Part shown: piece after piece, positions 1 to 64,000 of the stretch
How the letters are laid out: the number at the start of each line of letters is the position of its first letter
Position numbering within the stretch: the stretch's first letter is position 1
Assembly: GCA_017999835.1 (NCBI GenBank)
Contig: JAGNLA010000005.1
Location: 1 to 64,000 of the forward strand
Direction of reading: 5' to 3'
Length of the DNA stretch: 64,000 nt
Origin: Caldisericia bacterium
GTDB taxonomy: Bacteria; Caldisericota; Caldisericia; JAAYUI01
Notes under the pieces: generated by a model
Seen by the model: only the letters and a program-made list of their open reading frames with translations
What the model was told of the DNA's origin: nothing
Database searches by the model: none
Translations under genes and position numbers: made by a program

Positions 1-2179
1 TAAATTCTGAAGAGTAAGTGTTTGATAACAATTGCTCTATCCTAGATGAAAGCTCATTTTTGTTAAAATCGTAAAACAATTCATCTCGATCTGTTCCTAT
101 TCCACTGCCCCAAGTGCTAAAAATATCTGTAAGACCTATCCATTGTTTATACCCTGCCTCCAAACTCCTATCCTTTTCAACAAACCACCAGTCAGGCGTG
201 GCAGGTTGCAAGTTTTTGAACAGGTTGCCTATTGTTCCTATCGAGTTTTTGTTCAGGAATTCATACTTCATGTCACGGCTGTTTATGCCTTGCTCAAGTG
301 TCGAATAATAGAGGACTTCCTTTTTTGCAGGACTTTTTGGTAGCTTGACAAACAGCACTATGGAAACGCCTGTCATGATGTCAAAAACGTTTTGGTCGCC
401 CTCACCTTTTAGTGTGCTGCCATGAAGGTTTACAATATAAACTTTGTCGAATGTTCCAAGCAGGCTGTTTCTCATCTGCCTATGCGTGATGCCGTCAAGG
501 TAGGAGTTGTTTGTGATGACCCCGACTATGCCGCAGCCGTTGCCTTTGAGGTGACCTTCGATTTTTGCTGATTTGTTGTCACCTTGCCCTGATTTGTCAG
601 TTCTTTCGTATGAATAGGTTATGCCTTCAATCTTGCACTGGGCAAAACGCAGGAACTTGATGTAGTCATCGTTGAGGTTCAACTTCTTTTCATTCAGGTT
701 TTTTTTGTATTCCTTGATAAGTTCAAGGATAAAGCCCTTGTTGTTTCTTGAATAGTTGCTGTAAGGAGGATTGCCCATGACAACCCAGATGGGTTTTTCG
801 GTTTTGATAATGTTTGCTTCCTTGCCCTCACCGCTGATTTTTGCAAACATGCTGTTTTCAACCGGCTTTTGGTCGTCCAGTGTGTCGGTAAGATAGACAC
901 CAAGCCTCTCATTGCCGGACATCTCAAAACCGCTGTCTTTAAGATATTGGGAGAGTTTGAGATGAGCAACGGTGTACGGCGCAACTAGATATTCAAACCC
1001 AAAAAAGTTTGGCAGGATTCTTTTTCTGATAAAGTCTTGTTTCGTAGATTCGGATTTGCCTTCAAGAGCAATCTGCATGGCTTCTAGCAAAAAAGTTCCT
1101 GTCCCGCAAGCAAAGTCTAAAACATTGACTTTTTCCGAACCAAGCGACTCTCCAAAATCACGCTCGAGAATCTCTTGAATCGAACGGACAATAAACCTAA
1201 CAACCGGAATTGGAGTGTAGTAGACTCCTTTTGCCTTCCTTTTCGTTTTGTCATATTCGGAAAGAAAGTCTTCGTAAAAATAAATGTATGGGTCTTCAAA
1301 ATCTTGATTACCAACTGTTTTATAGGAAATCCTAGAGCGAAATTCTGGGTCAATATGGTTGAGGATGTCAACGATTTCATCGATTATCCATGAGATGTGA
1401 TCAGGAATTTCTTCAACGTCAATTGTTTTGTACAGTTGCTTAATTACTTTGAAAGAATTAGGGATTTCAAGATGTGTTTTGTCAATTTTTGCTTCGCCTG
1501 AATTAAGTTTTGCAAGGAAAAGGCTGTAGGTGAGCGTCTGAACATATGAGTCAATAAATTCGTCAAATGGAAGTTCTGAAATTAGGGTTGTTTTTATGAG
1601 TTCATAGAGGCTGTTGAGTCTGGAACTGAACTCACCTTCTTTATTGCTTTGCAACCACTCCTTGAGATCGTGATTGAACTGTCTGGCTCTGATTGCAAGA
1701 AGTTGAGAAAGTTTTTGTGGTTTTGAGATTGTTTCCGGCTCAACCATAAAAAAAGAAACAAGCAATTCTTTGACTTTATCAATTTTTTGTGAGTCAAGTT
1801 TGCCGTCTGTTCCATAAAAAAGTCGTTCTCTTTTAACAACCTGACTGTTTCTAATATGAATAAAGTCAGCATAATCAGTCAAAATTAGATTTGGAATGAC
1901 TTCCATATATCGCTTGAGTTGTTCAGATTCAAGAATTTCATCAAGTGGTTCATTGAATTTTTTGGTTTCAATGCAACCAATCGTCAATCCATTTTTCAAT
2001 ATCCTATAATCAGGCCTACCGAGTCCTTTTTCGCCTTTTGGCTCATGCCTTATTTGTTTAGAGTCGATGAAACAACCGAGAAGGTTTTGGAGAGCAGTTC
2101 TTGAAGTCAGTTCAGTTTCATGAGATTTATCCTTGATGATGTCTTTGATTTGTTTGAAATATAATTGAAATTCTTCCAT
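1..2179 (-). CDS. Single-chain restriction-modification enzyme (PD-(D/E)xK nuclease plus N6-adenine methylase), 3' end outside window
   Basis: The protein begins MEEFQLYFKQ and stays open for 726 residues to the left edge, so its C-terminus, probably the target-recognition part, is missing. Residues 56-57 (PD) and 71-73 (ETK) in a GRPDYRI...CIETKK context fit a PD-(D/E)xK nuclease core. Residues about 355-363 read DFACGTGTF (S-adenosylmethionine motif I) and residues 470-473 read NPPY (amino-methyltransferase catalytic motif IV). This is the layout of type IIG or type ISP-like enzymes that cut and methylate with one chain. The space between nuclease and methylase has no helicase Walker motifs, so it is not a full type ISP translocase. 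Upstream of the ATG lies a short purine-rich site (AAGGA). The gene is AT-rich and sits in an island with a STAND NTPase, which suggests a defence role. The exact subtype cannot be decided without the C-terminus. Confidence 0.85.
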   Translation of the reverse strand, partial: MEEFQLYFKQIKDIIKDKSHETELTSRTALQNLLGCFIDSKQIRHEPKGEKGLGRPDYRILKNGLTIGCIETKKFNEPLDEILESEQLKRYMEVIPNLILTDYADFIHIRNSQVVKRERLFYGTDGKLDSQKIDKVKELLVSFFMVEPETISKPQKLSQLLAIRARQFNHDLKEWLQSNKEGEFSSRLNSLYELIKTTLISELPFDEFIDSYVQTLTYSLFLAKLNSGEAKIDKTHLEIPNSFKVIKQLYKTIDVEEIPDHISWIIDEIVDILNHIDPEFRSRISYKTVGNQDFEDPYIYFYEDFLSEYDKTKRKAKGVYYTPIPVVRFIVRSIQEILERDFGESLGSEKVNVLDFACGTGTFLLEAMQIALEGKSESTKQDFIRKRILPNFFGFEYLVAPYTVAHLKLSQYLKDSGFEMSGNERLGVYLTDTLDDQKPVENSMFAKISGEGKEANIIKTEKPIWVVMGNPPYSNYSRNNKGFILELIKEYKKNLNEKKLNLNDDYIKFLRFAQCKIEGITYSYERTDKSGQGDNKSAKIEGHLKGNGCGIVGVITNNSYLDGITHRQMRNSLLGTFDKVYIVNLHGSTLKGEGDQNVFDIMTGVSIVLFVKLPKSPAKKEVLYYSTLEQGINSRDMKYEFLNKNSIGTIGNLFKNLQPATPDWWFVEKDRSLEAGYKQWIGLTDIFSTWGSGIGTDRDELFYDFNKNELSSRIEQLLSNTYSSEF

Positions 2180-2360
2180 GTCCTTATTTTCTTGATAATA
2201 TTGTTGCTGTCAATCCTTCTGTAAATTTTTGCATAGCAGTTGTGTAGAACCTTGACAAGTAGTTATACTTAAAGTACGGCACACTTCATAATATCTTCTA
2301 GCCTCCCAATTTATAGCCTTGTCCTTTCGAGGAAATTTATGGGGCGTAGGAGGATTTATT

Positions 2361-2501
2361 ATGAGACTGAACTTTAACAATATACAAGCCAACTTTTTGA
2401 CCCTAATCATCGCAACCTTTTTACAATGGTTGGGAATTCCCCTTTTTATTACATTGTTGATACTGATAGCTCTATTTGTGTCAACATTTATTGAACGCTA
2501 A
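2361..2501 (+). CDS. Small membrane protein, 46 residues, unknown function
   Basis: The ATG at the start has a strong ribosome-binding site (AGGAGG) seven bases upstream, which is the reason for choosing it over an in-frame start 42 bases earlier. The product begins MRLNFNNIQA, followed by one or two hydrophobic stretches from about residue 10 to 43, and ends in a charged FIER. A terminator hairpin begins about 20 bases after the stop. It lies wholly inside the inverted-repeat segment. I do not recognise a family. Single-pass peptides of this size next to defence genes can be toxins or holin-like, but nothing here proves that. Confidence 0.55.
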   Translation: MRLNFNNIQANFLTLIIATFLQWLGIPLFITLLILIALFVSTFIER

Positions 2502-2521
2502 TTTTTGAAAACCGTGTGCCT

Positions 2522-2555
2522 GCCTCGGGAGATCATTCTCGGGGCTTTTTATTTT
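2522..2555 (+). terminator. Rho-independent terminator after the small membrane gene
   Basis: A 10-bp stem (GCCTCGGGAG pairing with TTCTCGGGGC through several G-U pairs) with an ATCA loop is followed by TTTTTATTTT. It would end the transcript of the small ORF just before the right inverted repeat. Confidence 0.7.
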
Positions 2556-2803
2556 AAGTACAACTACTTGTCAAGATATATTGTCAAAGTTCACAGCTCT
2601 TGATATGCTAATGTTTATTATTGTTCATTTCTAAATTAAATTTGAGAATTACTTTATTGTAGGGATAAACATCAACAATAAATAATGAAAAAACAATTAG
2701 AGAATTACTCAATAAAATAGCAGAAAAAAACAATATTATCGGATATGACAATATTCAAACTCTATGCAGGTTACATCCTGAAGTTACTAATTCATACCCA
2801 GAA

Positions 2804-4615
2804 TTGACTGGACTGTCTATGGATTCATTAAAAGCTTACGATCTAAGCATGACCAACCAATATCCCTTTTTTAAAGATAAGATTCAAGCCAATCGTAGTA
2901 CATTCGTAAAAACAAAACATTACGATGAGGCAATATGCATTCTAAATGAATCAAATGTATGTGTCATATCTGGTAATCCTGGAGTTGGTAAAACGTCTCT
3001 TTCGTTTTTTCTTTTATCTGAATATATCGATAAGGGTTATGAACCCATAATCGCATACAGGATATCGGACATTAAGTCAATAATAGATCTAAAAAGAAAG
3101 TGCATTATTCTAGTAGATGATTTTTTGGGTAGCATAAGTCTAGAACTAGAAAAAGATCATGAAGACAAGGAAATTACTGCAATTATAACATCATTGACAA
3201 AAAGAAATACAACAAAATTAATTTTATCAACAAGAGAAAACATACTTTCATCTGCAAAGATTAGATTTGAAGGTTTATCAAGAATTGATTATAAGAAAAT
3301 TGTAATTATTATGAATGAACTAACAAAGTCTAATAAAGCTGACATATTCTACTCGATTATTACAAACTCTCAATTTGATAATGCACATAAACTTGAACTA
3401 TTAAAAGAAAAAAGATACAAAACAATAGTTGAGCATAATAATTACAATCCTCGTCTTATAGAAGCATTATTGAATGAAAAACTATTTAATACTTCTGTTG
3501 ATCAATACTATTCCGTAATAATTGAGAATCTAAATAATCCAACTTGGTTATGGGAGAAACCATATAATGAACTCTTGTTTAACAGCCAAATAGTTTTAAT
3601 GAGCCTATGCTTATATTTTAGATCTCCAATCAAATTACAAGATATTAATAATCAATATTCAGAATACTTTTATCACCACAAACAAGAAAAGGTGTTTTTA
3701 TTTGAAACTGCAATAAAGATCATTCATGGTTCATTTATTTCTATTGGAAAATTAATTGAGCAAAATGTTATAAGCTTCGACAATCCTTCGATAAGAGATT
3801 TCATGTTAAAAAAGATTTCAAACAGTGATGATCTAATTATGATGTGTGCTGATTTATGCCTTAACATTCAACATTGTAATCAATTATTTGAGTTATCGAA
3901 GTCAAAAGTTTTATCAAATCAATACATAAGAAATAAAATGACTGAATTGTATTTAAAAATTATGCCTAATGATTCAGATGTTACATTTTATGAAAAGATA
4001 CATGTTCTAAAATACATGTATATGACAAAAGACACTAGGTTAGTAGGTATTCGTAGTGATATTATTGCTTATTTTTTTACTGAAATAGGTCATGCCGAAT
4101 TTTATTCTTTCAGTTCTTTCTTTCACTATCTTTCGGAATTTTTACCCGCCAATTATGATCTAAGAGTTTTGCACAATAAATATATAGAATACATTAAGAA
4201 TCTTGATTTTGATTCCTTAGACCTTTCAAGTATTGAATCAATAAGCTCAATAATAGAATACACAAAATTATATATAGACAATGATGATTTCAACTTAATT
4301 AAAGAAAAGGTTATGGTTATTGATGACAATTATTATAATTTATCTAAATCGGATTATTCAGAATCAGAATATGCATGGTCTGATTTTTCTGATTTACAAC
4401 ATATAGCTAATGTTTTTCAAGTAAAGTTTTCAAGCGAGTACCACATACAAAGTATTGCTGAAGAGTTAGATGAAGAGCGAGATGAATTACTAATGAATGC
4501 TGATTATGATGATTCGGGATACGACAGAGATGTTTTTAAGAATTTAGAAAGCGAAAGGCATTCTTTTTATAAACTAGATCAACTTTGTGATACATACAAA
4601 AAAAATAAACAATAA
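2804..4615 (+). CDS. STAND-type P-loop NTPase, probable defence protein; N-terminus frameshifted
   Basis: A 603-residue reading frame from a TTG codon (an ATG follows five codons later). A Walker A motif GNPGVGKTS lies at about 57-65. A Walker B-like CIILVDDFL follows at about 100-108, and LILSTRENIL about 40 residues later resembles sensor 1. The rest is a long helical region without recognisable repeats, ending in an acidic tail. The architecture matches the novel STAND NTPase group (nSTAND3-like) found in bacterial conflict systems. The same frame stays open upstream to 2669 and encodes a plausible sequence there (..TIRELLNKIAEKNNIIGYDN..). An ATG at 2685 would join it if one A were added to the A-run at 2688-2693. 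The true gene therefore probably starts at 2685 and carries a frameshift, or a sequencing error. It is very AT-rich compared with the rest of the window. The 2576-2684 stretch shows no other feature. Confidence 0.75.
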   Translation: MTGLSMDSLKAYDLSMTNQYPFFKDKIQANRSTFVKTKHYDEAICILNESNVCVISGNPGVGKTSLSFFLLSEYIDKGYEPIIAYRISDIKSIIDLKRKCIILVDDFLGSISLELEKDHEDKEITAIITSLTKRNTTKLILSTRENILSSAKIRFEGLSRIDYKKIVIIMNELTKSNKADIFYSIITNSQFDNAHKLELLKEKRYKTIVEHNNYNPRLIEALLNEKLFNTSVDQYYSVIIENLNNPTWLWEKPYNELLFNSQIVLMSLCLYFRSPIKLQDINNQYSEYFYHHKQEKVFLFETAIKIIHGSFISIGKLIEQNVISFDNPSIRDFMLKKISNSDDLIMMCADLCLNIQHCNQLFELSKSKVLSNQYIRNKMTELYLKIMPNDSDVTFYEKIHVLKYMYMTKDTRLVGIRSDIIAYFFTEIGHAEFYSFSSFFHYLSEFLPANYDLRVLHNKYIEYIKNLDFDSLDLSSIESISSIIEYTKLYIDNDDFNLIKEKVMVIDDNYYNLSKSDYSESEYAWSDFSDLQHIANVFQVKFSSEYHIQSIAEELDEERDELLMNADYDDSGYDRDVFKNLESERHSFYKLDQLCDTYKKNKQ

Positions 4616-4640
4616 TAGCCAGCTTGCGCTGGCTATTATT
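4611..4640 (+). terminator. Strong hairpin terminator at the end of the STAND gene
   Basis: A perfect 13-bp stem (AATAATAGCCAGC with its reverse complement) and a TTGC loop overlap the stop codon. GGCTTTATAT follows, a modest U-run. The symmetry would also stop transcription arriving from the right. Confidence 0.75.
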
Positions 4641-4738
4641 GGCTTTATATAAGTATTATACTTCTAAAAGCAATATTCACCTTTTGAGCGAATATCTCTT
4701 TGCTTGCGAACTCTTATGCGAAGTTTTTCTGTCTGCTA

Positions 4739-4957
4739 TTAAAGTTTATAAACCGTGATTACGATATCCGGGCAGATGGTTGCGCAGGACTTGCAGGCGA
4801 TGCATTTTTCCATGTCCAGGCAATAGACCGGATGGTAACCGTTTGCATTGAGCTTGTCGCTGAGGGCAAGGATTTTGGTTGGGCAGACTTCAACACAAAG
4901 TCCGCAGGCTTTACAACGTTCTTCGATAAATTCAAGTTTACCTTTAACTGCTGGCAT
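4739..4957 (-). CDS. Ferredoxin-like 2[4Fe-4S] subunit (2-oxoacid:ferredoxin oxidoreductase delta type)
   Basis: A 72-residue protein with two complete CxxCxxCxxxCP-type cluster motifs: CKACGLCVEVCP at about 16-27 and CIACKSCATICP at about 52-63. Each would bind one [4Fe-4S] cluster. The length and the MPAVKGKLEFIEERC-type start match the small ferredoxin subunit of 2-oxoisovalerate or 2-oxoglutarate ferredoxin oxidoreductases (VorD/KorD), which pass electrons between 2-oxoacid oxidation and ferredoxin. A GAGGTGA ribosome-binding site precedes the ATG. In such operons the alpha, beta and gamma genes normally follow directly. Here only about 100 bases of non-coding sequence, with a weak hairpin at 4673-4695, separate its stop from the accessory island. 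The gene is therefore an orphan, and its oxidoreductase partners are not in the window. Confidence 0.85.
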   Translation of the reverse strand: MPAVKGKLEFIEERCKACGLCVEVCPTKILALSDKLNANGYHPVYCLDMEKCIACKSCATICPDIVITVYKL

Positions 4958-4975
4958 TTTTTCACCTCGGGATTT

Positions 4976-5005
4976 ATCTTAACTGCTGCAACCCCGTCAT
5001 GTCAA
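4976..5005 (-). promoter_or_regulatory. Sigma-70-type promoter for the ferredoxin gene
   Basis: Reading on the minus strand, TTGACA is followed after 18 bases by TAAGAT. The predicted start of transcription lies a few bases upstream of the ribosome-binding site. Confidence 0.55.
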
Positions 5006-5040
5006 GGTTGAAGAGTGTCGAATTTTGGTGAAACGGTTCT

Positions 5041-5069
5041 TTGACAATTAACGAATGGATTTGTAGAAT
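5041..5069 (+). promoter_or_regulatory. Sigma-70-type promoter for the buk operon
   Basis: TTGACA, 17 bases, TAGAAT. A GGAGGT ribosome-binding site follows shortly before the buk ATG. The same pairing of hexamers at the same spacing occurs before the Nif3-like gene at 35201. Confidence 0.7.
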
Positions 5070-5088
5070 GAAATTTTGGAGGTAGATA

Positions 5089-6198
5089 ATGCACGATTAT
5101 TACATCCTTGCCATCAATCCGGGCTCGACCTCGACAAAGCTGGGATTGTACAAGAACCTGGAGAAGATTTATGAAGAGACTCTTCGCCACGATGCAAACG
5201 AACTTGCCCCGTACCCAACTATCTGGGATCAGTATGAATTCAGGAAAGATGTAATACTGAAAGCATTGCAGGAAAACCCACAGAAACCCCCAAGACTGGA
5301 CGCAATTGTCGGCAGGGGTGGTCTGCTCAAGCCAATCATCTCCGGAACATACATCGTAAATGACGAGCTTGAGGCTGACTCAAGAAACAACTATCAGGGG
5401 GAGCACGCTTCAAACCTTGGCGCTGTGCTTGCCCGTGACATCGCAAAAGAATACAACTGCCCCTCTTACATGGTCGACCCTCCAGCCGTTTGCGAGTATC
5501 AGAGGCTGGCGTTCTACTCTGGTCATCCTCTCATAAACAGACGTTCGATTCACCATGCACTCAATGTTCACGCAATCGCAAGAAAAGCTGCAAAAGACAT
5601 TGGCAAGCCATACACCCAGGCACGCTTCGTCATCGCCCACCTTGGCGGTGGAGTAACAGTCAACGCGTTCTCTGGCGGAAAAGTCATCGACAGCAACGAT
5701 GGCGTAGGCGAGGGTCCTCTCACACCAGAGCGCTCTGGCTCACTTCCAATGCAGCAATTTGCCGAACTATGTTATTCCGGAAAGTACACCCTCAAAGAAG
5801 TTAGAAAAATGCTAACCGGCAAGGGCGGCATGGCTGCATATCTGGGCACAAACTCGGCGGCAAAGGTGCAGGAGATGGTCGTTGCTGGTAACAAAACGGC
5901 GGAAGAAGTATATGAAGCAATGGTTTACCAGATTGCAAAGGAAATTGGAGCCCAGGCAACCGTGCTCGAAGGCAACTTTGACGGCATAATCCTAACCGGG
6001 GGGCTTGCATATTCAGACTATTTCTGTCAACATATAACCAAGCGCATAAGCTTCCTTGGTAAAATATTGCGCTATCCTGGAGAAGACGAAATCATGGCTC
6101 TAGTGGAAGGCGCATACAGGGCATTAACCGGTGATGAGCCGGCAAAAGTTTACCCACAACTAGGAGAGGAACCGCCAAAATGGAATTTCAAAGGCTAG
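5089..6198 (+). CDS. buk: Butyrate kinase (or branched-chain fatty-acid kinase)
   Basis: A 369-residue ASKHA-fold acyl kinase that interconverts butyryl-phosphate plus ADP with butyrate plus ATP. The N-terminal phosphate-binding loop reads INPGSTSTKLG at about 8-18. HLGGGVTVNAF near 184 and ILTGGLAYSD near 302 are the other conserved nucleotide-site segments. The length is typical. It starts at an ATG with a good GGAGGT site, behind a strong promoter. It is the first gene of a long operon and overlaps the following crotonase by 19 bases, which supports a role in acyl-CoA fermentation. Buk also acts on isobutyrate and isovalerate. The divergent ferredoxin subunit of a 2-oxoacid oxidoreductase makes branched-chain substrates a realistic alternative. 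No phosphotransbutyrylase gene is present in the window. Confidence 0.92.
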   Translation: MHDYYILAINPGSTSTKLGLYKNLEKIYEETLRHDANELAPYPTIWDQYEFRKDVILKALQENPQKPPRLDAIVGRGGLLKPIISGTYIVNDELEADSRNNYQGEHASNLGAVLARDIAKEYNCPSYMVDPPAVCEYQRLAFYSGHPLINRRSIHHALNVHAIARKAAKDIGKPYTQARFVIAHLGGGVTVNAFSGGKVIDSNDGVGEGPLTPERSGSLPMQQFAELCYSGKYTLKEVRKMLTGKGGMAAYLGTNSAAKVQEMVVAGNKTAEEVYEAMVYQIAKEIGAQATVLEGNFDGIILTGGLAYSDYFCQHITKRISFLGKILRYPGEDEIMALVEGAYRALTGDEPAKVYPQLGEEPPKWNFKG

Positions 6199-6935
6199 AA
6201 ACCAAGCTCGAAAACGATGTTCTGACAATCACTTTCACAAGACCCGACCAGCTCAATGCTCTGGACAGACTCGCCCTCGAGGAACTTGATCAGGTATTTA
6301 AGAACCTTGGAACAGCAAAAGTAGTGGTCATCACTGGTTCTGGAAAGGCTTTTGTCGCCGGAGCGGACATCTCTGCCATGGTCAACATGACCACCGACGA
6401 AGCCAGAAAATTCTCACGTTTTGGGCAGTCAGTTTTCAATCTCATAGAACACTCGAGTATTCCAGTTATTGCCGCTATCAACGGTTTTGCCCTCGGTGGC
6501 GGATGTGAGCTTGCCATGGCCTGCGACATCCGCTGGTCAAGTGACAAAGCCAAGTTTGGTCAGCCAGAGGTCAACCTGGGAGTCATCCCTGGGTTCTGCG
6601 GAACCCAGAGGTTGCCAAGATTTATTGGTCAAGGCAGGGCTCTTGAGCTACTGTTTACTGGCAACATCATTGATGCGGCAACAGCTGAAAAGTATGGTCT
6701 GGTAGACAAGATTTTGCCTGCCGACCAACTCATGGCTGCCGTTTACGAACTTGCCACCACCATAGCCTCGAAATGTCCGCAAGCAGTTGCTTTCAACAAG
6801 CAGGCTGTCAAAGGTGGAAACTATCATTATAATGTTGACATCGAAGCAGAACTTTTTGCTGGTTCGTTTGAGAGCGGTAACGCTAAAATAGGAATGAAAG
6901 CGTTCCTGGAGAAAACAAAACCAGAGTGGAGGTAG
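6180..6935 (+). CDS. Enoyl-CoA hydratase/isomerase family protein (crotonase)
   Basis: A 251-residue crotonase-fold protein that would hydrate short-chain enoyl-CoA. The oxyanion-hole segments AFVAGADISAM near 58-68 and NGFALGGGCELAMACD near 99-114 are present. Both catalytic glutamates of the hydratase type are seen, in GGCEL and in FGQPEV, so a hydratase rather than an isomerase is likely. It overlaps the end of buk, and the ribosome-binding site (AGGAGA) lies inside buk. Together with buk, and with the acyl-CoA dehydrogenase at 29691, it fits butyrate or branched-chain acyl metabolism. Confidence 0.9.
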   Translation: MEFQRLETKLENDVLTITFTRPDQLNALDRLALEELDQVFKNLGTAKVVVITGSGKAFVAGADISAMVNMTTDEARKFSRFGQSVFNLIEHSSIPVIAAINGFALGGGCELAMACDIRWSSDKAKFGQPEVNLGVIPGFCGTQRLPRFIGQGRALELLFTGNIIDAATAEKYGLVDKILPADQLMAAVYELATTIASKCPQAVAFNKQAVKGGNYHYNVDIEAELFAGSFESGNAKIGMKAFLEKTKPEWR

Positions 6936-6936
6936 T

Positions 6937-7482
6937 ATGAATCTTCCTGCAAATCTGAGCGACACTACAATGGCTGAACTCATTCAGACGGTTGAGATAT
7001 CGGGACGTTCTTGCAGGATCCAGATTATTCGTTCAGACGTCGATGAACGCGCATCCATCTATTTCTCAAAAGGCCAAGTCATCCACGCCCACACTCCTCG
7101 TGCTCAAGGTGAAGACGCCATCTGGGAATTGTTTACCTGGGCAAAAGGCAGGATCGTCTACAACGACGGCGTCGCCATGCCCCCAGCAACAATCGCAAAA
7201 ACGAATTCAGAGTTGATTATTCAAGGTCTAAAAATCAGCTCGAAACTAAATGAAGACATGCTTAACCTTCCACCATCAAACACAGTCCTCAAACTCAACA
7301 CTGAAAACATGCAATCAAACGAAAAACTTCAGCTTGACACATCGGAATGGAATTTCCTGATTCTTGTAGACGGTAGGAGAACGCTAAAGGAGATCTTGGA
7401 CGAGACCAACCTCAGTTCTATGAAAACCGTACAATTAATTTCAAAGCTTCTTGAGCAGAAAGTGGTAATTGCATCCCGATGA
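6937..7482 (+). CDS. PATAN (DUF4388) domain protein
   Basis: A 181-residue soluble protein. The first ~90 residues, with GRSCRIQIIR, ASIYFSKGQVIHAHT and GEDAIWELFTWAKGRIVY, match the DUF4388/PATAN domain. That domain is found in gliding, two-component and GTPase-linked regulatory proteins and is thought to mediate protein-protein contacts. The last ~60 residues (WNFLILVDGRRTLKEILDET) look like a small winged-helix module of the kind found near such domains. It starts two bases after the crotonase stop and its stop overlaps the start of the NHL protein by four bases. No catalytic residues are evident, so the function can only be called regulatory or scaffolding by inference. Confidence 0.75.
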   Translation: MNLPANLSDTTMAELIQTVEISGRSCRIQIIRSDVDERASIYFSKGQVIHAHTPRAQGEDAIWELFTWAKGRIVYNDGVAMPPATIAKTNSELIIQGLKISSKLNEDMLNLPPSNTVLKLNTENMQSNEKLQLDTSEWNFLILVDGRRTLKEILDETNLSSMKTVQLISKLLEQKVVIASR

Positions 7483-9866
7483 AACGATTTTGTTCAATTC
7501 TGATTGCTCTGAGCATGATGGCCATTCTAATACAGGCACATGCATGGTTTGATATAGAAATATTCGGCATTTTACAGGAAAAAACTCATTTCAAATATCC
7601 AATGTCCGTGTTTGTCGACACCGAGTCAAACAACATGATAGTTGCAGACACTGGTCATAACAGAATGTTGCAATGTCTGCCCGAGGGTGATTATATTGAT
7701 TCCTTCACATCAGGCGAAAACATGAAACCTGTCAAGCTGGTTCGGGACTCTGGTCGAAGGATAATTGTCTGTGACAACAGCAACAACACAATCCAGTTCT
7801 TTGACCGCAAAGGTACATTTCTGTCAAACTTCAACAGTGGCACCGATCCATCAACAAGCGTCATTAAACCAATATCACTTGCGGTTGATAAACAAAACAG
7901 ATTCTTTATTTTGGACGAGCAAACCTGTCAGGTGAAGGTTTTCGAAGGCGGTGGATCGTTCCTGTTCTCCATGGGCAGAAAAGGTTCGCAAGAAGGAGAA
8001 TTGGACAACCCAACCGACATCGCTCTGGACTCATCCGGCAACATCTATGTCGTTGACTCGGGCAACAATCGCATCACCGTTTTTGACAAAAACGGCAACT
8101 TTTCAAGAGTTTTTGGCGAATCGGATCTACTCCACCCATGGGGTATAACCGTCAATGGTTCAACTATATATGTCTCTGATACTGGAAATCACAGGATCGT
8201 GACCTTCAATATGCAAGGCGTAAAAGGTGACATAATAGGGCAAAGAGGTGTTTTACCCAATCAATTCAACTACCCAACCGGAATCCAGATCGACGGCAAA
8301 GGTCAACTCTGGATTGCAGATTCAGGCAACAACAGGATAATCAGGATTAGGAAAAACGTTGAAAACCTCGTCGTTGGCTGGGACAGCCAAACAATCGAAC
8401 CAACAGGATTGATTGAAAATGAGGGGTTAATATACGTTGCAGACAAAGTTTCAAACCTTGTAAATGTCTATGATGTCAATACATCAACATTTGTCAATTC
8501 GATAGGTCTTTCCGGCACTTCAGCCACTGGTTTGCTCAATCCTGTCGACTGCGATTTCTTGCCAAGAGGCGACCTCGTGGTTTCTGATTCCGGCAACTGC
8601 AGAATTCAGGTCTACTCCAAAAATGGCGAGCACCTTGTGAGCTTTGGCTCGAGAGGTTCAAGCTCTGGGCAACTGGACAATCCAGGCGGGCTGACCTGTA
8701 CAAAGTCTGGACAAATAATTATTGCCGACACCGGCAACAAGAGAGTCTCAGTGTTCAGCCAGGGTGGAACCTGGGAGTTTGACATCAAAGACAGAATAGA
8801 ACAGCCTGTTGACTGCGCCCAGGATAGCCTTGAACGCATCTGGGTAGCTGACACTGGAGCTGGCGAAGTTCTAATCTACGACAAAAATGGCAACTACATC
8901 AAAAACCTCGAAGGTTCAGGATTTAGCAAGCCTTCATCGATATTCATCGACAGATTCGGTAGGGTGTTTGTTGCCGACTCCAGACTTGGCATGGTAAAGG
9001 TTTTCTCCGAGGCAGGATATGAGCTTTCGTCATTCGGGTTACCAGGTGGCCCAAACTCAATTGAAAACCCTCCATTTTTGATTGAACAGCCAGGACATTT
9101 CCTCAATCCTTCCGGCATCTGCGCCACGGACACTCATGTTTGCATCTCTGACACTGGAAACTCCAGAATCCAGAGAGTCCCACTAAGAATGTTTGGTGGT
9201 CTCCCAATCCTTAAAGTCGGTTCAACTGAGCTTTCTTTTGCAAAGGTGCCTCTCAAATCAAGCAGGGAACTGACTCTATCACTTACAAACCTTGGTGGAG
9301 GAAAGATTGAAGGCAAAATAAAGGCAAGTGAGCCATGGGTAAAAATCACACCTGAGATTTTTTCAGACGAGATTGAGATTGCTGTAGAAGCTATCGGCCC
9401 AAACGCAAAGGAGGGCACCCGTGACGCAACGATTACCATCGAAAGCAACGGTGGAACAGTAAGCATACCTGTCCAGGCAAGGTTTTTTGCAGGTCAGGTG
9501 AATCGTGTTGTCATGACCATTGGCATGAACAATGTGGCAGTTAACGATAAACGAATAAGCGTTACACCTGCCCCATTTGCTCAAGCCAACACAAAAGTTG
9601 TTTTTGTTCCTTTCCGATTCATCGGCGAAGGTCTCGGGGCAAAAGTGACATATGGAAGCAACAAAATAACCTACATGCTTGAAGGCAAGACGCTCGTTCT
9701 CACACTAAACAGCATCCAGGCAAAACTCGATGGGAAAACCATCGAATGCAAAAATCCAGCTTATAAATTTGGACAATCGGTTGTTGTCCCGTTGCGGTAC
9801 GTTGTTGAGAATCTCGGCGGAGTGCTTAAAGTCAACGGCAAACAGCTTACAGCGGAATACCCATGA
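7479..9866 (+). CDS. Exported NHL-repeat beta-propeller with Ig-like and copper-amine-oxidase-N-type stalk domains
   Basis: A 795-residue protein with a cleavable signal peptide (MKRFCSILIALS.., about 22 residues). From about 30 to 565 it carries repeated NHL units with the typical DTGNNRI/DSGNNRI signature, enough for two propellers. A ~90-residue Ig/BACON-like segment (LTLSLTNLGGGKIEG) follows, and then two half-repeats of the copper amine oxidase N-terminal type (VPFRFIGEGLGAKV and VPLRYVVENLGG), which despite the name usually act as wall-associated stalk modules. It probably works outside the membrane as a binding or scaffold protein. ATGA-type overlap on both sides places it in the buk-HMA operon. 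No enzyme active site is visible. Confidence 0.8.
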   Translation: MKRFCSILIALSMMAILIQAHAWFDIEIFGILQEKTHFKYPMSVFVDTESNNMIVADTGHNRMLQCLPEGDYIDSFTSGENMKPVKLVRDSGRRIIVCDNSNNTIQFFDRKGTFLSNFNSGTDPSTSVIKPISLAVDKQNRFFILDEQTCQVKVFEGGGSFLFSMGRKGSQEGELDNPTDIALDSSGNIYVVDSGNNRITVFDKNGNFSRVFGESDLLHPWGITVNGSTIYVSDTGNHRIVTFNMQGVKGDIIGQRGVLPNQFNYPTGIQIDGKGQLWIADSGNNRIIRIRKNVENLVVGWDSQTIEPTGLIENEGLIYVADKVSNLVNVYDVNTSTFVNSIGLSGTSATGLLNPVDCDFLPRGDLVVSDSGNCRIQVYSKNGEHLVSFGSRGSSSGQLDNPGGLTCTKSGQIIIADTGNKRVSVFSQGGTWEFDIKDRIEQPVDCAQDSLERIWVADTGAGEVLIYDKNGNYIKNLEGSGFSKPSSIFIDRFGRVFVADSRLGMVKVFSEAGYELSSFGLPGGPNSIENPPFLIEQPGHFLNPSGICATDTHVCISDTGNSRIQRVPLRMFGGLPILKVGSTELSFAKVPLKSSRELTLSLTNLGGGKIEGKIKASEPWVKITPEIFSDEIEIAVEAIGPNAKEGTRDATITIESNGGTVSIPVQARFFAGQVNRVVMTIGMNNVAVNDKRISVTPAPFAQANTKVVFVPFRFIGEGLGAKVTYGSNKITYMLEGKTLVLTLNSIQAKLDGKTIECKNPAYKFGQSVVVPLRYVVENLGGVLKVNGKQLTAEYP

Positions 9867-10585
9867 CAGTTTCAGAATTTTTAAAATCACTCAACTGGTG
9901 TCTAACCAGCACGGAGGATGCTGCCAAAATTGGTTTGTCACTGCTTGATAAGCCTGGTCAGCACTACATCATCACCACCAACATGGAAATCATGGGTCAG
10001 GCCATGCACCATCCTGATGTGACAGCAATCTGCCAGAAAGCAGAACTGCACGTTCCAGATGGCATTGGAGCGCTCAAGATTTTGCGCAAGTTTGGCTTCA
10101 AACCGGAGGACAGGATCACCGGTGTCGACCTTGGTCCAAAAATACTGGAGCTTGCGCCAAAAGGAACAAAAGTTTTCTTCTTTGGTGCACCACGAGGCAT
10201 TGCCGATTCTGCAATGGCCAGATTCTCTGAGGTCTATAAGAATATAAACTTTGTCGGTGCCGACCACGGCTACGATGTTTCAGAAACCGAGCTTTTTGCT
10301 AAAATCAATGCATCCAGGGCAACCATTCTCTATGTTGCCCTGGGTGTTCCAAAACAGGAACGCTGGATAGCAAAGAACTTGCCAAACATGCCAGGCATAA
10401 AGCTTGCCATGGGTGTAGGTGGATCATTCCAATGCTGGGCTGACCCAAAAGCACGAACGCCAAAATGGATTCAAAAACTCAACCTTGAATGGGCTCACAG
10501 GGTTTTGAGGGAACCAGCAGTCAGAATTCCCCGTTTCTGGAAAACCCTCAAAAGTTTCCTGCCTATGTATTTTTTGGGAAAATGA
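9863..10585 (+). CDS. tagA: WecG/TagA/CpsF-family glycosyltransferase
   Basis: A 240-residue GT26-family enzyme. Members transfer N-acetylmannosamine (TagA, first committed step of wall teichoic acid linkage) or ManNAcA (WecG) to undecaprenyl-PP-GlcNAc. Family signatures include LHVPDGIGALKI near 55, TGVDLGPKILEL, VALGVPKQERWIAKN near 155 and MGVGGSFQCWAD near 185. It overlaps the preceding gene by four bases and the following csaB by four. wecA (UndP-GlcNAc synthase) and wecB (UDP-ManNAc supply) at 25381-27444 provide the acceptor and donor, so a ManNAc-containing secondary wall polymer is the likely product. Confidence 0.9.
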   Translation: MTVSEFLKSLNWCLTSTEDAAKIGLSLLDKPGQHYIITTNMEIMGQAMHHPDVTAICQKAELHVPDGIGALKILRKFGFKPEDRITGVDLGPKILELAPKGTKVFFFGAPRGIADSAMARFSEVYKNINFVGADHGYDVSETELFAKINASRATILYVALGVPKQERWIAKNLPNMPGIKLAMGVGGSFQCWADPKARTPKWIQKLNLEWAHRVLREPAVRIPRFWKTLKSFLPMYFLGK

Positions 10586-11634
10586 AAACAGTCACGCTCT
10601 GGGGTTATTACGGATACGGAAACGTTGGCGATGAAGCCATTCTTGCCTCAATGCTCAACCTCCTTGGAGACGTAAAAGTCAATCTGATTTCCGGCCCGAC
10701 GCCTTCAGTTGAAGAATCTGAAAATCTCAGAATAATTCCACGAGGTATCAGGAGACTCGTTTCATCAATATCAAAATCAAACGGATTTGTGCTTGGCGGC
10801 GGGGGTTTGGTTCATGACAGGATAAACGCCAAGTCCACCTGGTACCATCTTCTTGGGCCATCGTTTTCAAGGTTTACAAACAAACCTGTGGCAGCCATTG
10901 GCCAGCAGATTGGCCCATTCTATAGGAATTTTACAAAAAAACTTGTCCGTTACAGTCTCTCCAAAGCCACTCTTACGGTAAGGGATCAAAAATCGTTCAG
11001 CGAGGCCAAATTATTGGGGTTAAACCCAATTCTGTCAGCAGACATGGCATTTCTTTTAAAAATTGACGAGCCATCGGTTGAGATTGCCGAGAAAATAAAG
11101 AAACTCCCAAAACCAGTAATAATTTTTGCGCCTGGCATTGACCCCAGATGGACGCCAACCCCAGAACGGTCAGCAAAAATACTCGAGCATTTCCAAAAAA
11201 AGACGGGCGGATCAGTTTTGTTTGTGCCATTCTTCCCTGTCCGTGATGACGACTACATCGATGAAGTGCAAAAAATAAGAAAAATCCCTGGGTTGGTTCT
11301 TAAATCCCCGATAAGCTGGAGGGATGCTTTCGGCTGCTTCTTACTTTCTGACATTTCAATCCCCATGAGGCTCCACGCCATGATTGCTTCAGCACTGGCC
11401 GGCTTGCCGATGTTGCCAATCCCTTACTACCCCAAAGTTCCGATGATCGCTTCAGATCTTGGAGTTACCAGCCTTCTAACCCATGACGACCCAAACTGGC
11501 AGTCAAAATGCGACAATTTCCTCAAAAACATGGAGCTTGTCGCTGTAGCCGTTAAAAACGGTGCCAAGAAAATGGCCGATAGAGCTGAATCGTCAAGAAA
11601 CGTTCTTGACACATTCATCAATGGGCTGGGCTGA
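10582..11634 (+). CDS. csaB: Polysaccharide pyruvyl transferase CsaB
   Basis: A 350-residue pyruvyltransferase of the CsaB family, which adds ketal pyruvate to secondary cell-wall polysaccharide so that SLH domains can bind it. The start MKTVTLWGYYGYGNVGDEAI shows the conserved GYYGxGNxGDEA loop, and GFVLGGGGLVHDR and SIPMRLHAMIASALAGLPM are further family segments. I chose the ATG in the ATGA overlap with tagA rather than an in-frame start 93 bases upstream, because homology begins here. The two binding proteins at 51572 and 54067 carry SLH-like domains, the expected clients. Confidence 0.9.
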   Translation: MKTVTLWGYYGYGNVGDEAILASMLNLLGDVKVNLISGPTPSVEESENLRIIPRGIRRLVSSISKSNGFVLGGGGLVHDRINAKSTWYHLLGPSFSRFTNKPVAAIGQQIGPFYRNFTKKLVRYSLSKATLTVRDQKSFSEAKLLGLNPILSADMAFLLKIDEPSVEIAEKIKKLPKPVIIFAPGIDPRWTPTPERSAKILEHFQKKTGGSVLFVPFFPVRDDDYIDEVQKIRKIPGLVLKSPISWRDAFGCFLLSDISIPMRLHAMIASALAGLPMLPIPYYPKVPMIASDLGVTSLLTHDDPNWQSKCDNFLKNMELVAVAVKNGAKKMADRAESSRNVLDTFINGLG

Positions 11635-12283
11635 TTCAATCATCGATTTCATCTATCCACCGGTTTGCCTTCGATGCGGTAAGCCCGGGAAACATCCGCT
11701 TTGCGCAAACTGCAGCCAGGATATGGTTCCAGATGTCAAATCGACTGCCGTATCAAACTTCAATCTCACAACAATCTATCCTTACCATGGAACAGGCAGG
11801 GACGTGATGCACCTGTTCAAGTTCGATGGTTACGATTGTTTTGCCAGGCCACTAGCTGAGGTCGCATCAAATTATATTTTTAATATGCAGCCAAGGGTTC
11901 TGGTTCCAGTTCCTGTTCACTTTCTGAGGATAAGACAACGGGGATTTAATCAGTCAGCGATGATTGGATGGCATATTGCAAAACTTTTGGGATGGAAATG
12001 CAATGGTCGATTGGTAAGACGTGCTAGAAACACAAAACCTCAGTTTAACCTTGACATCGATGAGAGAATGTCCAATATTGAAAACTCAATGGCACCATAT
12101 CCATTTGCAAAAATAAACCCTAAACAAAGATACATGATCATCGACGACATTGTCACCACAGGAGCGACTTTGGCGGAATGTGCCAGAGTGCTTCGAAAGA
12201 TGGGCGCAGTTCACATTGACGCACTAGCAATTTTTCATGCCGGCAGCAAGGAAACCATGCTCTCGGCAGTAATCAGGAGATGA
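11621..12283 (+). CDS. comF: ComF-family phosphoribosyltransferase-like protein
   Basis: A 220-residue protein. An N-terminal zinc-ribbon-like CLRCGKPGKHPLCANC is followed by a phosphoribosyltransferase fold whose PRPP loop reads YMIIDDIVTTGATLAEC near 166-182. PVPVHFLRIRQRGFNQSA is the conserved mid-region of ComF/GntX proteins. In naturally competent bacteria ComF helps import single-stranded DNA, but many organisms keep it without known competence. The start MGWADSIIDFIYPP overlaps the csaB end by 14 bases, and the stop overlaps the next gene by four. No other competence gene is close, except possibly the PilM-like gene at 19952. Confidence 0.88.
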   Translation: MGWADSIIDFIYPPVCLRCGKPGKHPLCANCSQDMVPDVKSTAVSNFNLTTIYPYHGTGRDVMHLFKFDGYDCFARPLAEVASNYIFNMQPRVLVPVPVHFLRIRQRGFNQSAMIGWHIAKLLGWKCNGRLVRRARNTKPQFNLDIDERMSNIENSMAPYPFAKINPKQRYMIIDDIVTTGATLAECARVLRKMGAVHIDALAIFHAGSKETMLSAVIRR

Positions 12284-12852
12284 AAATGACAAAAGACATG
12301 TTTGGGTTCCTCAAAGACATCAGAAAGCTTGCAGTGGTAGCCATGCTGATTGCTTTGGCTGTGATAATCAGGACATACGCTGTTATCACAATCCCGCCTT
12401 CGCTCAAAGTTGATTTTGGAGCCGTACCGTTAATCATGGCCGTTGGTATACTTTTTGGACCAATCGCTGGTGGCATTGCCGGCGCCGGAGTCGATTTGCT
12501 GTCATATTTTATCACCGCCGGTTCGCAGCCAGGTCCAATAAATCCGTTGATCACAATTGGTTTTGCAGTATACGGAATTATTGCCGGACTCTATTTCTTC
12601 AGGAAAACCGATAAAGTTTCACTGCTTTCAACTGAAATCGTTGTCGCAATAGCTTTTATTGCTGGTTTCCTGGCAATCACAGTTGGAATTGCAATTACCT
12701 TTGGTGCTAAAGACGCCACATTCATGCAAAATTTCTCTTACTGGCTTACTGTTAGGCTAATAAGCCTTGTCCACATTGTTTGGTACCTTGTCCTCACCCC
12801 TGCTCTCGTTGTGACCGGTGAAAAACTCATGGCAGACTGGCAGAGAAAATGA
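12280..12852 (+). CDS. ECF transporter substrate-binding (S) component, FolT-like
   Basis: A 190-residue integral membrane protein with about six hydrophobic segments. The VDFGAVPLIMAVGILFGPI and GAGVDLLSYF stretches are typical of the ECF_transporter S-component family and most like the folate-type FolT group. It would bind a vitamin or other micronutrient at the membrane and needs a shared EcfA-EcfA'-EcfT module, which is not in this window. Two ATGs, six bases apart, could start it; the first overlaps comF in an ATGA. Its own stop codon overlaps the ATG of the next, TGA-containing gene. The substrate is a guess from the family. Position beside metal-binding HMA proteins leaves a metal substrate open. 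Confidence 0.8.
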   Translation: MKMTKDMFGFLKDIRKLAVVAMLIALAVIIRTYAVITIPPSLKVDFGAVPLIMAVGILFGPIAGGIAGAGVDLLSYFITAGSQPGPINPLITIGFAVYGIIAGLYFFRKTDKVSLLSTEIVVAIAFIAGFLAITVGIAITFGAKDATFMQNFSYWLTVRLISLVHIVWYLVLTPALVVTGEKLMADWQRK

Positions 12853-13055
12853 CAATAAAGCTGTTCAATAAGGAATGGGCTTGACCGGCTTGCGCCCAGG
12901 AGGCAGCTGGCCCGGTTCGGGTCATTCCAGGAGTAAAAAAGGTTGTATTCGAGTTCAACATCATGGTTGTTGAGTTTGATGAAGAGATTGTAACCAGGGA
13001 AAGAATTCTGGAAACTGCAAGCAAAAACAGCTCCAGACAACCGGAGGTCGTATGA
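12849..13055 (+). CDS. Candidate selenocysteine-containing HMA metal-binding protein (in-frame TGA at 12882-12884)
   Basis: Conventional translation stops after 11 codons (MTIKLFNKEWA). Reading the TGA as selenocysteine gives a 68-residue protein continuing U-P-A-C-A-Q-E-A-A-G-P-V-R, then IPGVKKVVFEFN and VVEFDEEIVTRERILETA, a complete heavy-metal-associated (HMA) domain. The UPAC motif takes the place of the usual CxxC metal site. Residues 12 and 15 coincide without gaps with Cys12 and Cys15 of the HMA protein encoded next. The ATG overlaps the S-component stop in ATGA, and its final TGA overlaps the next ATG in ATGA, as elsewhere in this operon. A SECIS-like hairpin starts 23 bases after the TGA. 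Such a domain would bind soft metals such as copper, zinc or mercury in the cytoplasm. The alternative is a recent Cys-to-stop mutation. The selenocysteine machinery is not in the window. Confidence 0.7.
12908..12924 (+). promoter_or_regulatory. Candidate bacterial SECIS hairpin
   Basis: TGGCCCG pairs with CGGGTCA (7 bp, one G-U pair) around a GTT loop. The loop begins 30 bases after the TGA, and its first base is G. Both agree with the published bacterial SECIS rules of a G in the first two loop positions, a 4-16-bp upper stem and 16-37 bases from UGA to the loop. A second, less regular hairpin (12885-12920) can form directly after the TGA and competes with it. Confidence 0.55.
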
Positions 13056-13255
13056 CAGCCACAATCACCAGCAAAAGGATAATGTGCGGCGGATGCGCAG
13101 CAAACGTGACAAAAGCTCTCTCGAGCCTTGAAGGTGTCAAGTCTGTCAACGTGGACGTGCCAACCAAAACCGTGAGCGTTGAGTTTGACGACTCGATCAC
13201 AAACATTGCAACGCTCAGGGAAGCCATGGCAACAGCAGGCTACATGCCTGATTGA
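13052..13255 (+). CDS. HMA-domain copper-chaperone-like protein (CxxC form)
   Basis: A 67-residue single HMA domain of the CopZ/MerP type. The metal site is MCGGC (Cys12, Cys15), followed by VTKALSSLEGVKSVNVD and VSVEFDD, the normal beta-alpha-beta order. It lacks a signal peptide and so is probably a cytoplasmic metallochaperone. It overlaps the end of the TGA-containing HMA gene by four bases and ends the operon. No copper ATPase or CopY/CsoR regulator is nearby, so the metal and the acceptor protein are unknown. Confidence 0.88.
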   Translation: MTATITSKRIMCGGCAANVTKALSSLEGVKSVNVDVPTKTVSVEFDDSITNIATLREAMATAGYMPD

Positions 13256-13308
13256 ACCAGAATCCAAATTTTGATGCCAGTGTCAGGCAACTTTATTTCA
13301 TATTACGA

Positions 13309-14265
13309 TCAGAGCAAGTAGAACAGTGCCAGCATAGCCCCGCCAAACAGTACGGCCACCGACCAGAACACAAGAATGATTCTGACTTCCGGCCAGCCAA
13401 GCAGTTCGAAATGGTGATGGATTGGCGTGAACAGAAATATGCGTTTGCCTACTTTTTCTTTGGTGCAGTACTTGGTGTATTTGAAATAGCTTACCTGAAT
13501 TGTCACCGACAGGTTTTCGATGATGAACAGTCCTATCCCCAGAGCAAAAAGCCAAATCCTGCCAGCATAAATGGCAGTAAAAACCATCAGTCCGCCAAGG
13601 GCATTTGAACCAAGGTTACCCATCCAGCACTTTGCCGGCTTGAAATTGACGACAAGGAACGCGGCCAGGGAACCGATCATGGCGACAGTCAACGGTGTTG
13701 CGTTGGCATTGCCGGCAACAATCAGGGGTAGCATGAACGAAAACGTTATCAGGCTAGAACCAGCAGCCAAGCCGTCAAGACCATCGGTCAGGTTGACAGC
13801 GTTAACAACAGCAATGATGACAAAAAGATAAAATACTGAGTCTATCCATAGATTGCCAAACACTGGCGGAAGCTTTCCAAAGTTGAAGTACAGAAATGGC
13901 ACCGAGACCAGCACTTGTAAAATTACAGTCCAGCGACCTGGAAGTCCATAAGGGTTATGAAGCACAACTTTGATGAAGTCGTCAGCAAAGCCAATGATGG
14001 CAAACGTCCACAGACCATAAAGCTGCCACCAGAAAACCGACTGGTCGGTCATGGTGAAGAAGAACTTTGCCAGGATAAACGAAGAGATGGTTGCGGCAAT
14101 GACAAATATTGCCCCACCCATTGTTGGAGTGCCTGCTTTTTTGTTGTGGGTGCTCGGGAGTTCTTCCCTGACCTCCTGGCCCGTGTGCAGCTTGCGAAGA
14201 AGATGTAATCCTGGCCAGAGCAAAACCAAACCAACGCCTACCGAAATCAGAAGTCCATAAAACAT
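13309..14265 (-). CDS. mraY: Phospho-N-acetylmuramoyl-pentapeptide transferase (MraY)
   Basis: A 318-residue polytopic membrane enzyme that makes lipid I by joining UDP-MurNAc-pentapeptide to undecaprenyl phosphate. Diagnostic segments are KKAGTPTMGG near 43, the DDFIKV aspartate pair, [14 protein letters not shown] near 158-171 and FTPIHHHFELLGWPE near 276-290. A GAGGTA ribosome-binding site precedes the ATG. It is normally part of the division and cell-wall cluster, but here it stands alone and is separated from murD-murB by 42 kb. It is convergent with the HMA operon and divergent from the glutaredoxin gene. Confidence 0.95.
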   Translation of the reverse strand: MFYGLLISVGVGLVLLWPGLHLLRKLHTGQEVREELPSTHNKKAGTPTMGGAIFVIAATISSFILAKFFFTMTDQSVFWWQLYGLWTFAIIGFADDFIKVVLHNPYGLPGRWTVILQVLVSVPFLYFNFGKLPPVFGNLWIDSVFYLFVIIAVVNAVNLTDGLDGLAAGSSLITFSFMLPLIVAGNANATPLTVAMIGSLAAFLVVNFKPAKCWMGNLGSNALGGLMVFTAIYAGRIWLFALGIGLFIIENLSVTIQVSYFKYTKYCTKEKVGKRIFLFTPIHHHFELLGWPEVRIILVFWSVAVLFGGAMLALFYLL

Positions 14266-14328
14266 GTCATTTTACCTCGGTGGAAGAGTATATTTTTTAT
14301 ACTGTTAATTTAAAGTGCATTCATGTAT

Positions 14329-14356
14329 TTGAAATGTAATTGCAATTTGTTATCAT
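14329..14356 (+). promoter_or_regulatory. Promoter for glutaredoxin-FTR operon
   Basis: TTGAAA, 16 bases, TATCAT, ending 21 bases before the GTG start. A GGAGGTGA ribosome-binding site lies between. Confidence 0.5.
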
Positions 14357-14377
14357 TAACACCATCGGAGGTGAACT

Positions 14378-14659
14378 GTGACCATACATCACGTTGACGG
14401 AAAGAATGTTGGCAAAATCTTTATATACACACTTAGCACCTGCATTTGGTGCAAAAAAACCAAACAGACCTTGGCAGACCTTGGCTACGCCTATGATTAT
14501 GTTGAGGTAGACAAACACGAAGGCGCCGAGGAGGACGAACTCATTGAAGAGCTGAAGAAGTTCAATCCAAGCTGTTCATTCCCGACAACAATTGTCAACG
14601 ACACTAAAGCAGTTATCGGCTTCCAGCCTGACAAAATTGTCAAGGAACTTGGTCTATGA
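14378..14659 (+). CDS. Glutaredoxin-family thiol-disulfide oxidoreductase
   Basis: A 93-residue thioredoxin-fold protein starting at GTG, selected because GGAGGTGA lies five bases ahead and the fold begins soon after. IFIYTLSTCIWCKKTKQ carries a CIWC dithiol active site. The cis-proline and glycine segments of glutaredoxins appear as SFPTTIVND and AVIGFQPDK. The stop overlaps the start of a ferredoxin-thioredoxin reductase catalytic subunit, so electrons probably come from ferredoxin through that protein rather than from glutathione. Confidence 0.88.
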   Translation: MTIHHVDGKNVGKIFIYTLSTCIWCKKTKQTLADLGYAYDYVEVDKHEGAEEDELIEELKKFNPSCSFPTTIVNDTKAVIGFQPDKIVKELGL

Positions 14660-15147
14660 GTCCAACACCTGAACAGGTTGACGAACTTTATCTAAGGCTT
14701 AAAAAAGAGGCTGAAGAAAATGGATACTTCATCAATCCCGATGTCGAATTTGCCAAGGCATTGGCTGAAAGTCTGTTAGTAAACACTGAACGTTATGGCT
14801 ACGCAGCCTGTCCATGCAGACTCGTAAGAGGCCCAAAAGAAGATAACACCGACATCATCTGCCCATGTGACTACAGGGATGACGACCTTGATGAGTTTGA
14901 CGCTTGTTTTTGCGCGCTGTACGTGAGCAAGGACATCGCACAAGGCAAAGCACAAGCACAATCGATACCCGACAGGAGAGCAACTGCAAAAAACAAACCA
15001 AACCAGTCTGGTGCTTCACTTTCAGGCAATCTGGCTTATCCCGTCTGGCGATGCAAGGTTTGCGGTTACCTGTGCGCCCGCGACAATCCACCAGGGGTTT
15101 GCCCGATTTGCAAGGCAACAAAAGATCGTTTTGAACGCTTCATTTAG
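14656..15147 (+). CDS. Ferredoxin-thioredoxin reductase catalytic subunit fused to a rubredoxin-like domain
   Basis: A 163-residue fusion. Residues about 50-95 carry the FTR beta-subunit pattern CPC...CPC...CFC, which holds a [4Fe-4S] cluster next to a redox disulfide and reduces thioredoxin-like proteins with ferredoxin electrons. After a ~30-residue polar linker the C-terminus has WRCKVCGYLCARDNPPGVCPICKATKDRFERF, a rubredoxin-like iron site with two CxxC pairs, like that of rubrerythrins. The ATGA overlap with the glutaredoxin gene implies a linear chain of ferredoxin, FTR and glutaredoxin, with the rubredoxin as a built-in electron entry point. Confidence 0.88.
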   Translation: MSPTPEQVDELYLRLKKEAEENGYFINPDVEFAKALAESLLVNTERYGYAACPCRLVRGPKEDNTDIICPCDYRDDDLDEFDACFCALYVSKDIAQGKAQAQSIPDRRATAKNKPNQSGASLSGNLAYPVWRCKVCGYLCARDNPPGVCPICKATKDRFERFI

Positions 15148-15300
15148 ATAAAATGACTCTAACAGATATTTAATGCTATTTTATCCTTTATAAGTATTAT
15201 GTTTCGTTTTAGATTATTTAGTTAAATATTTTTCCGAATATTTTTACGCATTCCCTCAAAATGATTACGATTTTTACAAATTGAGCAAAATAATACCAAT

Positions 15301-15330
15301 TTAACCTCTAAATCTTTAAAGCACTATATT
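15301..15330 (+). promoter_or_regulatory. Possible promoter for the structured RNA
   Basis: TTAACC, 18 bases, TATATT. A transcript from here would begin near 15337, just ahead of the paired region. The -35 box is a weak match. Confidence 0.3.
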
Positions 15331-15336
15331 TTTAAC

Positions 15337-15510
15337 GACACCGGTAATATCTTCATTGTCAAGATTCGTTTGTAAAACCAGAAGGCTGGGAAGAGGGTTT
15401 TTTGGGGATGTAAACGAATGAAAATTCGAAGGCTTGGCGCCGGTTCAAAATGTTTTTGACACCGGCGCTTCATCCAGCCTTAAATCGGCTATCAAGAAAC
15501 CCATTTTGAT
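15337..15510 (+). ncRNA. Candidate structured RNA with pseudoknot in a 700-bp gene-free region
   Basis: An 8-bp helix AAGGCTGG (15382-15389) with CCAGCCTT (15474-15481) encloses two hairpins. One is CGAAT-GAAA-ATTCG with a GNRA loop (15415-15428). The other is long, with GCGCCGGT pairing ACCGGCGC and TCAAAA pairing TTTTGA around TGT (15437-15468). A second long helix, GGGTTTTTTG (15395-15404) with CAAGAAACCC (15493-15502), pairs across the first and makes a pseudoknot. ATTCGTTT (15364-15371) can instead pair with AAACGAAT (15412-15419), opening the GNRA hairpin, so two folds compete. No good ORF covers the region. I do not recognise the fold as tmRNA, RNase P, SRP RNA or a common riboswitch. 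The nearest gene downstream is an aminopeptidase 340 bases away. Confidence 0.55.
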
Positions 15511-15596
15511 ATAACTACTCGATCTGTAACCAAACCGATATGGAGAACAATTTATGTTGTTTTGGCTTTCCCACACCCCAAAATCCACCATTTAGA

Positions 15597-15631
15597 TTGA
15601 CGAATCAATACGACTGGTATTCGTCTATAAT
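15597..15631 (+). promoter_or_regulatory. Inverted repeat abutting a TATAAT box (possible operator-promoter)
   Basis: GACGAAT (15599-15605) and ATTCGTC (15619-15625) form a perfect 7-bp inverted repeat, and TATAAT follows directly at 15626. The TTGACG overlapping the left arm is 23 bases from TATAAT, too far for a normal -35, so a regulator-dependent promoter is possible. The remaining sequence to the aminopeptidase contains a small palindrome (TACAAT-CATT-ATTGTA) and nothing else I can support. Confidence 0.35.
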
Positions 15632-15850
15632 GACAACTATTTTCCCACAACAACACAAACATAGAAAAACTGACCGTGAAGATATGATGTACAATCATTA
15701 TTGTATATTATCCTTTTTATTTGTTTTAACATATCATCGTAAAGGTGATTATTCCTTAACTCTTGTCTTTCACTTGTAGTATAAGGTTATCTTTCCCTTA
15801 ATTTTATGTGCTAAAGAAAAGACTAACATTTGAAACTGGAGGTCATATAA

Positions 15851-17278
15851 ATGACAGACGATAAAAACAAAAAAGACGAGAAGAAACCAAAACTCTCCGA
15901 GAAGCTGTTCTACAAGACCAAAAACATCTGGGAGAATGAAAAACTCCATGATGCAATCATGAAGTATGCAGTACCCTACAAAAAGTTTCTCAGCGATGCG
16001 AAAACAGAACGTGAAGCAACCGAATGGGCAATAAAGCTCCTCAAGGCTGCCGGCTACAAAGAAGGCAAGGGCGAGAAAATTTTCATGAACAACCGTGGCA
16101 AATCGGTTATTGCAGCCTGGATGGGCAAGCAACCGATTTCCGAAGGATTCAACCTCGTGGTTGCTCACACTGATTCACCAAGAATCGACCTCAAGCAGGT
16201 TCCAGTTTACGAAGATACCGGACACGCAATGCTTGACACCCACTATTATGGTGGAATCAAGAAATATCAGTGGCTCAACCTCCCGCTTGCCATCCACGGC
16301 ACAATCATCACAGAAGACGGCAAGAGGCATGACATTGTTATCGGTGAAGAGGACGAAGGCTCAGTGGTCATCTCTGACATCCTCATCCATCTTGCAGCAC
16401 AGCAGATGGAAGCGCCGGCGGCAAAAGTCATGACAGGCGAGCAGCTTAACGCCCTTGCAGGAACAATTCCACTCACAGGCGAAGATTTCAAGGATGAAGG
16501 CGAAAAAGTAAGGCTCAACATCATGAAGATCCTCAACGACAAATACGGCATCAAGGAAGAGGACTTCATCAGCTCCGAGCTTGAACTCATACCAGCAGGA
16601 AAAGCTCTGGACCTTGGACTTGATAAGTCAATGGTCATGGGCTACGGCCAGGACGACAAGGTTTGTGCCTACACAGGTCTCACAGCCCTCCTTGATATGA
16701 AGGAACAACCGGAAAGAACCGCAATCGTCTGGCTGGTTGACAAGGAAGAGATTGGCTCTGAAGGCTCAACGGGCGCAGTCACAAAATTCCTTGAATACTT
16801 CATCGAAACCATTGCCCCAAACACGCCAATGAATAAGGTCATGCAGAATTCATTCTGCCTTAGCGCTGATGTCAACGCAGCTTTCGACGTCAACTTCAAG
16901 GACAGGTTTGAAGCCAAGAACGCAAGTTTCCTTGGCAAAGGCATCACAATCACAAAGTTCACAGGTCGCGGTGGAAAAGGCGGAGCAAACGACGCTTCAG
17001 CCGAATTCATGGGCGCGCTTCGCAAACTCTTTGCTGACAAGGATGTTCCTTATCAGACAGCAGAACTTGGCTCAGTCGACATCGGTGGCGGTGGAACCGT
17101 TGCAATGTACATGTCAGCCCGTGGCATAGACACAATTGACGCCGGTCCAGCCGTGCTTGGCATGCATGCACCACTTGAAACCACAAGCAAAGCCGACGTT
17201 TGGAGCTGCTATGTCTGCTACAAGGCATTCATGGAAAGCTTTGACGGCAAGTACGTCAAGATTGCAAAAACGTTCTAA
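15851..17278 (+). CDS. M18-family zinc aminopeptidase
   Basis: A 475-residue metallo-aminopeptidase of the M18 (aspartyl aminopeptidase/ApeA) family, which removes N-terminal residues from peptides in the cytoplasm. Metal-site segments are VVAHTDSPRIDLKQ near 97-110, DKEEIGSEGSTGAV near 297-310, CLSADVNAAF and the C-terminal MHAPLETTSKAD. A charged N-terminal tail (DDKNKKDEKKPK) is extra. GGAGGTC lies ahead of the ATG. dut follows after three bases. With several peptide ABC transporters in the window this enzyme fits a peptide-fermenting life style. Confidence 0.9.
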   Translation: MTDDKNKKDEKKPKLSEKLFYKTKNIWENEKLHDAIMKYAVPYKKFLSDAKTEREATEWAIKLLKAAGYKEGKGEKIFMNNRGKSVIAAWMGKQPISEGFNLVVAHTDSPRIDLKQVPVYEDTGHAMLDTHYYGGIKKYQWLNLPLAIHGTIITEDGKRHDIVIGEEDEGSVVISDILIHLAAQQMEAPAAKVMTGEQLNALAGTIPLTGEDFKDEGEKVRLNIMKILNDKYGIKEEDFISSELELIPAGKALDLGLDKSMVMGYGQDDKVCAYTGLTALLDMKEQPERTAIVWLVDKEEIGSEGSTGAVTKFLEYFIETIAPNTPMNKVMQNSFCLSADVNAAFDVNFKDRFEAKNASFLGKGITITKFTGRGGKGGANDASAEFMGALRKLFADKDVPYQTAELGSVDIGGGGTVAMYMSARGIDTIDAGPAVLGMHAPLETTSKADVWSCYVCYKAFMESFDGKYVKIAKTF

Positions 17279-17281
17279 AGA

Positions 17282-17704
17282 ATGGAATTTCTGAGGCTCT
17301 CGCAAAGCGCAAGACTGCCGGAAAGAGCCCATCAGGGCGATGCCGGGCTAGACCTGTTTTCTCCAGTGGAGATTATCTTGACTCCACTGCAAAGGAAACT
17401 GGTAAAGCTCGGCTTTGCCGTTGCCATCCCGGAAGGTTTTGTCGGGATGGTCTGCCCACGTTCAGGGCTGGCAGCCAACAACGGCATCACCGTCTTGAAT
17501 GCGCCAGGCATCATCGACTCTGGTTACAGGGGTGAGGTCGGTGTTGTGCTGGTCAACGTCAGCAACGAAAATGTTACGATTGCCCAAGATTCAAAAATCG
17601 CCCAGCTCCTGATTGTTCCATGTTCGTTGGAAAATCCACAGTGGGTTGGTTATCTTGACGATACCGACCGTGGAGCTGGCGGATTCGGATCTACTGGGAT
17701 ATAA
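17282..17704 (+). CDS. dut: dUTP diphosphatase
   Basis: A 140-residue trimeric dUTPase that hydrolyses dUTP to dUMP and keeps uracil out of DNA. All five family motifs are seen in order: GDAGLDL near 19, PRSGLAANNGI near 60, the GIIDSGYRGEV loop near 77, KIAQLLI near 105 and the C-terminal DRGAGGFGSTG. It starts three bases after the aminopeptidase stop and so is probably co-transcribed. Confidence 0.95.
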   Translation: MEFLRLSQSARLPERAHQGDAGLDLFSPVEIILTPLQRKLVKLGFAVAIPEGFVGMVCPRSGLAANNGITVLNAPGIIDSGYRGEVGVVLVNVSNENVTIAQDSKIAQLLIVPCSLENPQWVGYLDDTDRGAGGFGSTGI

Positions 17705-17753
17705 ATACAAAAGATAAATTCTTTGCATCAGCATTCCTTCAAGGTTAAAAGTT

Positions 17754-17781
17754 TTGACAAATATCATTTTTGTGATATTAA
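17754..17781 (+). promoter_or_regulatory. Promoter with an inverted repeat in the spacer
   Basis: TTGACA, 16 bases, TATTAA. Between and over the boxes runs AATATCA-TTTTTG-TGATATT, a perfect 7-bp inverted repeat, so a repressor could block this promoter. The ribosome-binding site of the next gene follows at once. Confidence 0.5.
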
Positions 17782-17796
17782 AAAACTTGGAGGTGT

Positions 17797-18984
17797 ATGA
17801 TGAAGAGAATCATCACGCCAATTTTGATTGTAATGGTACTCTTTCTGACGTCTGTGCCTGCATTTTCTGACCAAAACCCAAAAGGTGATGAGTTTGTCAT
17901 TGCCGAAGGCAAGATAAACCAATTCAATCCCACTATATGGGGTAAAAAAGTGTGCTGGTTCCAAAACAGGGTTGGTTATTTGTGGGGATACTCCCTCATG
18001 CTCAAGGACTTGAACACCGGGGTCACCTCAACAATTTCAAAATCAGAAAATCTGTTGCCATTCACAAACGACACCAACAGACTGAGTCTCAACGACAAAT
18101 ATTGCTGGTGGACAGCATACAATGTCAATGATTTTTCAAAATACAGGGTAATTGTTTACGATATAAATCAGAAAAAGGAAACTGTGTTTGGCAACGATTC
18201 CTCGCAGATGGCAAATCCGGCCATGTCAGGCGATGATTTAATTTATACAAGAAAAACGCTGACTACCGTGCCATCTTTTGAAATCTGGACAAAAAACATG
18301 AACTCAAAAAAATTGCCAAAGATGATTCATAAGTATGACCTTAAGGCTGGCAACTATTCATTCCCAACAGTGGATAACGGCTATGCAGCCTGGGTGGATC
18401 AGGGAGACATTTTTCTCTACGACATTGGCAAAGATTCAACAAAGAGAATCACGCAAACTTCAGAACCAGAATATTACCCGGTCATACAAAACGGAATAAT
18501 TTATTTCAACAGGTTGTCGTATCTGAATGGTAAACTGGTGTACACCATCAATGCCTACCACATAAAAGAAGGTGTCTTTTTCAAAGTTAACGTCAAAGAA
18601 GGGTTCCATTGGCAAAGACCTTCGTTCAATCCAAATGCCGATAATTTCATTTTCACCCAGCAATACACTGATTCTTCTGGAACAAACATTTTTTCGCTAT
18701 GCCTTTACGACCCAAAAAACGACATGGTCAAGGAGATTCAAAGATTCCCAACTTTCCCAATCATAAATTCACAGTGTTCGGCAAAAAACTATGTAGTCTG
18801 GATAGACAACTCATCCGGCAACTATCAGCTTAAATGCTACAACTACAAAACCAATGAAACCTTCACAATAACAAACAGCGCCTATGCTCAAACCTTGCCA
18901 AAAATTGATGGCAACACAGTTGTCTGGATTGACACACGTAACACAAACCAGGATGTTTACGGTTTTAACATAAAAGAAAGATAA
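17797..18984 (+). CDS. Exported TolB-like beta-propeller protein, unknown function
   Basis: A 395-residue protein with a signal peptide (MMKRIITPILIVMVLFLTS, cleavage near ALSD-like PAFSD at about 25). The rest is a series of ~50-residue units with aromatic, Asp-rich turns such as VVWIDNSSGNYQLKCYNY and VVWIDTRNTNQDVYGFN, as in TolB/DPP-type beta-propellers. The second ATG, three bases on, is better spaced from GGAGGT and may be the real start. It has its own promoter and stands alone. A weak hairpin (AAAGC-GCTTT) follows the stop. A binding function outside the membrane is inferred; no catalytic residues are seen. Confidence 0.65.
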   Translation: MMKRIITPILIVMVLFLTSVPAFSDQNPKGDEFVIAEGKINQFNPTIWGKKVCWFQNRVGYLWGYSLMLKDLNTGVTSTISKSENLLPFTNDTNRLSLNDKYCWWTAYNVNDFSKYRVIVYDINQKKETVFGNDSSQMANPAMSGDDLIYTRKTLTTVPSFEIWTKNMNSKKLPKMIHKYDLKAGNYSFPTVDNGYAAWVDQGDIFLYDIGKDSTKRITQTSEPEYYPVIQNGIIYFNRLSYLNGKLVYTINAYHIKEGVFFKVNVKEGFHWQRPSFNPNADNFIFTQQYTDSSGTNIFSLCLYDPKNDMVKEIQRFPTFPIINSQCSAKNYVVWIDNSSGNYQLKCYNYKTNETFTITNSAYAQTLPKIDGNTVVWIDTRNTNQDVYGFNIKER

Positions 18985-19084
18985 TACCTTTAAAGCGATA
19001 TTAGCTTTCTTGAATATCTTGATTGATAGTGCTGCTTTCTATGGGTGGTTTTGTTTTTCCCAGAAAACAATATAATTACTTGAA

Positions 19085-19945
19085 ATGACAAAAACAGTTT
19101 TTGTTACTGCTGATGATTATGGTTTCACAAAAGGCGTCACAGACGGCATTCTTCACTGCCATGACAATGGATTGGTCACAAACACAAGTCTTATGGTCAA
19201 CATGCCTGACGCAGACAGGGCTATGGAGCTGGCAAAATCCAGGCCAAACCTCAGTGTCGGCCTTCACGTTAACTTGACCCAGGGAAAGCCGATAAGCAAA
19301 CCTGAGGCCGTTCCAAGCCTGGTGGACAAGAGTGGAAATTTCAAAAAACTCTCGCTTGCTTACCCGAGGAAAGCAGACCCAGCCGACCTTAAGCGTGAGG
19401 TCTGCGCTCAAATTGAACGATTCAAATCCTACTCAACCCCGAAGTTTCACATCGACGGCCATCACTATGTCACTTTCATCCCATCTGTACTCAACATCGT
19501 GCTAGAGGTGTCAAAGTATTATGGCATCAATTCGATGAGGATGATTGATCTGGACATGATAAAGCGTGGAGTAAAAAGAAAAATAATAGGTTTCTCGTTG
19601 CTTTGCATGGGGACAAAGGCTGTTTTTGGTTTCAGCAGACACGTCATCAGATGGAGAAAACTAATTGACGCTGCATACATAAGCATCTCTGACGCTTTAA
19701 TATCCTGGGAACTTTTCGGAGACGACGATCCCATTTCTTCACTTTACAAAACTTTTTCAAAATTACCTGAAGGCATAACTGAAATATTCTGTCATCCAGG
19801 CTTTGTTGATCAAGAGCTTCGGGCAATATCAACCTACACAGACATACGGGACAAGGAGTTGAAAGCATTTACCGACCAGGGCGTTATTCAAGCTTTCCAA
19901 AACACTGGCGCCACACTGGCAAACGCGTGGACAATGAATGGGTGA
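19085..19945 (+). CDS. ChbG/HpnK-family carbohydrate deacetylase (YdjC-like)
   Basis: A 286-residue metal-dependent deacetylase family member. The metal site residues are visible as VTADDYGFTKGV at the N-terminus, GLHVNLTQGKP near 60 and KFHIDGHHYV near 121. Relatives remove N-acetyl groups from chitooligosaccharides or hopanoid-linked sugars. It starts a ten-gene run with pilM, plsY, tsaC, aldehyde dehydrogenase, rpiB, glyA, wecA, wecB and murA, so an envelope aminosugar is a reasonable substrate. TATAAT at 19071 is a likely -10 element. Confidence 0.85.
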   Translation: MTKTVFVTADDYGFTKGVTDGILHCHDNGLVTNTSLMVNMPDADRAMELAKSRPNLSVGLHVNLTQGKPISKPEAVPSLVDKSGNFKKLSLAYPRKADPADLKREVCAQIERFKSYSTPKFHIDGHHYVTFIPSVLNIVLEVSKYYGINSMRMIDLDMIKRGVKRKIIGFSLLCMGTKAVFGFSRHVIRWRKLIDAAYISISDALISWELFGDDDPISSLYKTFSKLPEGITEIFCHPGFVDQELRAISTYTDIRDKELKAFTDQGVIQAFQNTGATLANAWTMNG

Positions 19946-19951
19946 GGTGGA

Positions 19952-20956
19952 ATGAAACCAGGACCGATTGGCATTCATCTGAGCGAAGACAGGATAAAAA
20001 TAGCCCAAGTTGGTGAGGAGGGTGGCAAACTCGAAGTCATTGAGATGATCAGCCTGCCAACACCAAAAGGCTCAATAGCTTCTGGACATCTCAAAACACC
20101 AAGAATCATAGCCGACGAAATTGGCAACGCCATCAACGCCGCCAGATTTTCGGGAAGAAAGGCAGTCATTGCCATTCCAAGCGAAATCCTCAAAGTAGCC
20201 ATCGTTACCCTTCAGGACACACAGAACTTAGACAATGCCGTTGCAGCCAAGATTGCACAGATGGCATTCGAACACCCTGAGGAGATGACTTTTGACTACA
20301 AGATCATCAGCAAAACCAGGGAAGCCGTAAGGACAATTGTGGCCATAACAAACAAAAACCACGTTCAAACAATCAAGGAAATTGTCACCCAGGCAAAACT
20401 CATCCTGTTGGCTTCTGACCTTGAGATGCTGTCCGTGTTCAGGCTGGCGTCATTTACATACAAAACAGAAAAAAATCCATTGCTCATTTGTCTGTTCTGC
20501 GGCGCAAACCTGAAGTTGGCATTGTTTACAGATAGGGTTCTCTCATCAATAAAAACTACAACTCTCGAAACACCCAGGGCTATGCTCGATCCGAAGCTTG
20601 CAGGCATTGAGATTGGCAAATTCCTTGAGGAGTACCGCCATCTCAACCTGTTGACCGATATTCCAACAATCTATCTTGCCGGACTGCCAGAACCCAGCTT
20701 TGCCATCGAAAAAGCTATCTGGGAGACAACCCAGATGAAAACCACATCGCTTCGATGGAACAGTGCATTCTCACTTTCATCAACCTATGCCAACTTTTCA
20801 GAACTGAAAAACCGTTTTGGTGCCTACAGCTGCGCATTGGGACTTTCACTCTCCGATATTCATCTCTCACCAAAGGCTGCTGCGCCAATCTTTGCCGACC
20901 CCAGGCAGGAAGGCTTCAGATCTGACCTGCTGAGCTTTGGAATCACGGAGGATTAA
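19952..20956 (+). CDS. PilM-like actin-fold protein
   Basis: A 334-residue protein with the order expected of PilM/actin-like ATPases: GIHLSEDRIKIAQV (phosphate-1-like) at 6-19, a SHS2-type segment KAVIAIPSEILKVAIV near 69-84, and EEMTFDYKIISKT near 110. PilM binds PilN under the inner membrane in type IV pilus and secretion machines. No pilN, pilO, pilB or pilin is adjacent, so it is either an isolated pilus gene or a divergent relative with another job. A GAGGTGGA site precedes the ATG and the stop overlaps the plsY start by one base. Confidence 0.65.
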   Translation: MKPGPIGIHLSEDRIKIAQVGEEGGKLEVIEMISLPTPKGSIASGHLKTPRIIADEIGNAINAARFSGRKAVIAIPSEILKVAIVTLQDTQNLDNAVAAKIAQMAFEHPEEMTFDYKIISKTREAVRTIVAITNKNHVQTIKEIVTQAKLILLASDLEMLSVFRLASFTYKTEKNPLLICLFCGANLKLALFTDRVLSSIKTTTLETPRAMLDPKLAGIEIGKFLEEYRHLNLLTDIPTIYLAGLPEPSFAIEKAIWETTQMKTTSLRWNSAFSLSSTYANFSELKNRFGAYSCALGLSLSDIHLSPKAAAPIFADPRQEGFRSDLLSFGITED

Positions 20957-21558
20957 TGCTTTTCTGGATTTTTGTCATTTGCGGATATCTGCTTGGCGCT
21001 ATACCATTTGGTCTCTTTATTGGAAAAGCAAAAGGTATTGACATTCGAACAGTCGGCTCAGGTAACATCGGAGCCACCAACGTCCAGCGAGCGCTTGGAT
21101 GGACATCGGCCACAATCTCTTTTCTTCTTGATTTTGCAAAAGGCGCTGCCCCAGTGTTTATTGCCATGCTGCTTGGCATGGACAAGTGGCAGATGGCTGT
21201 CATTGGTGTAGCCGTCGTTGTTGGGCACTGTTGGTCTGTTTTCCTTCTGTTCAAAGGCGGTAAGGGGATATCGACGACCTTTGCCGTGATAATGGCTCTT
21301 GACTGGAGAATCGGCCTTGGTGGTCTCGTGATGTGGTTGATAATCCTGCTTCTGTACAGATATGTAAGCTTAGCTTCAATAATCAGTGCGGCCATGCTCC
21401 CGTTTGCTTTCTACATTGTCACCTTTGACCTACCCCTGTCTGGTGTGGTGCTTTTGATGAGCGCAATCACCATATTACGCCACTATGAAAACATCAAAAG
21501 GCTCATGGCTGGCAACGAAAACAAAATCGGACAAAAGGCACTGCCTAATGCTGGTTAA
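20956..21558 (+). CDS. plsY: Acyl-phosphate:glycerol-3-phosphate acyltransferase
   Basis: A 200-residue membrane enzyme that starts phospholipid synthesis by moving an acyl group from acyl-phosphate to glycerol 3-phosphate. The three family motifs are clear: SGNIGATNVQRALG near 36, HCWSVFLLFKGGKGISTTF near 92-110, and the IILRHYENIKRL-like C-terminal segment. About five membrane segments. GGAGG precedes the ATG. PlsX is not in the window. Confidence 0.93.
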   Translation: MLFWIFVICGYLLGAIPFGLFIGKAKGIDIRTVGSGNIGATNVQRALGWTSATISFLLDFAKGAAPVFIAMLLGMDKWQMAVIGVAVVVGHCWSVFLLFKGGKGISTTFAVIMALDWRIGLGGLVMWLIILLLYRYVSLASIISAAMLPFAFYIVTFDLPLSGVVLLMSAITILRHYENIKRLMAGNENKIGQKALPNAG

Positions 21559-22219
21559 AATCGATCCTGAAAAAATCGATGAAAACCTTCTATCGGCAGC
21601 AGCAAAGGTCGCCTGCGCTGGCGACATGATAATTTTTCCAACAGACACCATCTATGGCATTGGCACTTCAGCCCACTCCCAGGCTGGGGTAATGAGGCTC
21701 TTTGCCATAAAACGCAGACCACTCACACAACCAGTCGGGGTGTTTGTCGACAGCTTCGAAATGCTTAAACGCTACAGCGAAATAGATGATAAAACTCGAG
21801 ATTTTCTGACAAAAATCTGGCCAGGTCCGGTGACTTGTCTGCTAAAGAAATCATCCAGGGAAACAATTTATTCCACACCAACAAAAACCCAGATACCAAC
21901 CATTGGCGTCAGAATCCCAAAAAACGTTGTCACCAGAAAGCTTGTTTCGCTTATGGGTGAAGCATTGCTCGAAACATCGGTCAATATCTCAACTCAACCT
22001 TTCTTAACCTGGCAAAACCTTGCAGATACCTACGAAAGGTTTGCCCAGATCATGGTCTCCAGTGGCAAGGAGGCTGACAACAGTCCATCAACCATAATTG
22101 ATTTGTCAGAGGAAAAGGCAAAACTAGTCAGAGAGGGTTCGTTTGGCTGGACCCAGATAAAGGAACTCCTCAAACAATCAGGATTGGACTTTGATGAAAG
22201 TAAGACCTTACCTGCTTGA
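21548..22219 (+). CDS. tsaC: L-threonylcarbamoyladenylate synthase (TsaC/Sua5 family)
   Basis: A 223-residue YrdC-domain enzyme that makes threonylcarbamoyl-AMP for the t6A modification of tRNAs. Segments IIFPTDTIYGIGTSA near 28-42, AIKRRPLTQPVGVFV near 55-69 and ALLETSVNISTQP near 139-151 are the substrate-binding core. The chosen ATG (MLVKIDPEK) overlaps plsY by 11 bases; an in-frame ATG 63 bases upstream would add residues without homology. It lacks the C-terminal Sua5 domain, so it is the short TsaC form. Confidence 0.9.
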   Translation: MLVKIDPEKIDENLLSAAAKVACAGDMIIFPTDTIYGIGTSAHSQAGVMRLFAIKRRPLTQPVGVFVDSFEMLKRYSEIDDKTRDFLTKIWPGPVTCLLKKSSRETIYSTPTKTQIPTIGVRIPKNVVTRKLVSLMGEALLETSVNISTQPFLTWQNLADTYERFAQIMVSSGKEADNSPSTIIDLSEEKAKLVREGSFGWTQIKELLKQSGLDFDESKTLPA

Positions 22220-23600
22220 CGGTCCAAAGACCTTCGAGCTTGTTACAGAGATAACCGACAAATTTACTGGCAAAATCTTTGCCGGAGTCTGTCTTTGCGT
22301 CCCTGAGGACGTCGATTTGGCCTTTCAGGTTGCCAAAAATGCACCATTCCTTCCTCCATGGAAACGTTCGGAAATACTGCTCAAATCAGCAGCAACTCTG
22401 GAAAGCAAGCTGGAAGAAACAGCCAAGATAATAACCATCGAGGCTGGAAAGCCTATAAAGCTCTCAAGGCTAGAGGTGAAGGACTCAGTCACAGCGCTCA
22501 AGCTCTGCGCTGCTGCAACCATGAGTCTTGAAACAAAAACAGTCAACCTCGAAAGTGACCCAAAAGGCGAGAACAAACGAGCTTTCGTAAGACTTGAACC
22601 AATTGGCACAGCAGTCTGCATATCCCCATTCAATTACCCGCTCAGACTCTTTGTGCATAAGGTTGGCCCCGCGCTTGCAGCCGGTTGCCCAGTCATTGCA
22701 AAACCATCAACGGTTGCGCCTCTGTCAGCACTTATTATGGGCGATATCCTGCTTGAGGCAGGTCTGCCCCAGCAGTGCATTTCGATCATGATTGGCAAAG
22801 GCAGCGACATTGGCGAAAACATCGTCGCCCACACCAGATGCGCCCATCTGAATTTCACAGGTTCGTCAAAAGTAGGCTGGAAACTCGTCGAGTTAAATCC
22901 AAAAGTGCCAAGGATGCTCGAACTCGGTTCCAACTCGGCAATGATAGCAGACTCCTCGTGGGATCCAGCAGAAATTGCAAAGAAAGCCGTAAGTGCTTCT
23001 ATGGAGTATCAGGGGCAGGACTGCATATCGCTTCAAAAACTCTACGTAACACAGGATATTTTTGACCAGGTCGTTGACAACTGCATCGAACTGGCTTCAA
23101 ACCTTACAATTGGCAATCCGCTACTCGAAGAAACGCAGCTTGGGCCGATGATAAGTATGAACGCTGTCAACAGACTTCGTTCCTGGCTAAAGGAAGCTGA
23201 AACGATGGGGGCGGAAACTGTATTTTCACTCTATGAAGGCGGTAGTCTGCTTGGGCCTCATATAGTAATCCATGCACCCGAAACCTCAAAGATAATGTCC
23301 CGGGAAGTATTTGGGCCAATGCTGTGCATCAACCCTGTGGCAACCGTTGAGGAAGCGGTCGAAAGGGTGAATGGGTCAAGGTTCCAGATTCAGACAGGTT
23401 TGCTTGTTTCAGACTACAAAAAAGCACTCAACGCTGCGGAAAAGCTTCAAACAGGAACAGTGGTCATCGGTGACGCTCCAAACTACAGAAGTGACGCCCA
23501 ACCCTATGGCGGAGTCAAGGAATCAGGCATGGGACGCGAGGGGCCGATCAGGGCAATCCGCGATTTGACAACTGAAAAATTGATTATCATGACACTCTAA
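22194..23600 (+). CDS. NAD(P)-dependent aldehyde dehydrogenase
   Basis: A 468-residue ALDH-superfamily enzyme. The nucleotide-binding FTGSSKVGWKLVE lies near 222-234, the catalytic glutamate region MLELGSNSAM near 242-251, and the catalytic cysteine in GQDCISLQ near 279. Overall it most resembles the lactaldehyde/non-phosphorylating glyceraldehyde-type group, but the substrate cannot be read from sequence. ELGSN differs from the usual ELGGK/ELGGN. The ATG lies 26 bases inside tsaC; a TTG one codon earlier is less likely. rpiB and glyA follow. Confidence 0.88.
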   Translation: MKVRPYLLDGPKTFELVTEITDKFTGKIFAGVCLCVPEDVDLAFQVAKNAPFLPPWKRSEILLKSAATLESKLEETAKIITIEAGKPIKLSRLEVKDSVTALKLCAAATMSLETKTVNLESDPKGENKRAFVRLEPIGTAVCISPFNYPLRLFVHKVGPALAAGCPVIAKPSTVAPLSALIMGDILLEAGLPQQCISIMIGKGSDIGENIVAHTRCAHLNFTGSSKVGWKLVELNPKVPRMLELGSNSAMIADSSWDPAEIAKKAVSASMEYQGQDCISLQKLYVTQDIFDQVVDNCIELASNLTIGNPLLEETQLGPMISMNAVNRLRSWLKEAETMGAETVFSLYEGGSLLGPHIVIHAPETSKIMSREVFGPMLCINPVATVEEAVERVNGSRFQIQTGLLVSDYKKALNAAEKLQTGTVVIGDAPNYRSDAQPYGGVKESGMGREGPIRAIRDLTTEKLIIMTL

Positions 23601-23695
23601 TTTTTTTGTGCAGTGATCTTTTACGGTTTTCACTCTTGGCACTTTGGTTAAAACAACTTGAAAAAAAGGCAACAAGCCATAAAATGAGCTTTGTC

Positions 23696-24130
23696 ATGTC
23701 TAAAATAGCCATAGGCTGCGACCATGCAGCAATTGATTTAAAAAATGAAGTTGTCAAACATCTTTCGTCCCATGTTATCAATGATGTGGGAACATATTCC
23801 AAGGATTCGGTTGATTATCCTGATTTTGCACAAAAGGTTGCAGAACTAGTCAAAAATGGTGCTGCAGACTTTGGAATCCTCATCTGCGGAACAGGCATCG
23901 GGATGGAGATTGCGGCAAACAAGATCAAGGGCATCCGAGCTGCAAACTGCGTCAACACAACAATGGCACATTTTTGCAGAAACCACAACGATGCCAATAT
24001 TCTTTGCATTGGCGCAAGAATCGTCGGCGCAACCCTTGCTCTTGAGATTGTCGACGCATTCATAGCCGCCCCGTTTGAAGGTGGCAGACATCAAAAAAGA
24101 GTAGACAAAATAACAAAACTGGAGGTTTAA
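23696..24130 (+). CDS. rpiB: Ribose-5-phosphate isomerase B
   Basis: A ~144-residue RpiB/LacAB-family isomerase that interconverts ribose 5-phosphate and ribulose 5-phosphate. KIAIGCDHAAIDLK is the N-terminal substrate loop, ICGTGIGMEIAANK contains the catalytic Cys-Gly-Thr-Gly site, and HNDANILCIGARI is the conserved middle. I chose the ATG four codons after another in-frame ATG (23684), because the family starts close to KIAIG; neither has a convincing ribosome-binding site. glyA follows three bases after the stop. Confidence 0.92.
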   Translation: MSKIAIGCDHAAIDLKNEVVKHLSSHVINDVGTYSKDSVDYPDFAQKVAELVKNGAADFGILICGTGIGMEIAANKIKGIRAANCVNTTMAHFCRNHNDANILCIGARIVGATLALEIVDAFIAAPFEGGRHQKRVDKITKLEV

Positions 24131-24133
24131 GAA

Positions 24134-25384
24134 ATGTCAGAACTTGCAAAGATTGATTCCGAAATAGCAATTTATCTTGAAAAAGAACTCAACAGGGAAC
24201 GTGGAAATATTGAGCTTATCGCTTCTGAGAATTTTGTTTCCAAGGCCGTTCTTGAGGCACTCGGTTCGATTGCAACCAACAAGTATGCTGAGGGTTATCC
24301 AGGAAAGCGTTACTATGGTGGCTGCGAGTATCTCGACGTTGTCGAGGACATGGCAATTGACAGAGCCAAAAAACTCTTCAATGCAGACTACGCCAATGTC
24401 CAGCTACACTCTGGTGCACAAGCCAATACGGCAGCATTTTTCACCTTCCTTGAACCAGGCGATACATTTATGGGCATGAACCTTAGCCATGGTGGTCACC
24501 TGACCCACGGCCATCCGTTATCGATTTCAGGCAGGTATTTCAAGGTTGTTCCTTACGGCGTCAAGCAGGACACCGAAACCCTCGACTATGAAGAAGTCGA
24601 AAAACTGGCAAACGAACACAAGCCAAAACTCATCGTTGCAGGCGCATCTGCATACCCAAGGATCATCGATTTTGAAAGACTCGGAAAGATCGCAAAATCT
24701 GTAGGCGCAATACTGATGGTCGACATGGCGCACATTGCTGGTTTGGTTGCCACAGGCCTTCACCCTTCGCCTGTCCCGCACGCCGACATTGTCACAACCA
24801 CCACTCACAAAACCCTTCGTGGTCCAAGGGGTGGCATGATCGTTGCCAAAAAAGAATACGCAAAAGACATCAAAAAATCGGTTTTCCCAGGCATTCAGGG
24901 CGGACCGCTGATGCACGTAATATCTGCAAAGGCTGTAAGCTTCAAGGAAGCGCTCCAACCAGAGTTTGTAGACTACCAAAAACAGGTTCTCAAAAACGCG
25001 CAGGCGCTTGCAAAAGGCATGCAGGCTGCAGGTTTCAGAATCGTCTCCGGTGGAACCGACAACCACCTCATGCTTGTCGACCTCAGACCAAAAAATGTCA
25101 GTGGTGATATCGCTGAAAACCTTCTCGAATCCATCGGAATCACCATCAACAAGAACTCAATTCCGTTTGACACCGCTCCACCACTCAAACCGTCAGGTAT
25201 CAGGCTTGGCACACCAGCCATGACAACCCGAGGTATGAAAGAAGACGAGATGGCTCAAATTGCCGAGATCATCGGCAAGGTTCTGACACATCCTACCGAT
25301 GAGACACTCCACCAGAAAGCAAAGCAGGAAGTGGCAGAACTCACCGCAAGATTCCCGCTCTATCCAGGACTGACATACCTGTGA
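24134..25384 (+). CDS. glyA: Serine hydroxymethyltransferase
   Basis: A 416-residue PLP enzyme converting serine and tetrahydrofolate to glycine and 5,10-methylene-THF. The lysine that binds PLP lies in [15 protein letters not shown] near 219-233. [11 protein letters not shown] near 22 and [16 protein letters not shown] near 52 are substrate-site segments. A strong GGAGGT ribosome-binding site precedes the ATG, and the stop overlaps the GTG of wecA. Confidence 0.97.
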
Positions 25385-26337
25385 TCTGGAAAATCCTGGC
25401 AGCCTTCCTTGTTTCTCTGGCAGGTTCAGCTTTGCTGACACCTGTGGCTAGATGGATTGGCTTCCGGATAAACATCACCGACAAAGCAGGTGACAAAACA
25501 CCAAGCGGTGAGACCAAGATTCACAAGACAACAACGCCTCGAACAGGCGGAATTGCTATCTTTGTTTCCTGTATAGCCACTTTCCTGATTTTTGGTGATT
25601 TCTCGACAAGATCACTTGGAATCGTTGCTGGCGCAATAATAATTTTTGCCGTCATGCTCATTGACGACATGAAAAAACTCCCATGGTGGATAAAGCTTGC
25701 TGGATGCATTCTTGCTGCCACGGCACCCATCCTTGCAGGGCTCAGAATCGGATATTTGACCGACATTTTTGCCGGTGGGTGGTTTAGCCTTGAATGGCTG
25801 TCAATCCCTCTGACTTATCTTTGGATTGTCGGCATCACAAACGCCATGAACTTCATTGACGGACTGGATGGTCTTGCTGCTGGTATAACAGTCATTGCAA
25901 CCATTGCCGCTGTCATTGCGTCATTTTCCAGAGGTTTGCTCGTACCAACAGTTTTGCTTGCCTGTATCTGCGGTTCTTCAGCAGGTTTCTTACCCTGGAA
26001 CTTCAAGCCTGCAAAAATCATCATGGGGGATTCAGGCGCAAACTTTATAGGTTACATAATCTCTGTTGCTGCCATGTGGGGCACAGCAAAGGCAACAACG
26101 GCCGCTGTCATCGGTGTTTGTGTCATCGCTTTGGCTGTCCCGATGTCTGACGTCATCATCACATCGATTAGGAGACTTCTCAAAGGCAAGCTCCCAATGA
26201 TTGGTGGACTGGACAACATTCACTACGTTTTGCTCAAAAGAGGTTGGTCGGAGCGAACAGTCGTTTTGGTATTCTATCTCATAACAGCCCTGCTTTCTGC
26301 CGGAGCTGTCACATTCATATTGGTAAGGATGAAGTAA
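25381..26337 (+). CDS. wecA: Undecaprenyl-phosphate N-acetylglucosaminyl-1-phosphate transferase (WecA/TagO family)
   Basis: A 318-residue polytopic PNPT-family enzyme that starts wall or surface glycopolymers by making undecaprenyl-PP-GlcNAc. The aspartate motif [11 protein letters not shown] lies near 94-104, [13 protein letters not shown] near 157-169, and [15 protein letters not shown] near 279 replaces the HxxHRL box typical of the family. It starts at GTG, with a GTGA overlap with glyA. wecB and murA follow directly, and tagA/csaB at 9863-11634 would act next. MraY at 13309 is the second, peptidoglycan-specific PNPT enzyme. Confidence 0.9.
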
Positions 26338-27444
26338 ATGAAAGTACTTACAATTTTTGGAACAAGACCGGAAGCCATAAAGATGGCTCCGCTTGTAAAA
26401 CTGCTAAACGGTTCAAAGGACTTTGACGTCAAGGTCGTCGTCACAGCCCAACACAGGGAAATGCTTGATCAGGTACTCGCGCTTTTCAAGATCAAACCCG
26501 ACTACGACCTCAACATCATGAAAAAAAGCCAGTCCCTCACTGACATCACGGTCAACAGCCTGACAGGTCTTGAGCAAATACTGACCAAGGAAAAACCGGA
26601 CATCGTGCTTGTCCATGGCGACACAACAACGACCTTTGTGGGCGCTCTGGCTGCGTTCTACCAGCGACCATCAATCCCCATAGGTCACGTCGAGGCAGGT
26701 TTGCGTTCAGGCGATTTCCAGAACCCATACCCGGAGGAAGCAAACAGGGTACTTTGTGACCACATCAGTGACATCCATTTTGCGCCAACTGAACACTCCA
26801 GGGAAAATCTGCTTGGAGAAGGCATTAATCCTTCAAAAATCGTAGTGACTGGCAACACAGTCGTCGACGCACTTATCCAAATCAAGGAGATGAGCAAGGA
26901 TTTGCCTCTACCCGTCGAAACAAAACCAGGGGAGAGGATTGTCACCATAACCATGCACAGGCGCGAGTCCTGGGGGAAACCCCTTGAAAACGTCTGCATG
27001 GCCATCCTTCGCCTTGTCAGTGATTATCCTGACGTTCGCATCATTTTCCCGTGGCATATGAACCCCAAGGTCAGGTCAATCATCTCCCCCATCCTTTCAG
27101 GTGTGGACAGGGTTCACCTGGTTGAACCGCTTGATTATAAAGACTTCATCAATGTAATGGCCAAGTCATATTTTATTATGTCCGACTCAGGTGGAATCCA
27201 GGAAGAAGCAGCATCGCTTGAGGTTCCGGTGCTCCTGTTACGTTCTGTCACAGAGAGACCAGAAGCCATCAGCTGCGGTATCGTGAAAATGGTTGGCACA
27301 AATGAAGAAGAAGTCTACAAAAACGCATCCGAGCTCCTGTCTGACCCAAAAAAACACAAAGCCATGATCCCACACACAAACCCGTTCGGCGATGGCAAAG
27401 CCTGCCAGAGAATAAGAGACCATCTTTTGACAAACTGGAGATGA
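26338..27444 (+). CDS. wecB: UDP-N-acetylglucosamine 2-epimerase
   Basis: A 368-residue non-hydrolysing epimerase that turns UDP-GlcNAc into UDP-ManNAc. FGTRPEAIKMAPL at the start, HGDTTTTFVGALA near 92, HVEAGLRSG near 117 and SDSGGIQEEA near 283 are its conserved segments. It begins immediately after the wecA stop and murA begins two bases after its own. It supplies donor sugar for the TagA-like transferase. Confidence 0.95.
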   Translation: MKVLTIFGTRPEAIKMAPLVKLLNGSKDFDVKVVVTAQHREMLDQVLALFKIKPDYDLNIMKKSQSLTDITVNSLTGLEQILTKEKPDIVLVHGDTTTTFVGALAAFYQRPSIPIGHVEAGLRSGDFQNPYPEEANRVLCDHISDIHFAPTEHSRENLLGEGINPSKIVVTGNTVVDALIQIKEMSKDLPLPVETKPGERIVTITMHRRESWGKPLENVCMAILRLVSDYPDVRIIFPWHMNPKVRSIISPILSGVDRVHLVEPLDYKDFINVMAKSYFIMSDSGGIQEEAASLEVPVLLLRSVTERPEAISCGIVKMVGTNEEEVYKNASELLSDPKKHKAMIPHTNPFGDGKACQRIRDHLLTNWR

Positions 27445-27445
27445 A

Positions 27446-28711
27446 ATGGAAGCATTCGTAGTCACCGGCGGCAAGAAACTCACCGGAACCGTGCAGGTTT
27501 CTGGCGCAAAAAACGCCGCTCTTCCGATTATCACCGCCTGCTGCCTCATCGAAGGCGAGGTAGTGCTACACAACATTCCATTTAGCCACGATGCTGTTGC
27601 CCTGCTTGAGATAATCAGAAAACTCGGCGCAAAAGTAAAACAGCTGGAAACCAACACATGGTCAATCAATTGTGCTGGAAACCTAAAGTCTGAGGTCGTG
27701 TCTGAAGCAGCAGCAAAAATCCGCGGTTGTCAGACACTCCTTGGCGCCCTGCTCTCCAGAAATGGCGAAGTAAAGCTGGGTCAGCTTGGTGGTTGCAAAA
27801 TTGGTTCAAGACCGATAGACCTTCACCTTAAAGGTTTCAAGGCCATGGGCGCTCAGGTTGAGCAGGAAGCCGGGCTGGTCAACGCCAGGAGGACCGACAG
27901 GCTCAGAGGAACATGGATATTCCTTGATTTTCCATCGGTTGGCGCGACAGAAAACCTCATCATAGCAGGCGTTATGGCCGAAGGTGAAACCCAGATCGAA
28001 AACGCTGCCGAAGAGCCCGAGATTGTTGACCTCATCCACTTCCTCAACAACTGTGGGGCAAAAATCGAAGGCGCTGGCACAAAAAAACTCAAAATTACAG
28101 GCGTAGAGACGCTCAGACCGACGTCCCACACCATCATCCCGGACAGGATTGAAGCTGGCACATTCATGATTGCTTCAGTCATCACCGGTGGCGACATCAC
28201 TGTAGACCACATCAAACCGTCGTTTATCGACTCATTGTTGTTCAAGTTCCGTGAGGCTGGCGTCAATGTCAACATCGACAGCCACAACAGAATTCGCGTC
28301 AAAGGCAACGTAAGGCCAAAAGCAATCAACGTAATCGCTTCGCCCTACCCAGGGTTCCCAACTGACCTCCAATCGCAAATTTCGACCATGTGCTGCATTG
28401 CAGACGGTCAGTCAATCATCACTGAAAAGGTTTTTGAAAAACGTTTTGCTGTTATCCCCGAGCTTGTTAAGATGGGCGCAAATGTCGTTATCGAGAACGA
28501 ATCGCTGGCAATAACCGGCATTCCGAAGTTTCAGTCTGCCGAAGTCATCTCGCCAGACCTTCGTGGCGGCGTGTCGCTCATGCTTGCAGGCATGAACGCC
28601 GAAGGCATAACAACCATCATCGGCACGGAGCATGTTGACCGTGGCTATGAAAAAATCGAGGACAAACTAGCTTCCCTTGGCGGCGAGATAAAGCGAATCA
28701 AACTGGTTTAA
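27446..28711 (+). CDS. murA: UDP-N-acetylglucosamine 1-carboxyvinyltransferase
   Basis: A 421-residue EPT-family enzyme for the first committed step of peptidoglycan synthesis. VSGAKNAALPIITACCL near 20-36 and GGCKIGSRPIDLHL near 114-127 are seen; the latter contains the catalytic Cys that fosfomycin alkylates, so a sensitive form is predicted. It is the last gene of the run that starts at 19085. No clear terminator follows. Confidence 0.96.
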   Translation: MEAFVVTGGKKLTGTVQVSGAKNAALPIITACCLIEGEVVLHNIPFSHDAVALLEIIRKLGAKVKQLETNTWSINCAGNLKSEVVSEAAAKIRGCQTLLGALLSRNGEVKLGQLGGCKIGSRPIDLHLKGFKAMGAQVEQEAGLVNARRTDRLRGTWIFLDFPSVGATENLIIAGVMAEGETQIENAAEEPEIVDLIHFLNNCGAKIEGAGTKKLKITGVETLRPTSHTIIPDRIEAGTFMIASVITGGDITVDHIKPSFIDSLLFKFREAGVNVNIDSHNRIRVKGNVRPKAINVIASPYPGFPTDLQSQISTMCCIADGQSIITEKVFEKRFAVIPELVKMGANVVIENESLAITGIPKFQSAEVISPDLRGGVSLMLAGMNAEGITTIIGTEHVDRGYEKIEDKLASLGGEIKRIKLV

Positions 28712-28744
28712 ATTCAACATTTTAATTTCACATACTATATTGGC

Positions 28745-28774
28745 TTGACTTTATTATTGGCATATGCTAATAAT
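28745..28774 (+). promoter_or_regulatory. Promoter and 22-bp palindromic operator of the DUF134 gene
   Basis: TTGACT, 17 bases, TAATAA (28768-28773). The 22 bases 28753-28774 form a palindrome, ATTATT-gGCATATGCt-AATAAT with one mismatched pair, covering most of the spacer and the -10. The -10 ends only six bases before the ATG, so transcription should start at or next to the start codon. The position suggests autoregulation by the DUF134 protein. Confidence 0.6.
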
Positions 28775-28779
28775 GAGTT

Positions 28780-29241
28780 ATGCCTCGACCAAGAATGTGC
28801 AGAAAAATTGCAGGAGTACCTGTTGTCACCAATTTTATCCCATCATCGGAAATCCCAGACGATATGCCAGTTATCACCCTTACCATCGAAGAGTTCGAAG
28901 CAGTAAGGCTAGGCGACTGGCTCGGGCTCTACCACGACGAATGCGCAAGACAAATGGGTATTTCAAGACAAACCTTCGGTAATATCATCACCATCGCCAG
29001 ACAGAAAATTGCAGGCGCAATTGTCAACGGCCGGCCAATAACAATTGATACGCCTGAGTTTGGCTGTCACAGGGATGGTGGAGTATGCACCAAGTGCGCC
29101 AAGTCTGGAAAGCCCTGCTGCAAAAACAACTCTGACAGCAACAACCAAACATGTTGTGGCAAAAGGCAGAAACGTTGCTGCAAAAAAATGGTCGAAGAAA
29201 ACAGAGGAGAATTACACAATGAAGATATGCATACCAGTTGA
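28780..29241 (+). CDS. DUF134-family helix-turn-helix regulator with Cys-rich tail
   Basis: A 153-residue protein starting MPRPRMCRKIAGVP, the standard DUF134 opening. Residues 40-90 (EEFEAVRLGDWLGLYHDECA, RQMGISRQTFGNIITIAR) form a sigma-factor-like helix-turn-helix. Family members are usually about 100 residues. Here about 50 more residues carry at least ten Cys (GCHRDGGVCTKCAKSGK, QTCCGKRQKRCC), which suggests metal or Fe-S sensing. The end overlaps the NifX-like gene by 23 bases. The -10 box abuts the start, so the mRNA is probably leaderless. DUF134 genes commonly sit beside NifX/NifB-type genes, as here; their physiological signal is not established. Confidence 0.8.
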   Translation: MPRPRMCRKIAGVPVVTNFIPSSEIPDDMPVITLTIEEFEAVRLGDWLGLYHDECARQMGISRQTFGNIITIARQKIAGAIVNGRPITIDTPEFGCHRDGGVCTKCAKSGKPCCKNNSDSNNQTCCGKRQKRCCKKMVEENRGELHNEDMHTS

Positions 29242-29602
29242 AAACGTTGATGGACTCAAATCGCTTGTTCATTTTCATTTTGGAAGCGCTCCAAATTTCA
29301 TGATCTATGACACGGCAACAAAGGAACTCACTTCATTTGACAACAGTGACAACGCCCACCAGGAAGGCCATTGCAACCCAATGGCGCAGTTTGCCAACCA
29401 TCCGATAGACGCAATGATCGTTTCAAACATCGGCGGGAGAGCATTGATGAAGTTAAACGCTGGTGGAGTAAAGGTTTACGCTTCCGAAGCTGAAACCAAT
29501 CTTTCCCAGGTCATCCAGGCATTTGAATCTGGCACCCTCAAGGAAATTACACAAGACCAAGCTTGTGTTCACCACGACCACGACCACGGCGGCTGTCACT
29601 AG
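29219..29602 (+). CDS. NifX/dinitrogenase iron-molybdenum cofactor domain protein
   Basis: A 127-residue protein with the NifX/NafY/MTH1175-like fold: MKICIPVENVDGL, HFHFGSAPNFMIYD, CNPMAQFANHPIDAMIVSNI and GGRALMKLNAGGVKVY. The start is set by AGGAGA nine bases ahead. The C-terminus ends in CVHHDHDHGGCH, a likely metal-binding tail. Proteins of this type outside nitrogen fixation probably carry or scaffold metal clusters. It is translated with the DUF134 regulator. No nif structural genes are in the window. Confidence 0.85.
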   Translation: MKICIPVENVDGLKSLVHFHFGSAPNFMIYDTATKELTSFDNSDNAHQEGHCNPMAQFANHPIDAMIVSNIGGRALMKLNAGGVKVYASEAETNLSQVIQAFESGTLKEITQDQACVHHDHDHGGCH

Positions 29603-29610
29603 ACATAGCG

Positions 29611-29687
29611 TCCTCCGTTGTTGCAATACCGTTGTGATTATCGTATAAATTTACTGTTGCAAATTTAAGAATTGCCACAACGGAGGA
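29611..29687 (+). promoter_or_regulatory. Inverted repeat that can mask the acyl-CoA dehydrogenase ribosome-binding site
   Basis: TCCTCCGTTGTTGCAA (29611-29626) and TTGCCACAACGGAGGA (29672-29687) pair over 16 positions with one mismatch. The right arm contains the GGAGGA ribosome-binding site. The left arm overlaps the -35 box of the local promoter, so only read-through RNA from the upstream nifX-like gene would contain both arms. Confidence 0.6.
29621..29649 (+). promoter_or_regulatory. Promoter for acyl-CoA dehydrogenase
   Basis: TTGCAA, 17 bases, TATAAA. The predicted transcript starts near 29656, leaving a ~35-base leader with GGAGGA. Confidence 0.6.
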
Positions 29688-29690
29688 AAC

Positions 29691-30908
29691 ATGATCGATT
29701 TTGAATTCACTCAAGAGCAGAACATGGTTGCAAAAATGGTTCGTGACCTTGCAGCCCGCGAATTCGCTCCACACATAAAGGAGCTCGACGAGAAGGCCCA
29801 GTGGGATCCGACAGTAATGACCAAGCTTGCCGAACAAGGCATTCTTGGGATTGCAACACCTGAAAAATATGGCGGAGCAGGATTCGATTATGTTTCTCTG
29901 GGTTTGGCCTGTGAAGAGCTTGAATACGTTGACACAGCGCTACGCGTCATCCTCTCGGTTCATATCGGTCTTGTGCAGCTCCCGATTCTCACCTGGGCAT
30001 CGGAAGACCTTCGCAGAAAATATCTGCCTGATCTTGCAAGTGGAAAAAAGATCGGTGCATTCGGTTTGACAGAGCCAAACGCTGGTTCAGACGTTGTTGC
30101 TCTTGAAACAAAAGCTGAAAAAGATGGCGACAACTGGATAATATCAGGTGAAAAGATGTGGATTTCACTTTCAGACATTGCCGACACCTTTGTCATCTTT
30201 GCCTGGACAGACAACGAAAAACGCAAAAAAAGAGATCATTCCGGACTCTCGGCATTCATCCTTGAAAGGAGCATGCCAGGGCTGACAACCGCCTCCATTC
30301 ATGGAAAGCTTGGCGTTCGTTCCGGCAACACCGGTTCTGTCTCGATGAACCAGGTCAAAGTTCACAAGTCACAGATGATGGGGCTTGAGGGCGAAGGCTT
30401 CAAGATTGCAATGTTCTGCCTTGACCAGGGACGCTACACAGTCGGCTGGGGCGCGACAGGATTGGTCAAAGCCTGCATGGACGCCTCGGTTTCTTATGCA
30501 AAATCAAGAGTTACTTTTGGCAAGCCAATTGCCGAACACCAGCTTATCAAGGAAATGATCGGTTTCATGAGGGTAAACTACGAAGCATCAAAACTCCTCA
30601 ACCTTCAGGCTGGATGGATGAAAAACAAAGGCTTAAGATGCACCAGAGAAACAGCCCAGGCCAAGTGGTTTGCCTGCAACTCCTCAGAAAAGGCAGCCTC
30701 AGACTGTGTTCAGATCCATGGCGCTTACGGCTTCTCAAACGAATTCCCGGCAGAACGTTTCTACCGAAATTCCAAAGGCGCAGTCATTTACGAAGGCGCC
30801 AGGGAAATCCAGGCTCTCATGTCAGCCGACTACACCCTTGGCTACCGCGTGGACAAACCAACCAGAAAAAACCTCCCACCACACCCGTTCCCAACAAATT
30901 GGGATTGA
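29691..30908 (+). CDS. Acyl-CoA dehydrogenase
   Basis: A 405-residue FAD enzyme that oxidises acyl-CoA to 2-enoyl-CoA. IGAFGLTEPNAGSDV near 123-137 and WISLSDIADTFVIF near 157 are the flavin-site segments. The catalytic glutamate is in VIYEGAREIQALM near 366-378, followed by the usual tail. This YEGA..IQ pattern is typical of butyryl/isovaleryl/glutaryl-type enzymes. It has its own promoter. No etfAB genes are adjacent. With buk and crotonase at 5089-6935 it could run in either oxidising or reducing direction. Confidence 0.92.
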   Translation: MIDFEFTQEQNMVAKMVRDLAAREFAPHIKELDEKAQWDPTVMTKLAEQGILGIATPEKYGGAGFDYVSLGLACEELEYVDTALRVILSVHIGLVQLPILTWASEDLRRKYLPDLASGKKIGAFGLTEPNAGSDVVALETKAEKDGDNWIISGEKMWISLSDIADTFVIFAWTDNEKRKKRDHSGLSAFILERSMPGLTTASIHGKLGVRSGNTGSVSMNQVKVHKSQMMGLEGEGFKIAMFCLDQGRYTVGWGATGLVKACMDASVSYAKSRVTFGKPIAEHQLIKEMIGFMRVNYEASKLLNLQAGWMKNKGLRCTRETAQAKWFACNSSEKAASDCVQIHGAYGFSNEFPAERFYRNSKGAVIYEGAREIQALMSADYTLGYRVDKPTRKNLPPHPFPTNWD

Positions 30909-30910
30909 TT

Positions 30911-31142
30911 ATGCGGCTCCGCCGATAATTACTTCCGCTTCGCGGGAACACTTTTTCATAAACACTTTCCCTTCGATTTCATTGTTATTCAGAAATCGCG
31001 AAGCAAGTCCGACGATTTCTTTGAATCTAAGTGGATATAAGCAAGGCATTGGAGAGGTTATTCAATGCGGCTCCGCCTATAAGAAAACTACAATAAGGAA
31101 CTTTGTTATCCAGAAATCCCGAAGTAAATTCGGGGTTTCTTG
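30911..31142 (+). repeat. Two imperfect copies of a palindromic intergenic repeat; second copy is terminator-like
   Basis: The 316-base gap after the acyl-CoA dehydrogenase holds no gene. ATGCGGCTCCGCC occurs at 30911 and again at 31065. Each is followed by a second palindrome: TTGTTATTCAGAAATCG..CGATTTCTTTG in the first copy (hairpin 30991-31020) and TTGTTATCCAGAAATCC..GGGGTTTCTTG in the second (hairpin 31112-31140, 12-bp stem, GTAAA loop). TTGTTTGTTTG follows the second, which could end transcription of the dehydrogenase gene. The first copy has an extra TTCCGC-type hairpin. Confidence 0.6.
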
Positions 31143-31223
31143 TTTGTTTGTGAATGAAAACCTAGGGAATTTTGACATGCCAAGTAAAACCAGTTACCCT
31201 TTTGGGATGAAAAGAGGTGTTTG

Positions 31224-31706
31224 ATGAGAAAAATTGCTTTTGTTGCGGCACTTGTGCTGGTGGTGGCTGGTTTTGCCGGATGCGGTCAGCAAGAAGAACC
31301 TCAAGCCGAGATAACATTCGACGAGTCCAAAAGTCCTATCGAAGTTCTCAGCTCATCAAAATCGATAAGCCCTATCCCAACATTCAACGTCACGGTTAAA
31401 AACGTTTGCCCGTACAACGTTTCTGGTTTCAACGCCAGTGCGGTTTTCTTTGACGAGAACAACAAACCTTTGTCAAAAGAACCGGTGAGTGTTCCTTACG
31501 ATGCAATGCTTGATCCAATAAAACCGGACACGACTGTCGAACTTCAAACAATTGGCGAAGAAAAAGCCGTTTCTATGAAAATTGTCATCAAGGACTGCAT
31601 CTACATGAAGATGAACCCAGTGGACAAGCTGTACGGAGAGCTGCCATACTCATGGAAAAACAAGGATTTTGACAAACAGGTAAAGGCGCTTCTGGAAGGA
31701 AAATAG
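31224..31706 (+). CDS. Predicted lipoprotein with Ig-like domain
   Basis: A 160-residue exported protein. A signal peptide MRKIAFVAALVLVVAG ends in FAGC, a lipobox placing the lipidated Cys at 20. LspA at 39792 would cleave it. The mature part has a beta-sandwich pattern (TFNVTVKNVCPYNVSGFNASAVFFDENNK) seen in FxLYD/DUF5780-like extracellular domains. GAGGTG precedes the ATG. Its stop codon abuts that of the convergent helicase gene. Function unknown. Confidence 0.7.
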   Translation: MRKIAFVAALVLVVAGFAGCGQQEEPQAEITFDESKSPIEVLSSSKSISPIPTFNVTVKNVCPYNVSGFNASAVFFDENNKPLSKEPVSVPYDAMLDPIKPDTTVELQTIGEEKAVSMKIVIKDCIYMKMNPVDKLYGELPYSWKNKDFDKQVKALLEGK

Positions 31707-33236
31707 TCAGTCCGCCAGTTCACACGATGTGATCCTGTCGAACCTGAAGGTTCTGACCTCCTCGCGCTTTGAGTCAAACCCCGTTATGCCTAGAAACTGG
31801 GAGCCTTTGAAGTTGATCATGCCCAGTTTTGTCGGCGCAATGATTCGTTCAGACGGTTCACCCTTCAGGTTGACATAGCCAATTTTTACTTTCCGGTTCG
31901 ACCTTATCGCCTTGCGAATCTCAAGCTCTAGATCCTCAGGGCTGATGGTCGCAAGCTTTCTGGTTTTTTCATAAACAAGATACTTCAGGATTTTTGTGTC
32001 GACAATTATGTCGCTGGCTTTGACAGGTCGAAGCAGGGTCAGACCCTCAAGAGACGTGCACCTGCTCAGAGCCACATAAAGCTGCCCGTGTGCAAAAGTT
32101 CTGCTGCCAAGCTCGATTGTCACCTTATCAAAAGTCTTGCCCTGCGCTTTGTGGATTGTGACCGCCCATGCCAGCTGCAACGGAATCTGGACAAACGAGC
32201 CAACGGTTTCTGTTTCTATCTTGTTGTTTTTCTTGTTCCAGTCATATTTTATCATGTCCCAGGTGGTCCTGCCAACGTCAACAACTTCGCCACTTTCAAG
32301 GCTGACAGAGATTTTGGGTCGAAGTCCTGAGGTGTTGATGTTGATTATCTTTCCGAGCGTTCCATTGACCCAGCGACCCTGGACGTCGTTAGCCACAAAC
32401 ATGACCTGCGCGCCTTTTTTAAGTGCAAGGTCAACGTCGGTTGGTGTGTTTTTCAAGTCGAAGCTGCCAGAGACATCGGCATGAAAGCCCAAACTGGTTC
32501 CTGGCAAATCCTCAAGCTTTGCCGAGTTTATGGCGTCGGCGGTTTTGTTTATGGTGCAAAGCACAACCTCGCCGTCTGCCGGAACGTGCTCGTGCCTCAT
32601 CCTCTGGTTTAGCAAAGTCAGCTGTTCGGGTGTAATGACGTTGTTTCTAATGGCATTGAGGATAGTCAGGAACTTGCCTTCTTTTTGCCTGTAAACCTTC
32701 TCCAGCTCTATGGTTTCAGGTTTGTTTTCTGAAAAGCACGCTGCGTCAAAAAAATACGGGCTCTTGTATAAACTGGAAAATATCTCCTGTTCATCTTTTT
32801 TAACGACAGGTGGCAGCTGCATCATGTCCCCAAAAAAAACCATCCGAACGCCACCGAAAGGTTCTCCTGGCTTTGGTCCGTTGTATCTGAGGAACGTCTC
32901 AACGCTGTCCATTAGGTCTGCCCTGACCATCGAGATCTCATCAACAACAATCATGTCAAGCTTTGAATAAAGTTCTTTAGACTTGAGTCTTTTTATGGAA
33001 TCAGGAGTTACGCCTGGTTTGAAGCCAAAAAAAGAATGGATGGTCTGGCCACCGGCATTTAATGCAGCAACACCGGTTGGTGCAAGCACTACAGCCTTTT
33101 TCTTGGTTGTGGCAATGAAATGGCGTAGCATGGTCGACTTACCCGTGCCAGCCTTGCCTGTGATAAACAGGTTTTCGGTACCGTTTTCAATGGCTTCCAA
33201 TGCCTGTTTGAATTTCTCATTGAACTCAATATCCAT
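31707..33236 (-). CDS. PIF1-like superfamily 1B helicase with C-terminal WYL-like domain
   Basis: A 509-residue DNA helicase of the PIF1/RecD2-like group. Walker A FITGKAGTGKSTM near 23-35, then VLAPTGVAALNAGGQTIHSFF (motif Ia), VVDEISMVRADL (Walker B), FFGDMMQLPPV and, near the end, WAVTIHKAQGKTFDKV and YVALSRCTSLEGL are all in order. The last ~80 residues (IGYVNLKGEPSERIIAPTKLG, FRFDRITSCEL) match a WYL-type ligand-binding module. WYL domains usually sit in transcription regulators and defence proteins; PIF1-WYL fusions occur but are less common. The ATG follows a TTG, either could start, and no strong ribosome-binding site is seen. Confidence 0.88.
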   Translation of the reverse strand: MDIEFNEKFKQALEAIENGTENLFITGKAGTGKSTMLRHFIATTKKKAVVLAPTGVAALNAGGQTIHSFFGFKPGVTPDSIKRLKSKELYSKLDMIVVDEISMVRADLMDSVETFLRYNGPKPGEPFGGVRMVFFGDMMQLPPVVKKDEQEIFSSLYKSPYFFDAACFSENKPETIELEKVYRQKEGKFLTILNAIRNNVITPEQLTLLNQRMRHEHVPADGEVVLCTINKTADAINSAKLEDLPGTSLGFHADVSGSFDLKNTPTDVDLALKKGAQVMFVANDVQGRWVNGTLGKIININTSGLRPKISVSLESGEVVDVGRTTWDMIKYDWNKKNNKIETETVGSFVQIPLQLAWAVTIHKAQGKTFDKVTIELGSRTFAHGQLYVALSRCTSLEGLTLLRPVKASDIIVDTKILKYLVYEKTRKLATISPEDLELEIRKAIRSNRKVKIGYVNLKGEPSERIIAPTKLGMINFKGSQFLGITGFDSKREEVRTFRFDRITSCELAD

Positions 33237-33285
33237 CAAGTCAGATTCTAACCTGACAGCTATCCTTTGTCAGGATTAACGGTAA

Positions 33286-34206
33286 TTAATCTATCCCGAG
33301 CTGTTTTTTTATGAAATTCTCAAGCTTATCCGATGTGTCCAGCCCTTCATGCTGATAGATGATCACACCGTTTTTATCTACGATTGAAACGTTTGGCACG
33401 CCAAGACCGCCCCACTGGTAATAAACATCGGCAAGCGGATCAAGGGCTACAGTATAGTTCATGCCAAGCTCTTCAATGTATTCGGCTCGTTCTATGTCCA
33501 TTGTGTCACCAACGTCAGAATCCGTGCTAACACCAATAACTCTCAAGCCTTTGTCCTTATATGTGTTGTAGAGTTTTATCAACTGTGGAATTTCAAGCCT
33601 GCACGGATTGCATCGTGTCGACCAGAAGTTGACAAGCACTATTTTTGTGTCTGTTGCGTTGAGAACTTCGTTGAAATGAACCGTGCCGCCATCATGGGTT
33701 TTGAGCGTAAAATCCACAGCTTTTGGTTTTATCGCTTCAGAGTCGATGGTCATGGTTGCTGTCTTGGAGTCAGAACCGATAACCTTCATGCCAAGCTCTT
33801 TTGAGAAGAAATCACCTGCAAGCAACATTCTATTTTGAAAGATCACGGCAGGTTTAGACAATGTCAGTTTTATGCCAGAGGAAAGATACTCTGATTTACC
33901 TGCATAAATCTTGACGTTATGACCCTGGCCTCTCATCAGTACAGATCTTTCTGAATCTGACCATACAAGGTTGTGACCGGTAAATTCGGCAAGAAATCTA
34001 AGCGGAAAGTGAACAACACCGTCGACAATCTGAGGCCCAACGTCTAGTTTGTGAGATTTTTCCTCAAACGTGCCTTTGCCTACAACAGCAACTTTGTAGC
34101 CTATGCGCCAGTAAATTTCGAGCGTTTCGGCTGAAACAGTCAGACTGACAAGACTAGTTGCCAGAACACAAATCACCAACAGTTTTTTCAAAAACCGCAT
34201 TGGCAT
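33286..34206 (-). CDS. Exported TlpA-like thiol-disulfide protein with N-terminal stalk domain (second of a pair)
   Basis: A 306-residue protein with a signal peptide (MRFLKKLLVICVLATSLVS). Residues ~50-130 are a copper-amine-oxidase-N-type module (VHFPLRFLAEFTGHNLVW), probably a structural stalk. The C-terminal half is a TlpA/ResA-like thioredoxin fold with a CNPC active site in NFWSTRCNPCRLEIPQL near 198-214 and the cis-Pro in GGLGVPNVSIVD. The start codon lies 50 bases inside the upstream paralogue; an ATG two codons later is equally possible. It acts outside the membrane, perhaps in disulfide reduction. Confidence 0.82.
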   Translation of the reverse strand: MPMRFLKKLLVICVLATSLVSLTVSAETLEIYWRIGYKVAVVGKGTFEEKSHKLDVGPQIVDGVVHFPLRFLAEFTGHNLVWSDSERSVLMRGQGHNVKIYAGKSEYLSSGIKLTLSKPAVIFQNRMLLAGDFFSKELGMKVIGSDSKTATMTIDSEAIKPKAVDFTLKTHDGGTVHFNEVLNATDTKIVLVNFWSTRCNPCRLEIPQLIKLYNTYKDKGLRVIGVSTDSDVGDTMDIERAEYIEELGMNYTVALDPLADVYYQWGGLGVPNVSIVDKNGVIIYQHEGLDTSDKLENFIKKQLGID

Positions 34207-35080
34207 CCTCGTCCCACCTTTCCTGGAAGATTCTTATGTACTTGTCACCAGGAACGAGCAGGTAATAATTCGGGAATATCGGGTCATACCAGTCTGGCTT
34301 GAGCGAGTATGTTTCATCCAAAACAACCTGGTAGCTCACACCTGCATTCTCCAATCTTTCAGCTCTTCCGTCCTCGTAACCTGGACCATCGGTGTTTATG
34401 CTGACTATCTTGAGTCCTTTGCCCTGGTACTGTGTCCAAAGCTTTTGGAACAGTTTCAAAACGTCTATGCAACCAGCACAACCAGTGTGCCATATCTGGA
34501 CGATAACCACTTTCGTGTCCGGCTCTGACATGACTTTTGAAAAGGTTAAAGTTTTGCCATCGCCGTTCATTATAGGCCTTGTGAAATCATGCCAGGGGTA
34601 TTTTATCTTGGTGCTGTCAATGTCAATCGATACCGAATCAGATTTGGATGAAAAACCTGACGCCAGTGACATTTGTTTGGATAACTCGGTTATGTCAGAA
34701 ACGGACAGGAAAAGTCTATTGTTTTTAATAACGGCTTTTTCAACCAGATTCATAGCTCTGTCATCAATGTTTAATACATTCGAATTTGGCATGATTACTA
34801 CTTTATGGTTATCGTAGCTGATATTTGCTCTCTTGTTAGACCAATCAATTTCAGCCCCAAACCGTTCGAAGAAAAACCTAACCGGTAGGAACAGCATAGT
34901 GCCATCCCGAACAAATGGCGCAACGTCCAATTTGTAGCTTTTATCGCACGCAAAGGCTACCTTGGAGTTTTTTCGAAATTCCATCTTGCACGTATCGGCT
35001 CCGACCTGGACAGGTGGCCACAGCATCAGCAACATCACGACGGACAATGCACCCAAAATTTGTTTTTGCAACTTTTTCAT
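34154..35080 (-). CDS. Exported thioredoxin-fold protein with N-terminal stalk domain (first of a pair)
   Basis: A 308-residue paralogue of the following gene: signal peptide (MKKLQKQILGALSVVMLLML), copper-amine-oxidase-N-type stalk (LFLPVRFFFERFGAEIDWSN) and a thioredoxin fold. The active site here is CAGC in QIWHTGCAGCIDVLK near 198-212. CAGC and CNPC in the two paralogues imply different redox potentials. TTGACT, 16 bases, TAAAAC upstream may be the promoter. Confidence 0.8.
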   Translation of the reverse strand: MKKLQKQILGALSVVMLLMLWPPVQVGADTCKMEFRKNSKVAFACDKSYKLDVAPFVRDGTMLFLPVRFFFERFGAEIDWSNKRANISYDNHKVVIMPNSNVLNIDDRAMNLVEKAVIKNNRLFLSVSDITELSKQMSLASGFSSKSDSVSIDIDSTKIKYPWHDFTRPIMNGDGKTLTFSKVMSEPDTKVVIVQIWHTGCAGCIDVLKLFQKLWTQYQGKGLKIVSINTDGPGYEDGRAERLENAGVSYQVVLDETYSLKPDWYDPIFPNYYLLVPGDKYIRIFQERWDEDANAVFEKTVGDLCSGN

Positions 35081-35148
35081 ATTATGGTTTTATTCCCGTT
35101 TTTCCATCAGTCAAGTGAACGTTGAAAAAGGAAAGCTTTAAAGACGGT

Positions 35149-35177
35149 TTGACAAAGACTAAGGAAATCAATAGAAT
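35149..35177 (+). promoter_or_regulatory. Promoter for the Nif3-like gene
   Basis: TTGACA, 17 bases, TAGAAT, 23 bases ahead of the ATG. The hexamers match those of the buk promoter. Confidence 0.65.
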
Positions 35178-35200
35178 GAATTAGTGTTGCATAAAACAAT

Positions 35201-35971
35201 ATGAATAATTTGCCAAAAGAAATATCTATTTATCTGGATAGCATCATCGGTTTTGATCCTGATGACCAGGCTCTTGCAAACAATGGTTTGCAAGTCGATG
35301 CTGGTGTTCCGGTGACAAAAATCGGCATAGCCGTTGATGCGTGCCTGGATGCTTTTGCAATGGCCAAAGAAAACGGTTGTCAGATGGTTATTGCCCATCA
35401 TGGCATGTTCTGGACAGGTCACGACAACGATCCCAGGGCAATAGACATTCACGGCAAACGTCTGGCCTATCTGTTTGCAAACGGCATCTCACTTTGGACA
35501 TGCCATCTACCGCTGGACAAGCATCCTGAGCTCGGAAACAACATCATGTTGTGCAGGTTGCTCGGTCTCGAGGGCATCTCCCCATTTGGTCAATACCACG
35601 GAAACAGCATTGGTTTTATGGGCAAATGCAAACCTGCAAGTCTTGACCAGATAGCAGAAACACTCGAGGAAAAATTGCCAGAATGCAATGCTTTTGCCTG
35701 GAATTTTGGCAAGGAAACAATTGAAACTGTTGGTATAGTCAGCGGTGGCGGAGATTTTGCCATTCCGGAAGCGTGCAGGCTGGGACTTGATCTTGTCATC
35801 AGCGGCGAGATGAACCATCAGTACTATCATATCGCAAAAGAGTTTGGAATTAACGTAATCAGTGCAGGTCACTGGAGCACGGAGACAGTTGGTATCCGCG
35901 CAGTCGGTCACGCGTTGTGTGCCCAGTTTGGGCTGGAAAGTCAGTTCCTTTCAATTCCAACAGGCCTTTGA
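35201..35971 (+). CDS. Nif3-like dinuclear metal centre protein (DUF34)
   Basis: A 256-residue member of the NIF3/YbgI (DUF34) family, a widespread two-metal protein; some homologues have been linked to GTP cyclohydrolase I-like reactions or metal insertion. The metal ligands appear as ADQ..VIAHHGMFWTGHD near 64-75 and AGHWSTETVGIRAV near 226-239. A GEMNHQYYHIAKE segment precedes the second set. The function is not settled for the family. The ABC gene follows 9 bases later. Confidence 0.88.
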   Translation: MNNLPKEISIYLDSIIGFDPDDQALANNGLQVDAGVPVTKIGIAVDACLDAFAMAKENGCQMVIAHHGMFWTGHDNDPRAIDIHGKRLAYLFANGISLWTCHLPLDKHPELGNNIMLCRLLGLEGISPFGQYHGNSIGFMGKCKPASLDQIAETLEEKLPECNAFAWNFGKETIETVGIVSGGGDFAIPEACRLGLDLVISGEMNHQYYHIAKEFGINVISAGHWSTETVGIRAVGHALCAQFGLESQFLSIPTGL

Positions 35972-35980
35972 GGGGGAAAG

Positions 35981-36931
35981 ATGGAATCGATCATTAAAGT
36001 CAAGAATCTCACTAAAAAATATCGGGACAAAACGATTCTCGAAAATCTAAATTTTGAAATTCCTGAAGGTGAGTCCTTTGGGATCCTTGGCCCAAACAGA
36101 TCAGGCAAGACAACCCTTGTCAACATCCTGTCCGGCATTGAAAAGCCAACTTCAGGAGAAGTTTACATCGCAGGTGTAAACATAGCCCAAAATCCGGTTA
36201 AAGCCAGAAGCTACATCTCTCTTGTTCCTCAGACAAGCGCCCTTTACCCTGACCTTTCAGCTCACGAGAATCTTGCTTTCTTCGGAAGCTTTCCTGCGCT
36301 GCCCAGAAAAAAGATAAAAGACATCACCATTGAGGCACTCGATCTTTTCGAACTCACACCCGAGGCTCATATACCAATCGGCAAACTTCCATTCTCATAC
36401 ACCAAAAGGTTGTCGATTGCGGTGGCCATGCTTGGTGACCCAAGGATCATCTATCTTGAATCACCAACCGAAGGCACCGATGACAGGTCATCAAGAATCA
36501 TCACCGATGGACTCAACCTCCTGTCCAATAGAGGAAAAACCATCGTCATTGCCACAACATACACAAGAGAAATAAACCTTGTCTGTCGCAAGGTCGGCAT
36601 CATGTATCATGGCACAATGCTGGCACTCGACTACATAGAAAACATCCTCAGCTGTTTTGGCGAGCAAAATCAGATCGAGCTTGAGGCAGAAGGCCTGGAC
36701 AACATCCCAATCGACATCATCAGACGCCAGCTGTTCTGCTCGGTTCCAATTGAATCTGTCGACAAGTTTGGCTCCACCTTGATAATCAAACTCGAAAACA
36801 CAACCGAAGTTCTGTCAATCATTCTTGAAGCCCTTGGCGATTCAGGCATTCCGGTCAAAAACATCAGGCTGTCCGAAGGCAGTCTCGAAAACGTCTTCTA
36901 CAAGCTCGCCGGACGCGAGCTTCGCGATTAG
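35981..36931 (+). CDS. ABC transporter ATP-binding protein with degenerate catalytic motifs
   Basis: A 316-residue DrrA/CcmA-type ABC protein. Walker A is intact (GILGPNRSGKTTLVN near 35-49). The rest of the ATP site departs from consensus: the signature is FSYTKRLSIA where LSGGQ is expected, Walker B ends YLESPTEG instead of LDEPTxG, and the switch histidine position reads TTYTRE. The catalytic Glu and switch His both appear lost. It may bind ATP without turning it over efficiently. The following gene encodes a matching membrane subunit. GAGGGGGAAAG precedes the ATG. Confidence 0.85.
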   Translation: MESIIKVKNLTKKYRDKTILENLNFEIPEGESFGILGPNRSGKTTLVNILSGIEKPTSGEVYIAGVNIAQNPVKARSYISLVPQTSALYPDLSAHENLAFFGSFPALPRKKIKDITIEALDLFELTPEAHIPIGKLPFSYTKRLSIAVAMLGDPRIIYLESPTEGTDDRSSRIITDGLNLLSNRGKTIVIATTYTREINLVCRKVGIMYHGTMLALDYIENILSCFGEQNQIELEAEGLDNIPIDIIRRQLFCSVPIESVDKFGSTLIIKLENTTEVLSIILEALGDSGIPVKNIRLSEGSLENVFYKLAGRELRD

Positions 36932-36943
36932 AGGAGGTCGGCG

Positions 36944-37489
36944 ATGGGAAAAAACATTCTTACTGGCTGGCTGCACGTAACGGCAAAAGAGTTTAAGATT
37001 CTGTTCAAGAACCGATTCCTGCTGCTGATCTATCTCTCGGTCATTGTTGCTCTAATCCTTATCGCTCTTTTTATCAGAGCTTATCTTGAACCAACAATGC
37101 TCAGCTTCTTCGATTTTTCAATCGTTTATCCAGCTCTCCCGACATACATGATTCTGTCGGTCATCTTTTCAGTTTCAATATTCCTAATGAGCCAAGGGGC
37201 AGTCTCTTTCACAGAAGAAGATGCCATCGGCACAGCCGACCGTCTCAAGATCATGAACATGCCGTATGCCGTAATTGTCGTTGGTAAATTCATATTCTAC
37301 TATCTTTCGGCAGTTATCATGGTCGTTTGCTTCAACATTGCGCTTTATCTGTTTTTCCTGTCATATCCAAGCCAGATAAACTGGAGCATGAAAAACTTAG
37401 CAGTCTACATCCTGCTTTGGCCGCTTGTGATGGTTACTCTTGCTGGAATTTTCTATGGTCTGGTGAGACTGCTCAAGGGTAGCAAATAA
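36944..37489 (+). CDS. ABC-2-like membrane subunit, short
   Basis: A 181-residue protein with about four or five membrane helices. The first is preceded by KEFKILFKNRFLLLIYLSV, a typical ABC-2 permease start. It lacks part of the usual six-helix core (about 250-280 residues), so it probably works as a dimer or with another subunit. GGAGGTCGGCG is the ribosome-binding region. It pairs with the degenerate ATPase just upstream. Substrate unknown. Confidence 0.7.
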   Translation: MGKNILTGWLHVTAKEFKILFKNRFLLLIYLSVIVALILIALFIRAYLEPTMLSFFDFSIVYPALPTYMILSVIFSVSIFLMSQGAVSFTEEDAIGTADRLKIMNMPYAVIVVGKFIFYYLSAVIMVVCFNIALYLFFLSYPSQINWSMKNLAVYILLWPLVMVTLAGIFYGLVRLLKGSK

Positions 37490-37498
37490 ACAAAACAC

Positions 37499-37957
37499 AT
37501 GAAACGTTTGTACCGAAGCAGGACTGACAGAATTATCTCGGGTGTTTGTGGTGGAATTGCCAAGATGCTTGGCGTTGATCCTGTTATAATAAGGGTCTTG
37601 TGGGTAATCTTGATGTTTACGTTTGGTTTTGGATTCCTTGCTTACATCGTGGCATGGGTAATCATCCCAACCGAACCACTTGAATACTCTGGTTCTCAAA
37701 CAGAAAACCAATCAAAAGAAGGTAGAGTAGATATCTTCGAAAGTCAGTCGCAGCCAGGGCAGGGCAGCAACCCAATGTCCAAGAACATCACGCTCATTGT
37801 CGGCATAGCCATTCTAGTTTTGGGGTTGGTAACATTGATAACGTCATTTTTTGGTGTGACCGGTTGGCTGCTCAATGTTTTGTCAAAGATGTTCTGGCCT
37901 TCGATCCTAATTGCTGTTGGTATCGTGATTATCTATTACTACTCCAAGAGAAACTAA
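37499..37957 (+). CDS. PspC-domain membrane protein
   Basis: A 152-residue protein. MKRLYRSRTDRIISGVCGGIAKMLGVDP and VIIRVLWVILMFTFGFGFLAYIVAWVIIP form the PspC domain, related to envelope-stress sensing. After a ~40-residue polar linker, two hydrophobic segments with a short charged end (LIVGIAILVLG; PSILIAVGIVIIYYY) form a C-terminal membrane pair. It starts nine bases after the permease gene, so the ABC pair and PspC may form one envelope-stress unit. Convergent with mgsA. Confidence 0.85.
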   Translation: MKRLYRSRTDRIISGVCGGIAKMLGVDPVIIRVLWVILMFTFGFGFLAYIVAWVIIPTEPLEYSGSQTENQSKEGRVDIFESQSQPGQGSNPMSKNITLIVGIAILVLGLVTLITSFFGVTGWLLNVLSKMFWPSILIAVGIVIIYYYSKRN

Positions 37958-37974
37958 CCAATAAACCAGGTTGT

Positions 37975-38358
37975 TTACTTAATCAATTCTGATGCAAAGA
38001 CTAAGTTTGCCGTTGCCCGGTTACACGCTGTGATTGTGTTGTTCAGAACAGCTATTCTAAGCAGCGCCTTGACATCAACATCATGAGGTTGTGCCGAAAG
38101 TGGATCCCAGAAGAATATCAAAATATCGACTTCTCCTTCAACAATTTTTGCTCCAATCTGCTGGTCACCCCCAAGTGGCCCAGATTTGAAGCAAGTTACT
38201 TCCAGACCGGTTTCTTTGGCGATAACATGTCCGGTTGTACCGGTAGCCATAAGAACATGGTGGGATAATTCTTCTTTATGATTCATCGCCCAGGCAACAA
38301 TCTCCATTTTTTTATTATCGTGAGCTATTAGGGCAATTTTTTTCTGTTTTTTTTCCAT
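37975..38358 (-). CDS. mgsA: Methylglyoxal synthase
   Basis: A 127-residue MgsA, which converts dihydroxyacetone phosphate to methylglyoxal and phosphate as a glycolytic bypass. IALIAHDNKK at the start, ATGTTGHVIA (phosphate loop), GPLGGDQQIGA with the catalytic Asp, and FFWDPLSAQPHDVDVKALLR are all present. The start MEKKQKKIALI is favoured by AGGAGA just upstream; an earlier in-frame ATG adds 15 residues without homology. Confidence 0.94.
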   Translation of the reverse strand: MEKKQKKIALIAHDNKKMEIVAWAMNHKEELSHHVLMATGTTGHVIAKETGLEVTCFKSGPLGGDQQIGAKIVEGEVDILIFFWDPLSAQPHDVDVKALLRIAVLNNTITACNRATANLVFASELIK

Positions 38359-38442
38359 GACTCTCCTTTTTATCAAGTATTTTACCTGAAAAATGCTAGC
38401 CAAATGTTAGCAAGAATATTTGATGAAAGTGGGATTTTAATA

Positions 38443-38518
38443 TGGTGGAGCAGAGGAGATTCGAACTCCCGGCCTCGTCCTTGCGAAGGACGCGCTCTGC
38501 CAACTGAGCCACTGCCCC
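38443..38518 (-). tRNA. tRNA-Ala, anticodon CGC
   Basis: A 76-base cloverleaf with encoded CCA. The acceptor GGGGCAG pairs with CTGCTCC, with the G3-U70 wobble that identifies alanine tRNAs. D stem GCTC/GAGC, anticodon stem CGTCC/GGACG with loop TTCGCAA (CGC), and T arm with TTCGAAT are complete. Confidence 0.96.
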
Positions 38519-38563
38519 ACAGGCACCATTGTATTTGATTGTCCATATCATGCAACAAACACC

Positions 38564-38591
38564 TTGATGTAACTCAATTGCAATATAAAAT
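38564..38591 (+). promoter_or_regulatory. Possible promoter for the lipoprotein gene
   Basis: TTGATG, 16 bases, TAAAAT, about 20 bases before the ATG, with GGAGGT between. Confidence 0.4.
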
Positions 38592-38610
38592 AATTGCTTG
38601 GAGGTATTGC

Positions 38611-39729
38611 ATGAAAAAATACAACCTTCTGATTGTGGCAGCATGCCTGGTTATCGTCTCCTGCGGTGGAATCAAGCAAGGGATCAAAGGCAAGTTTACA
38701 GACAAAATTTTTGGTGACCCGGTCTCCGGTGTCGATGTCAAAATCGTAGCATACGACACACAGAATCTTGATGCTTATCCAGTCAAGCTCAACAGTGACG
38801 GAACATTTGAAATGAGTCTTGAACCTGGCAGCTATAGGATCGAAGCAGAGGACAACAGGCAAGAATACGTTTATGGCAGGCTTATTGAGCCATTCAAAAT
38901 TCAAAAGGACACTGTTTACGAACATGAATACAAGATAGATCCAATCGTAAAACAGTGGATTCATGGCATCGTAACCGACAAAAGCACAAAGAAACCCATC
39001 GCCGGAGCAACTGTTGCTTTCAACAATTTCAAGGCTACCACTGACAAAAAAGGTGAGTACGAAATCAGAAACTACAAGCCTGGCAGCATGAAAATGGAAG
39101 TCACGGCAAAAGGCTATGCTCCAATTGTAAAAGATTACCGCATGACAGCTGGTGAATCCATCGAAGACATCGAACTCTCCCCATCCTCTTACATCGAGGG
39201 AGCGATTGTAAAACCATTGACAGACCTTATCAGTTATGTCATCGAGACTTCGACCGGCTCTTCCAGCACAGAAATAAACAGCATTGATGTCATAACAGTC
39301 AACACTCTTCCATGGGCTTGCAAAATTGAAAAAGGAAACGACATCGTTTACCAGTTCGCGACACAATACTACAAGCTTGACGACAAAGACAGTCGCAAAG
39401 AGATTTCTCAGCAAGAGTTTGAAAAAATCGCAAAACCGGTGCTTGAGGATCATATGTCAATGGTCAAGGAAGCCTTCAAACAGTTTAACACACTCAAAAA
39501 AACCGTAAGCACTGACGTAATAAAGATTGAAACTTCAAACATGGTCAATTACAAGTACTCATTTGACTATCAAGGAACAAACTACAAATGTGAACTTCTG
39601 ATGTACTTTGATGGACCGCTTGCGGGATTTGCAAACAGACTAACAATGTCAGCTCAAGGCAAATATTACAAGTTCAATTTCAAAGACTTCAACAGCCCGG
39701 AAAACACAATCAACTTTACAGCACAATAA
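38611..39729 (+). CDS. Predicted lipoprotein with two carboxypeptidase-regulatory-like domains
   Basis: A 372-residue exported protein. The signal MKKYNLLIVAACLVIVSC ends in a VSC lipobox (Cys18). Residues ~25-105 and ~110-185 are two Ig-like carboxypeptidase-regulatory-type domains with the AGATV..TDKKGEYEI pattern. The C-terminal ~180 residues have no family I recognise. I chose this ATG because GGAGGT lies ahead and the signal begins here. It is a surface protein of unknown role, with its own terminator. Confidence 0.75.
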   Translation: MKKYNLLIVAACLVIVSCGGIKQGIKGKFTDKIFGDPVSGVDVKIVAYDTQNLDAYPVKLNSDGTFEMSLEPGSYRIEAEDNRQEYVYGRLIEPFKIQKDTVYEHEYKIDPIVKQWIHGIVTDKSTKKPIAGATVAFNNFKATTDKKGEYEIRNYKPGSMKMEVTAKGYAPIVKDYRMTAGESIEDIELSPSSYIEGAIVKPLTDLISYVIETSTGSSSTEINSIDVITVNTLPWACKIEKGNDIVYQFATQYYKLDDKDSRKEISQQEFEKIAKPVLEDHMSMVKEAFKQFNTLKKTVSTDVIKIETSNMVNYKYSFDYQGTNYKCELLMYFDGPLAGFANRLTMSAQGKYYKFNFKDFNSPENTINFTAQ

Positions 39730-39742
39730 CCCCCACAATAAT

Positions 39743-39780
39743 AAAATCCCCGTCTTTTTTAGAGACGGGGATTTTATTTT
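39743..39780. terminator. Bidirectional terminator between the lipoprotein gene and lspA
   Basis: A perfect 13-bp stem (AAAATCCCCGTCT with its complement), seven-base loop, A-rich on the left and T-rich on the right. It would stop both the plus-strand lipoprotein transcript and the minus-strand lspA transcript. Confidence 0.85.
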
Positions 39781-39791
39781 GGATTGACCTT

Positions 39792-40253
39792 TTAGTTCTG
39801 TTCTTTAGGTGCAAACAACATAGAGATAGCAAGCAGTATTGCACCACAGACAATACCAATATCAGCAACGTTGAACACCGGAAAATTGATTATCCTAAAT
39901 TCGATAAAATCAATCACAAATCCTCTGAAAATCCTATCTACGAGATTGCCTATTGCTCCACCGAGGATGGCGCCAAGACAAATTTTTGAAAACAGCGAGT
40001 TCGTGATTTTTGGTGACATGAACAGCACCAGGCAGATTACTGCCACGGCAATTATGGCAAAAATATAGTTGCTTCCCTGAGCAATGCCCCAGATCGTTCC
40101 TGAATTGTGAGTGTGTGTGATATAAATCCACTTTGAAACAACGACAGCAGACTGTCCGGGCTGAAGGGTTAGCGCAACGATGATTTTTGACAGTTGGTCA
40201 AGCAACAGCACAATCGCAAAAACAATCGATTCAATGATTGGAAATTTCTTCAT
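39792..40253 (-). CDS. lspA: Signal peptidase II (prolipoprotein signal peptidase)
   Basis: A 153-residue, four-helix membrane aspartic protease that cleaves lipoprotein signal peptides. The catalytic pair lies in GGAIGNLVDRIFRG and FPVFNVADIGI near 96-130. DQLSKII near 19 and the HTHNSGTIWG stretch are also typical. It is the last gene of the long minus-strand run and overlaps DUF167 by 23 bases. Clients in this window include the proteins at 31224, 38611, 41054 and 44808. Confidence 0.94.
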   Translation of the reverse strand: MKKFPIIESIVFAIVLLLDQLSKIIVALTLQPGQSAVVVSKWIYITHTHNSGTIWGIAQGSNYIFAIIAVAVICLVLFMSPKITNSLFSKICLGAILGGAIGNLVDRIFRGFVIDFIEFRIINFPVFNVADIGIVCGAILLAISMLFAPKEQN

Positions 40254-40491
40254 TTATCCTCGCTAAAAGAGCCTCAACGGTCAAAGGACAGAAAACAACC
40301 TTTGTCTTTGAGGATAATCCACTGACCAGTTGCAGTGATGTTTTTGGCACACCTGCAAGTTTTGAAATCTGTTCAAGCAATTCGGCGTTTGCCCTACCCT
40401 CCACAGGAGGCGATTTCAACCTCACAAAGAAAATGTCACAATCAAATCCAAACCCTGTTTTTGAAGAGTTTGGTTTAACTCTGACCTCCAA
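40231..40491 (-). CDS. DUF167 (YggU-like) small protein; start codon uncertain
   Basis: An 86-residue reading from TTG with the family core LEVRVKPNSSKTG, VRLKSPPVEGRANAELLEQISK and VSGLSSKTKVV. Homology extends upstream in the same frame (IAVRPHPKGC), but there is no ATG, GTG or TTG there before the divIVA stop. An ATT at 40524, overlapping the divIVA end, is the best alternative start. The family has no firm function. It lies between divIVA and lspA, a common neighbourhood for the gene. Confidence 0.8.
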   Translation of the reverse strand: MEVRVKPNSSKTGFGFDCDIFFVRLKSPPVEGRANAELLEQISKLAGVPKTSLQLVSGLSSKTKVVFCPLTVEALLARINEEISNH

Positions 40492-40514
40492 CAGACATCC
40501 TTTGGGATGCGGCC

Positions 40515-41006
40515 TTACAGCAATTTTTCCGATGGATCTAGGTCCTCTAGTCTTTCTTCTTTTATCTGTGCCTTTGAGGAGAGGGAAACATCCATGTTGT
40601 CCAAAAGATTAAGGAAGGTTGTCAGATAAGCACGGAATTCCCCTTTGAATTCAAGGAATGCGTTCTTTATAGACCTGACATTGATGTTTGTATCGGCAAT
40701 CATCTTCTCGGATTTTTGCTTGGCATCAACAATTATTAGATCTGCTTCTTTTTTTGCAGATTCCTTATAGTCATCAGCGGTTTTCTGCGCAAGTGTAAGT
40801 GCAGACTGGATTTGGTTACCCGTTGCTCTGAAGCGGTTTACCTCTTCAGTTAGCTTTGCAACTTTTTCTGTCAATTCCTTGTTTTCGCGATAGAGCGTTG
40901 AGAAATCCTTCTCTACCTGATCTAGAAATTCCTCGACCTCAGCTTTGTTGTAGCCTGATACACCGGTCTTGAATGTCTTATGGGCAATATCGAGAGGTAC
41001 TAGCAT
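40515..41006 (-). CDS. divIVA: DivIVA-domain cell-pole/division protein
   Basis: A 163-residue coiled-coil protein. The N-terminal DivIVA membrane-targeting segment reads IAHKTFKTGVSGYNKAEVEEFLDQV, followed by a coiled coil to ~115 (heptads in EVNRFRATGNQIQSALTLAQ). DivIVA marks curved membrane, directing division or polar growth in Gram-positive and several other phyla. GGAGG precedes the ATG. It follows the peptide-binding lipoprotein gene and precedes DUF167 and lspA. Confidence 0.92.
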   Translation of the reverse strand: MLVPLDIAHKTFKTGVSGYNKAEVEEFLDQVEKDFSTLYRENKELTEKVAKLTEEVNRFRATGNQIQSALTLAQKTADDYKESAKKEADLIIVDAKQKSEKMIADTNINVRSIKNAFLEFKGEFRAYLTTFLNLLDNMDVSLSSKAQIKEERLEDLDPSEKLL

Positions 41007-41053
41007 TTACGCCTCCTTGTCAGATGTCATTGTAAACAAACATCAATAATCAG

Positions 41054-42478
41054 TCAACGCCCGATGCTGCATGCACTCAAAACTCCACCGCCCCAGGCAT
41101 ACGGCAAATAATCTTTTACTGTATCGCTAACAACAACGTACGATCTCAATTCAATGATCGGAATGAATGGAACATCCTTTTCAAGCAACATCCTTGTTTC
41201 TGCCAGAATAGCCTGTCTGTCAACTGCTTCGTTTGATGACTTGAGCAGTGTCGACAGGTTTGCAGTGTCGTAACCAAATCCAGCAGCAAGCACAACGTTT
41301 GCAATTGGTAAAGACAGCATTTCATAATCATCAGGTGTGTTTTGCATCATCCCAAATACAAACATCTGCGTTTTGCCGTTTAAAATTGCACCCACAAAGT
41401 TGTCGTTGGTCATTTTTTCAACATTAGTCTTCATTCCGGTTTTGTTTTTAATCTGCAAAGCTATTGCATGTGCTATGTTTTCATCCAACCCTTCAGGTAT
41501 AGCCAGGTTTATCTCAGATTTTGAGAGATTGATTTGCTGTTCTGACTTGTTGGCAAAGCCGATAGGAATATGAAGCCCCTGCAAAGCTTTCTGATTCAAA
41601 TCGTTTGAATCAATTTCCGAAGCGATGGCAAGCCTTGTTTCAACTTTTGACGTCACCCCATTTTTGCAATTGAAGCCAACAGCCAGGAACGAATGGCTAT
41701 CATAGGACAACATCAGCGTATGGCTTTCATCTTTTGCGCTCGAAACCAGGCTTTCATCCAAAGGTGCAACAGCCACTCTTCCCTGTCTGAAATCCTCAAA
41801 AGCCGCTTCGTGGGACATTCTTATCATAAAGTTTATCTTAGTCAGTTTTGGCTGAACTTTAGAGTAAGGGTTTGGCACAAGAATAATCTTCGAACCAGGC
41901 GTGAACTTTGTTATGCAAAAAACACCAGTACCAAGTGGCAATTCCCCTTGTTTCCATATTGCAGCTCTTGGGTTGGCGAGTTTTTTCAGGAAATATTCGA
42001 GGGAATCGATCGTTTTGATTGAGATGGTCAAATCGTCGACCTCCTCAATGCCAAGGATTGACGATGACCTGCCTTGAGTGAAAAGCGTAAATCCTGAAAC
42101 ATTCTTCACAATCCACGACTGGTCGGTTTTGGACAGGCATTCAAACGATTTTATGACATCCAATGCCGTAAGTTTTGTGCCATCAGAAAAGATCGCGTCT
42201 GACAGATGCATTACAATTTTTCCATCTGCTACTTCCCATGATTTTGCAAGTGCAGGCACAACATTGAGGTTCTCGTCAAACGATGTAAGGCCCTCAAAAA
42301 CCTGGCGTACAAACTTCTCAGGTGGCGGATTTTCTCCGCAGGGCTCAAGACTCTCAAAGTTTCCAACGCAAGCAATGTTTAGCACCTGGGGAATCTCAGG
42401 CATGGAAATACCAGGCAGCGTGCACGATGCAAAAAACAACAGCACAAACAAAAACAGTAATCCTTTTTTCATATCCAT
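41054..42478 (-). CDS. Peptide/nickel ABC transporter substrate-binding lipoprotein (family 5)
   Basis: A ~474-residue solute-binding protein. Signal MDMKKGLLFLFVLLFFASC places a lipidated Cys at 19. The family-5 signature region FVRQVFEGLTSFDENLNVVPALAKSWEV follows near 60, with DGTKLTALDVIKSF near 107. It is shorter and more diverged than the other three in the window. The ATG lies one base after the stop of the permease gene, so it is translated with that permease pair. Likely binds peptides at the cell surface. Confidence 0.85.
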   Translation of the reverse strand: MDMKKGLLFLFVLLFFASCTLPGISMPEIPQVLNIACVGNFESLEPCGENPPPEKFVRQVFEGLTSFDENLNVVPALAKSWEVADGKIVMHLSDAIFSDGTKLTALDVIKSFECLSKTDQSWIVKNVSGFTLFTQGRSSSILGIEEVDDLTISIKTIDSLEYFLKKLANPRAAIWKQGELPLGTGVFCITKFTPGSKIILVPNPYSKVQPKLTKINFMIRMSHEAAFEDFRQGRVAVAPLDESLVSSAKDESHTLMLSYDSHSFLAVGFNCKNGVTSKVETRLAIASEIDSNDLNQKALQGLHIPIGFANKSEQQINLSKSEINLAIPEGLDENIAHAIALQIKNKTGMKTNVEKMTNDNFVGAILNGKTQMFVFGMMQNTPDDYEMLSLPIANVVLAAGFGYDTANLSTLLKSSNEAVDRQAILAETRMLLEKDVPFIPIIELRSYVVVSDTVKDYLPYAWGGGVLSACSIGR

Positions 42479-42479
42479 C

Positions 42480-43820
42480 TTATATTTTAAGCCTTGGGTC
42501 AAGAGCGTCTCTCAACCCATCGCCAAGGAAGTTGAATGCAAGCACAGTAACGGCGATGACAAGACCAGGCACCACCCAAAGATGAGGATAGTAAAGCGCA
42601 AACTGGAAGCCGTCGTTGATAATTGAGCCCCATGATGGCATGGGCGGTCTGACGCCGATTCCAATAAAACTCAAACCGGCTTCGCTCATGATGGCCGAAG
42701 CCATGCCAAGAGATGTGTAAACAATAATTGGCGCAAGAGTGTTCGGGAGGATATGCCGGATGATGATTCTTGTATTCGAACACCCAACAGCCCTCGATGC
42801 CTCAACGTACTCTGACTCTCTGATGCTGATGAATTGTCCCCTGACAATTCGAGCGATGGACGGCCAACTTACGACACCCAGGGCAATAAAAACGTTTATG
42901 ATGTCTCGCCCAAGAATAGTCATGACCGCCATGGCAAGCAGGAGGCTTGGAAATGACAGCATAATGTCCGTAAATCTCATGATGATGTCATCGGCTCTTC
43001 CACCGAAATAGCCAGCAATGGCGCCAAGGGGGATGCCGATTAACAGGGAAATGAACTCAACAACGATGCCTACATAGAGTGAAATCCTGGCTCCATGAAC
43101 AATTCTCTTGGCAATATCCCTGCCAAGATTGTCTGTTCCAAGCAACGGGCTTGGCGCTGGACCCATTTCAGTTTCCGTTTCAGAGAGATCGGCTGCATTT
43201 TGAGCATGCAACCTTAATATTCCAGTTTTGTTGTCCTTAACGAGATAGGCAGCGCCAAGATCTATCCAATCTTTTACATCGACAAGCTCTGCTCCAAGCG
43301 ACTCTTTCGATTGCAGAATGTGTTCACCTTTAGGTTTAAACTTGTAAAAATGAATCATTTGTGGGATTTGTTTTGTGCTAACAAATGTCGACATCGTTTT
43401 GGAATAGCCAATGATTTTGTCTGTTGATGCCAGTGTTCCATTTGGTGTCGGTGCGAGCGCTTTGACCGATTTTACACCGTTGTTTTCCACTTCAATGGCC
43501 TTGCCAGTTTTTCTAAAACTGACTTCAACCATTTTCCCTGCAACCTCGATTGTTTCCGTAAAATTATCCAGTTCTGATGATGCGGTTTTATAAACAAATC
43601 CTGGTTTTGAATATGTTTCTTTTGACATGCCGACATATGGCTGTTTCATCGGTGGAGTTAAAGCCATGTCGAGATTTTGAGTATTTGGATCCGGAGCAAT
43701 AACATCGGCAAGAATTGCCACAACGATCATGACAAAAAGTATCGCCATGCCGATAATGGCCAGTTTATGACGGAAAAGCCTTGTAAATACCTGGCCTGAG
43801 AGAGATGACATCTTAATCAT
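42480..43820 (-). CDS. DppC/OppC-type permease with large extracytoplasmic insertion
   Basis: A 446-residue inner-membrane subunit. TM1 is at about 20-42. Family members normally have ~50-60 residues before the core; here some 160 residues (about 62-222) are inserted, ending at LLGTDNLGRDIAKRIVHGARISL. The core with the EAA loop (EYVEASRAVGCSNTRIIIRHILPN) is intact. The insert has a beta-rich look and no motif I recognise. The start overlaps the dppB-type gene in ATGA. Confidence 0.88.
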   Translation of the reverse strand: MIKMSSLSGQVFTRLFRHKLAIIGMAILFVMIVVAILADVIAPDPNTQNLDMALTPPMKQPYVGMSKETYSKPGFVYKTASSELDNFTETIEVAGKMVEVSFRKTGKAIEVENNGVKSVKALAPTPNGTLASTDKIIGYSKTMSTFVSTKQIPQMIHFYKFKPKGEHILQSKESLGAELVDVKDWIDLGAAYLVKDNKTGILRLHAQNAADLSETETEMGPAPSPLLGTDNLGRDIAKRIVHGARISLYVGIVVEFISLLIGIPLGAIAGYFGGRADDIIMRFTDIMLSFPSLLLAMAVMTILGRDIINVFIALGVVSWPSIARIVRGQFISIRESEYVEASRAVGCSNTRIIIRHILPNTLAPIIVYTSLGMASAIMSEAGLSFIGIGVRPPMPSWGSIINDGFQFALYYPHLWVVPGLVIAVTVLAFNFLGDGLRDALDPRLKI

Positions 43821-44743
43821 TTGAGCCTCACTCTCGGGTCGATGAACGAGTATGACAAATCAACAACAAGGTTTACCGTAACAAAAATCACCGCAAGAAA
43901 CAGCGTCAAACCCATAACCACCGGATAGTCGCGCTGTTCGATTGCAACTATCATGGCTGTTCCAATGCCTGGCCAGTTAAATACCTTTTCGGTGATAATG
44001 GCGCCAGCCATCAATGATGCAAAGTTGTTGCCAACAACAGTTACAATTGGAATCAAAGCATTTCTGAAAGCATGTTTGAAAACGACTTTTGAATGCGACA
44101 GGCCTTTGGATTTTGCTGTCCTGACATAATCCGACTTGAGCACCTCAAGCAGTGAAGACCTAGTCATTCTTGAGATTATAGCCATCGGTATCGTGCCAAG
44201 GGCAATGGTTGGAAGTATAATATACAGAATGTTGCCATCACCATAGCCTGTGCCAGGAATAAGTTTGAACCACGATACAAATACAAGGAGCAGCAGCAGT
44301 CCAAGCACAAATATTGGCATGGAAACACCAACAAGAGCAAGTATCATGAAAATGTTGTCTGACAAAGAATATTGCTTGGTAGCCGAAATAACCCCTGCTG
44401 GTATGCCAACCAGAATGGCAAACAGCATGGCCGTAATGGAAAGCTGTAGGGTTGCTGGAAATTTCTGACCAATGATTTGCGATACAGGCTCCTGATTTTT
44501 GATTGAATAACCAAGATCACCATGCATGGCATCCCAAACATAATTGACATATCTCACCGGCCAAGGTTTGTCCATACCAAGTTGATGTTCAATTCTTTTT
44601 TGGAGGTCGGGATCTGGGTGCTGACCCAGAGCAAGTCTGACCGGATCGCCTGGGACAACAAGAAACAGGATGAATGTAAGCAGAGTAACGCCGATGAGAA
44701 CAGGAATAACGGAAATCAATCTTCTGATTATATAATTAATCAT
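43817..44743 (-). CDS. DppB/OppB-type permease
   Basis: A 308-residue permease with six membrane segments. MINYIIRRLISVIPVLIGVTLLTF and FLVVPGDPVRLALGQ are the family N-terminus. The EAA loop DYVRTAKSKGLSHSKVVFKHAFRNALIPIVT near 218-248 contacts the ATPase. It lies 64 bases after the binding-protein gene, with a terminator-like hairpin between. It has no dedicated ATPase; the DppD/DppF pair at 46595-49079 may serve both permease pairs. Confidence 0.93.
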   Translation of the reverse strand: MINYIIRRLISVIPVLIGVTLLTFILFLVVPGDPVRLALGQHPDPDLQKRIEHQLGMDKPWPVRYVNYVWDAMHGDLGYSIKNQEPVSQIIGQKFPATLQLSITAMLFAILVGIPAGVISATKQYSLSDNIFMILALVGVSMPIFVLGLLLLLVFVSWFKLIPGTGYGDGNILYIILPTIALGTIPMAIISRMTRSSLLEVLKSDYVRTAKSKGLSHSKVVFKHAFRNALIPIVTVVGNNFASLMAGAIITEKVFNWPGIGTAMIVAIEQRDYPVVMGLTLFLAVIFVTVNLVVDLSYSFIDPRVRLK

Positions 44744-44754
44744 CTACATCCTTC

Positions 44755-44786
44755 TTGCAAAAAAGGGCGGGTTATGATGCCCGCCC
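44755..44786 (-). terminator. Intercistronic terminator/attenuator between binding protein and permease
   Basis: On the minus strand GGGCGGG pairs with CCCGCCC across an eight-base loop and TTTTTT follows. It lies inside the operon, so partial read-through would give more binding protein than permease. Confidence 0.7.
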
Positions 44787-44807
44787 ATGTTTTTTTGTTT
44801 AGTTGAA

Positions 44808-46556
44808 TCAATGATCTTTGATTGTGATGGTTCCAAATGTCAGCACACCCATTGCTGTCCTGTTGAAACCCTTGACATATGGCTTGAGTAGTGACCAGTT
44901 GGTTTGGAATGCGATTGGCATCCAGCATGCATCTTTCATGGCTATTGCTTCTGCATCTTCATACATAACCATTCTCTTTGCGTTGTCTGTTTCTGTTTTT
45001 GCTGCTTCAACAAGCTTGTCAAATTCTGGATTGCTGTAGAATGCACTGCCACCCTTTGGTCCTGCGTTTGCCGAATCAAGAAGCACCCAGAGGAAGTTGT
45101 CCGGGTCTGGATAGTCAGCAATCCAGCCAAGTCTGAACATTGCATATTGCCCATTGTCGATGTCCGTCAGATAGGTTCCCCAGTCTGCCGATGTCAGTTC
45201 GACGTTTACGCCAAGATTTGCCTTCAATTGGTTCTGGATAAACTCACAGACACTTTTGTGAACAGCATTGCCGTTGTTGAAGGCAAGGACAATTTTATCA
45301 GGAATTTTTGTTCCTTCTTTGATGGCTTCGTCAAAAAGTTCCTTGGCCTTGACTGGATCATAGGTGTAAGCTTCGGATTTTGAAGTGAAATTTGGCATTA
45401 CTTGCGGGATGATACCTGTTGCGAGGATGTGTCTGCCGTTGAAAATCTTGTCGATGATCTCTTGACGGTTGACTGCGTAATTGAATGCCTGTCTTACCTT
45501 TTGATTTGTAAACGGTTCTTTTTTGTTTTGGAAACCGATGTAATAAACAGCCAATTCTTTTACTGAAAGCATTTCGTTTTGGAGAACAGGATCATTTTTC
45601 ACAGAACTGAAATCTGCGTCTGGAATCTGAACCCATTCAAGGTTGTCAGCTTTATACTCAAGCATTCTTGCCGTGTCTTCCTGAATAATGGGGAAAACCA
45701 CTTCGTTTACCGGCTTGTAGCCTTCATCAACAACCTGATCAACATAGCCCCACCAACCATCATTGCGTTCAAGGATAACCTTTTGGCCACGCTTCCATTC
45801 AACAAGTTTGAATGCGCCTGTGCCAACCGGTTCATACTCAAACCACTGTCCGGCTTTTTTGCCTGATGTGGTAGTTGTTGGCTCTTCCTTCTTTTCTTCA
45901 GTCTTTTCCTCTGTTTTTGCTGTATCGTCCTTCTTTTCTTCGGTCATTGGGTTTTCGTAGGCCTCAACAACATTTTTGTTAACTACATAGGCTGTGCTGT
46001 AAGTCATTTTGTGCAGGAAGATTCCGGACGGGTTTGTGAGCGTTATCTGCAGAATCTTTTGATCAACAGCCTTGATGCCTGCAAGATCAGTGGTCTTTTT
46101 GTCGATAACATCCTGGAATCCTGCGATTTCACTGAAAATCCATGTTCTTTCAGACTTGATTTCCGGGCGAAGAACCCTTTCAAAGCTCCATTTGAAATCA
46201 ACGGCATTGAGTGGATCGCCATTTGAGAACTTTGTGTCTTTTAGTGTGAATGTGTAAACCTTACCATCTGGGCTTACATCCCATTTTTGTGCAAGGCATG
46301 GAATGATGTTGAGATCCTTGTCGTATGTAACAAGGCCTTCAAAAATCTGTTTTCCGACGTAATGCGAAGTGTCATCGGTTATCTTTGCAGGATCTAGTGT
46401 TGGTACGTCCGATGCGATCGGATACCTGAAAACAACCTTTTGGTCAGATGTCGTTGTGTTTCCTCTTGGTTCTGTTGAGGTTTTGTCCTGACAGCCAACG
46501 AACATTCCAACTGCAACAAACAAACATGCGACGATACAAACAAGTCTCTTCATCAT
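44808..46556 (-). CDS. Oligopeptide ABC transporter substrate-binding lipoprotein (family 5)
   Basis: A 582-residue DppA/OppA-type protein. Signal MMKRLVCIVACLFVAVGMFVGC gives a lipidated Cys at 22. YVGKQIFEGLVTYDKDLNIIPCLAQ near 67 and DPLNAVDFKWSFERVL-like segments are family features. A Glu/Lys/Thr-rich stretch of ~30 residues (KKDDTAKTEEKTEEKKEE) near 203-232 is a low-complexity insertion, probably a flexible loop. GGAGGAATG precedes the start. Second binding protein of the minus-strand run. Confidence 0.92.
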   Translation of the reverse strand: MMKRLVCIVACLFVAVGMFVGCQDKTSTEPRGNTTTSDQKVVFRYPIASDVPTLDPAKITDDTSHYVGKQIFEGLVTYDKDLNIIPCLAQKWDVSPDGKVYTFTLKDTKFSNGDPLNAVDFKWSFERVLRPEIKSERTWIFSEIAGFQDVIDKKTTDLAGIKAVDQKILQITLTNPSGIFLHKMTYSTAYVVNKNVVEAYENPMTEEKKDDTAKTEEKTEEKKEEPTTTTSGKKAGQWFEYEPVGTGAFKLVEWKRGQKVILERNDGWWGYVDQVVDEGYKPVNEVVFPIIQEDTARMLEYKADNLEWVQIPDADFSSVKNDPVLQNEMLSVKELAVYYIGFQNKKEPFTNQKVRQAFNYAVNRQEIIDKIFNGRHILATGIIPQVMPNFTSKSEAYTYDPVKAKELFDEAIKEGTKIPDKIVLAFNNGNAVHKSVCEFIQNQLKANLGVNVELTSADWGTYLTDIDNGQYAMFRLGWIADYPDPDNFLWVLLDSANAGPKGGSAFYSNPEFDKLVEAAKTETDNAKRMVMYEDAEAIAMKDACWMPIAFQTNWSLLKPYVKGFNRTAMGVLTFGTITIKDH

Positions 46557-46594
46557 TCCTCCTTGTTTACACTTTCACAATTCTTTGCTGTTTT

Positions 46595-47572
46595 CTAGTC
46601 GCGGACGTACGGACAAGCCGTGAAGTGGCCATTGCCGATGTCAACCAACGGATAATCGCCTTCTTTACACGGGAATTTGTTTTTTGCGTAGAATTCGCAC
46701 CTTGTGTGGAAACGACAGCCTGACGGTGGGTTAATTGGCGATGGAATATCGCCCTGGAGCAATTCTCTGTCTTTTCTCTTTTCAGGATCTGGGATTGGAA
46801 CAGCCGAAAGGAGCGCTTTTGTGTATGGGTGCTGTGGATGTTTGAACAGTTCTTCTGAAGGGGCAAGCTCAACCATCTTGCCAAGATACATGACAGCAAC
46901 TCTGTTGCTGATATGACGAACAACCGCCATGTCGTGGGCAATGAACAGATAGGTGAGTTTGAATTTGTGCTGGAGATCTTCCAGAAGGTTGATTACCTGT
47001 GACTGGATTGAAACGTCAAGAGCAGAGATTGGTTCGTCGGCAACAATGAATTTTGGGTTGAGAATCAGTGATCGCGCAATACCGATTCTTTGTCTCTGTC
47101 CACCCGAGAACTCGTGTGGATATCTGTGAAGAAATTCTGGCCTGAGACCGACAGTTTCCATGATCTCGAGAACCAACTCTTCACGTTCTTTTTTATTGGC
47201 AAGGTTATGCACAACCAACGGTTCGCCTATGGTTTCACCGACTGGAAGTTTTGGGTTCAACGAACCTGCAGGGTCCTGGAATATAATGCTCATATTACGT
47301 CGCATCTTGCGAAGCTCGTTACCACGCAGCATCATAACATCATCGCCATTGAAAAAGACCTCGCCTGATGTCGCTGTGTGAAGTCTGATCATGGTTTTAC
47401 CAACAGTTGTCTTTCCTGAACCAGACTCACCAACCAGTGAGAGGGTCTCTCCGTCAAAAATATCAAAGGAGATATTGTCAACTGCCTTGACATGACCAAT
47501 CGTTTTTTGGATGATTCCGCCCTTAATTGGAAACCATTTGTATAAATTTTTTACTTGGATGAGGGGTTCCAT
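46595..47572 (-). CDS. dppF: Oligopeptide transporter ATP-binding protein, DppF/OppF type
   Basis: A 325-residue ABC ATPase. Walker A GESGSGKTTVGK near 46, Q-loop FQDPAGSLNPK, signature HEFSGGQRQRIGIARSL near 150, Walker B FIVADEPISALD and the H-loop FIAHDMAVV are complete. The C-terminal CRFHTRCEFYAKNKFPC...ACPYV is the oligopeptide-type extension with Cys residues that bind an Fe-S or metal site in some relatives. The start MEPLIQVKN overlaps the dppD stop; an upstream in-frame ATG adds 44 residues without homology. Confidence 0.94.
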   Translation of the reverse strand: MEPLIQVKNLYKWFPIKGGIIQKTIGHVKAVDNISFDIFDGETLSLVGESGSGKTTVGKTMIRLHTATSGEVFFNGDDVMMLRGNELRKMRRNMSIIFQDPAGSLNPKLPVGETIGEPLVVHNLANKKEREELVLEIMETVGLRPEFLHRYPHEFSGGQRQRIGIARSLILNPKFIVADEPISALDVSIQSQVINLLEDLQHKFKLTYLFIAHDMAVVRHISNRVAVMYLGKMVELAPSEELFKHPQHPYTKALLSAVPIPDPEKRKDRELLQGDIPSPINPPSGCRFHTRCEFYAKNKFPCKEGDYPLVDIGNGHFTACPYVRD

Positions 47573-47573
47573 G

Positions 47574-49079
47574 TCACAGCTCTCCTTTCTGAATCTTGTG
47601 CCAGCATCTGCACTGCCTGCCATCCGGGAACTCTTCGAGTGGCGGTTCCTGCTCTCTGCACTTCTGGTCTGCCCTTGGGCATCTTGGATGGAACTTGCAG
47701 CCAACAGGGAGTCTATACGGGTTAGGCACCAATCCTTCGATTGTCGGTAGTTTGTCGTCCGTTTTTGGCTGGTCTACCCTTGGAATTGAATGGAGCAGTC
47801 CCCATGTATAAGGATGCATCGGGTTTTCGAAAATATCCTTGCATGTACCATATTCGACAATCTTGCCGGCATACATTACGATTATGTTTTCAGCCATTTC
47901 GGCTACAACGGCAAGGTTGTGGGTAATCAACATTACTGCTGTTCCAAACTTCTTTTTCAGATCTTTCATCAGTTCAAGGATCTGAGCTTGGATGGTAACA
48001 TCAAGAGCGGTTGTGGCTTCATCGGCAATCAGAATTTCCGGATTGCATGCCATGGCAAGAGCGATCATAACTCTTTGCTTCATTCCACCAGACATTTCAT
48101 GCGGATAATTGAGAATTCTGCGCTCTGGGTCAGGAATACCTACCAGTTTGAGCATCTCGATGGAACGCTGCCATGATGGTGTTCTAAGTCTGATTGTCTG
48201 GAGATCTTTTTTGATTTTTGCCGCTGAAGAATAGCGTTTGTTAAGAATGCTGTTAACCTTGACACGCCTTGGTTCATCCGCTTTACGGAAAGCGTCTTCA
48301 TACTCTTTTTTTGCAGTCTGTTTGTTCTTCTTCAGCTCTTCCTTTTCTTTCATTCCGAGCTTTTCGAATTCTCTGACAAGAACTGAGTGTTTGTGCATCA
48401 AATCTGGTTTTTTATCTTTTGGAGCTGATTCGAATTCTTTTTTTGCAATTTGTATCTCGTTCAATTTTTTCTGGGTAAGGTTTTTGTAATTGTTCACCGT
48501 TGCCATGTTTTTGGCAATGAGGTCCTGTTCAATCTTCTTTTTTAATGGCACAAGCGATGCTCTGGTCTTTGCTATCGAACCATTGATCAACAAGATTGGA
48601 ATCATATCGGCAAAGATGTAGCCAATTGATGAAAGCAGCCAGATGAACCACCATTTCCAAAACATGCCCCATGATGCAACCCTGAGACCCCAGTTGAAAT
48701 TTCCAAGGCCCTGGTGAAGGGTGAGTGTTTCAGATATCTGGTCGCCAATCTGGAAAACCGGATTCAGGGATGTCATTGGTTCCTGGAAGATCATCGAGAT
48801 GGCTGCTCCACGAAGCTGCCTTATGCGCTGAATTCTTGCTGCAACAAGGTCTTCATTGTGAAACAGAATCTGTCCACCTTCAATTTTTCCAGGGACATCA
48901 ATAAGTCTCATGATAGACAACGAGGTTACAGATTTTCCACAACCTGATTCACCGACGATTCCAAGGGTTTCGCCTTTGCGAAGCTTGAAGCTGACATCGT
49001 CAACTGCAGGTACAATGCCATCGGAAGTATGGAAATACGTCCGAAGGTTCTTCATTTCCAGTATTACTTCGTTTTCCAT
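47574..49079 (-). CDS. dppD: Oligopeptide transporter ATP-binding protein, DppD/OppD type, with a ~175-residue insertion
   Basis: A 501-residue ABC ATPase; the family is normally ~325. Walker A GESGCGKS at 44-51, [12 protein letters not shown] at 98-109, signature MSGGMKQR at 329-336, Walker [12 protein letters not shown] at 350-360 (usual Pro replaced by Ala), the H-loop ITHNLAVV and the C-terminal Cys cluster are intact. The insertion lies in the helical subdomain between the Q-loop and signature, about 125-300. It starts with a Trp-rich hydrophobic stretch ([20 protein letters not shown]) of membrane-helix length, then ~120 residues of charged, Lys/Glu-rich helix that look like coiled coil. 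It is in frame with no sign of error, and the flanking motifs continue normally. Confidence 0.9.
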
Positions 49080-49088
49080 GCTTCCTCC

Positions 49089-50528
49089 TTAGATCTTGAG
49101 CCTTGGGTCGATTGCATCACGGAGTCCATCGCCCATGAAATTTGAGGACAGCGTGACAAGGAAAATCATCAGACCCGAGAAAATGGATGGCCATGGCTGA
49201 GACATGAAGTATTGTCTGGCTTCGTTGATGATTCCACCCCAGGTTGGCGTTTCGATAACATTAATGCCAAGACCAAGGAAAGACAGTGATGATTCAGACA
49301 TGATTACGCCACCAATCGAAATTGTCATGGAGACAATGATAGGCGCAATTGCATTGGGGAGCATGTGTTTGAACATTGTGCGCCAGTCTGATGAACCGAT
49401 TGCCCTTGCGGCCTCTGCGTATTCAGTTTCTCTGATGGACAAGAACTGTCCTCGTATCATTCTTGTGGTGCCTGTCCAACCAAAAACAGTCAGGATAAGA
49501 ATGAGTACTATTGGCGACCCATTACCTAGGAATGCAGACAAAACAAGGAGGATTGGAAGTTGAGGGATTGAACCTAATATTTCAATGATTCTCTGAATGG
49601 TCGCATCTATGAAACCACCATAGAATCCAGCTATAGAACCAAGAATGATTCCAATAAGCGTTGAGAGTAGCACCGTTACAAGTGAGACAAACAATGAAAT
49701 CCTTGCTCCAAACGCAAGCCTTACCAGAACGTCATGACCTGAGCCATCTGTTCCAAGCACATGCATTGGCGCCTGTCCAAGATCTTCATCCTGTGGTCCT
49801 TTATAGATCACATTCCCGTTATCATCCTTAATTTCTACAATTTTTGAATCAATTTCCGTAAAAGGAGTGGGTTTGTAGAGGTCAATCTGCTGGTTGAGCG
49901 ACTTGTGATATTTGACCAGTCTTGCTCTCGAAACAAAGAACTCATTTACATCACCATACACATTGATCGGTTTGTTTTCTGAATCCCTGATGATATTGTT
50001 GGCTTCGTCTCTCTTGATGGACACTTTTCTGTCCAATGACGCAACCCTGCCGTATTCTTTGAGTGATGTTACATATTTGTCTTTATACGCCTTCGTCTGT
50101 CCGGTTACCTTGTCAACATATGTCGAATTAAACGTTTCCATGTTGATGGTCGCATAACCGGTGCTGAGCGCTTTTTTGTAATCATCCTCTGTTGCAAAAT
50201 TGAACCAGAATGCAGGTCCACCAGGATAAACGGTTGGATCATCCCATTTGTCATCGTCAATCCTGACAGCTACGCCAGGATATGTGAACGGAAGGTGTTT
50301 TGGTTCGCCACCAGCATACTTTATTGGGTAGCCGGTCATTAATTCAAACAATGGTGCACAAATGGCCATCAGAATCATTAATATCAGAATGACAAAACCA
50401 AAAACTGCCATTTTGTGTCTTTTGAACCTGCTCCAGACCATTCCCGCAAAGGAATAGGTCGATGCTGAAAGGATTTCCTGCTCGTTCGGATTTTCGATGA
50501 CTGTTACTTTTTTCTTTTTATCTGCCAT
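49089..50528 (-). CDS. dppC: DppC/OppC-type permease with very large extracytoplasmic insertion
   Basis: A 479-residue permease; relatives are near 300. A charged N-terminus (MADKKKKVTV), TM1 at about 40-61, then some 190 extra residues (about 62-250) before the core starts at HVLGTDGSGHDVLVRLAFGARISL. The EAA loop EYAEAARAIGSSDWRTMFKHMLPNAIAPI is normal. The insert contains YPGGPAFWFNFATEDDYKKAL and VDKVTGQTKAYKDKYV. It differs in sequence from the insert of the second permease at 42480, but lies at the same place. GAGGTGAGAG precedes the ATG. Confidence 0.9.
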   Translation of the reverse strand: MADKKKKVTVIENPNEQEILSASTYSFAGMVWSRFKRHKMAVFGFVILILMILMAICAPLFELMTGYPIKYAGGEPKHLPFTYPGVAVRIDDDKWDDPTVYPGGPAFWFNFATEDDYKKALSTGYATINMETFNSTYVDKVTGQTKAYKDKYVTSLKEYGRVASLDRKVSIKRDEANNIIRDSENKPINVYGDVNEFFVSRARLVKYHKSLNQQIDLYKPTPFTEIDSKIVEIKDDNGNVIYKGPQDEDLGQAPMHVLGTDGSGHDVLVRLAFGARISLFVSLVTVLLSTLIGIILGSIAGFYGGFIDATIQRIIEILGSIPQLPILLVLSAFLGNGSPIVLILILTVFGWTGTTRMIRGQFLSIRETEYAEAARAIGSSDWRTMFKHMLPNAIAPIIVSMTISIGGVIMSESSLSFLGLGINVIETPTWGGIINEARQYFMSQPWPSIFSGLMIFLVTLSSNFMGDGLRDAIDPRLKI

Positions 50529-50536
50529 CTCTCACC

Positions 50537-51505
50537 TCACGACAATGAAATCTTCGGATCGACAAGAGCGTATACTATGTCGGCCAGAATCAGCGAAATC
50601 AGCGAAAGGAATGTGATCAGGGTAAAGTTGCTCATCGCTACAGGAATGTCTTTGTCCATCAACGCCTTAAACATCATTTTTCCAATTCCATTAAGGTTGA
50701 ATATTTGTTCCATGATAACCGAACCGCCAATCAACGCAGGGAGGACGAATGTCATGATAGTGACGATCGGAATGAGTGCATTTCTGAGTGCGTGCTTGTA
50801 GAATACTTTATTTTCTGCAAGACCCTTTGCTCTTGCTGTCCTGATGTAATCCATCTTGACAACTTCAAGGATTGATGAACGCATGTATCTTGACATACCA
50901 GCAGCACCGCCAAGTGTTCCCATTAATATAGGAAGACAGTAGTTTCTGGCATAGTCAAGGAATCTCATGAAAACATTCAACTGATCATGGTTCGACCAAA
51001 GGGCGAACCCTGCTGGAAGCCATTTTAGCGCCACCGAGAAGAGCATCATTAAAAGTAAGGCAAACCAGAAGCTAGGGACAGAGATGCCTATATAACTAAA
51101 GAATGTAACAACATAGTCAACGGTGGTGTTGTGCCTCCTTGCTGCAAATATTCCCAGCGGAATACCTACCAACAGTTCCAGAATGAGAACTGATATTGAA
51201 AGCGTCAACGTAACCGGTAGTTTTGAAGCCATCAAGCCCCAAACCGGCACCTTTTCGTAGATTGATTTACCCCAATCACCTTTGAAGATGATGTTTCTTG
51301 CCCATTTGAAATAGCCAACATACCAGGGATCGTTGAAACCAGCCCATTCCCTTTGTTTCATTATTTCATCCTTCATTTGCGGCTGTAAAACCATCAGCTC
51401 CTCGAAGGGGTCGCCTTTAAGCGATAGAACAAAGTAGATCAGACCGGTAAGCAGTATGAACATAAAAAAGAAGATTATTATTCTTCTAATGATATAATTG
51501 CCCAT
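50537..51505 (-). CDS. dppB: DppB/OppB-type permease
   Basis: A 322-residue six-helix permease. MGNYIIRRIIIFFFMFILLTGLIYFVLS is the first helix, DPFEELMVLQPQMKDEIMKQREWAG the family loop and DYIRTARAKGLAENKVFYKHALRNALIPIVT the ATPase-contact loop. A long loop of ~20 residues (KWLPAGFALWSNHDQLN) lies before helix 4. It follows an SLH-type binding protein gene after a perfect hairpin. Confidence 0.93.
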   Translation of the reverse strand: MGNYIIRRIIIFFFMFILLTGLIYFVLSLKGDPFEELMVLQPQMKDEIMKQREWAGFNDPWYVGYFKWARNIIFKGDWGKSIYEKVPVWGLMASKLPVTLTLSISVLILELLVGIPLGIFAARRHNTTVDYVVTFFSYIGISVPSFWFALLLMMLFSVALKWLPAGFALWSNHDQLNVFMRFLDYARNYCLPILMGTLGGAAGMSRYMRSSILEVVKMDYIRTARAKGLAENKVFYKHALRNALIPIVTIMTFVLPALIGGSVIMEQIFNLNGIGKMMFKALMDKDIPVAMSNFTLITFLSLISLILADIVYALVDPKISLS

Positions 51506-51528
51506 TCTTTTACCTTTCCATTAACATT

Positions 51529-51560
51529 GACATTGCCCTGACTAACGTCAGGGCAATGTC
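51529..51560 (-). promoter_or_regulatory. Perfect 14-bp intercistronic hairpin
   Basis: GACATTGCCCTGAC and its exact reverse complement around a TAAC-type loop, between the binding-protein stop and the dppB start. No U-run follows on the minus strand, so an RNA-stabilising or processing hairpin is likelier than a terminator. Confidence 0.75.
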
Positions 51561-51571
51561 TCATAGGTTAA

Positions 51572-53740
51572 TTATTTAATGATTTCCCTATACCACCATG
51601 CCGAGTTCCAGTTTGGAGTCATTTGAGAACCTGTCGGCTTGAAGTTTTCCAAATCAGTAGGGCAAACATCAACATCATACCTGTTGAACAATGGAATTGC
51701 CGGAACTTCTTCAGTCCAGATGGCTGACTGATTATCGTACACTGCCTGAAGTTCTTTTTCTGGGAGTTCCATTGTCATTTTTGTGCAAAGAGCATCATGT
51801 TCCTTTGATGATGGCCAGCCGCCAATGTTCTGTCCTTGCCAGAAGTTATCATTGGTAGGGATCTGATTTGACATGAAAAGGTTAGCATTTGGTCTGATTG
51901 GGTTTGATACCCAAGCGAATTCGACAATCTGCCATTCGTGACGAGTGAGGGATTGTCCAAAGAGTTCTTTTGCTGGGACGGGTTTTGTGACGATCTTGAG
52001 ACCGACACGAGCCCACATTTTCTGCATCTGTTCAATATTTTTTACACGGAATTCCTGTTCGGATGTTGTTTTGATTTCAAACATGAATGGCAGTTTTGGA
52101 TCTCCGCCTTTGCATCTGATCATTTCGGAACCGACTTTTGTAAGTGTCCATCCAGCTTCATCGAGAAGCTTTTCAGCCATTGCAGGGTCGTATGGGTATT
52201 TTTTTACAAGCGAATCGTTGTAATACTGTGATTTTGCTGGCATCCATGAATTTGATGGTGTAAAGACACCGTTTGAAACAACTTTGCAGAGTTCTTCCCT
52301 GTTGAGGGCGTAAAGCATTGCCTGTCTTACCCTTTTGTCGCCAAATACCCACTTGCATGCAGGTGTGTTTGGTGACAATGGGTCTGTGTCATATTGGTTA
52401 AGATCAAGGTGTTCCCATGATGTGCCTTCAGTGTAAACAAATTTGTACTGTGGAAGGCTTTGGGCAAGCCCTGATGCCTCGATTGGCGTGAATGCGTTTG
52501 ATACTATGTCAACAGAGTTGCTCTGAAGGTTGAGCCTGATTGTGTTGGTGTCGCTCATGAATCTTACAATGATTTTGTCTATCAATGGTTTGCAATATGA
52601 AGCTTTGGGGTTTGGAGCAAATTCGATGTGATCGCCACGATCCCATTTCACCATCTTATATGGTCCGGTAACGTAATCGATTCCATCCTGTCTGACGTTG
52701 AAATCTGCTGGATCGGTGTATAAATCCTGTTCAAACTTGGCCTGATAGCCATAGCTAAAATTAGTCCCCCATGTGGCATAGGCATATACTTCGTTCCACA
52801 CGGTTTCGATTGTGTATTTGTCAACTTTTCTGTATGAATCAATTTTCCATACTCCTGATTTTGAAGTATTAAGAATTCTTGGGCAAATACCTTCCTTGAC
52901 TGCATAAATGTATTCATCGGCTGTGAGCTCGTGGAGATTGTCCGGTTCGCCCTCATACATTGGATGCTGGTAAATGCCAGGTCTGATATGATAGGTTACA
53001 ATTTCTTTCTGTCTGCCTGTTGCCGGGTCATTGATGATTTTTACATCACCATTGTCGACTGACGGAACTCTTGTCAGATAAACAGGATAAAGTGTTGCAT
53101 CGTCACCATAGCTGACATCACCACCAAAAGAAAGGAACGTGACAAGCATCGTTCGTGAGAGTGCGTTTGACGTTGCGTTCATTGTTTCAGGTTCTTGTGC
53201 TGTTACAACAACAATCTGCTGACCCGGATCGGTGTTTGGCTGATACTTGAAGCGGTAGCAGAGGAATGCAACTTCGGCAAAGGTCGGAATTTCTTGCCAA
53301 CCGGTCATTCTGCCTTTTCTGTAGGTCATGAAGTCATATTTTGGCCTGTATGCCATGTTGATGTACGGCACATATTCCTCAGGAATTGTATCCTGATCAT
53401 TACTCATACACCATGCCGGGAACTTCATCTGTTCAAGATCAGCTGCCCATGCGCTGTTGTCAACTGCAACCTTGGTAAACTCTGCCCTATTGAATTTTGC
53501 AGCATCAATAGGTGAGATTGATTTACCAAGCGCCTTACTCAAGGCATCAACGGCAGCTTCAGATGTAACGGGTTTGTCCCATTCAGCTGTGTCGGTTTTT
53601 GGAAGAATCTGATCAGAGATCATCTTCTCAACATACTTGCTCGCCCAGTGCGTCTGTGTTGCGGCACTGATTGACGAAGCACCAAAAACCACCAATGCAA
53701 ATACGCCAACAATCGATAAAATCACTATGGTTTTTTTCAT
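51572..53740 (-). CDS. Oligopeptide-binding protein with N-terminal SLH-like anchor (paralogue A)
   Basis: A 722-residue exported protein. Signal MKKTIVILSIVGVFALVVFG, no lipobox. After it comes HWASKYVEKMISDQILPKT, the start of an SLH-type unit. FNRAEFTKVAVDNS and EEYVPYINMAYRPKYDFMTYRKG..PTFAEVAFLCYRF look like further diverged units, to about residue 160. Then family-5 binding protein (VVVTAQEPETMNATS; YHIRPGIYQHPMYEG). SLH units bind pyruvylated wall polymer, which CsaB at 10582 would make. AAGGAG lies ahead of the ATG. It is first in the run dppB-dppC-dppD-dppF. Confidence 0.88.
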   Translation of the reverse strand: MKKTIVILSIVGVFALVVFGASSISAATQTHWASKYVEKMISDQILPKTDTAEWDKPVTSEAAVDALSKALGKSISPIDAAKFNRAEFTKVAVDNSAWAADLEQMKFPAWCMSNDQDTIPEEYVPYINMAYRPKYDFMTYRKGRMTGWQEIPTFAEVAFLCYRFKYQPNTDPGQQIVVVTAQEPETMNATSNALSRTMLVTFLSFGGDVSYGDDATLYPVYLTRVPSVDNGDVKIINDPATGRQKEIVTYHIRPGIYQHPMYEGEPDNLHELTADEYIYAVKEGICPRILNTSKSGVWKIDSYRKVDKYTIETVWNEVYAYATWGTNFSYGYQAKFEQDLYTDPADFNVRQDGIDYVTGPYKMVKWDRGDHIEFAPNPKASYCKPLIDKIIVRFMSDTNTIRLNLQSNSVDIVSNAFTPIEASGLAQSLPQYKFVYTEGTSWEHLDLNQYDTDPLSPNTPACKWVFGDKRVRQAMLYALNREELCKVVSNGVFTPSNSWMPAKSQYYNDSLVKKYPYDPAMAEKLLDEAGWTLTKVGSEMIRCKGGDPKLPFMFEIKTTSEQEFRVKNIEQMQKMWARVGLKIVTKPVPAKELFGQSLTRHEWQIVEFAWVSNPIRPNANLFMSNQIPTNDNFWQGQNIGGWPSSKEHDALCTKMTMELPEKELQAVYDNQSAIWTEEVPAIPLFNRYDVDVCPTDLENFKPTGSQMTPNWNSAWWYREIIK

Positions 53741-53991
53741 AGCACTCCTTTCGATGATAGACCGGTATTGTGCTGACACCGATCAATGTTTCTGCTGACT
53801 TGCAACTACGCTGGATAAATCTATTTTCACTTAACTAGAAATAAACGGATTTATATATCCGAGCTTATATTACCTGTTTTGTAATAAACTACAAGTGTCA
53901 GTCAAAGGTCTCAACACGGTAACAGCAGCATTCCTTCGATAACGAAAGTCCGTGAAACATAAATATTTTCGGTTTATATTCGTAAAATAAC

Positions 53992-54028
53992 ATAAAAGCC
54001 TGACCCCTTCAAAGGATCAGGCTTTTAT
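53992..54028 (-). terminator. Terminator between the two SLH-type binding-protein genes
   Basis: A perfect 12-bp stem (ATAAAAGCCTGA with its complement) and a 13-base loop. On the minus strand the stem's own T-run is followed by GTTATTTTACG. It ends the transcript of the gene at 54067. The remaining ~250 bases before 53740 must hold the next promoter, but I see no convincing pair of boxes. Confidence 0.8.
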
Positions 54029-54066
54029 ATGCTACAAAACTCAACTGATGTTGAGCAACAATTGCA

Positions 54067-56238
54067 CTATTTCTGTGTTGTTTCGTAAATGTCTTTGTAC
54101 CACCATGCTGCATTCCAGCTGGTTGGCATGTTTGAACCTGTCGGTTTGTAGTTTTCAAGCTCAATCGGCGCAACACTGATCTGGTATGAGTTGAACATTG
54201 GGAGAATTGGAAGTTCTTCAGTCCAGATTGCAAGCTCTTTGTCAAACAAAGCCTGGAGTTCCTTGTCCGGGAGTTCCTGGCTTATTTCTTCACATATTTT
54301 TTCGTGTTCTGGACCTGCGTCCCAACCAACAAGATTCTGACCTGACCACATGTTGTCTTTAGTCGGGATGCTTTTTTTCATGAACATTTCTGCATTTGGT
54401 CTGATTGGGTTCGAAATCCATGCGAATGTGATGATGTCCCATTCGTGTCTTACAAGACTCTGGCCAAGAAGCTCTTTACCTGGAACTGGCACTGGATTGA
54501 TCTTGAGACCGACACGGCTAAGCATGTTTTTGACAAGTTCGGCCATCTGGATTGCCTGTGGGTTTTCAGAATTTGTTCTGAACTTGAAGTTGAAGGCCTT
54601 GCTCGGATCGTTTTTATAGCATCTGATTGATTCCCCGCCAATATTCATAAGCTTCCAACCTGCTTCTTCAAGGAGTTGCTCAGCCTTTTTGGGGTCAAAC
54701 GGATATTTTTTTATGGCTGCAGGATTATAGAATCTTGATTTTGGCGACATCCATGAGTCAGCAACCTTATAAATGCTCTGATTGATAGTTTTGTTGAGTT
54801 CTTCACGGTCAATGGCATAGAGCATTGCCTGTCTGACCCTCTTGTCGCCAAATGCCCAAAATAAACCAGGCTTATTCGGATTCTCAGGATCTTTGTCAAA
54901 GAGGTTAAGGTCAATATGACTCCATGAAGAAGCTTCTGTGAAGATGAATTTGTAATCCGGGAGGACATTTTTCAGATCTTTGTAGTCCATAGGAGTGATG
55001 CCGGCACAATCAACAGATCTTGACTGAAGATTAAGCTTGACTGTGTTTGTATCAGACATGAATCTGATGATGATCTTGTCCATAATCGGTTTTGAGTAAA
55101 TTGTGTATGGGTTTGGAGCAAACTCGATATGATCGCCCTTATCCCACTTTGCCATTTTGTATGGCCCGTTTTGATAGGCAATGAAGTCTTCTCTGGTGTT
55201 GAAGTCCTGTGGAGCAGTGTAGAGATCCTGCTCAAACACAGCCTGATATGTGTCGCCCCAGCCCCATGTGGCATAGGTGTAGACTTCGTTATATGTTGCT
55301 TCAACAGTGTACTTGTCGATTTTTTTGATCTCGTCAATCTTCCAGACACCTGACTTTGAGATTGCCTGAATTCTCGGAACAACCTGCAATTTCATGGTGA
55401 AGATGTAATCATCGGCTGTAACTTCGTGGAGTTTTTCCGGTTCACCCTCATACATCGGATGGTTGTACATGCCTGGTCTAATATGGTATGTTACCTTTTC
55501 TTTAGTTCTTCCAGTTGCTTGATCAGTAAAGATCACCACATCGCCATTGTCGATGGAAGGGACTCTGGTAAGTAGAACAGGGAACAATGCTGCATCATCA
55601 CCAAATGAAGTATCTCCGCCCCAAGAAGCAAACTGCCTGATAAATGACGAGGCTGCTGCGCTTGAAGTGAACGGATTGATAGTGTCTGGTTCAGCTGTTG
55701 TAACAATGGTGAGTGTTTGTCCTGCTTTTGTGTTTGGTGGGTGCTTGATGTGATAGGCAAGGTAAGCAAGCTCTGCATAGGTCATCGTCTTGTCCCAACC
55801 CGTGAGTCTGCCTTTTTTATAAGTTAGAAGGTTGTATTTTGGCCTGTAGGCAAGATTGAAGTAGGCAACATACTCTTGAGGAATGTTGAGCTCGTCATTG
55901 CTCATGCACCATGGTGCTCCTTCATTTGCTTCAAGTTCTGAGGACCATTGGCAATTGTCAACAGCAGCCTTGATGATGACAGCCCTTGTCAGTGGCTTCG
56001 AGACATCAAGTCCGGTATCCCTGCCGCAAGCTGCGTCAAGTGTACTCTTGACTGTTGCTGCATCGATATCACTATCCCAAGCAACTTTGTCCATTGTTGG
56101 CATGACCTTTTCGGCTACCATTTTTTCTACGTAAGTTTGTGCCCAATGCGGTATCTCGTCCGCCAAAGCCGTTGCTGCGGCTCCCAGAACGAGTAACGCT
56201 GCGCATGCAATCATCACTGGAACGATAAATTTCTTCAT
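54067..56238 (-). CDS. Oligopeptide-binding protein with N-terminal SLH-like anchor (paralogue B)
   Basis: A 723-residue close paralogue of the protein at 51572, sharing the signal-SLH-binding layout: MKKFIVPVMIACAALLVLG, then HWAQTYVEKMVAEKVMPTM, PLTRAVIIKAAVDNC and EYVAYFNLAYRPKYNLLTYKKG. The family-5 domain has YHIRPGMYNHPMYEGEPEKL and ends NAAWWYKDIYETTQK. The start is fixed by GGAAGGAG; a longer in-frame reading upstream is spurious. It has its own terminator and is therefore expressed apart from the permeases. Tandem duplication is the likely origin, giving two peptide specificities for one transporter. Confidence 0.88.
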   Translation of the reverse strand: MKKFIVPVMIACAALLVLGAAATALADEIPHWAQTYVEKMVAEKVMPTMDKVAWDSDIDAATVKSTLDAACGRDTGLDVSKPLTRAVIIKAAVDNCQWSSELEANEGAPWCMSNDELNIPQEYVAYFNLAYRPKYNLLTYKKGRLTGWDKTMTYAELAYLAYHIKHPPNTKAGQTLTIVTTAEPDTINPFTSSAAASSFIRQFASWGGDTSFGDDAALFPVLLTRVPSIDNGDVVIFTDQATGRTKEKVTYHIRPGMYNHPMYEGEPEKLHEVTADDYIFTMKLQVVPRIQAISKSGVWKIDEIKKIDKYTVEATYNEVYTYATWGWGDTYQAVFEQDLYTAPQDFNTREDFIAYQNGPYKMAKWDKGDHIEFAPNPYTIYSKPIMDKIIIRFMSDTNTVKLNLQSRSVDCAGITPMDYKDLKNVLPDYKFIFTEASSWSHIDLNLFDKDPENPNKPGLFWAFGDKRVRQAMLYAIDREELNKTINQSIYKVADSWMSPKSRFYNPAAIKKYPFDPKKAEQLLEEAGWKLMNIGGESIRCYKNDPSKAFNFKFRTNSENPQAIQMAELVKNMLSRVGLKINPVPVPGKELLGQSLVRHEWDIITFAWISNPIRPNAEMFMKKSIPTKDNMWSGQNLVGWDAGPEHEKICEEISQELPDKELQALFDKELAIWTEELPILPMFNSYQISVAPIELENYKPTGSNMPTSWNAAWWYKDIYETTQK

Positions 56239-56335
56239 GAAGCTCCTTCCAAAAATTGATGCATTTTTACCTAAAACCATACTAATCAAATAATATAACA
56301 TCTTTAGGTTTAAATGGAATAGGGGTCTGTCTGGG

Positions 56336-57268
56336 CTACCAGTTTGGGATGTCAATGCTCCACGAACCTGCAATTCTGATCTCTGGTTTCAATCTAACGT
56401 TGAATTTTTCATAAATTGTGTTTGTTACAAGCATCATGAGCTTCAAGGCTTCTTTTGAGTCTGAAGTGCCTGTGTTGACAAGAAAATTAGCGTGAAGCTT
56501 CGATACTTCAACTCCACCAACAGCGACTCCCTTTAATACGGCATCTTCAATCAACCTGCCAGCATAACCTGCTGGAGGATTTTTGAAAGCGCAGCCTGCA
56601 TTTGGCAGGTTGTAGGGTTGAGAGCTTGTCCGATACCTTGAAAGCAGGTCAACTCTGTCCTCAAGCCACGTTTTGTCAGCCTTGACCAACTTGAACCTGA
56701 CCCATTCAATCATGGCTCCTGTTTGCAAGACTATCGATGTGCGATAATCAAACCTCATCTGTTCATGATTCAATGTTTGCCTTTTGCCGTCAGCCATCAC
56801 GCAGCCGACCTCAAAAACTGACTGGCTTATGTAGGAGTTGTGTGTGCCGGTGTTCATGGCAACCGCTCCACCAACAGTGCCTGGGATTTTTGTCAGGAAC
56901 TCCAGCCCAGAATGGCTCATCTGAATTGATATGTTGACCGCATCGTTAAGAAGGAAACCTGAACCACATTTAATGGTGTCGTCTTCTTGCTCGGACCAGG
57001 CAAAACAACCATCAACGCATAGCACAATTCCTCGTATTCCAAGGTCACCGACAAGCAGGTTTGTTCCGGAACCGATGACTATCAATGGAATTGTGTTTGC
57101 CCGCGCAAACATCATCGTTTGAGCCACATCGTCAGCATCGACTGGATACAAAAGCGCATCAGCTGGACCGCCAAGTTTAAATGAGGTGTGGTCAGCCATT
57201 GGCTCGCCAAACAACACCTTACCCCTCACAACACTTGGCAGGCTTTTTAAAGAATCAAAACCGTACAT
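56336..57268 (-). CDS. murB: UDP-N-acetylenolpyruvoylglucosamine reductase
   Basis: A 310-residue FAD enzyme that finishes UDP-MurNAc. FGEPMADHTSFKLGGPADALLYP near 21-43, VIGSGTNLLVGD near 64 and GTVGGAVAMNTG near 128 line the flavin. The catalytic position in NAGCAFKNPP near 225 has Cys where the E. coli enzyme has Ser; both can donate a proton and Cys occurs in many MurB proteins. The C-terminal EIRIAGSW keeps the Glu. It follows murC after 17 bases and ends the cell-wall cluster. Confidence 0.94.
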   Translation of the reverse strand: MYGFDSLKSLPSVVRGKVLFGEPMADHTSFKLGGPADALLYPVDADDVAQTMMFARANTIPLIVIGSGTNLLVGDLGIRGIVLCVDGCFAWSEQEDDTIKCGSGFLLNDAVNISIQMSHSGLEFLTKIPGTVGGAVAMNTGTHNSYISQSVFEVGCVMADGKRQTLNHEQMRFDYRTSIVLQTGAMIEWVRFKLVKADKTWLEDRVDLLSRYRTSSQPYNLPNAGCAFKNPPAGYAGRLIEDAVLKGVAVGGVEVSKLHANFLVNTGTSDSKEALKLMMLVTNTIYEKFNVRLKPEIRIAGSWSIDIPNW

Positions 57269-57285
57269 TTAAGCTACGTTTTTTG

Positions 57286-58695
57286 CTAGGCTAGCAGATC
57301 AAGAATAGGTTTTGACAATGCCCTTACAGTTGTTGGACCTGAGAAGTAGATGATTTCATCTTTTTTCAATCCAGATTTCACCTGTGCCGGAACATCAACA
57401 ATTTTTGGCACGAGCACAATATCCATATCGGGATTTGCGTCTTTTATCTGTTTTGTCAGAACATTTATGTCGGAGTTCCAGAGGTTGTCTTCGCCAGATG
57501 GGTTTATCTCCGTGATGATGACTCTGTTGGCATAACGAACCGCCACACCATATTCCTTTGGTAGATAGAACACCCTGGAGTATCTCATTGGCTGAAGGAC
57601 CAGGCAAATCGGGTTCTCAGGGTAGTACGCTCTCAAAGTTTCAAGTCCACGGATCATTGCGGTTGGATGATGGGAGTAATCATCATAAAGCGGATGCCCG
57701 TTTGAAACACCCATCAGTTCTATTCTTCTTTGGGTTCCTGGGAAATCAGCAAGCATCGGCAAAGCATCCTTTGGCTCAATGCCAACTTTTACAAGGGCTG
57801 CCACAGCCGCCAGGGCATTCATCACGTTGTGCGCTCCTGGAACCTGCAGCTTCATCATGCCAACTGATTCACCCTTCCAGAACACTTCAGTTTCCGAGCA
57901 AAGGTTGTAGTTTTCCCTGTAAAATCTGGTCTGACCTGCACGAAGATGTGCCTGGTCTGACCTTCCGAAGGTGATTACGTTTTTGAAATGTGTGAGGTTT
58001 ATTGACAAAACGTTCTTGTCGTCGGTATTCAGAATCTGCCACCCACCACGGTCAAGTGACTGCTGGGCGTATTTTTCCATGTCGGCAACGAGGTTTTTGA
58101 TGTCAAAGTTGAAGTTTTCCATGTGGTCGTTGTCGATGTTGCCGACAATGGCAATGTCGACGTCAAAATGCAGGAAACTGTGGTCGTGTTCGTCTGTTTC
58201 AATGATGAAAGCTTTGCCATCTGTCCATTCTGCCTGGTCTTTGTTTGCCAGGTATGGCGAACCAAAATAGTATGTAGGATTCTGGCCAAGCTTCATGCAG
58301 ATGTGGGTTGCCATAGCAGTGGACGTAGTTTTGCCGTGAGTGCCGGCAACGCCGATAACGGTTTTTTCCTTGGTCAACAATTTGAAGGCATCGGCTCTGT
58401 GCAAAACTGGTATTCCACGTCTTCTGGCTTCTTCCAGTTCAGGGTTGTTCTGCCTGATTGCCGTTGAGTAGACCACCATGCATGGATTTTTGAGGTGTTG
58501 TGGGTTGTTGCCCTTTCCAACCTCCATGCCTTTTTTTACCAAGTCGTAGATTTCAGGTCTGTCATAATCAGTGTCTGAGCCTGTGACTTTGAAGCCTTTG
58601 CCCCAATAGAGCAAGGCCAGTCCGCGCATTCCAGCTCCACCAATACCAACAAGATGTATTTCCGATCCTTTCGGAAGATTGCTTATGTCGTTCAT
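57286..58695 (-). CDS. murC: UDP-N-acetylmuramate-L-alanine ligase
   Basis: A 469-residue Mur ligase adding the first amino acid. HLVGIGGAGMRGLALL near 15, ATP loop GVAGTHGKTTSTAMA near 115, the metal-site ETDEHDHSF near 165 and DDYSHHPTAM near 345 are all present. The start MNDISNLPKG overlaps the murG stop in ATGA with GGAGGTG ahead. An in-frame extension upstream of this ATG is spurious. Confidence 0.95.
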   Translation of the reverse strand: MNDISNLPKGSEIHLVGIGGAGMRGLALLYWGKGFKVTGSDTDYDRPEIYDLVKKGMEVGKGNNPQHLKNPCMVVYSTAIRQNNPELEEARRRGIPVLHRADAFKLLTKEKTVIGVAGTHGKTTSTAMATHICMKLGQNPTYYFGSPYLANKDQAEWTDGKAFIIETDEHDHSFLHFDVDIAIVGNIDNDHMENFNFDIKNLVADMEKYAQQSLDRGGWQILNTDDKNVLSINLTHFKNVITFGRSDQAHLRAGQTRFYRENYNLCSETEVFWKGESVGMMKLQVPGAHNVMNALAAVAALVKVGIEPKDALPMLADFPGTQRRIELMGVSNGHPLYDDYSHHPTAMIRGLETLRAYYPENPICLVLQPMRYSRVFYLPKEYGVAVRYANRVIITEINPSGEDNLWNSDINVLTKQIKDANPDMDIVLVPKIVDVPAQVKSGLKKDEIIYFSGPTTVRALSKPILDLLA

Positions 58696-59747
58696 AACAG
58701 CACCTCCACTATGTTTGCGATGTTTGCCGCCGCGTTTGCGTGCAGGCATCCCTGAGGTTCGCGCTTTTGAGCAAGGCATTCCTTTATAACTTCCTCAAGA
58801 CCTACGTTTGCTTTATCCTCTGGAAGAACCTTGCACTTGCGCTTGCCTTTCAGGTACATTGCGTTGAGCCATTGATGGTTTCCAATCGACTCAGGTTTGG
58901 GTATGAGTACCGCTGGCGTGCCATAACATTCCAGCTCCGAAACAGTCATAGCCCCTGACCTGTTGACAGAAACATCAGCTACAGCATAAGCTTTATCCAT
59001 TTCAGTAAGATAGTCAATAACTTGCACATTATGCAATTTTAACTCATTGACACTTTTTTGCACATTTTCATACATCAGCTTACCGGTTATCACTAACCAC
59101 TGAAGGTCATTTTGTTCAATAAAGTCTTTTGGAAGCAAAAGAAATGCATCGTATACAGCTCTGGCTCCTTTTGAACCTCCAAACACCACAATCGTTTTTT
59201 TGTTCGGGTCAAGTTTCAAGATTTCATAAGCTTGCTTTGATTTGAAATCGACCTTCTCCCAGCGAATCGGGTTTCCAACAACTTCAATTTTTGATGTTCG
59301 CTTGATTTTTTTTGTGTTTTCAAAACCTGTCATTATTACATCGGCAAAACGTTCCAGCAGCTGGTTTGCTCGGCCGGCTACGGCATTCTGTTCATGAATC
59401 AGAACAGGAATCCTCTTTTTGTGTGCCGTGATAACCAACGGAACCGATGCGTAGCTGCCCATGCCTATAACAACAGACGGCTTGAACTCTTCAATGAGCT
59501 TTGCAGCCTGCTTTGAGCCTATATTGTAGTTTCTCCAGAATTTCAAAAGCTTTATGGGGTTCAAACCAGGTGGTGATGCTGTTACCAGCCTTGTCTCAAA
59601 ACCGAGTTCTTTTGCCCTGTCAAGTTCAGAACCACTTCCAACAAGCACAACTTTATGACCACGACTTTCAAGCTCTCTTGCTATCTGCGTTGCAGGCAAA
59701 ACATGCCCTCCGGTTCCACCGGCACCAATAAAAATCACCTTATCCAT
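58692..59747 (-). CDS. murG: UDP-GlcNAc:undecaprenyl-PP-MurNAc-pentapeptide GlcNAc transferase
   Basis: A 351-residue GT28 enzyme that makes lipid II at the inner face of the membrane. FIGAGGTGGHVLPA at 5-18, GMGSYASVPL near 95, LIHEQNAVAGRANQLL near 116, VFGGSKGARAVYDAF near 190 and RSGAMTVSELECYGTPAVLIPKPE near 268 are the donor and acceptor segments. It overlaps ftsW by eight bases and murC by four. Confidence 0.95.
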   Translation of the reverse strand: MDKVIFIGAGGTGGHVLPATQIARELESRGHKVVLVGSGSELDRAKELGFETRLVTASPPGLNPIKLLKFWRNYNIGSKQAAKLIEEFKPSVVIGMGSYASVPLVITAHKKRIPVLIHEQNAVAGRANQLLERFADVIMTGFENTKKIKRTSKIEVVGNPIRWEKVDFKSKQAYEILKLDPNKKTIVVFGGSKGARAVYDAFLLLPKDFIEQNDLQWLVITGKLMYENVQKSVNELKLHNVQVIDYLTEMDKAYAVADVSVNRSGAMTVSELECYGTPAVLIPKPESIGNHQWLNAMYLKGKRKCKVLPEDKANVGLEEVIKECLAQKREPQGCLHANAAANIANIVEVLL

Positions 59748-60924
59748 TTTTCAACTCCAAATTGCGTTCTCTCCAGGAAGTCCTGTCGATCCCAAGCAGT
59801 ATACCCACTTCGGCCAGTGAAACAATGAGCGATGAGCCTCCTGACGATATGAACGGCAACACCAGACCGGTTGTTGGCAGCAATCCGACAACGACGCCAG
59901 TGTTGATAAAAGCCTGAAAACCTATGTGAACAGCTATGCCAAGGGCAACCAGATAGGAAAACATGTTTGTGGTTCGTGATGCAATCCGAATTGCTGAAAT
60001 AACAATCACAACAAACAAAGCCAGCACAAGCAAAGCTCCAATCAAGCCAAGCTCCTCGCCCACAAGCGCAAAAATAAAGTCGTTGCTCATTTCAGGCAGA
60101 CGATTGGTGTACTTCATCTGACCGTTGAACAACCCTCGCCCAAAAACTCCGCCGTAGCTGATGGCAACAAGGGAATTGTACAGTTGCCAGCCAGAGGTTT
60201 GCGAGTTTGCGATCGGGTCAAGGAACCCGGAAAATCGGTCGAGTATGTATGAACCTTTGCCGAGGATTAGTAGCCCTGTACCAAGTCCGAGGGAAGTCAG
60301 CGAAATAGTTATCAAACCAAACACCGGCGCGCCTGAAAGGAAGAATTGGACAACAAATATTGCCAGCATGACTATCACTGCCCCCATGTCAGGCTCAATA
60401 AATATCAAAAGCAAAGGGATGCCAAACATGGCAAACAGCCGCACAGTTTGCCGAAAATCGATTTTTTTAACATCACGGGTTGAGAAGAAATTTGCAACTA
60501 TCAATATCACTGAAAGCTTTGCCAGCTCTGACGGCTGGAAGGTAAAAGAACCGATCCTTATCCACTGGTTTGAAACGAAAGCTTGTACACCCATGCCAGG
60601 CACAAAAACAAGCAGAAGCAGAAGAATGGAAATTATGTAAAGCTGGAACACCAGCGATTTGTAGAAATCTGTGCCCAGACGGAAAAGAATGAAACCACAA
60701 ACAAGACCTATCAGGCAACTGATTATCTGGCGGATGAGCATGCTCATCGGAGATGAAATCAAATCAAGGTAAGCCTCGCCCATACCTGATGAGTAGATCA
60801 TCAGGAAACCGATGACTACAAGGCAGGCGGTTGATACCAGCAGTCGGCTGTCAGGAACCCAACGCCTTGGGCGCTTGTTCTCTGACCTGACGGGTAAAAA
60901 CTTCGCCTCGTTCTTCGTATCCAC
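59740..60924 (-). CDS. ftsW: FtsW/RodA/SpoVE-family lipid II polymerase (FtsW by context); start uncertain
   Basis: A ~394-residue SEDS protein with about ten membrane helices that polymerises glycan strands at the septum. RIGSFTFQPSELAKLSVIL near 122, GAVIVMLAIFVVQFF and NTGVVVGLLPTTGLVLPFISSGGSSLI at the end are family hallmarks; the SEDS catalytic Asp is in FIEPDMGAVI. The first helix begins at LLVSTACLVVIGF, and no ATG lies in the expected place. I give a GTG that overlaps murD by 74 bases. An ATG at 61050 would overlap by 200 and one at 60801 would cut the first helix. Its place between murD and murG supports FtsW rather than RodA. Confidence 0.85.
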   Translation of the reverse strand: MDTKNEAKFLPVRSENKRPRRWVPDSRLLVSTACLVVIGFLMIYSSGMGEAYLDLISSPMSMLIRQIISCLIGLVCGFILFRLGTDFYKSLVFQLYIISILLLLLVFVPGMGVQAFVSNQWIRIGSFTFQPSELAKLSVILIVANFFSTRDVKKIDFRQTVRLFAMFGIPLLLIFIEPDMGAVIVMLAIFVVQFFLSGAPVFGLITISLTSLGLGTGLLILGKGSYILDRFSGFLDPIANSQTSGWQLYNSLVAISYGGVFGRGLFNGQMKYTNRLPEMSNDFIFALVGEELGLIGALLVLALFVVIVISAIRIASRTTNMFSYLVALGIAVHIGFQAFINTGVVVGLLPTTGLVLPFISSGGSSLIVSLAEVGILLGIDRTSWRERNLELKNG

Positions 60925-62206
60925 CGAACTGGTCGAAGCTGGCACAAGCTGGACTAAGGAGGACGGTATCTCCAGGTTTTGCTTCTTTGATGGCAACCTC
61001 GATGGCTTCCGCCTGATCCTTGACCGAAACAAACTTTTTAAAATTGCCATTTATCAGTGCTTCCTCGATTCTTTGCGCTGTCTGACCATGGATGACTGCC
61101 AACCTTACATTGCCCATATCTGCAGGCAGAACTGAAAAATCTGAGCCTTTCTCCGAACCGCCAAGGATGAGGATGAACGGTCCTTCAAGGGCATTGAGGG
61201 CAAGGGTGGTTGCAGAAGGCTTTGTTGCCTTTGAGTCATTTATGAATTTAACCCCACCCCATTGACCGACGAACTCTAGTCGGTTGTGCAGGGGTACAAA
61301 GTCAGTTGAGGATTGTATTGCTGTCGCCGGGTCAAGTCCAAACCTTGAAACGGCAAGTCCTGCTGCCATAAGGTTCATCGCATTGAACCAGCCAAATAAT
61401 TTATAATCTTTCATCGAGGCAATCTTTTTACCGGAAACAAATATTGATTTGCCATCAAAGTATGCGTCTGCCTTGGCATTGTTCATTGAAAAATAAAGCG
61501 ATTTGGATGGTGTCTTTGCTGAAAGGGCTCCGCTCCACTCATCATCTTTGTTTAGCACGACAAGATCGTCGGATTTCATGTGTACAAACATTTTCTCTTT
61601 CAGTCGTGCATACTCACCCATTGTGCCATGTCGATTGAGGTGGTCTTCGGCAAGGTTTGTAAACACCGCTACTCCGGGATAAAAAGATTCCATCAGTTCA
61701 CACTGGAAGGATGAAACCTCGATAGACATAACATCTTCTGGTCTGCTCTCGACAACATAATTGCTCAGAGGATCGCCGATGTTGCCAACGGCTTTTGATT
61801 TTTTCCCTGCTTTGTTAAGCATGTGAGCTATCAAGCCAGTGGTTGTGGATTTTCCGGATGTGCCTGTGATGGCTGCATATGGACATGAGAGCAGTTCGGC
61901 AGCAAGGTCAAGTTCGCCCCTTACTTTTATGCCTTTCATCTTGGCTCTCATGACAACCGGGTTGTCATGAGGAATGCCGGGAGAAACGACCATCATCTGG
62001 GCATCGTAGACTTTGTCTGAATGGGCACCTGTTTCATAGGGGAAACCCAACGTTTCAATGTCTTTTGGGCAGCCGCTGTCAGAGCAAAAAACCTTTGCGC
62101 CCAGGCCTGAGAGCATCTTTGCTGCAGCCTGACCTGACTTTGCCATTCCGAGGATGGTAACTTTCATCCCTTCATAAATCTTTGTTTTATCTCTATCCAC
62201 ACTCAT
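60851..62206 (-). CDS. murD: UDP-N-acetylmuramoylalanine-D-glutamate ligase
   Basis: A 451-residue Mur ligase adding D-Glu. ILGMAKSGQAAAKML near 18, ATP loop ITGTSGKSTTTGLIAHML near 114, NLAEDHLNRHG near 186 and FINDSKATKPSATTLAL near 315 are present. TTGCAA, 17 bases, TAGATT lies directly before the ATG at 62206. If that promoter is used the true start is downstream, at the GTG two codons on or the ATG 13 codons on. It opens the murD-ftsW-murG-murC-murB cluster. Confidence 0.94.
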   Translation of the reverse strand: MSVDRDKTKIYEGMKVTILGMAKSGQAAAKMLSGLGAKVFCSDSGCPKDIETLGFPYETGAHSDKVYDAQMMVVSPGIPHDNPVVMRAKMKGIKVRGELDLAAELLSCPYAAITGTSGKSTTTGLIAHMLNKAGKKSKAVGNIGDPLSNYVVESRPEDVMSIEVSSFQCELMESFYPGVAVFTNLAEDHLNRHGTMGEYARLKEKMFVHMKSDDLVVLNKDDEWSGALSAKTPSKSLYFSMNNAKADAYFDGKSIFVSGKKIASMKDYKLFGWFNAMNLMAAGLAVSRFGLDPATAIQSSTDFVPLHNRLEFVGQWGGVKFINDSKATKPSATTLALNALEGPFILILGGSEKGSDFSVLPADMGNVRLAVIHGQTAQRIEEALINGNFKKFVSVKDQAEAIEVAIKEAKPGDTVLLSPACASFDQFGGYEERGEVFTRQVREQAPKALGS

Positions 62207-62293
62207 AATCTAACAATAAACTACGTTTTTTGCAACCCGTGCTTGTCTGGTTGTAAACAAATGATGAACATTTCTGTAAAATATTGAATAAGA

Positions 62294-62322
62294 TTGACAC
62301 GGTTCCTCCCAAAAACTAAAAT
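62294..62322 (+). promoter_or_regulatory. Promoter for the gamma-carbonic-anhydrase-like gene
   Basis: TTGACA, 17 bases, TAAAAT, ending 14 bases before the ATG, so the leader is only a few bases long. ACGGTT and AACCGT flank the -10 as an inverted repeat and could bind a regulator. Confidence 0.6.
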
Positions 62323-62336
62323 CAGAAACCGTACTG

Positions 62337-62861
62337 ATGATAGAATCATTTGAGGGTAACAGCCCAAACATTGATAAGAACGCGTTTATCCACAAGTCTG
62401 CAACGATTATCGGGCAAGCAGATATTGGCAAGCATTCGTCCGTTTGGCCAGGGGCAGTCATCAGAGCCGACATAAACCACATCAAAATAGGCAACCTGTG
62501 CAGCATACAGGATAATGCCTGCATCCACGTTGAAACAAACAACTCAACGACTCTTGGCGATGGTGTCACGATTGGCCACGGCGCCATGCTCCACGCCTGC
62601 ACGATTGGCGACTATGCCTTGATTGGCATAGGAGCAATCATACTAGACAAGGCAACTATCGGCGATCACTGCATTATTGCGGCAGGGACAGTCGTCCCAC
62701 CTGGGAAAGCAATCCCATCCGGCTCCATGGTCATGGGTTCACCAGGCAAGGTCACCCGTGAACTGACCAAAGAGGAACAGGACCACTTGGAAGAACACGC
62801 AAAAAACTATTGGAAACTAGCGCAAAGATTTATTGGAGGAAATGATGGCAAAGAATCTTAA
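62337..62861 (+). CDS. Gamma-carbonic anhydrase-like hexapeptide protein
   Basis: A 174-residue left-handed beta-helix protein of the gamma-CA/YrdA/PaaY group. Hexapeptide repeats run from IIGQADIGKH to IPSGSMVMGSPGKV. The three zinc histidines are kept in NACIHVE and GHGAMLHAC. A C-terminal helix (KEEQDHLEEHAKNYWKLAQRF) completes the trimer. Only some members have carbonic anhydrase activity; others act on acyl-CoA or carnitine. No strong ribosome-binding site lies ahead. Its end overlaps the permease gene. Confidence 0.9.
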   Translation: MIESFEGNSPNIDKNAFIHKSATIIGQADIGKHSSVWPGAVIRADINHIKIGNLCSIQDNACIHVETNNSTTLGDGVTIGHGAMLHACTIGDYALIGIGAIILDKATIGDHCIIAAGTVVPPGKAIPSGSMVMGSPGKVTRELTKEEQDHLEEHAKNYWKLAQRFIGGNDGKES

Positions 62862-64000
62862 GAAAACCGCTTCGCCCGTCGCTCATGAAGCAGTGGCAAG
62901 CAAGTCGATGTTTGAGAAACTGTTTGGCATGCCGGCATCAGCCGTCAACTGGGGCAGAGAAATCCTTGCCGGTTTGACCGGACTGCTCGGAACGGCGTTC
63001 ATTCTCTTTGCATGGTCAAAGACCCTTGGAACGCAGTTTGAACCAAACTCAGGCGGTTTCACACATGTTTTGATGATTGGCACCTTGTTGGCAATGATCG
63101 TGTCAAACCTTGCCCAATCATTCTGGGCAAAGCTGCCCTACATCGTCACACCGTCAATTGGCACCCTGATGCTGATGATCCCGCTGCTTGGCATCGCAAC
63201 AAACTTCAACGTTCTGATGGCTTTGTTCCTGCTTGAAGGAATCATCTTCCTGACAATGTCTTTCCTTCCATACACAAAAAAAATCATCACAGCCATTCCG
63301 CAACCGGTAAAGCACGGCATTGTCCTTACTGTCGGCCTGATGCTCATATTCATGGGGCTCAGCTTTACATGTCTCTTCTCAGGACCTTCAGCCGTAGGCA
63401 ATCTCACAACCGCAAAGTTCGAATCAATCGCCAGGCTCAACGGCCTTCCAGGCCTCTCAGTCAAGTGGCTGCTTGACGCCAGAACACTTGTAATGATCTT
63501 TGGTTTGGCGGTAGTTGGCTACTTCACCTGGACAAAAAATAAAGCCACATTCGTTATCACAATGATTATGACTGCAGCATTTGGTCTTCTATTTTTCTCA
63601 AACCAGCAGCAGGGATTGGAATATTCCAGAGTTACCCCGATCATCTTCGTTGACTATGCAAACTCCGGTAATTTCATGGTTCCATTCTCCTCCTGGGCAA
63701 GCACATACCTCCTGAAACCAAACTTTGCCGACCTGTTTGGCAAGATTGGCTCATCATTCGGGATAATCCTCTCAACATTCCTCGTCATGCTTGCAAAAGA
63801 CACCCTTGGGACAGCTTCTTCAATGATCGCTCTTGGCAAACAGTCCGGGGACATGACAGAAAACGACGAGAACCATCACAGAACTGAGAAGGCAATGCAA
63901 GTTGTTGGGTTCAACAGGATCGTTACCGGTCTTGTTGGTGGCGTTCCAGCCGACATTGCTCCAGAAGCGTCAATCGCTGTTGAGGCTGACGGCAGGACAT
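62845..64000 (+). CDS. NCS2-family purine permease (AzgA-like), 3' end outside window
   Basis: At least 385 residues of a polytopic permease, cut by the right edge. After a polar N-terminus come repeated hydrophobic helices, with IPQPVKHGIVLTVGLMLIFMGLSF and DTLGTASSMIALGKQSGDM matching AzgA-type adenine/guanine/hypoxanthine permeases, proton symporters of the inner membrane. GGAGGA lies two bases before one ATG and five before the next, so the second is used. The gene overlaps the preceding one by 17 bases. Confidence 0.85.
   Translation, partial: MAKNLKKTASPVAHEAVASKSMFEKLFGMPASAVNWGREILAGLTGLLGTAFILFAWSKTLGTQFEPNSGGFTHVLMIGTLLAMIVSNLAQSFWAKLPYIVTPSIGTLMLMIPLLGIATNFNVLMALFLLEGIIFLTMSFLPYTKKIITAIPQPVKHGIVLTVGLMLIFMGLSFTCLFSGPSAVGNLTTAKFESIARLNGLPGLSVKWLLDARTLVMIFGLAVVGYFTWTKNKATFVITMIMTAAFGLLFFSNQQQGLEYSRVTPIIFVDYANSGNFMVPFSSWASTYLLKPNFADLFGKIGSSFGIILSTFLVMLAKDTLGTASSMIALGKQSGDMTENDENHHRTEKAMQVVGFNRIVTGLVGGVPADIAPEASIAVEADGRT

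Follow-up and report, generated by a model that had tools for sequence, protein, structure and literature searches.

The stretch of DNA analyzed here (the window) spans 64,000 nucleotides of the genome of a Caldisericia bacterium. At positions 12849-13055 it contains a short frame with a single in-frame TGA, and the question is whether this codon terminates translation or is read as selenocysteine (Sec). To judge from the sequence evidence, the locus is probably a real selenoprotein gene, encoding a small cytoplasmic CopZ/MerP-like HMA metal-binding protein with a UxxC site, in tandem with a cysteine-containing twin. An earlier note, drawn up from the nucleotide sequence, had proposed this candidate. 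Its observation is confirmed and its interpretation is supported.

With the TGA read as U, the product is MTIKLFNKEWA-U-PACAQEAAGPVRVIPGVKKVVFEFNIMVVEFDEEIVTRERILETASKNSSRQPEVV. The frame contains no lesion besides the TGA, which is the only one, stands at codon 12 and forms part of a UPAC motif. ATGA overlaps join the gene to its neighbors at both ends, the ECF gene upstream and the Cys-type HMA gene downstream. The limits of the frame, the single TGA, the motif and the two overlaps all agree with the earlier note. Both neighboring genes end in TGA, and for this reason an alternative genetic code with TGA as a sense codon throughout was rejected. The operon is not a metal operon, its upstream gene being the folate-family ECF S component. 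A GGAGG sequence resembling a Shine-Dalgarno motif lies immediately 5' of position 13052. Further along the window (14378-15147), a gene for a glutaredoxin-like protein (CIWC) overlaps one whose product joins a ferredoxin-thioredoxin reductase beta chain to a rubredoxin-like domain. The two proteins are Cys forms, and each belongs to a family with selenoprotein members.

Table 1. Features of the locus, with positions in the window.
Feature	Position	Strand	Basis
ECF transporter S component (folate family)	12280..12852	+	TIGR04518, 64.7 bits; ATGA overlap with the Sec gene
Predicted selenoprotein gene (stand-alone HMA domain, 68 residues, UxxC)	12849..13055	+	Translation with TGA = U, codon usage, alignments, fold model
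In-frame TGA, predicted Sec codon (residue 12)	12882..12884	+	Aligned with the first Cys of CxxC in HMA paralogues
Candidate bacterial SECIS hairpin, TGGCCCG-GTT-CGGGTCA	12908..12924	+	7-bp stem, GTT apical loop, constraints of the SECIS model
Cys twin, stand-alone HMA protein with CGGC site	13052..13255	+	Pfam HMA, 63.8 bits; ATGA overlap with the Sec gene

The coding character of the frame was assessed with a codon-usage score trained on the long genes of the window. The 68 codons score 0.198 per codon, which is close to the median of real gene pieces of the same length (0.223) and exceeds the 99th percentile of both shifted (0.076) and antisense (0.181) frames. The score is positive on either side of the TGA, 0.27 upstream and 0.18 downstream, in agreement with the earlier description of both flanks as coding-like.

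Over its full length the predicted protein can be aligned with its downstream neighbor and with that neighbor's counterparts in four relatives, and the TGA coincides with the first Cys of CxxC, as the earlier note had placed it. When U12 was masked as X, the similarity to the neighbor was equaled by 1 of 5000 shuffled sequences, and the similarity to the HMA protein of the relatives likewise by 1 of 5000. The homologues that carry a Cys opposite the TGA are paralogues, about 30% identical. Provided that the UGA is read as Sec, the ligand pair of the HMA domain, a CxxC at the start of helix 1, becomes UxxC. A random single-base nonsense change would fall on this first Cys in 1 of 23 ways.

Profile searches are less favorable. 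The Pfam HMA model (PF00403) gives the Sec protein 16 bits, under the curated cut-off of 24.8, which counts against the reading, and the match disappears once residue 12 is set to X. No NCBIfam model is matched above its cut-off. The closest profiles are those of CopZ copper chaperones (NF033794 and NF033795), with an E-value of 6e-4 and a score far under the curated cut-off. AlphaFold2 run with six sequences produced a β-α-β-β-α-β arrangement, the ferredoxin-like HMA fold, with a pLDDT of 83, for a model that leaned on the CxxC paralogues included in the alignment. The top matches of this model in a Foldseek comparison with the PDB are HMA7, MerP, PacS domains and CopZ-like domains. From the single sequence, with the paralogues left out, the model is poor (pLDDT 44), and this counts against the reading.

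The earlier note had made the candidate depend on selA, selB, selD and tRNA-Sec, and all four were found in the genome. The tRNA-Sec, which has a UCA anticodon (72.9 bits), SelB (322 bits), SelA (494 bits) and SelD (265 bits) all score above their family cut-offs. The organism's own SelD contains an in-frame TGA at the classical site (GCAG-U-ASK) and is encoded on the same contig as the Sec gene. On gene content, the organism makes selenocysteine. The Caldisericia family to which it belongs is represented by five genomes (L029, L044, L045, L046 and L047), and SelD with a single in-frame TGA occurs in each. SelA is present in 5 of the 49 genomes of the class Caldisericia, all within this family, and absent from the other 44. 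A Sec-decoding family inside Caldisericia is thus revealed. Formate dehydrogenase, the commonest selenoprotein, was not found in this genome at an E-value of 0.001.

The stem of the candidate SECIS hairpin starts 23 nt past the TGA, and its loop lies 30 nt past it. Its folding energy is -9.2 kcal/mol, and an alternative fold has a 5-nt loop, GGTTC. The published criteria for bacterial SECIS elements are a loop of 3-9 nt with a G in the first two positions, a stem of 4-16 bp, a distance of 16-37 nt from the UGA and a minimum free energy of -7.5 kcal/mol or lower (PMC13188914). The hairpin satisfies all four of these constraints, and the statement of the earlier note that a GTT-loop hairpin 30 bases past the TGA obeys the bacterial rules is therefore upheld. 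A hairpin that passes the energy cut-off follows 1.7% of the codons in the window's ordinary genes, and an equally stable one follows 0.75%; for GC-rich sequence windows the proportions are 3.2% and 1.3%. None of 171 Cys codons has an equally stable hairpin downstream. No hairpin of this kind is present in the Cys-type HMA genes (+1.3 and -5.1 kcal/mol), which indicates that the HMA protein sequence does not impose it. When the whole region of 48-64 nt was folded freely, it folded no better than dinucleotide shuffles (z of 0.3, 0.9 and -0.3). This counts against the reading, and what makes the hairpin notable is consequently its agreement with the SECIS constraints alone.

The selD genes offer a comparison within the family. 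In three of the four relatives, those in which the Sec codon could be located, the fourth locus not being read in register, this codon is followed by GGGGCC-GTC-GGCCCT, likewise a GC stem with a GUY triloop. The candidate hairpin resembles this GTC-loop hairpin. After the Sec codon of the genome's own SelD, the best hairpin has 7 bp, a CGGGT loop and an energy of -6.1 kcal/mol.

A blind scan was carried out over 143 kb of the genome (the window and four further stretches), covering 842 in-frame TGA junctions. Of these, 37 are coding-like on both sides. When these were ranked by SECIS hairpin, the codon 12 site came out on top, ahead of a probable antisense artefact, with the Sec codon of SelD in third place. 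A second TGA junction with a hairpin (L054, position 7045, minus strand) has a GTTC loop at a spacing of 14, in a frame that resembles an antisense artefact.

The search for orthologues yielded nothing in support. In the genomes of the class Caldisericia, including the four relatives, neither a Sec nor a Cys orthologue was found, only Cys paralogues. The 386 sampled genomes gave only Cys paralogues and chance matches. No orthologue came from a collection of genomes of 84,980 species searched with exact 8-residue seeds only, and none from viral contigs or plasmids. Each of these three results counts against the reading. A hit with a TGA (L051) was rejected as an orthologue, as it sits in unrelated sequence. 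Of the checks proposed in the earlier note, those carried out were mostly favorable; the exception is conservation, since the support that it had named, several genomes alternating between Sec and Cys with conserved hairpins, was not found.

When the genome collection was scanned with the upstream ECF protein, the same four relatives alone were recovered, all without the Sec gene. These members of the family are Caldisericia metagenome-assembled genomes. In each, the ECF gene directly overlaps the Cys-type HMA gene with no gene in between, which counts against the reading. Either this lineage has therefore gained the Sec gene or the other genus has lost it. The Cys-type HMA gene is conserved in synteny in all four relatives. 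The twin is 58% identical (39/67) to its counterpart there, whereas the Sec protein is about 30% identical both to the twin and to the HMA protein of the relatives. It follows that the Sec gene is an old or fast-evolving paralogue. The ECF S component itself shares 33-36% identity with the protein encoded at the syntenic position in the relatives, and it always adjoins the HMA gene cluster.

These observations also bear on other explanations of the locus. An old HMA duplicate may be decaying in tandem, a nonsense mutation having turned its first Cys codon into TGA so that translation stops after residue 11. Such decay would fit the lack of the gene in the four relatives, the fruitless search for orthologues, the divergence from the twin and the weak Pfam score. 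However, codon usage remains gene-like past the TGA in a frame free of other damage, and the TGA falls on the very residue where Sec makes most sense. Moreover, the SECIS-like hairpin stands at the right distance, is missing from the Cys paralogues and occurs in a genome equipped with the Sec machinery. Because of the TGA on the metal-binding Cys, the hairpin and the clean frame, decay is the less likely reading, and we consider it unlikely.

The sequence comes from a metagenome-assembled genome, and a sequencing or assembly error could have altered a true TGC, TGT or TGG, in which case the gene would be an ordinary Cys-type, or Trp-substituted, HMA gene. Yet the error would have to strike the metal-binding Cys and to coincide with a SECIS-like hairpin that Cys-type copies do not have, which makes this explanation quite improbable. 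It is more improbable still that 12849-13055 is no gene at all, being either a chance open stretch between the ECF and HMA genes or a leader peptide of 11 residues through which translation would be coupled to the HMA gene. The direct overlap of these two genes in the relatives and the GGAGG just ahead of the twin are in keeping with this idea. The codon bias, the HMA similarity that persists with the TGA masked and the ATGA overlaps at both ends speak so clearly for a gene that it is hardly credible.

If the gene encodes a selenoprotein, as we favor, UGA-12 would be decoded by SelB and tRNA-Sec with the aid of the downstream hairpin. With one selenolate and one thiolate as ligands, the product would coordinate a soft metal ion, for example Cu(I), Hg(II) or Cd(II), and would either hold the metal or hand it to a partner. 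Pfam detected only one other HMA domain in the genome, located N-terminally in a P-type ATPase encoded on contig C19; this ATPase is a possible partner. A fuller proposal is that a free cytoplasmic HMA metallochaperone with a mixed selenolate-thiolate site shares one operon with an all-Cys twin, the cell keeping selenium and sulfur versions of the carrier for different metals or redox states, and that it is the first such selenoprotein in Caldisericota. We consider this proposal, taken as a whole, about as likely as not. Selenoproteins are mostly regarded as redox enzymes. A small carrier with Sec as a metal ligand, beside its Cys twin in one operon, would form a natural pair with which to test the role of selenium in soft-metal binding and transfer.

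MerP is periplasmic and part of mer operons, whereas no mer gene is found among the neighbors of the Sec gene, the product of which begins directly with the HMA domain. A MerP-type mercuric transport selenoprotein appears in the list of the GOS survey (PMC2398784), in agreement with the mention of such proteins in the earlier note; it and the present protein are both HMA-type metal carriers with a predicted Sec. Known selenoproteins also include a metal-binding protein with UxxU and a UxxC cation-transporting ATPase (PMC13188914, Table 1 for the ATPase), and NCBIfam NF045683 describes a MerT/CopZ fusion selenoprotein. There is thus precedent for Sec in proteins that handle metals, HMA-type ones among them. 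A stand-alone chaperone-like UxxC protein in tandem with a CxxC twin is a new form, which may nevertheless have been described before. The UxxU family (UxxU_metal_bind, NCBIfam NF041115) is, like the Sec protein, a small stand-alone metal-binding selenoprotein. It has two Sec residues instead of UxxC, and the Sec protein does not match its model at E-values up to 1; the model matches the Cys twin weakly (29.4 bits). The cation-transporting ATPase shares UxxC and metal handling with the Sec protein but is a full P-type ATPase, where the Sec protein would be a free chaperone. The CopZ chaperones have the same size and fold and carry CxxC where the Sec protein has UxxC.
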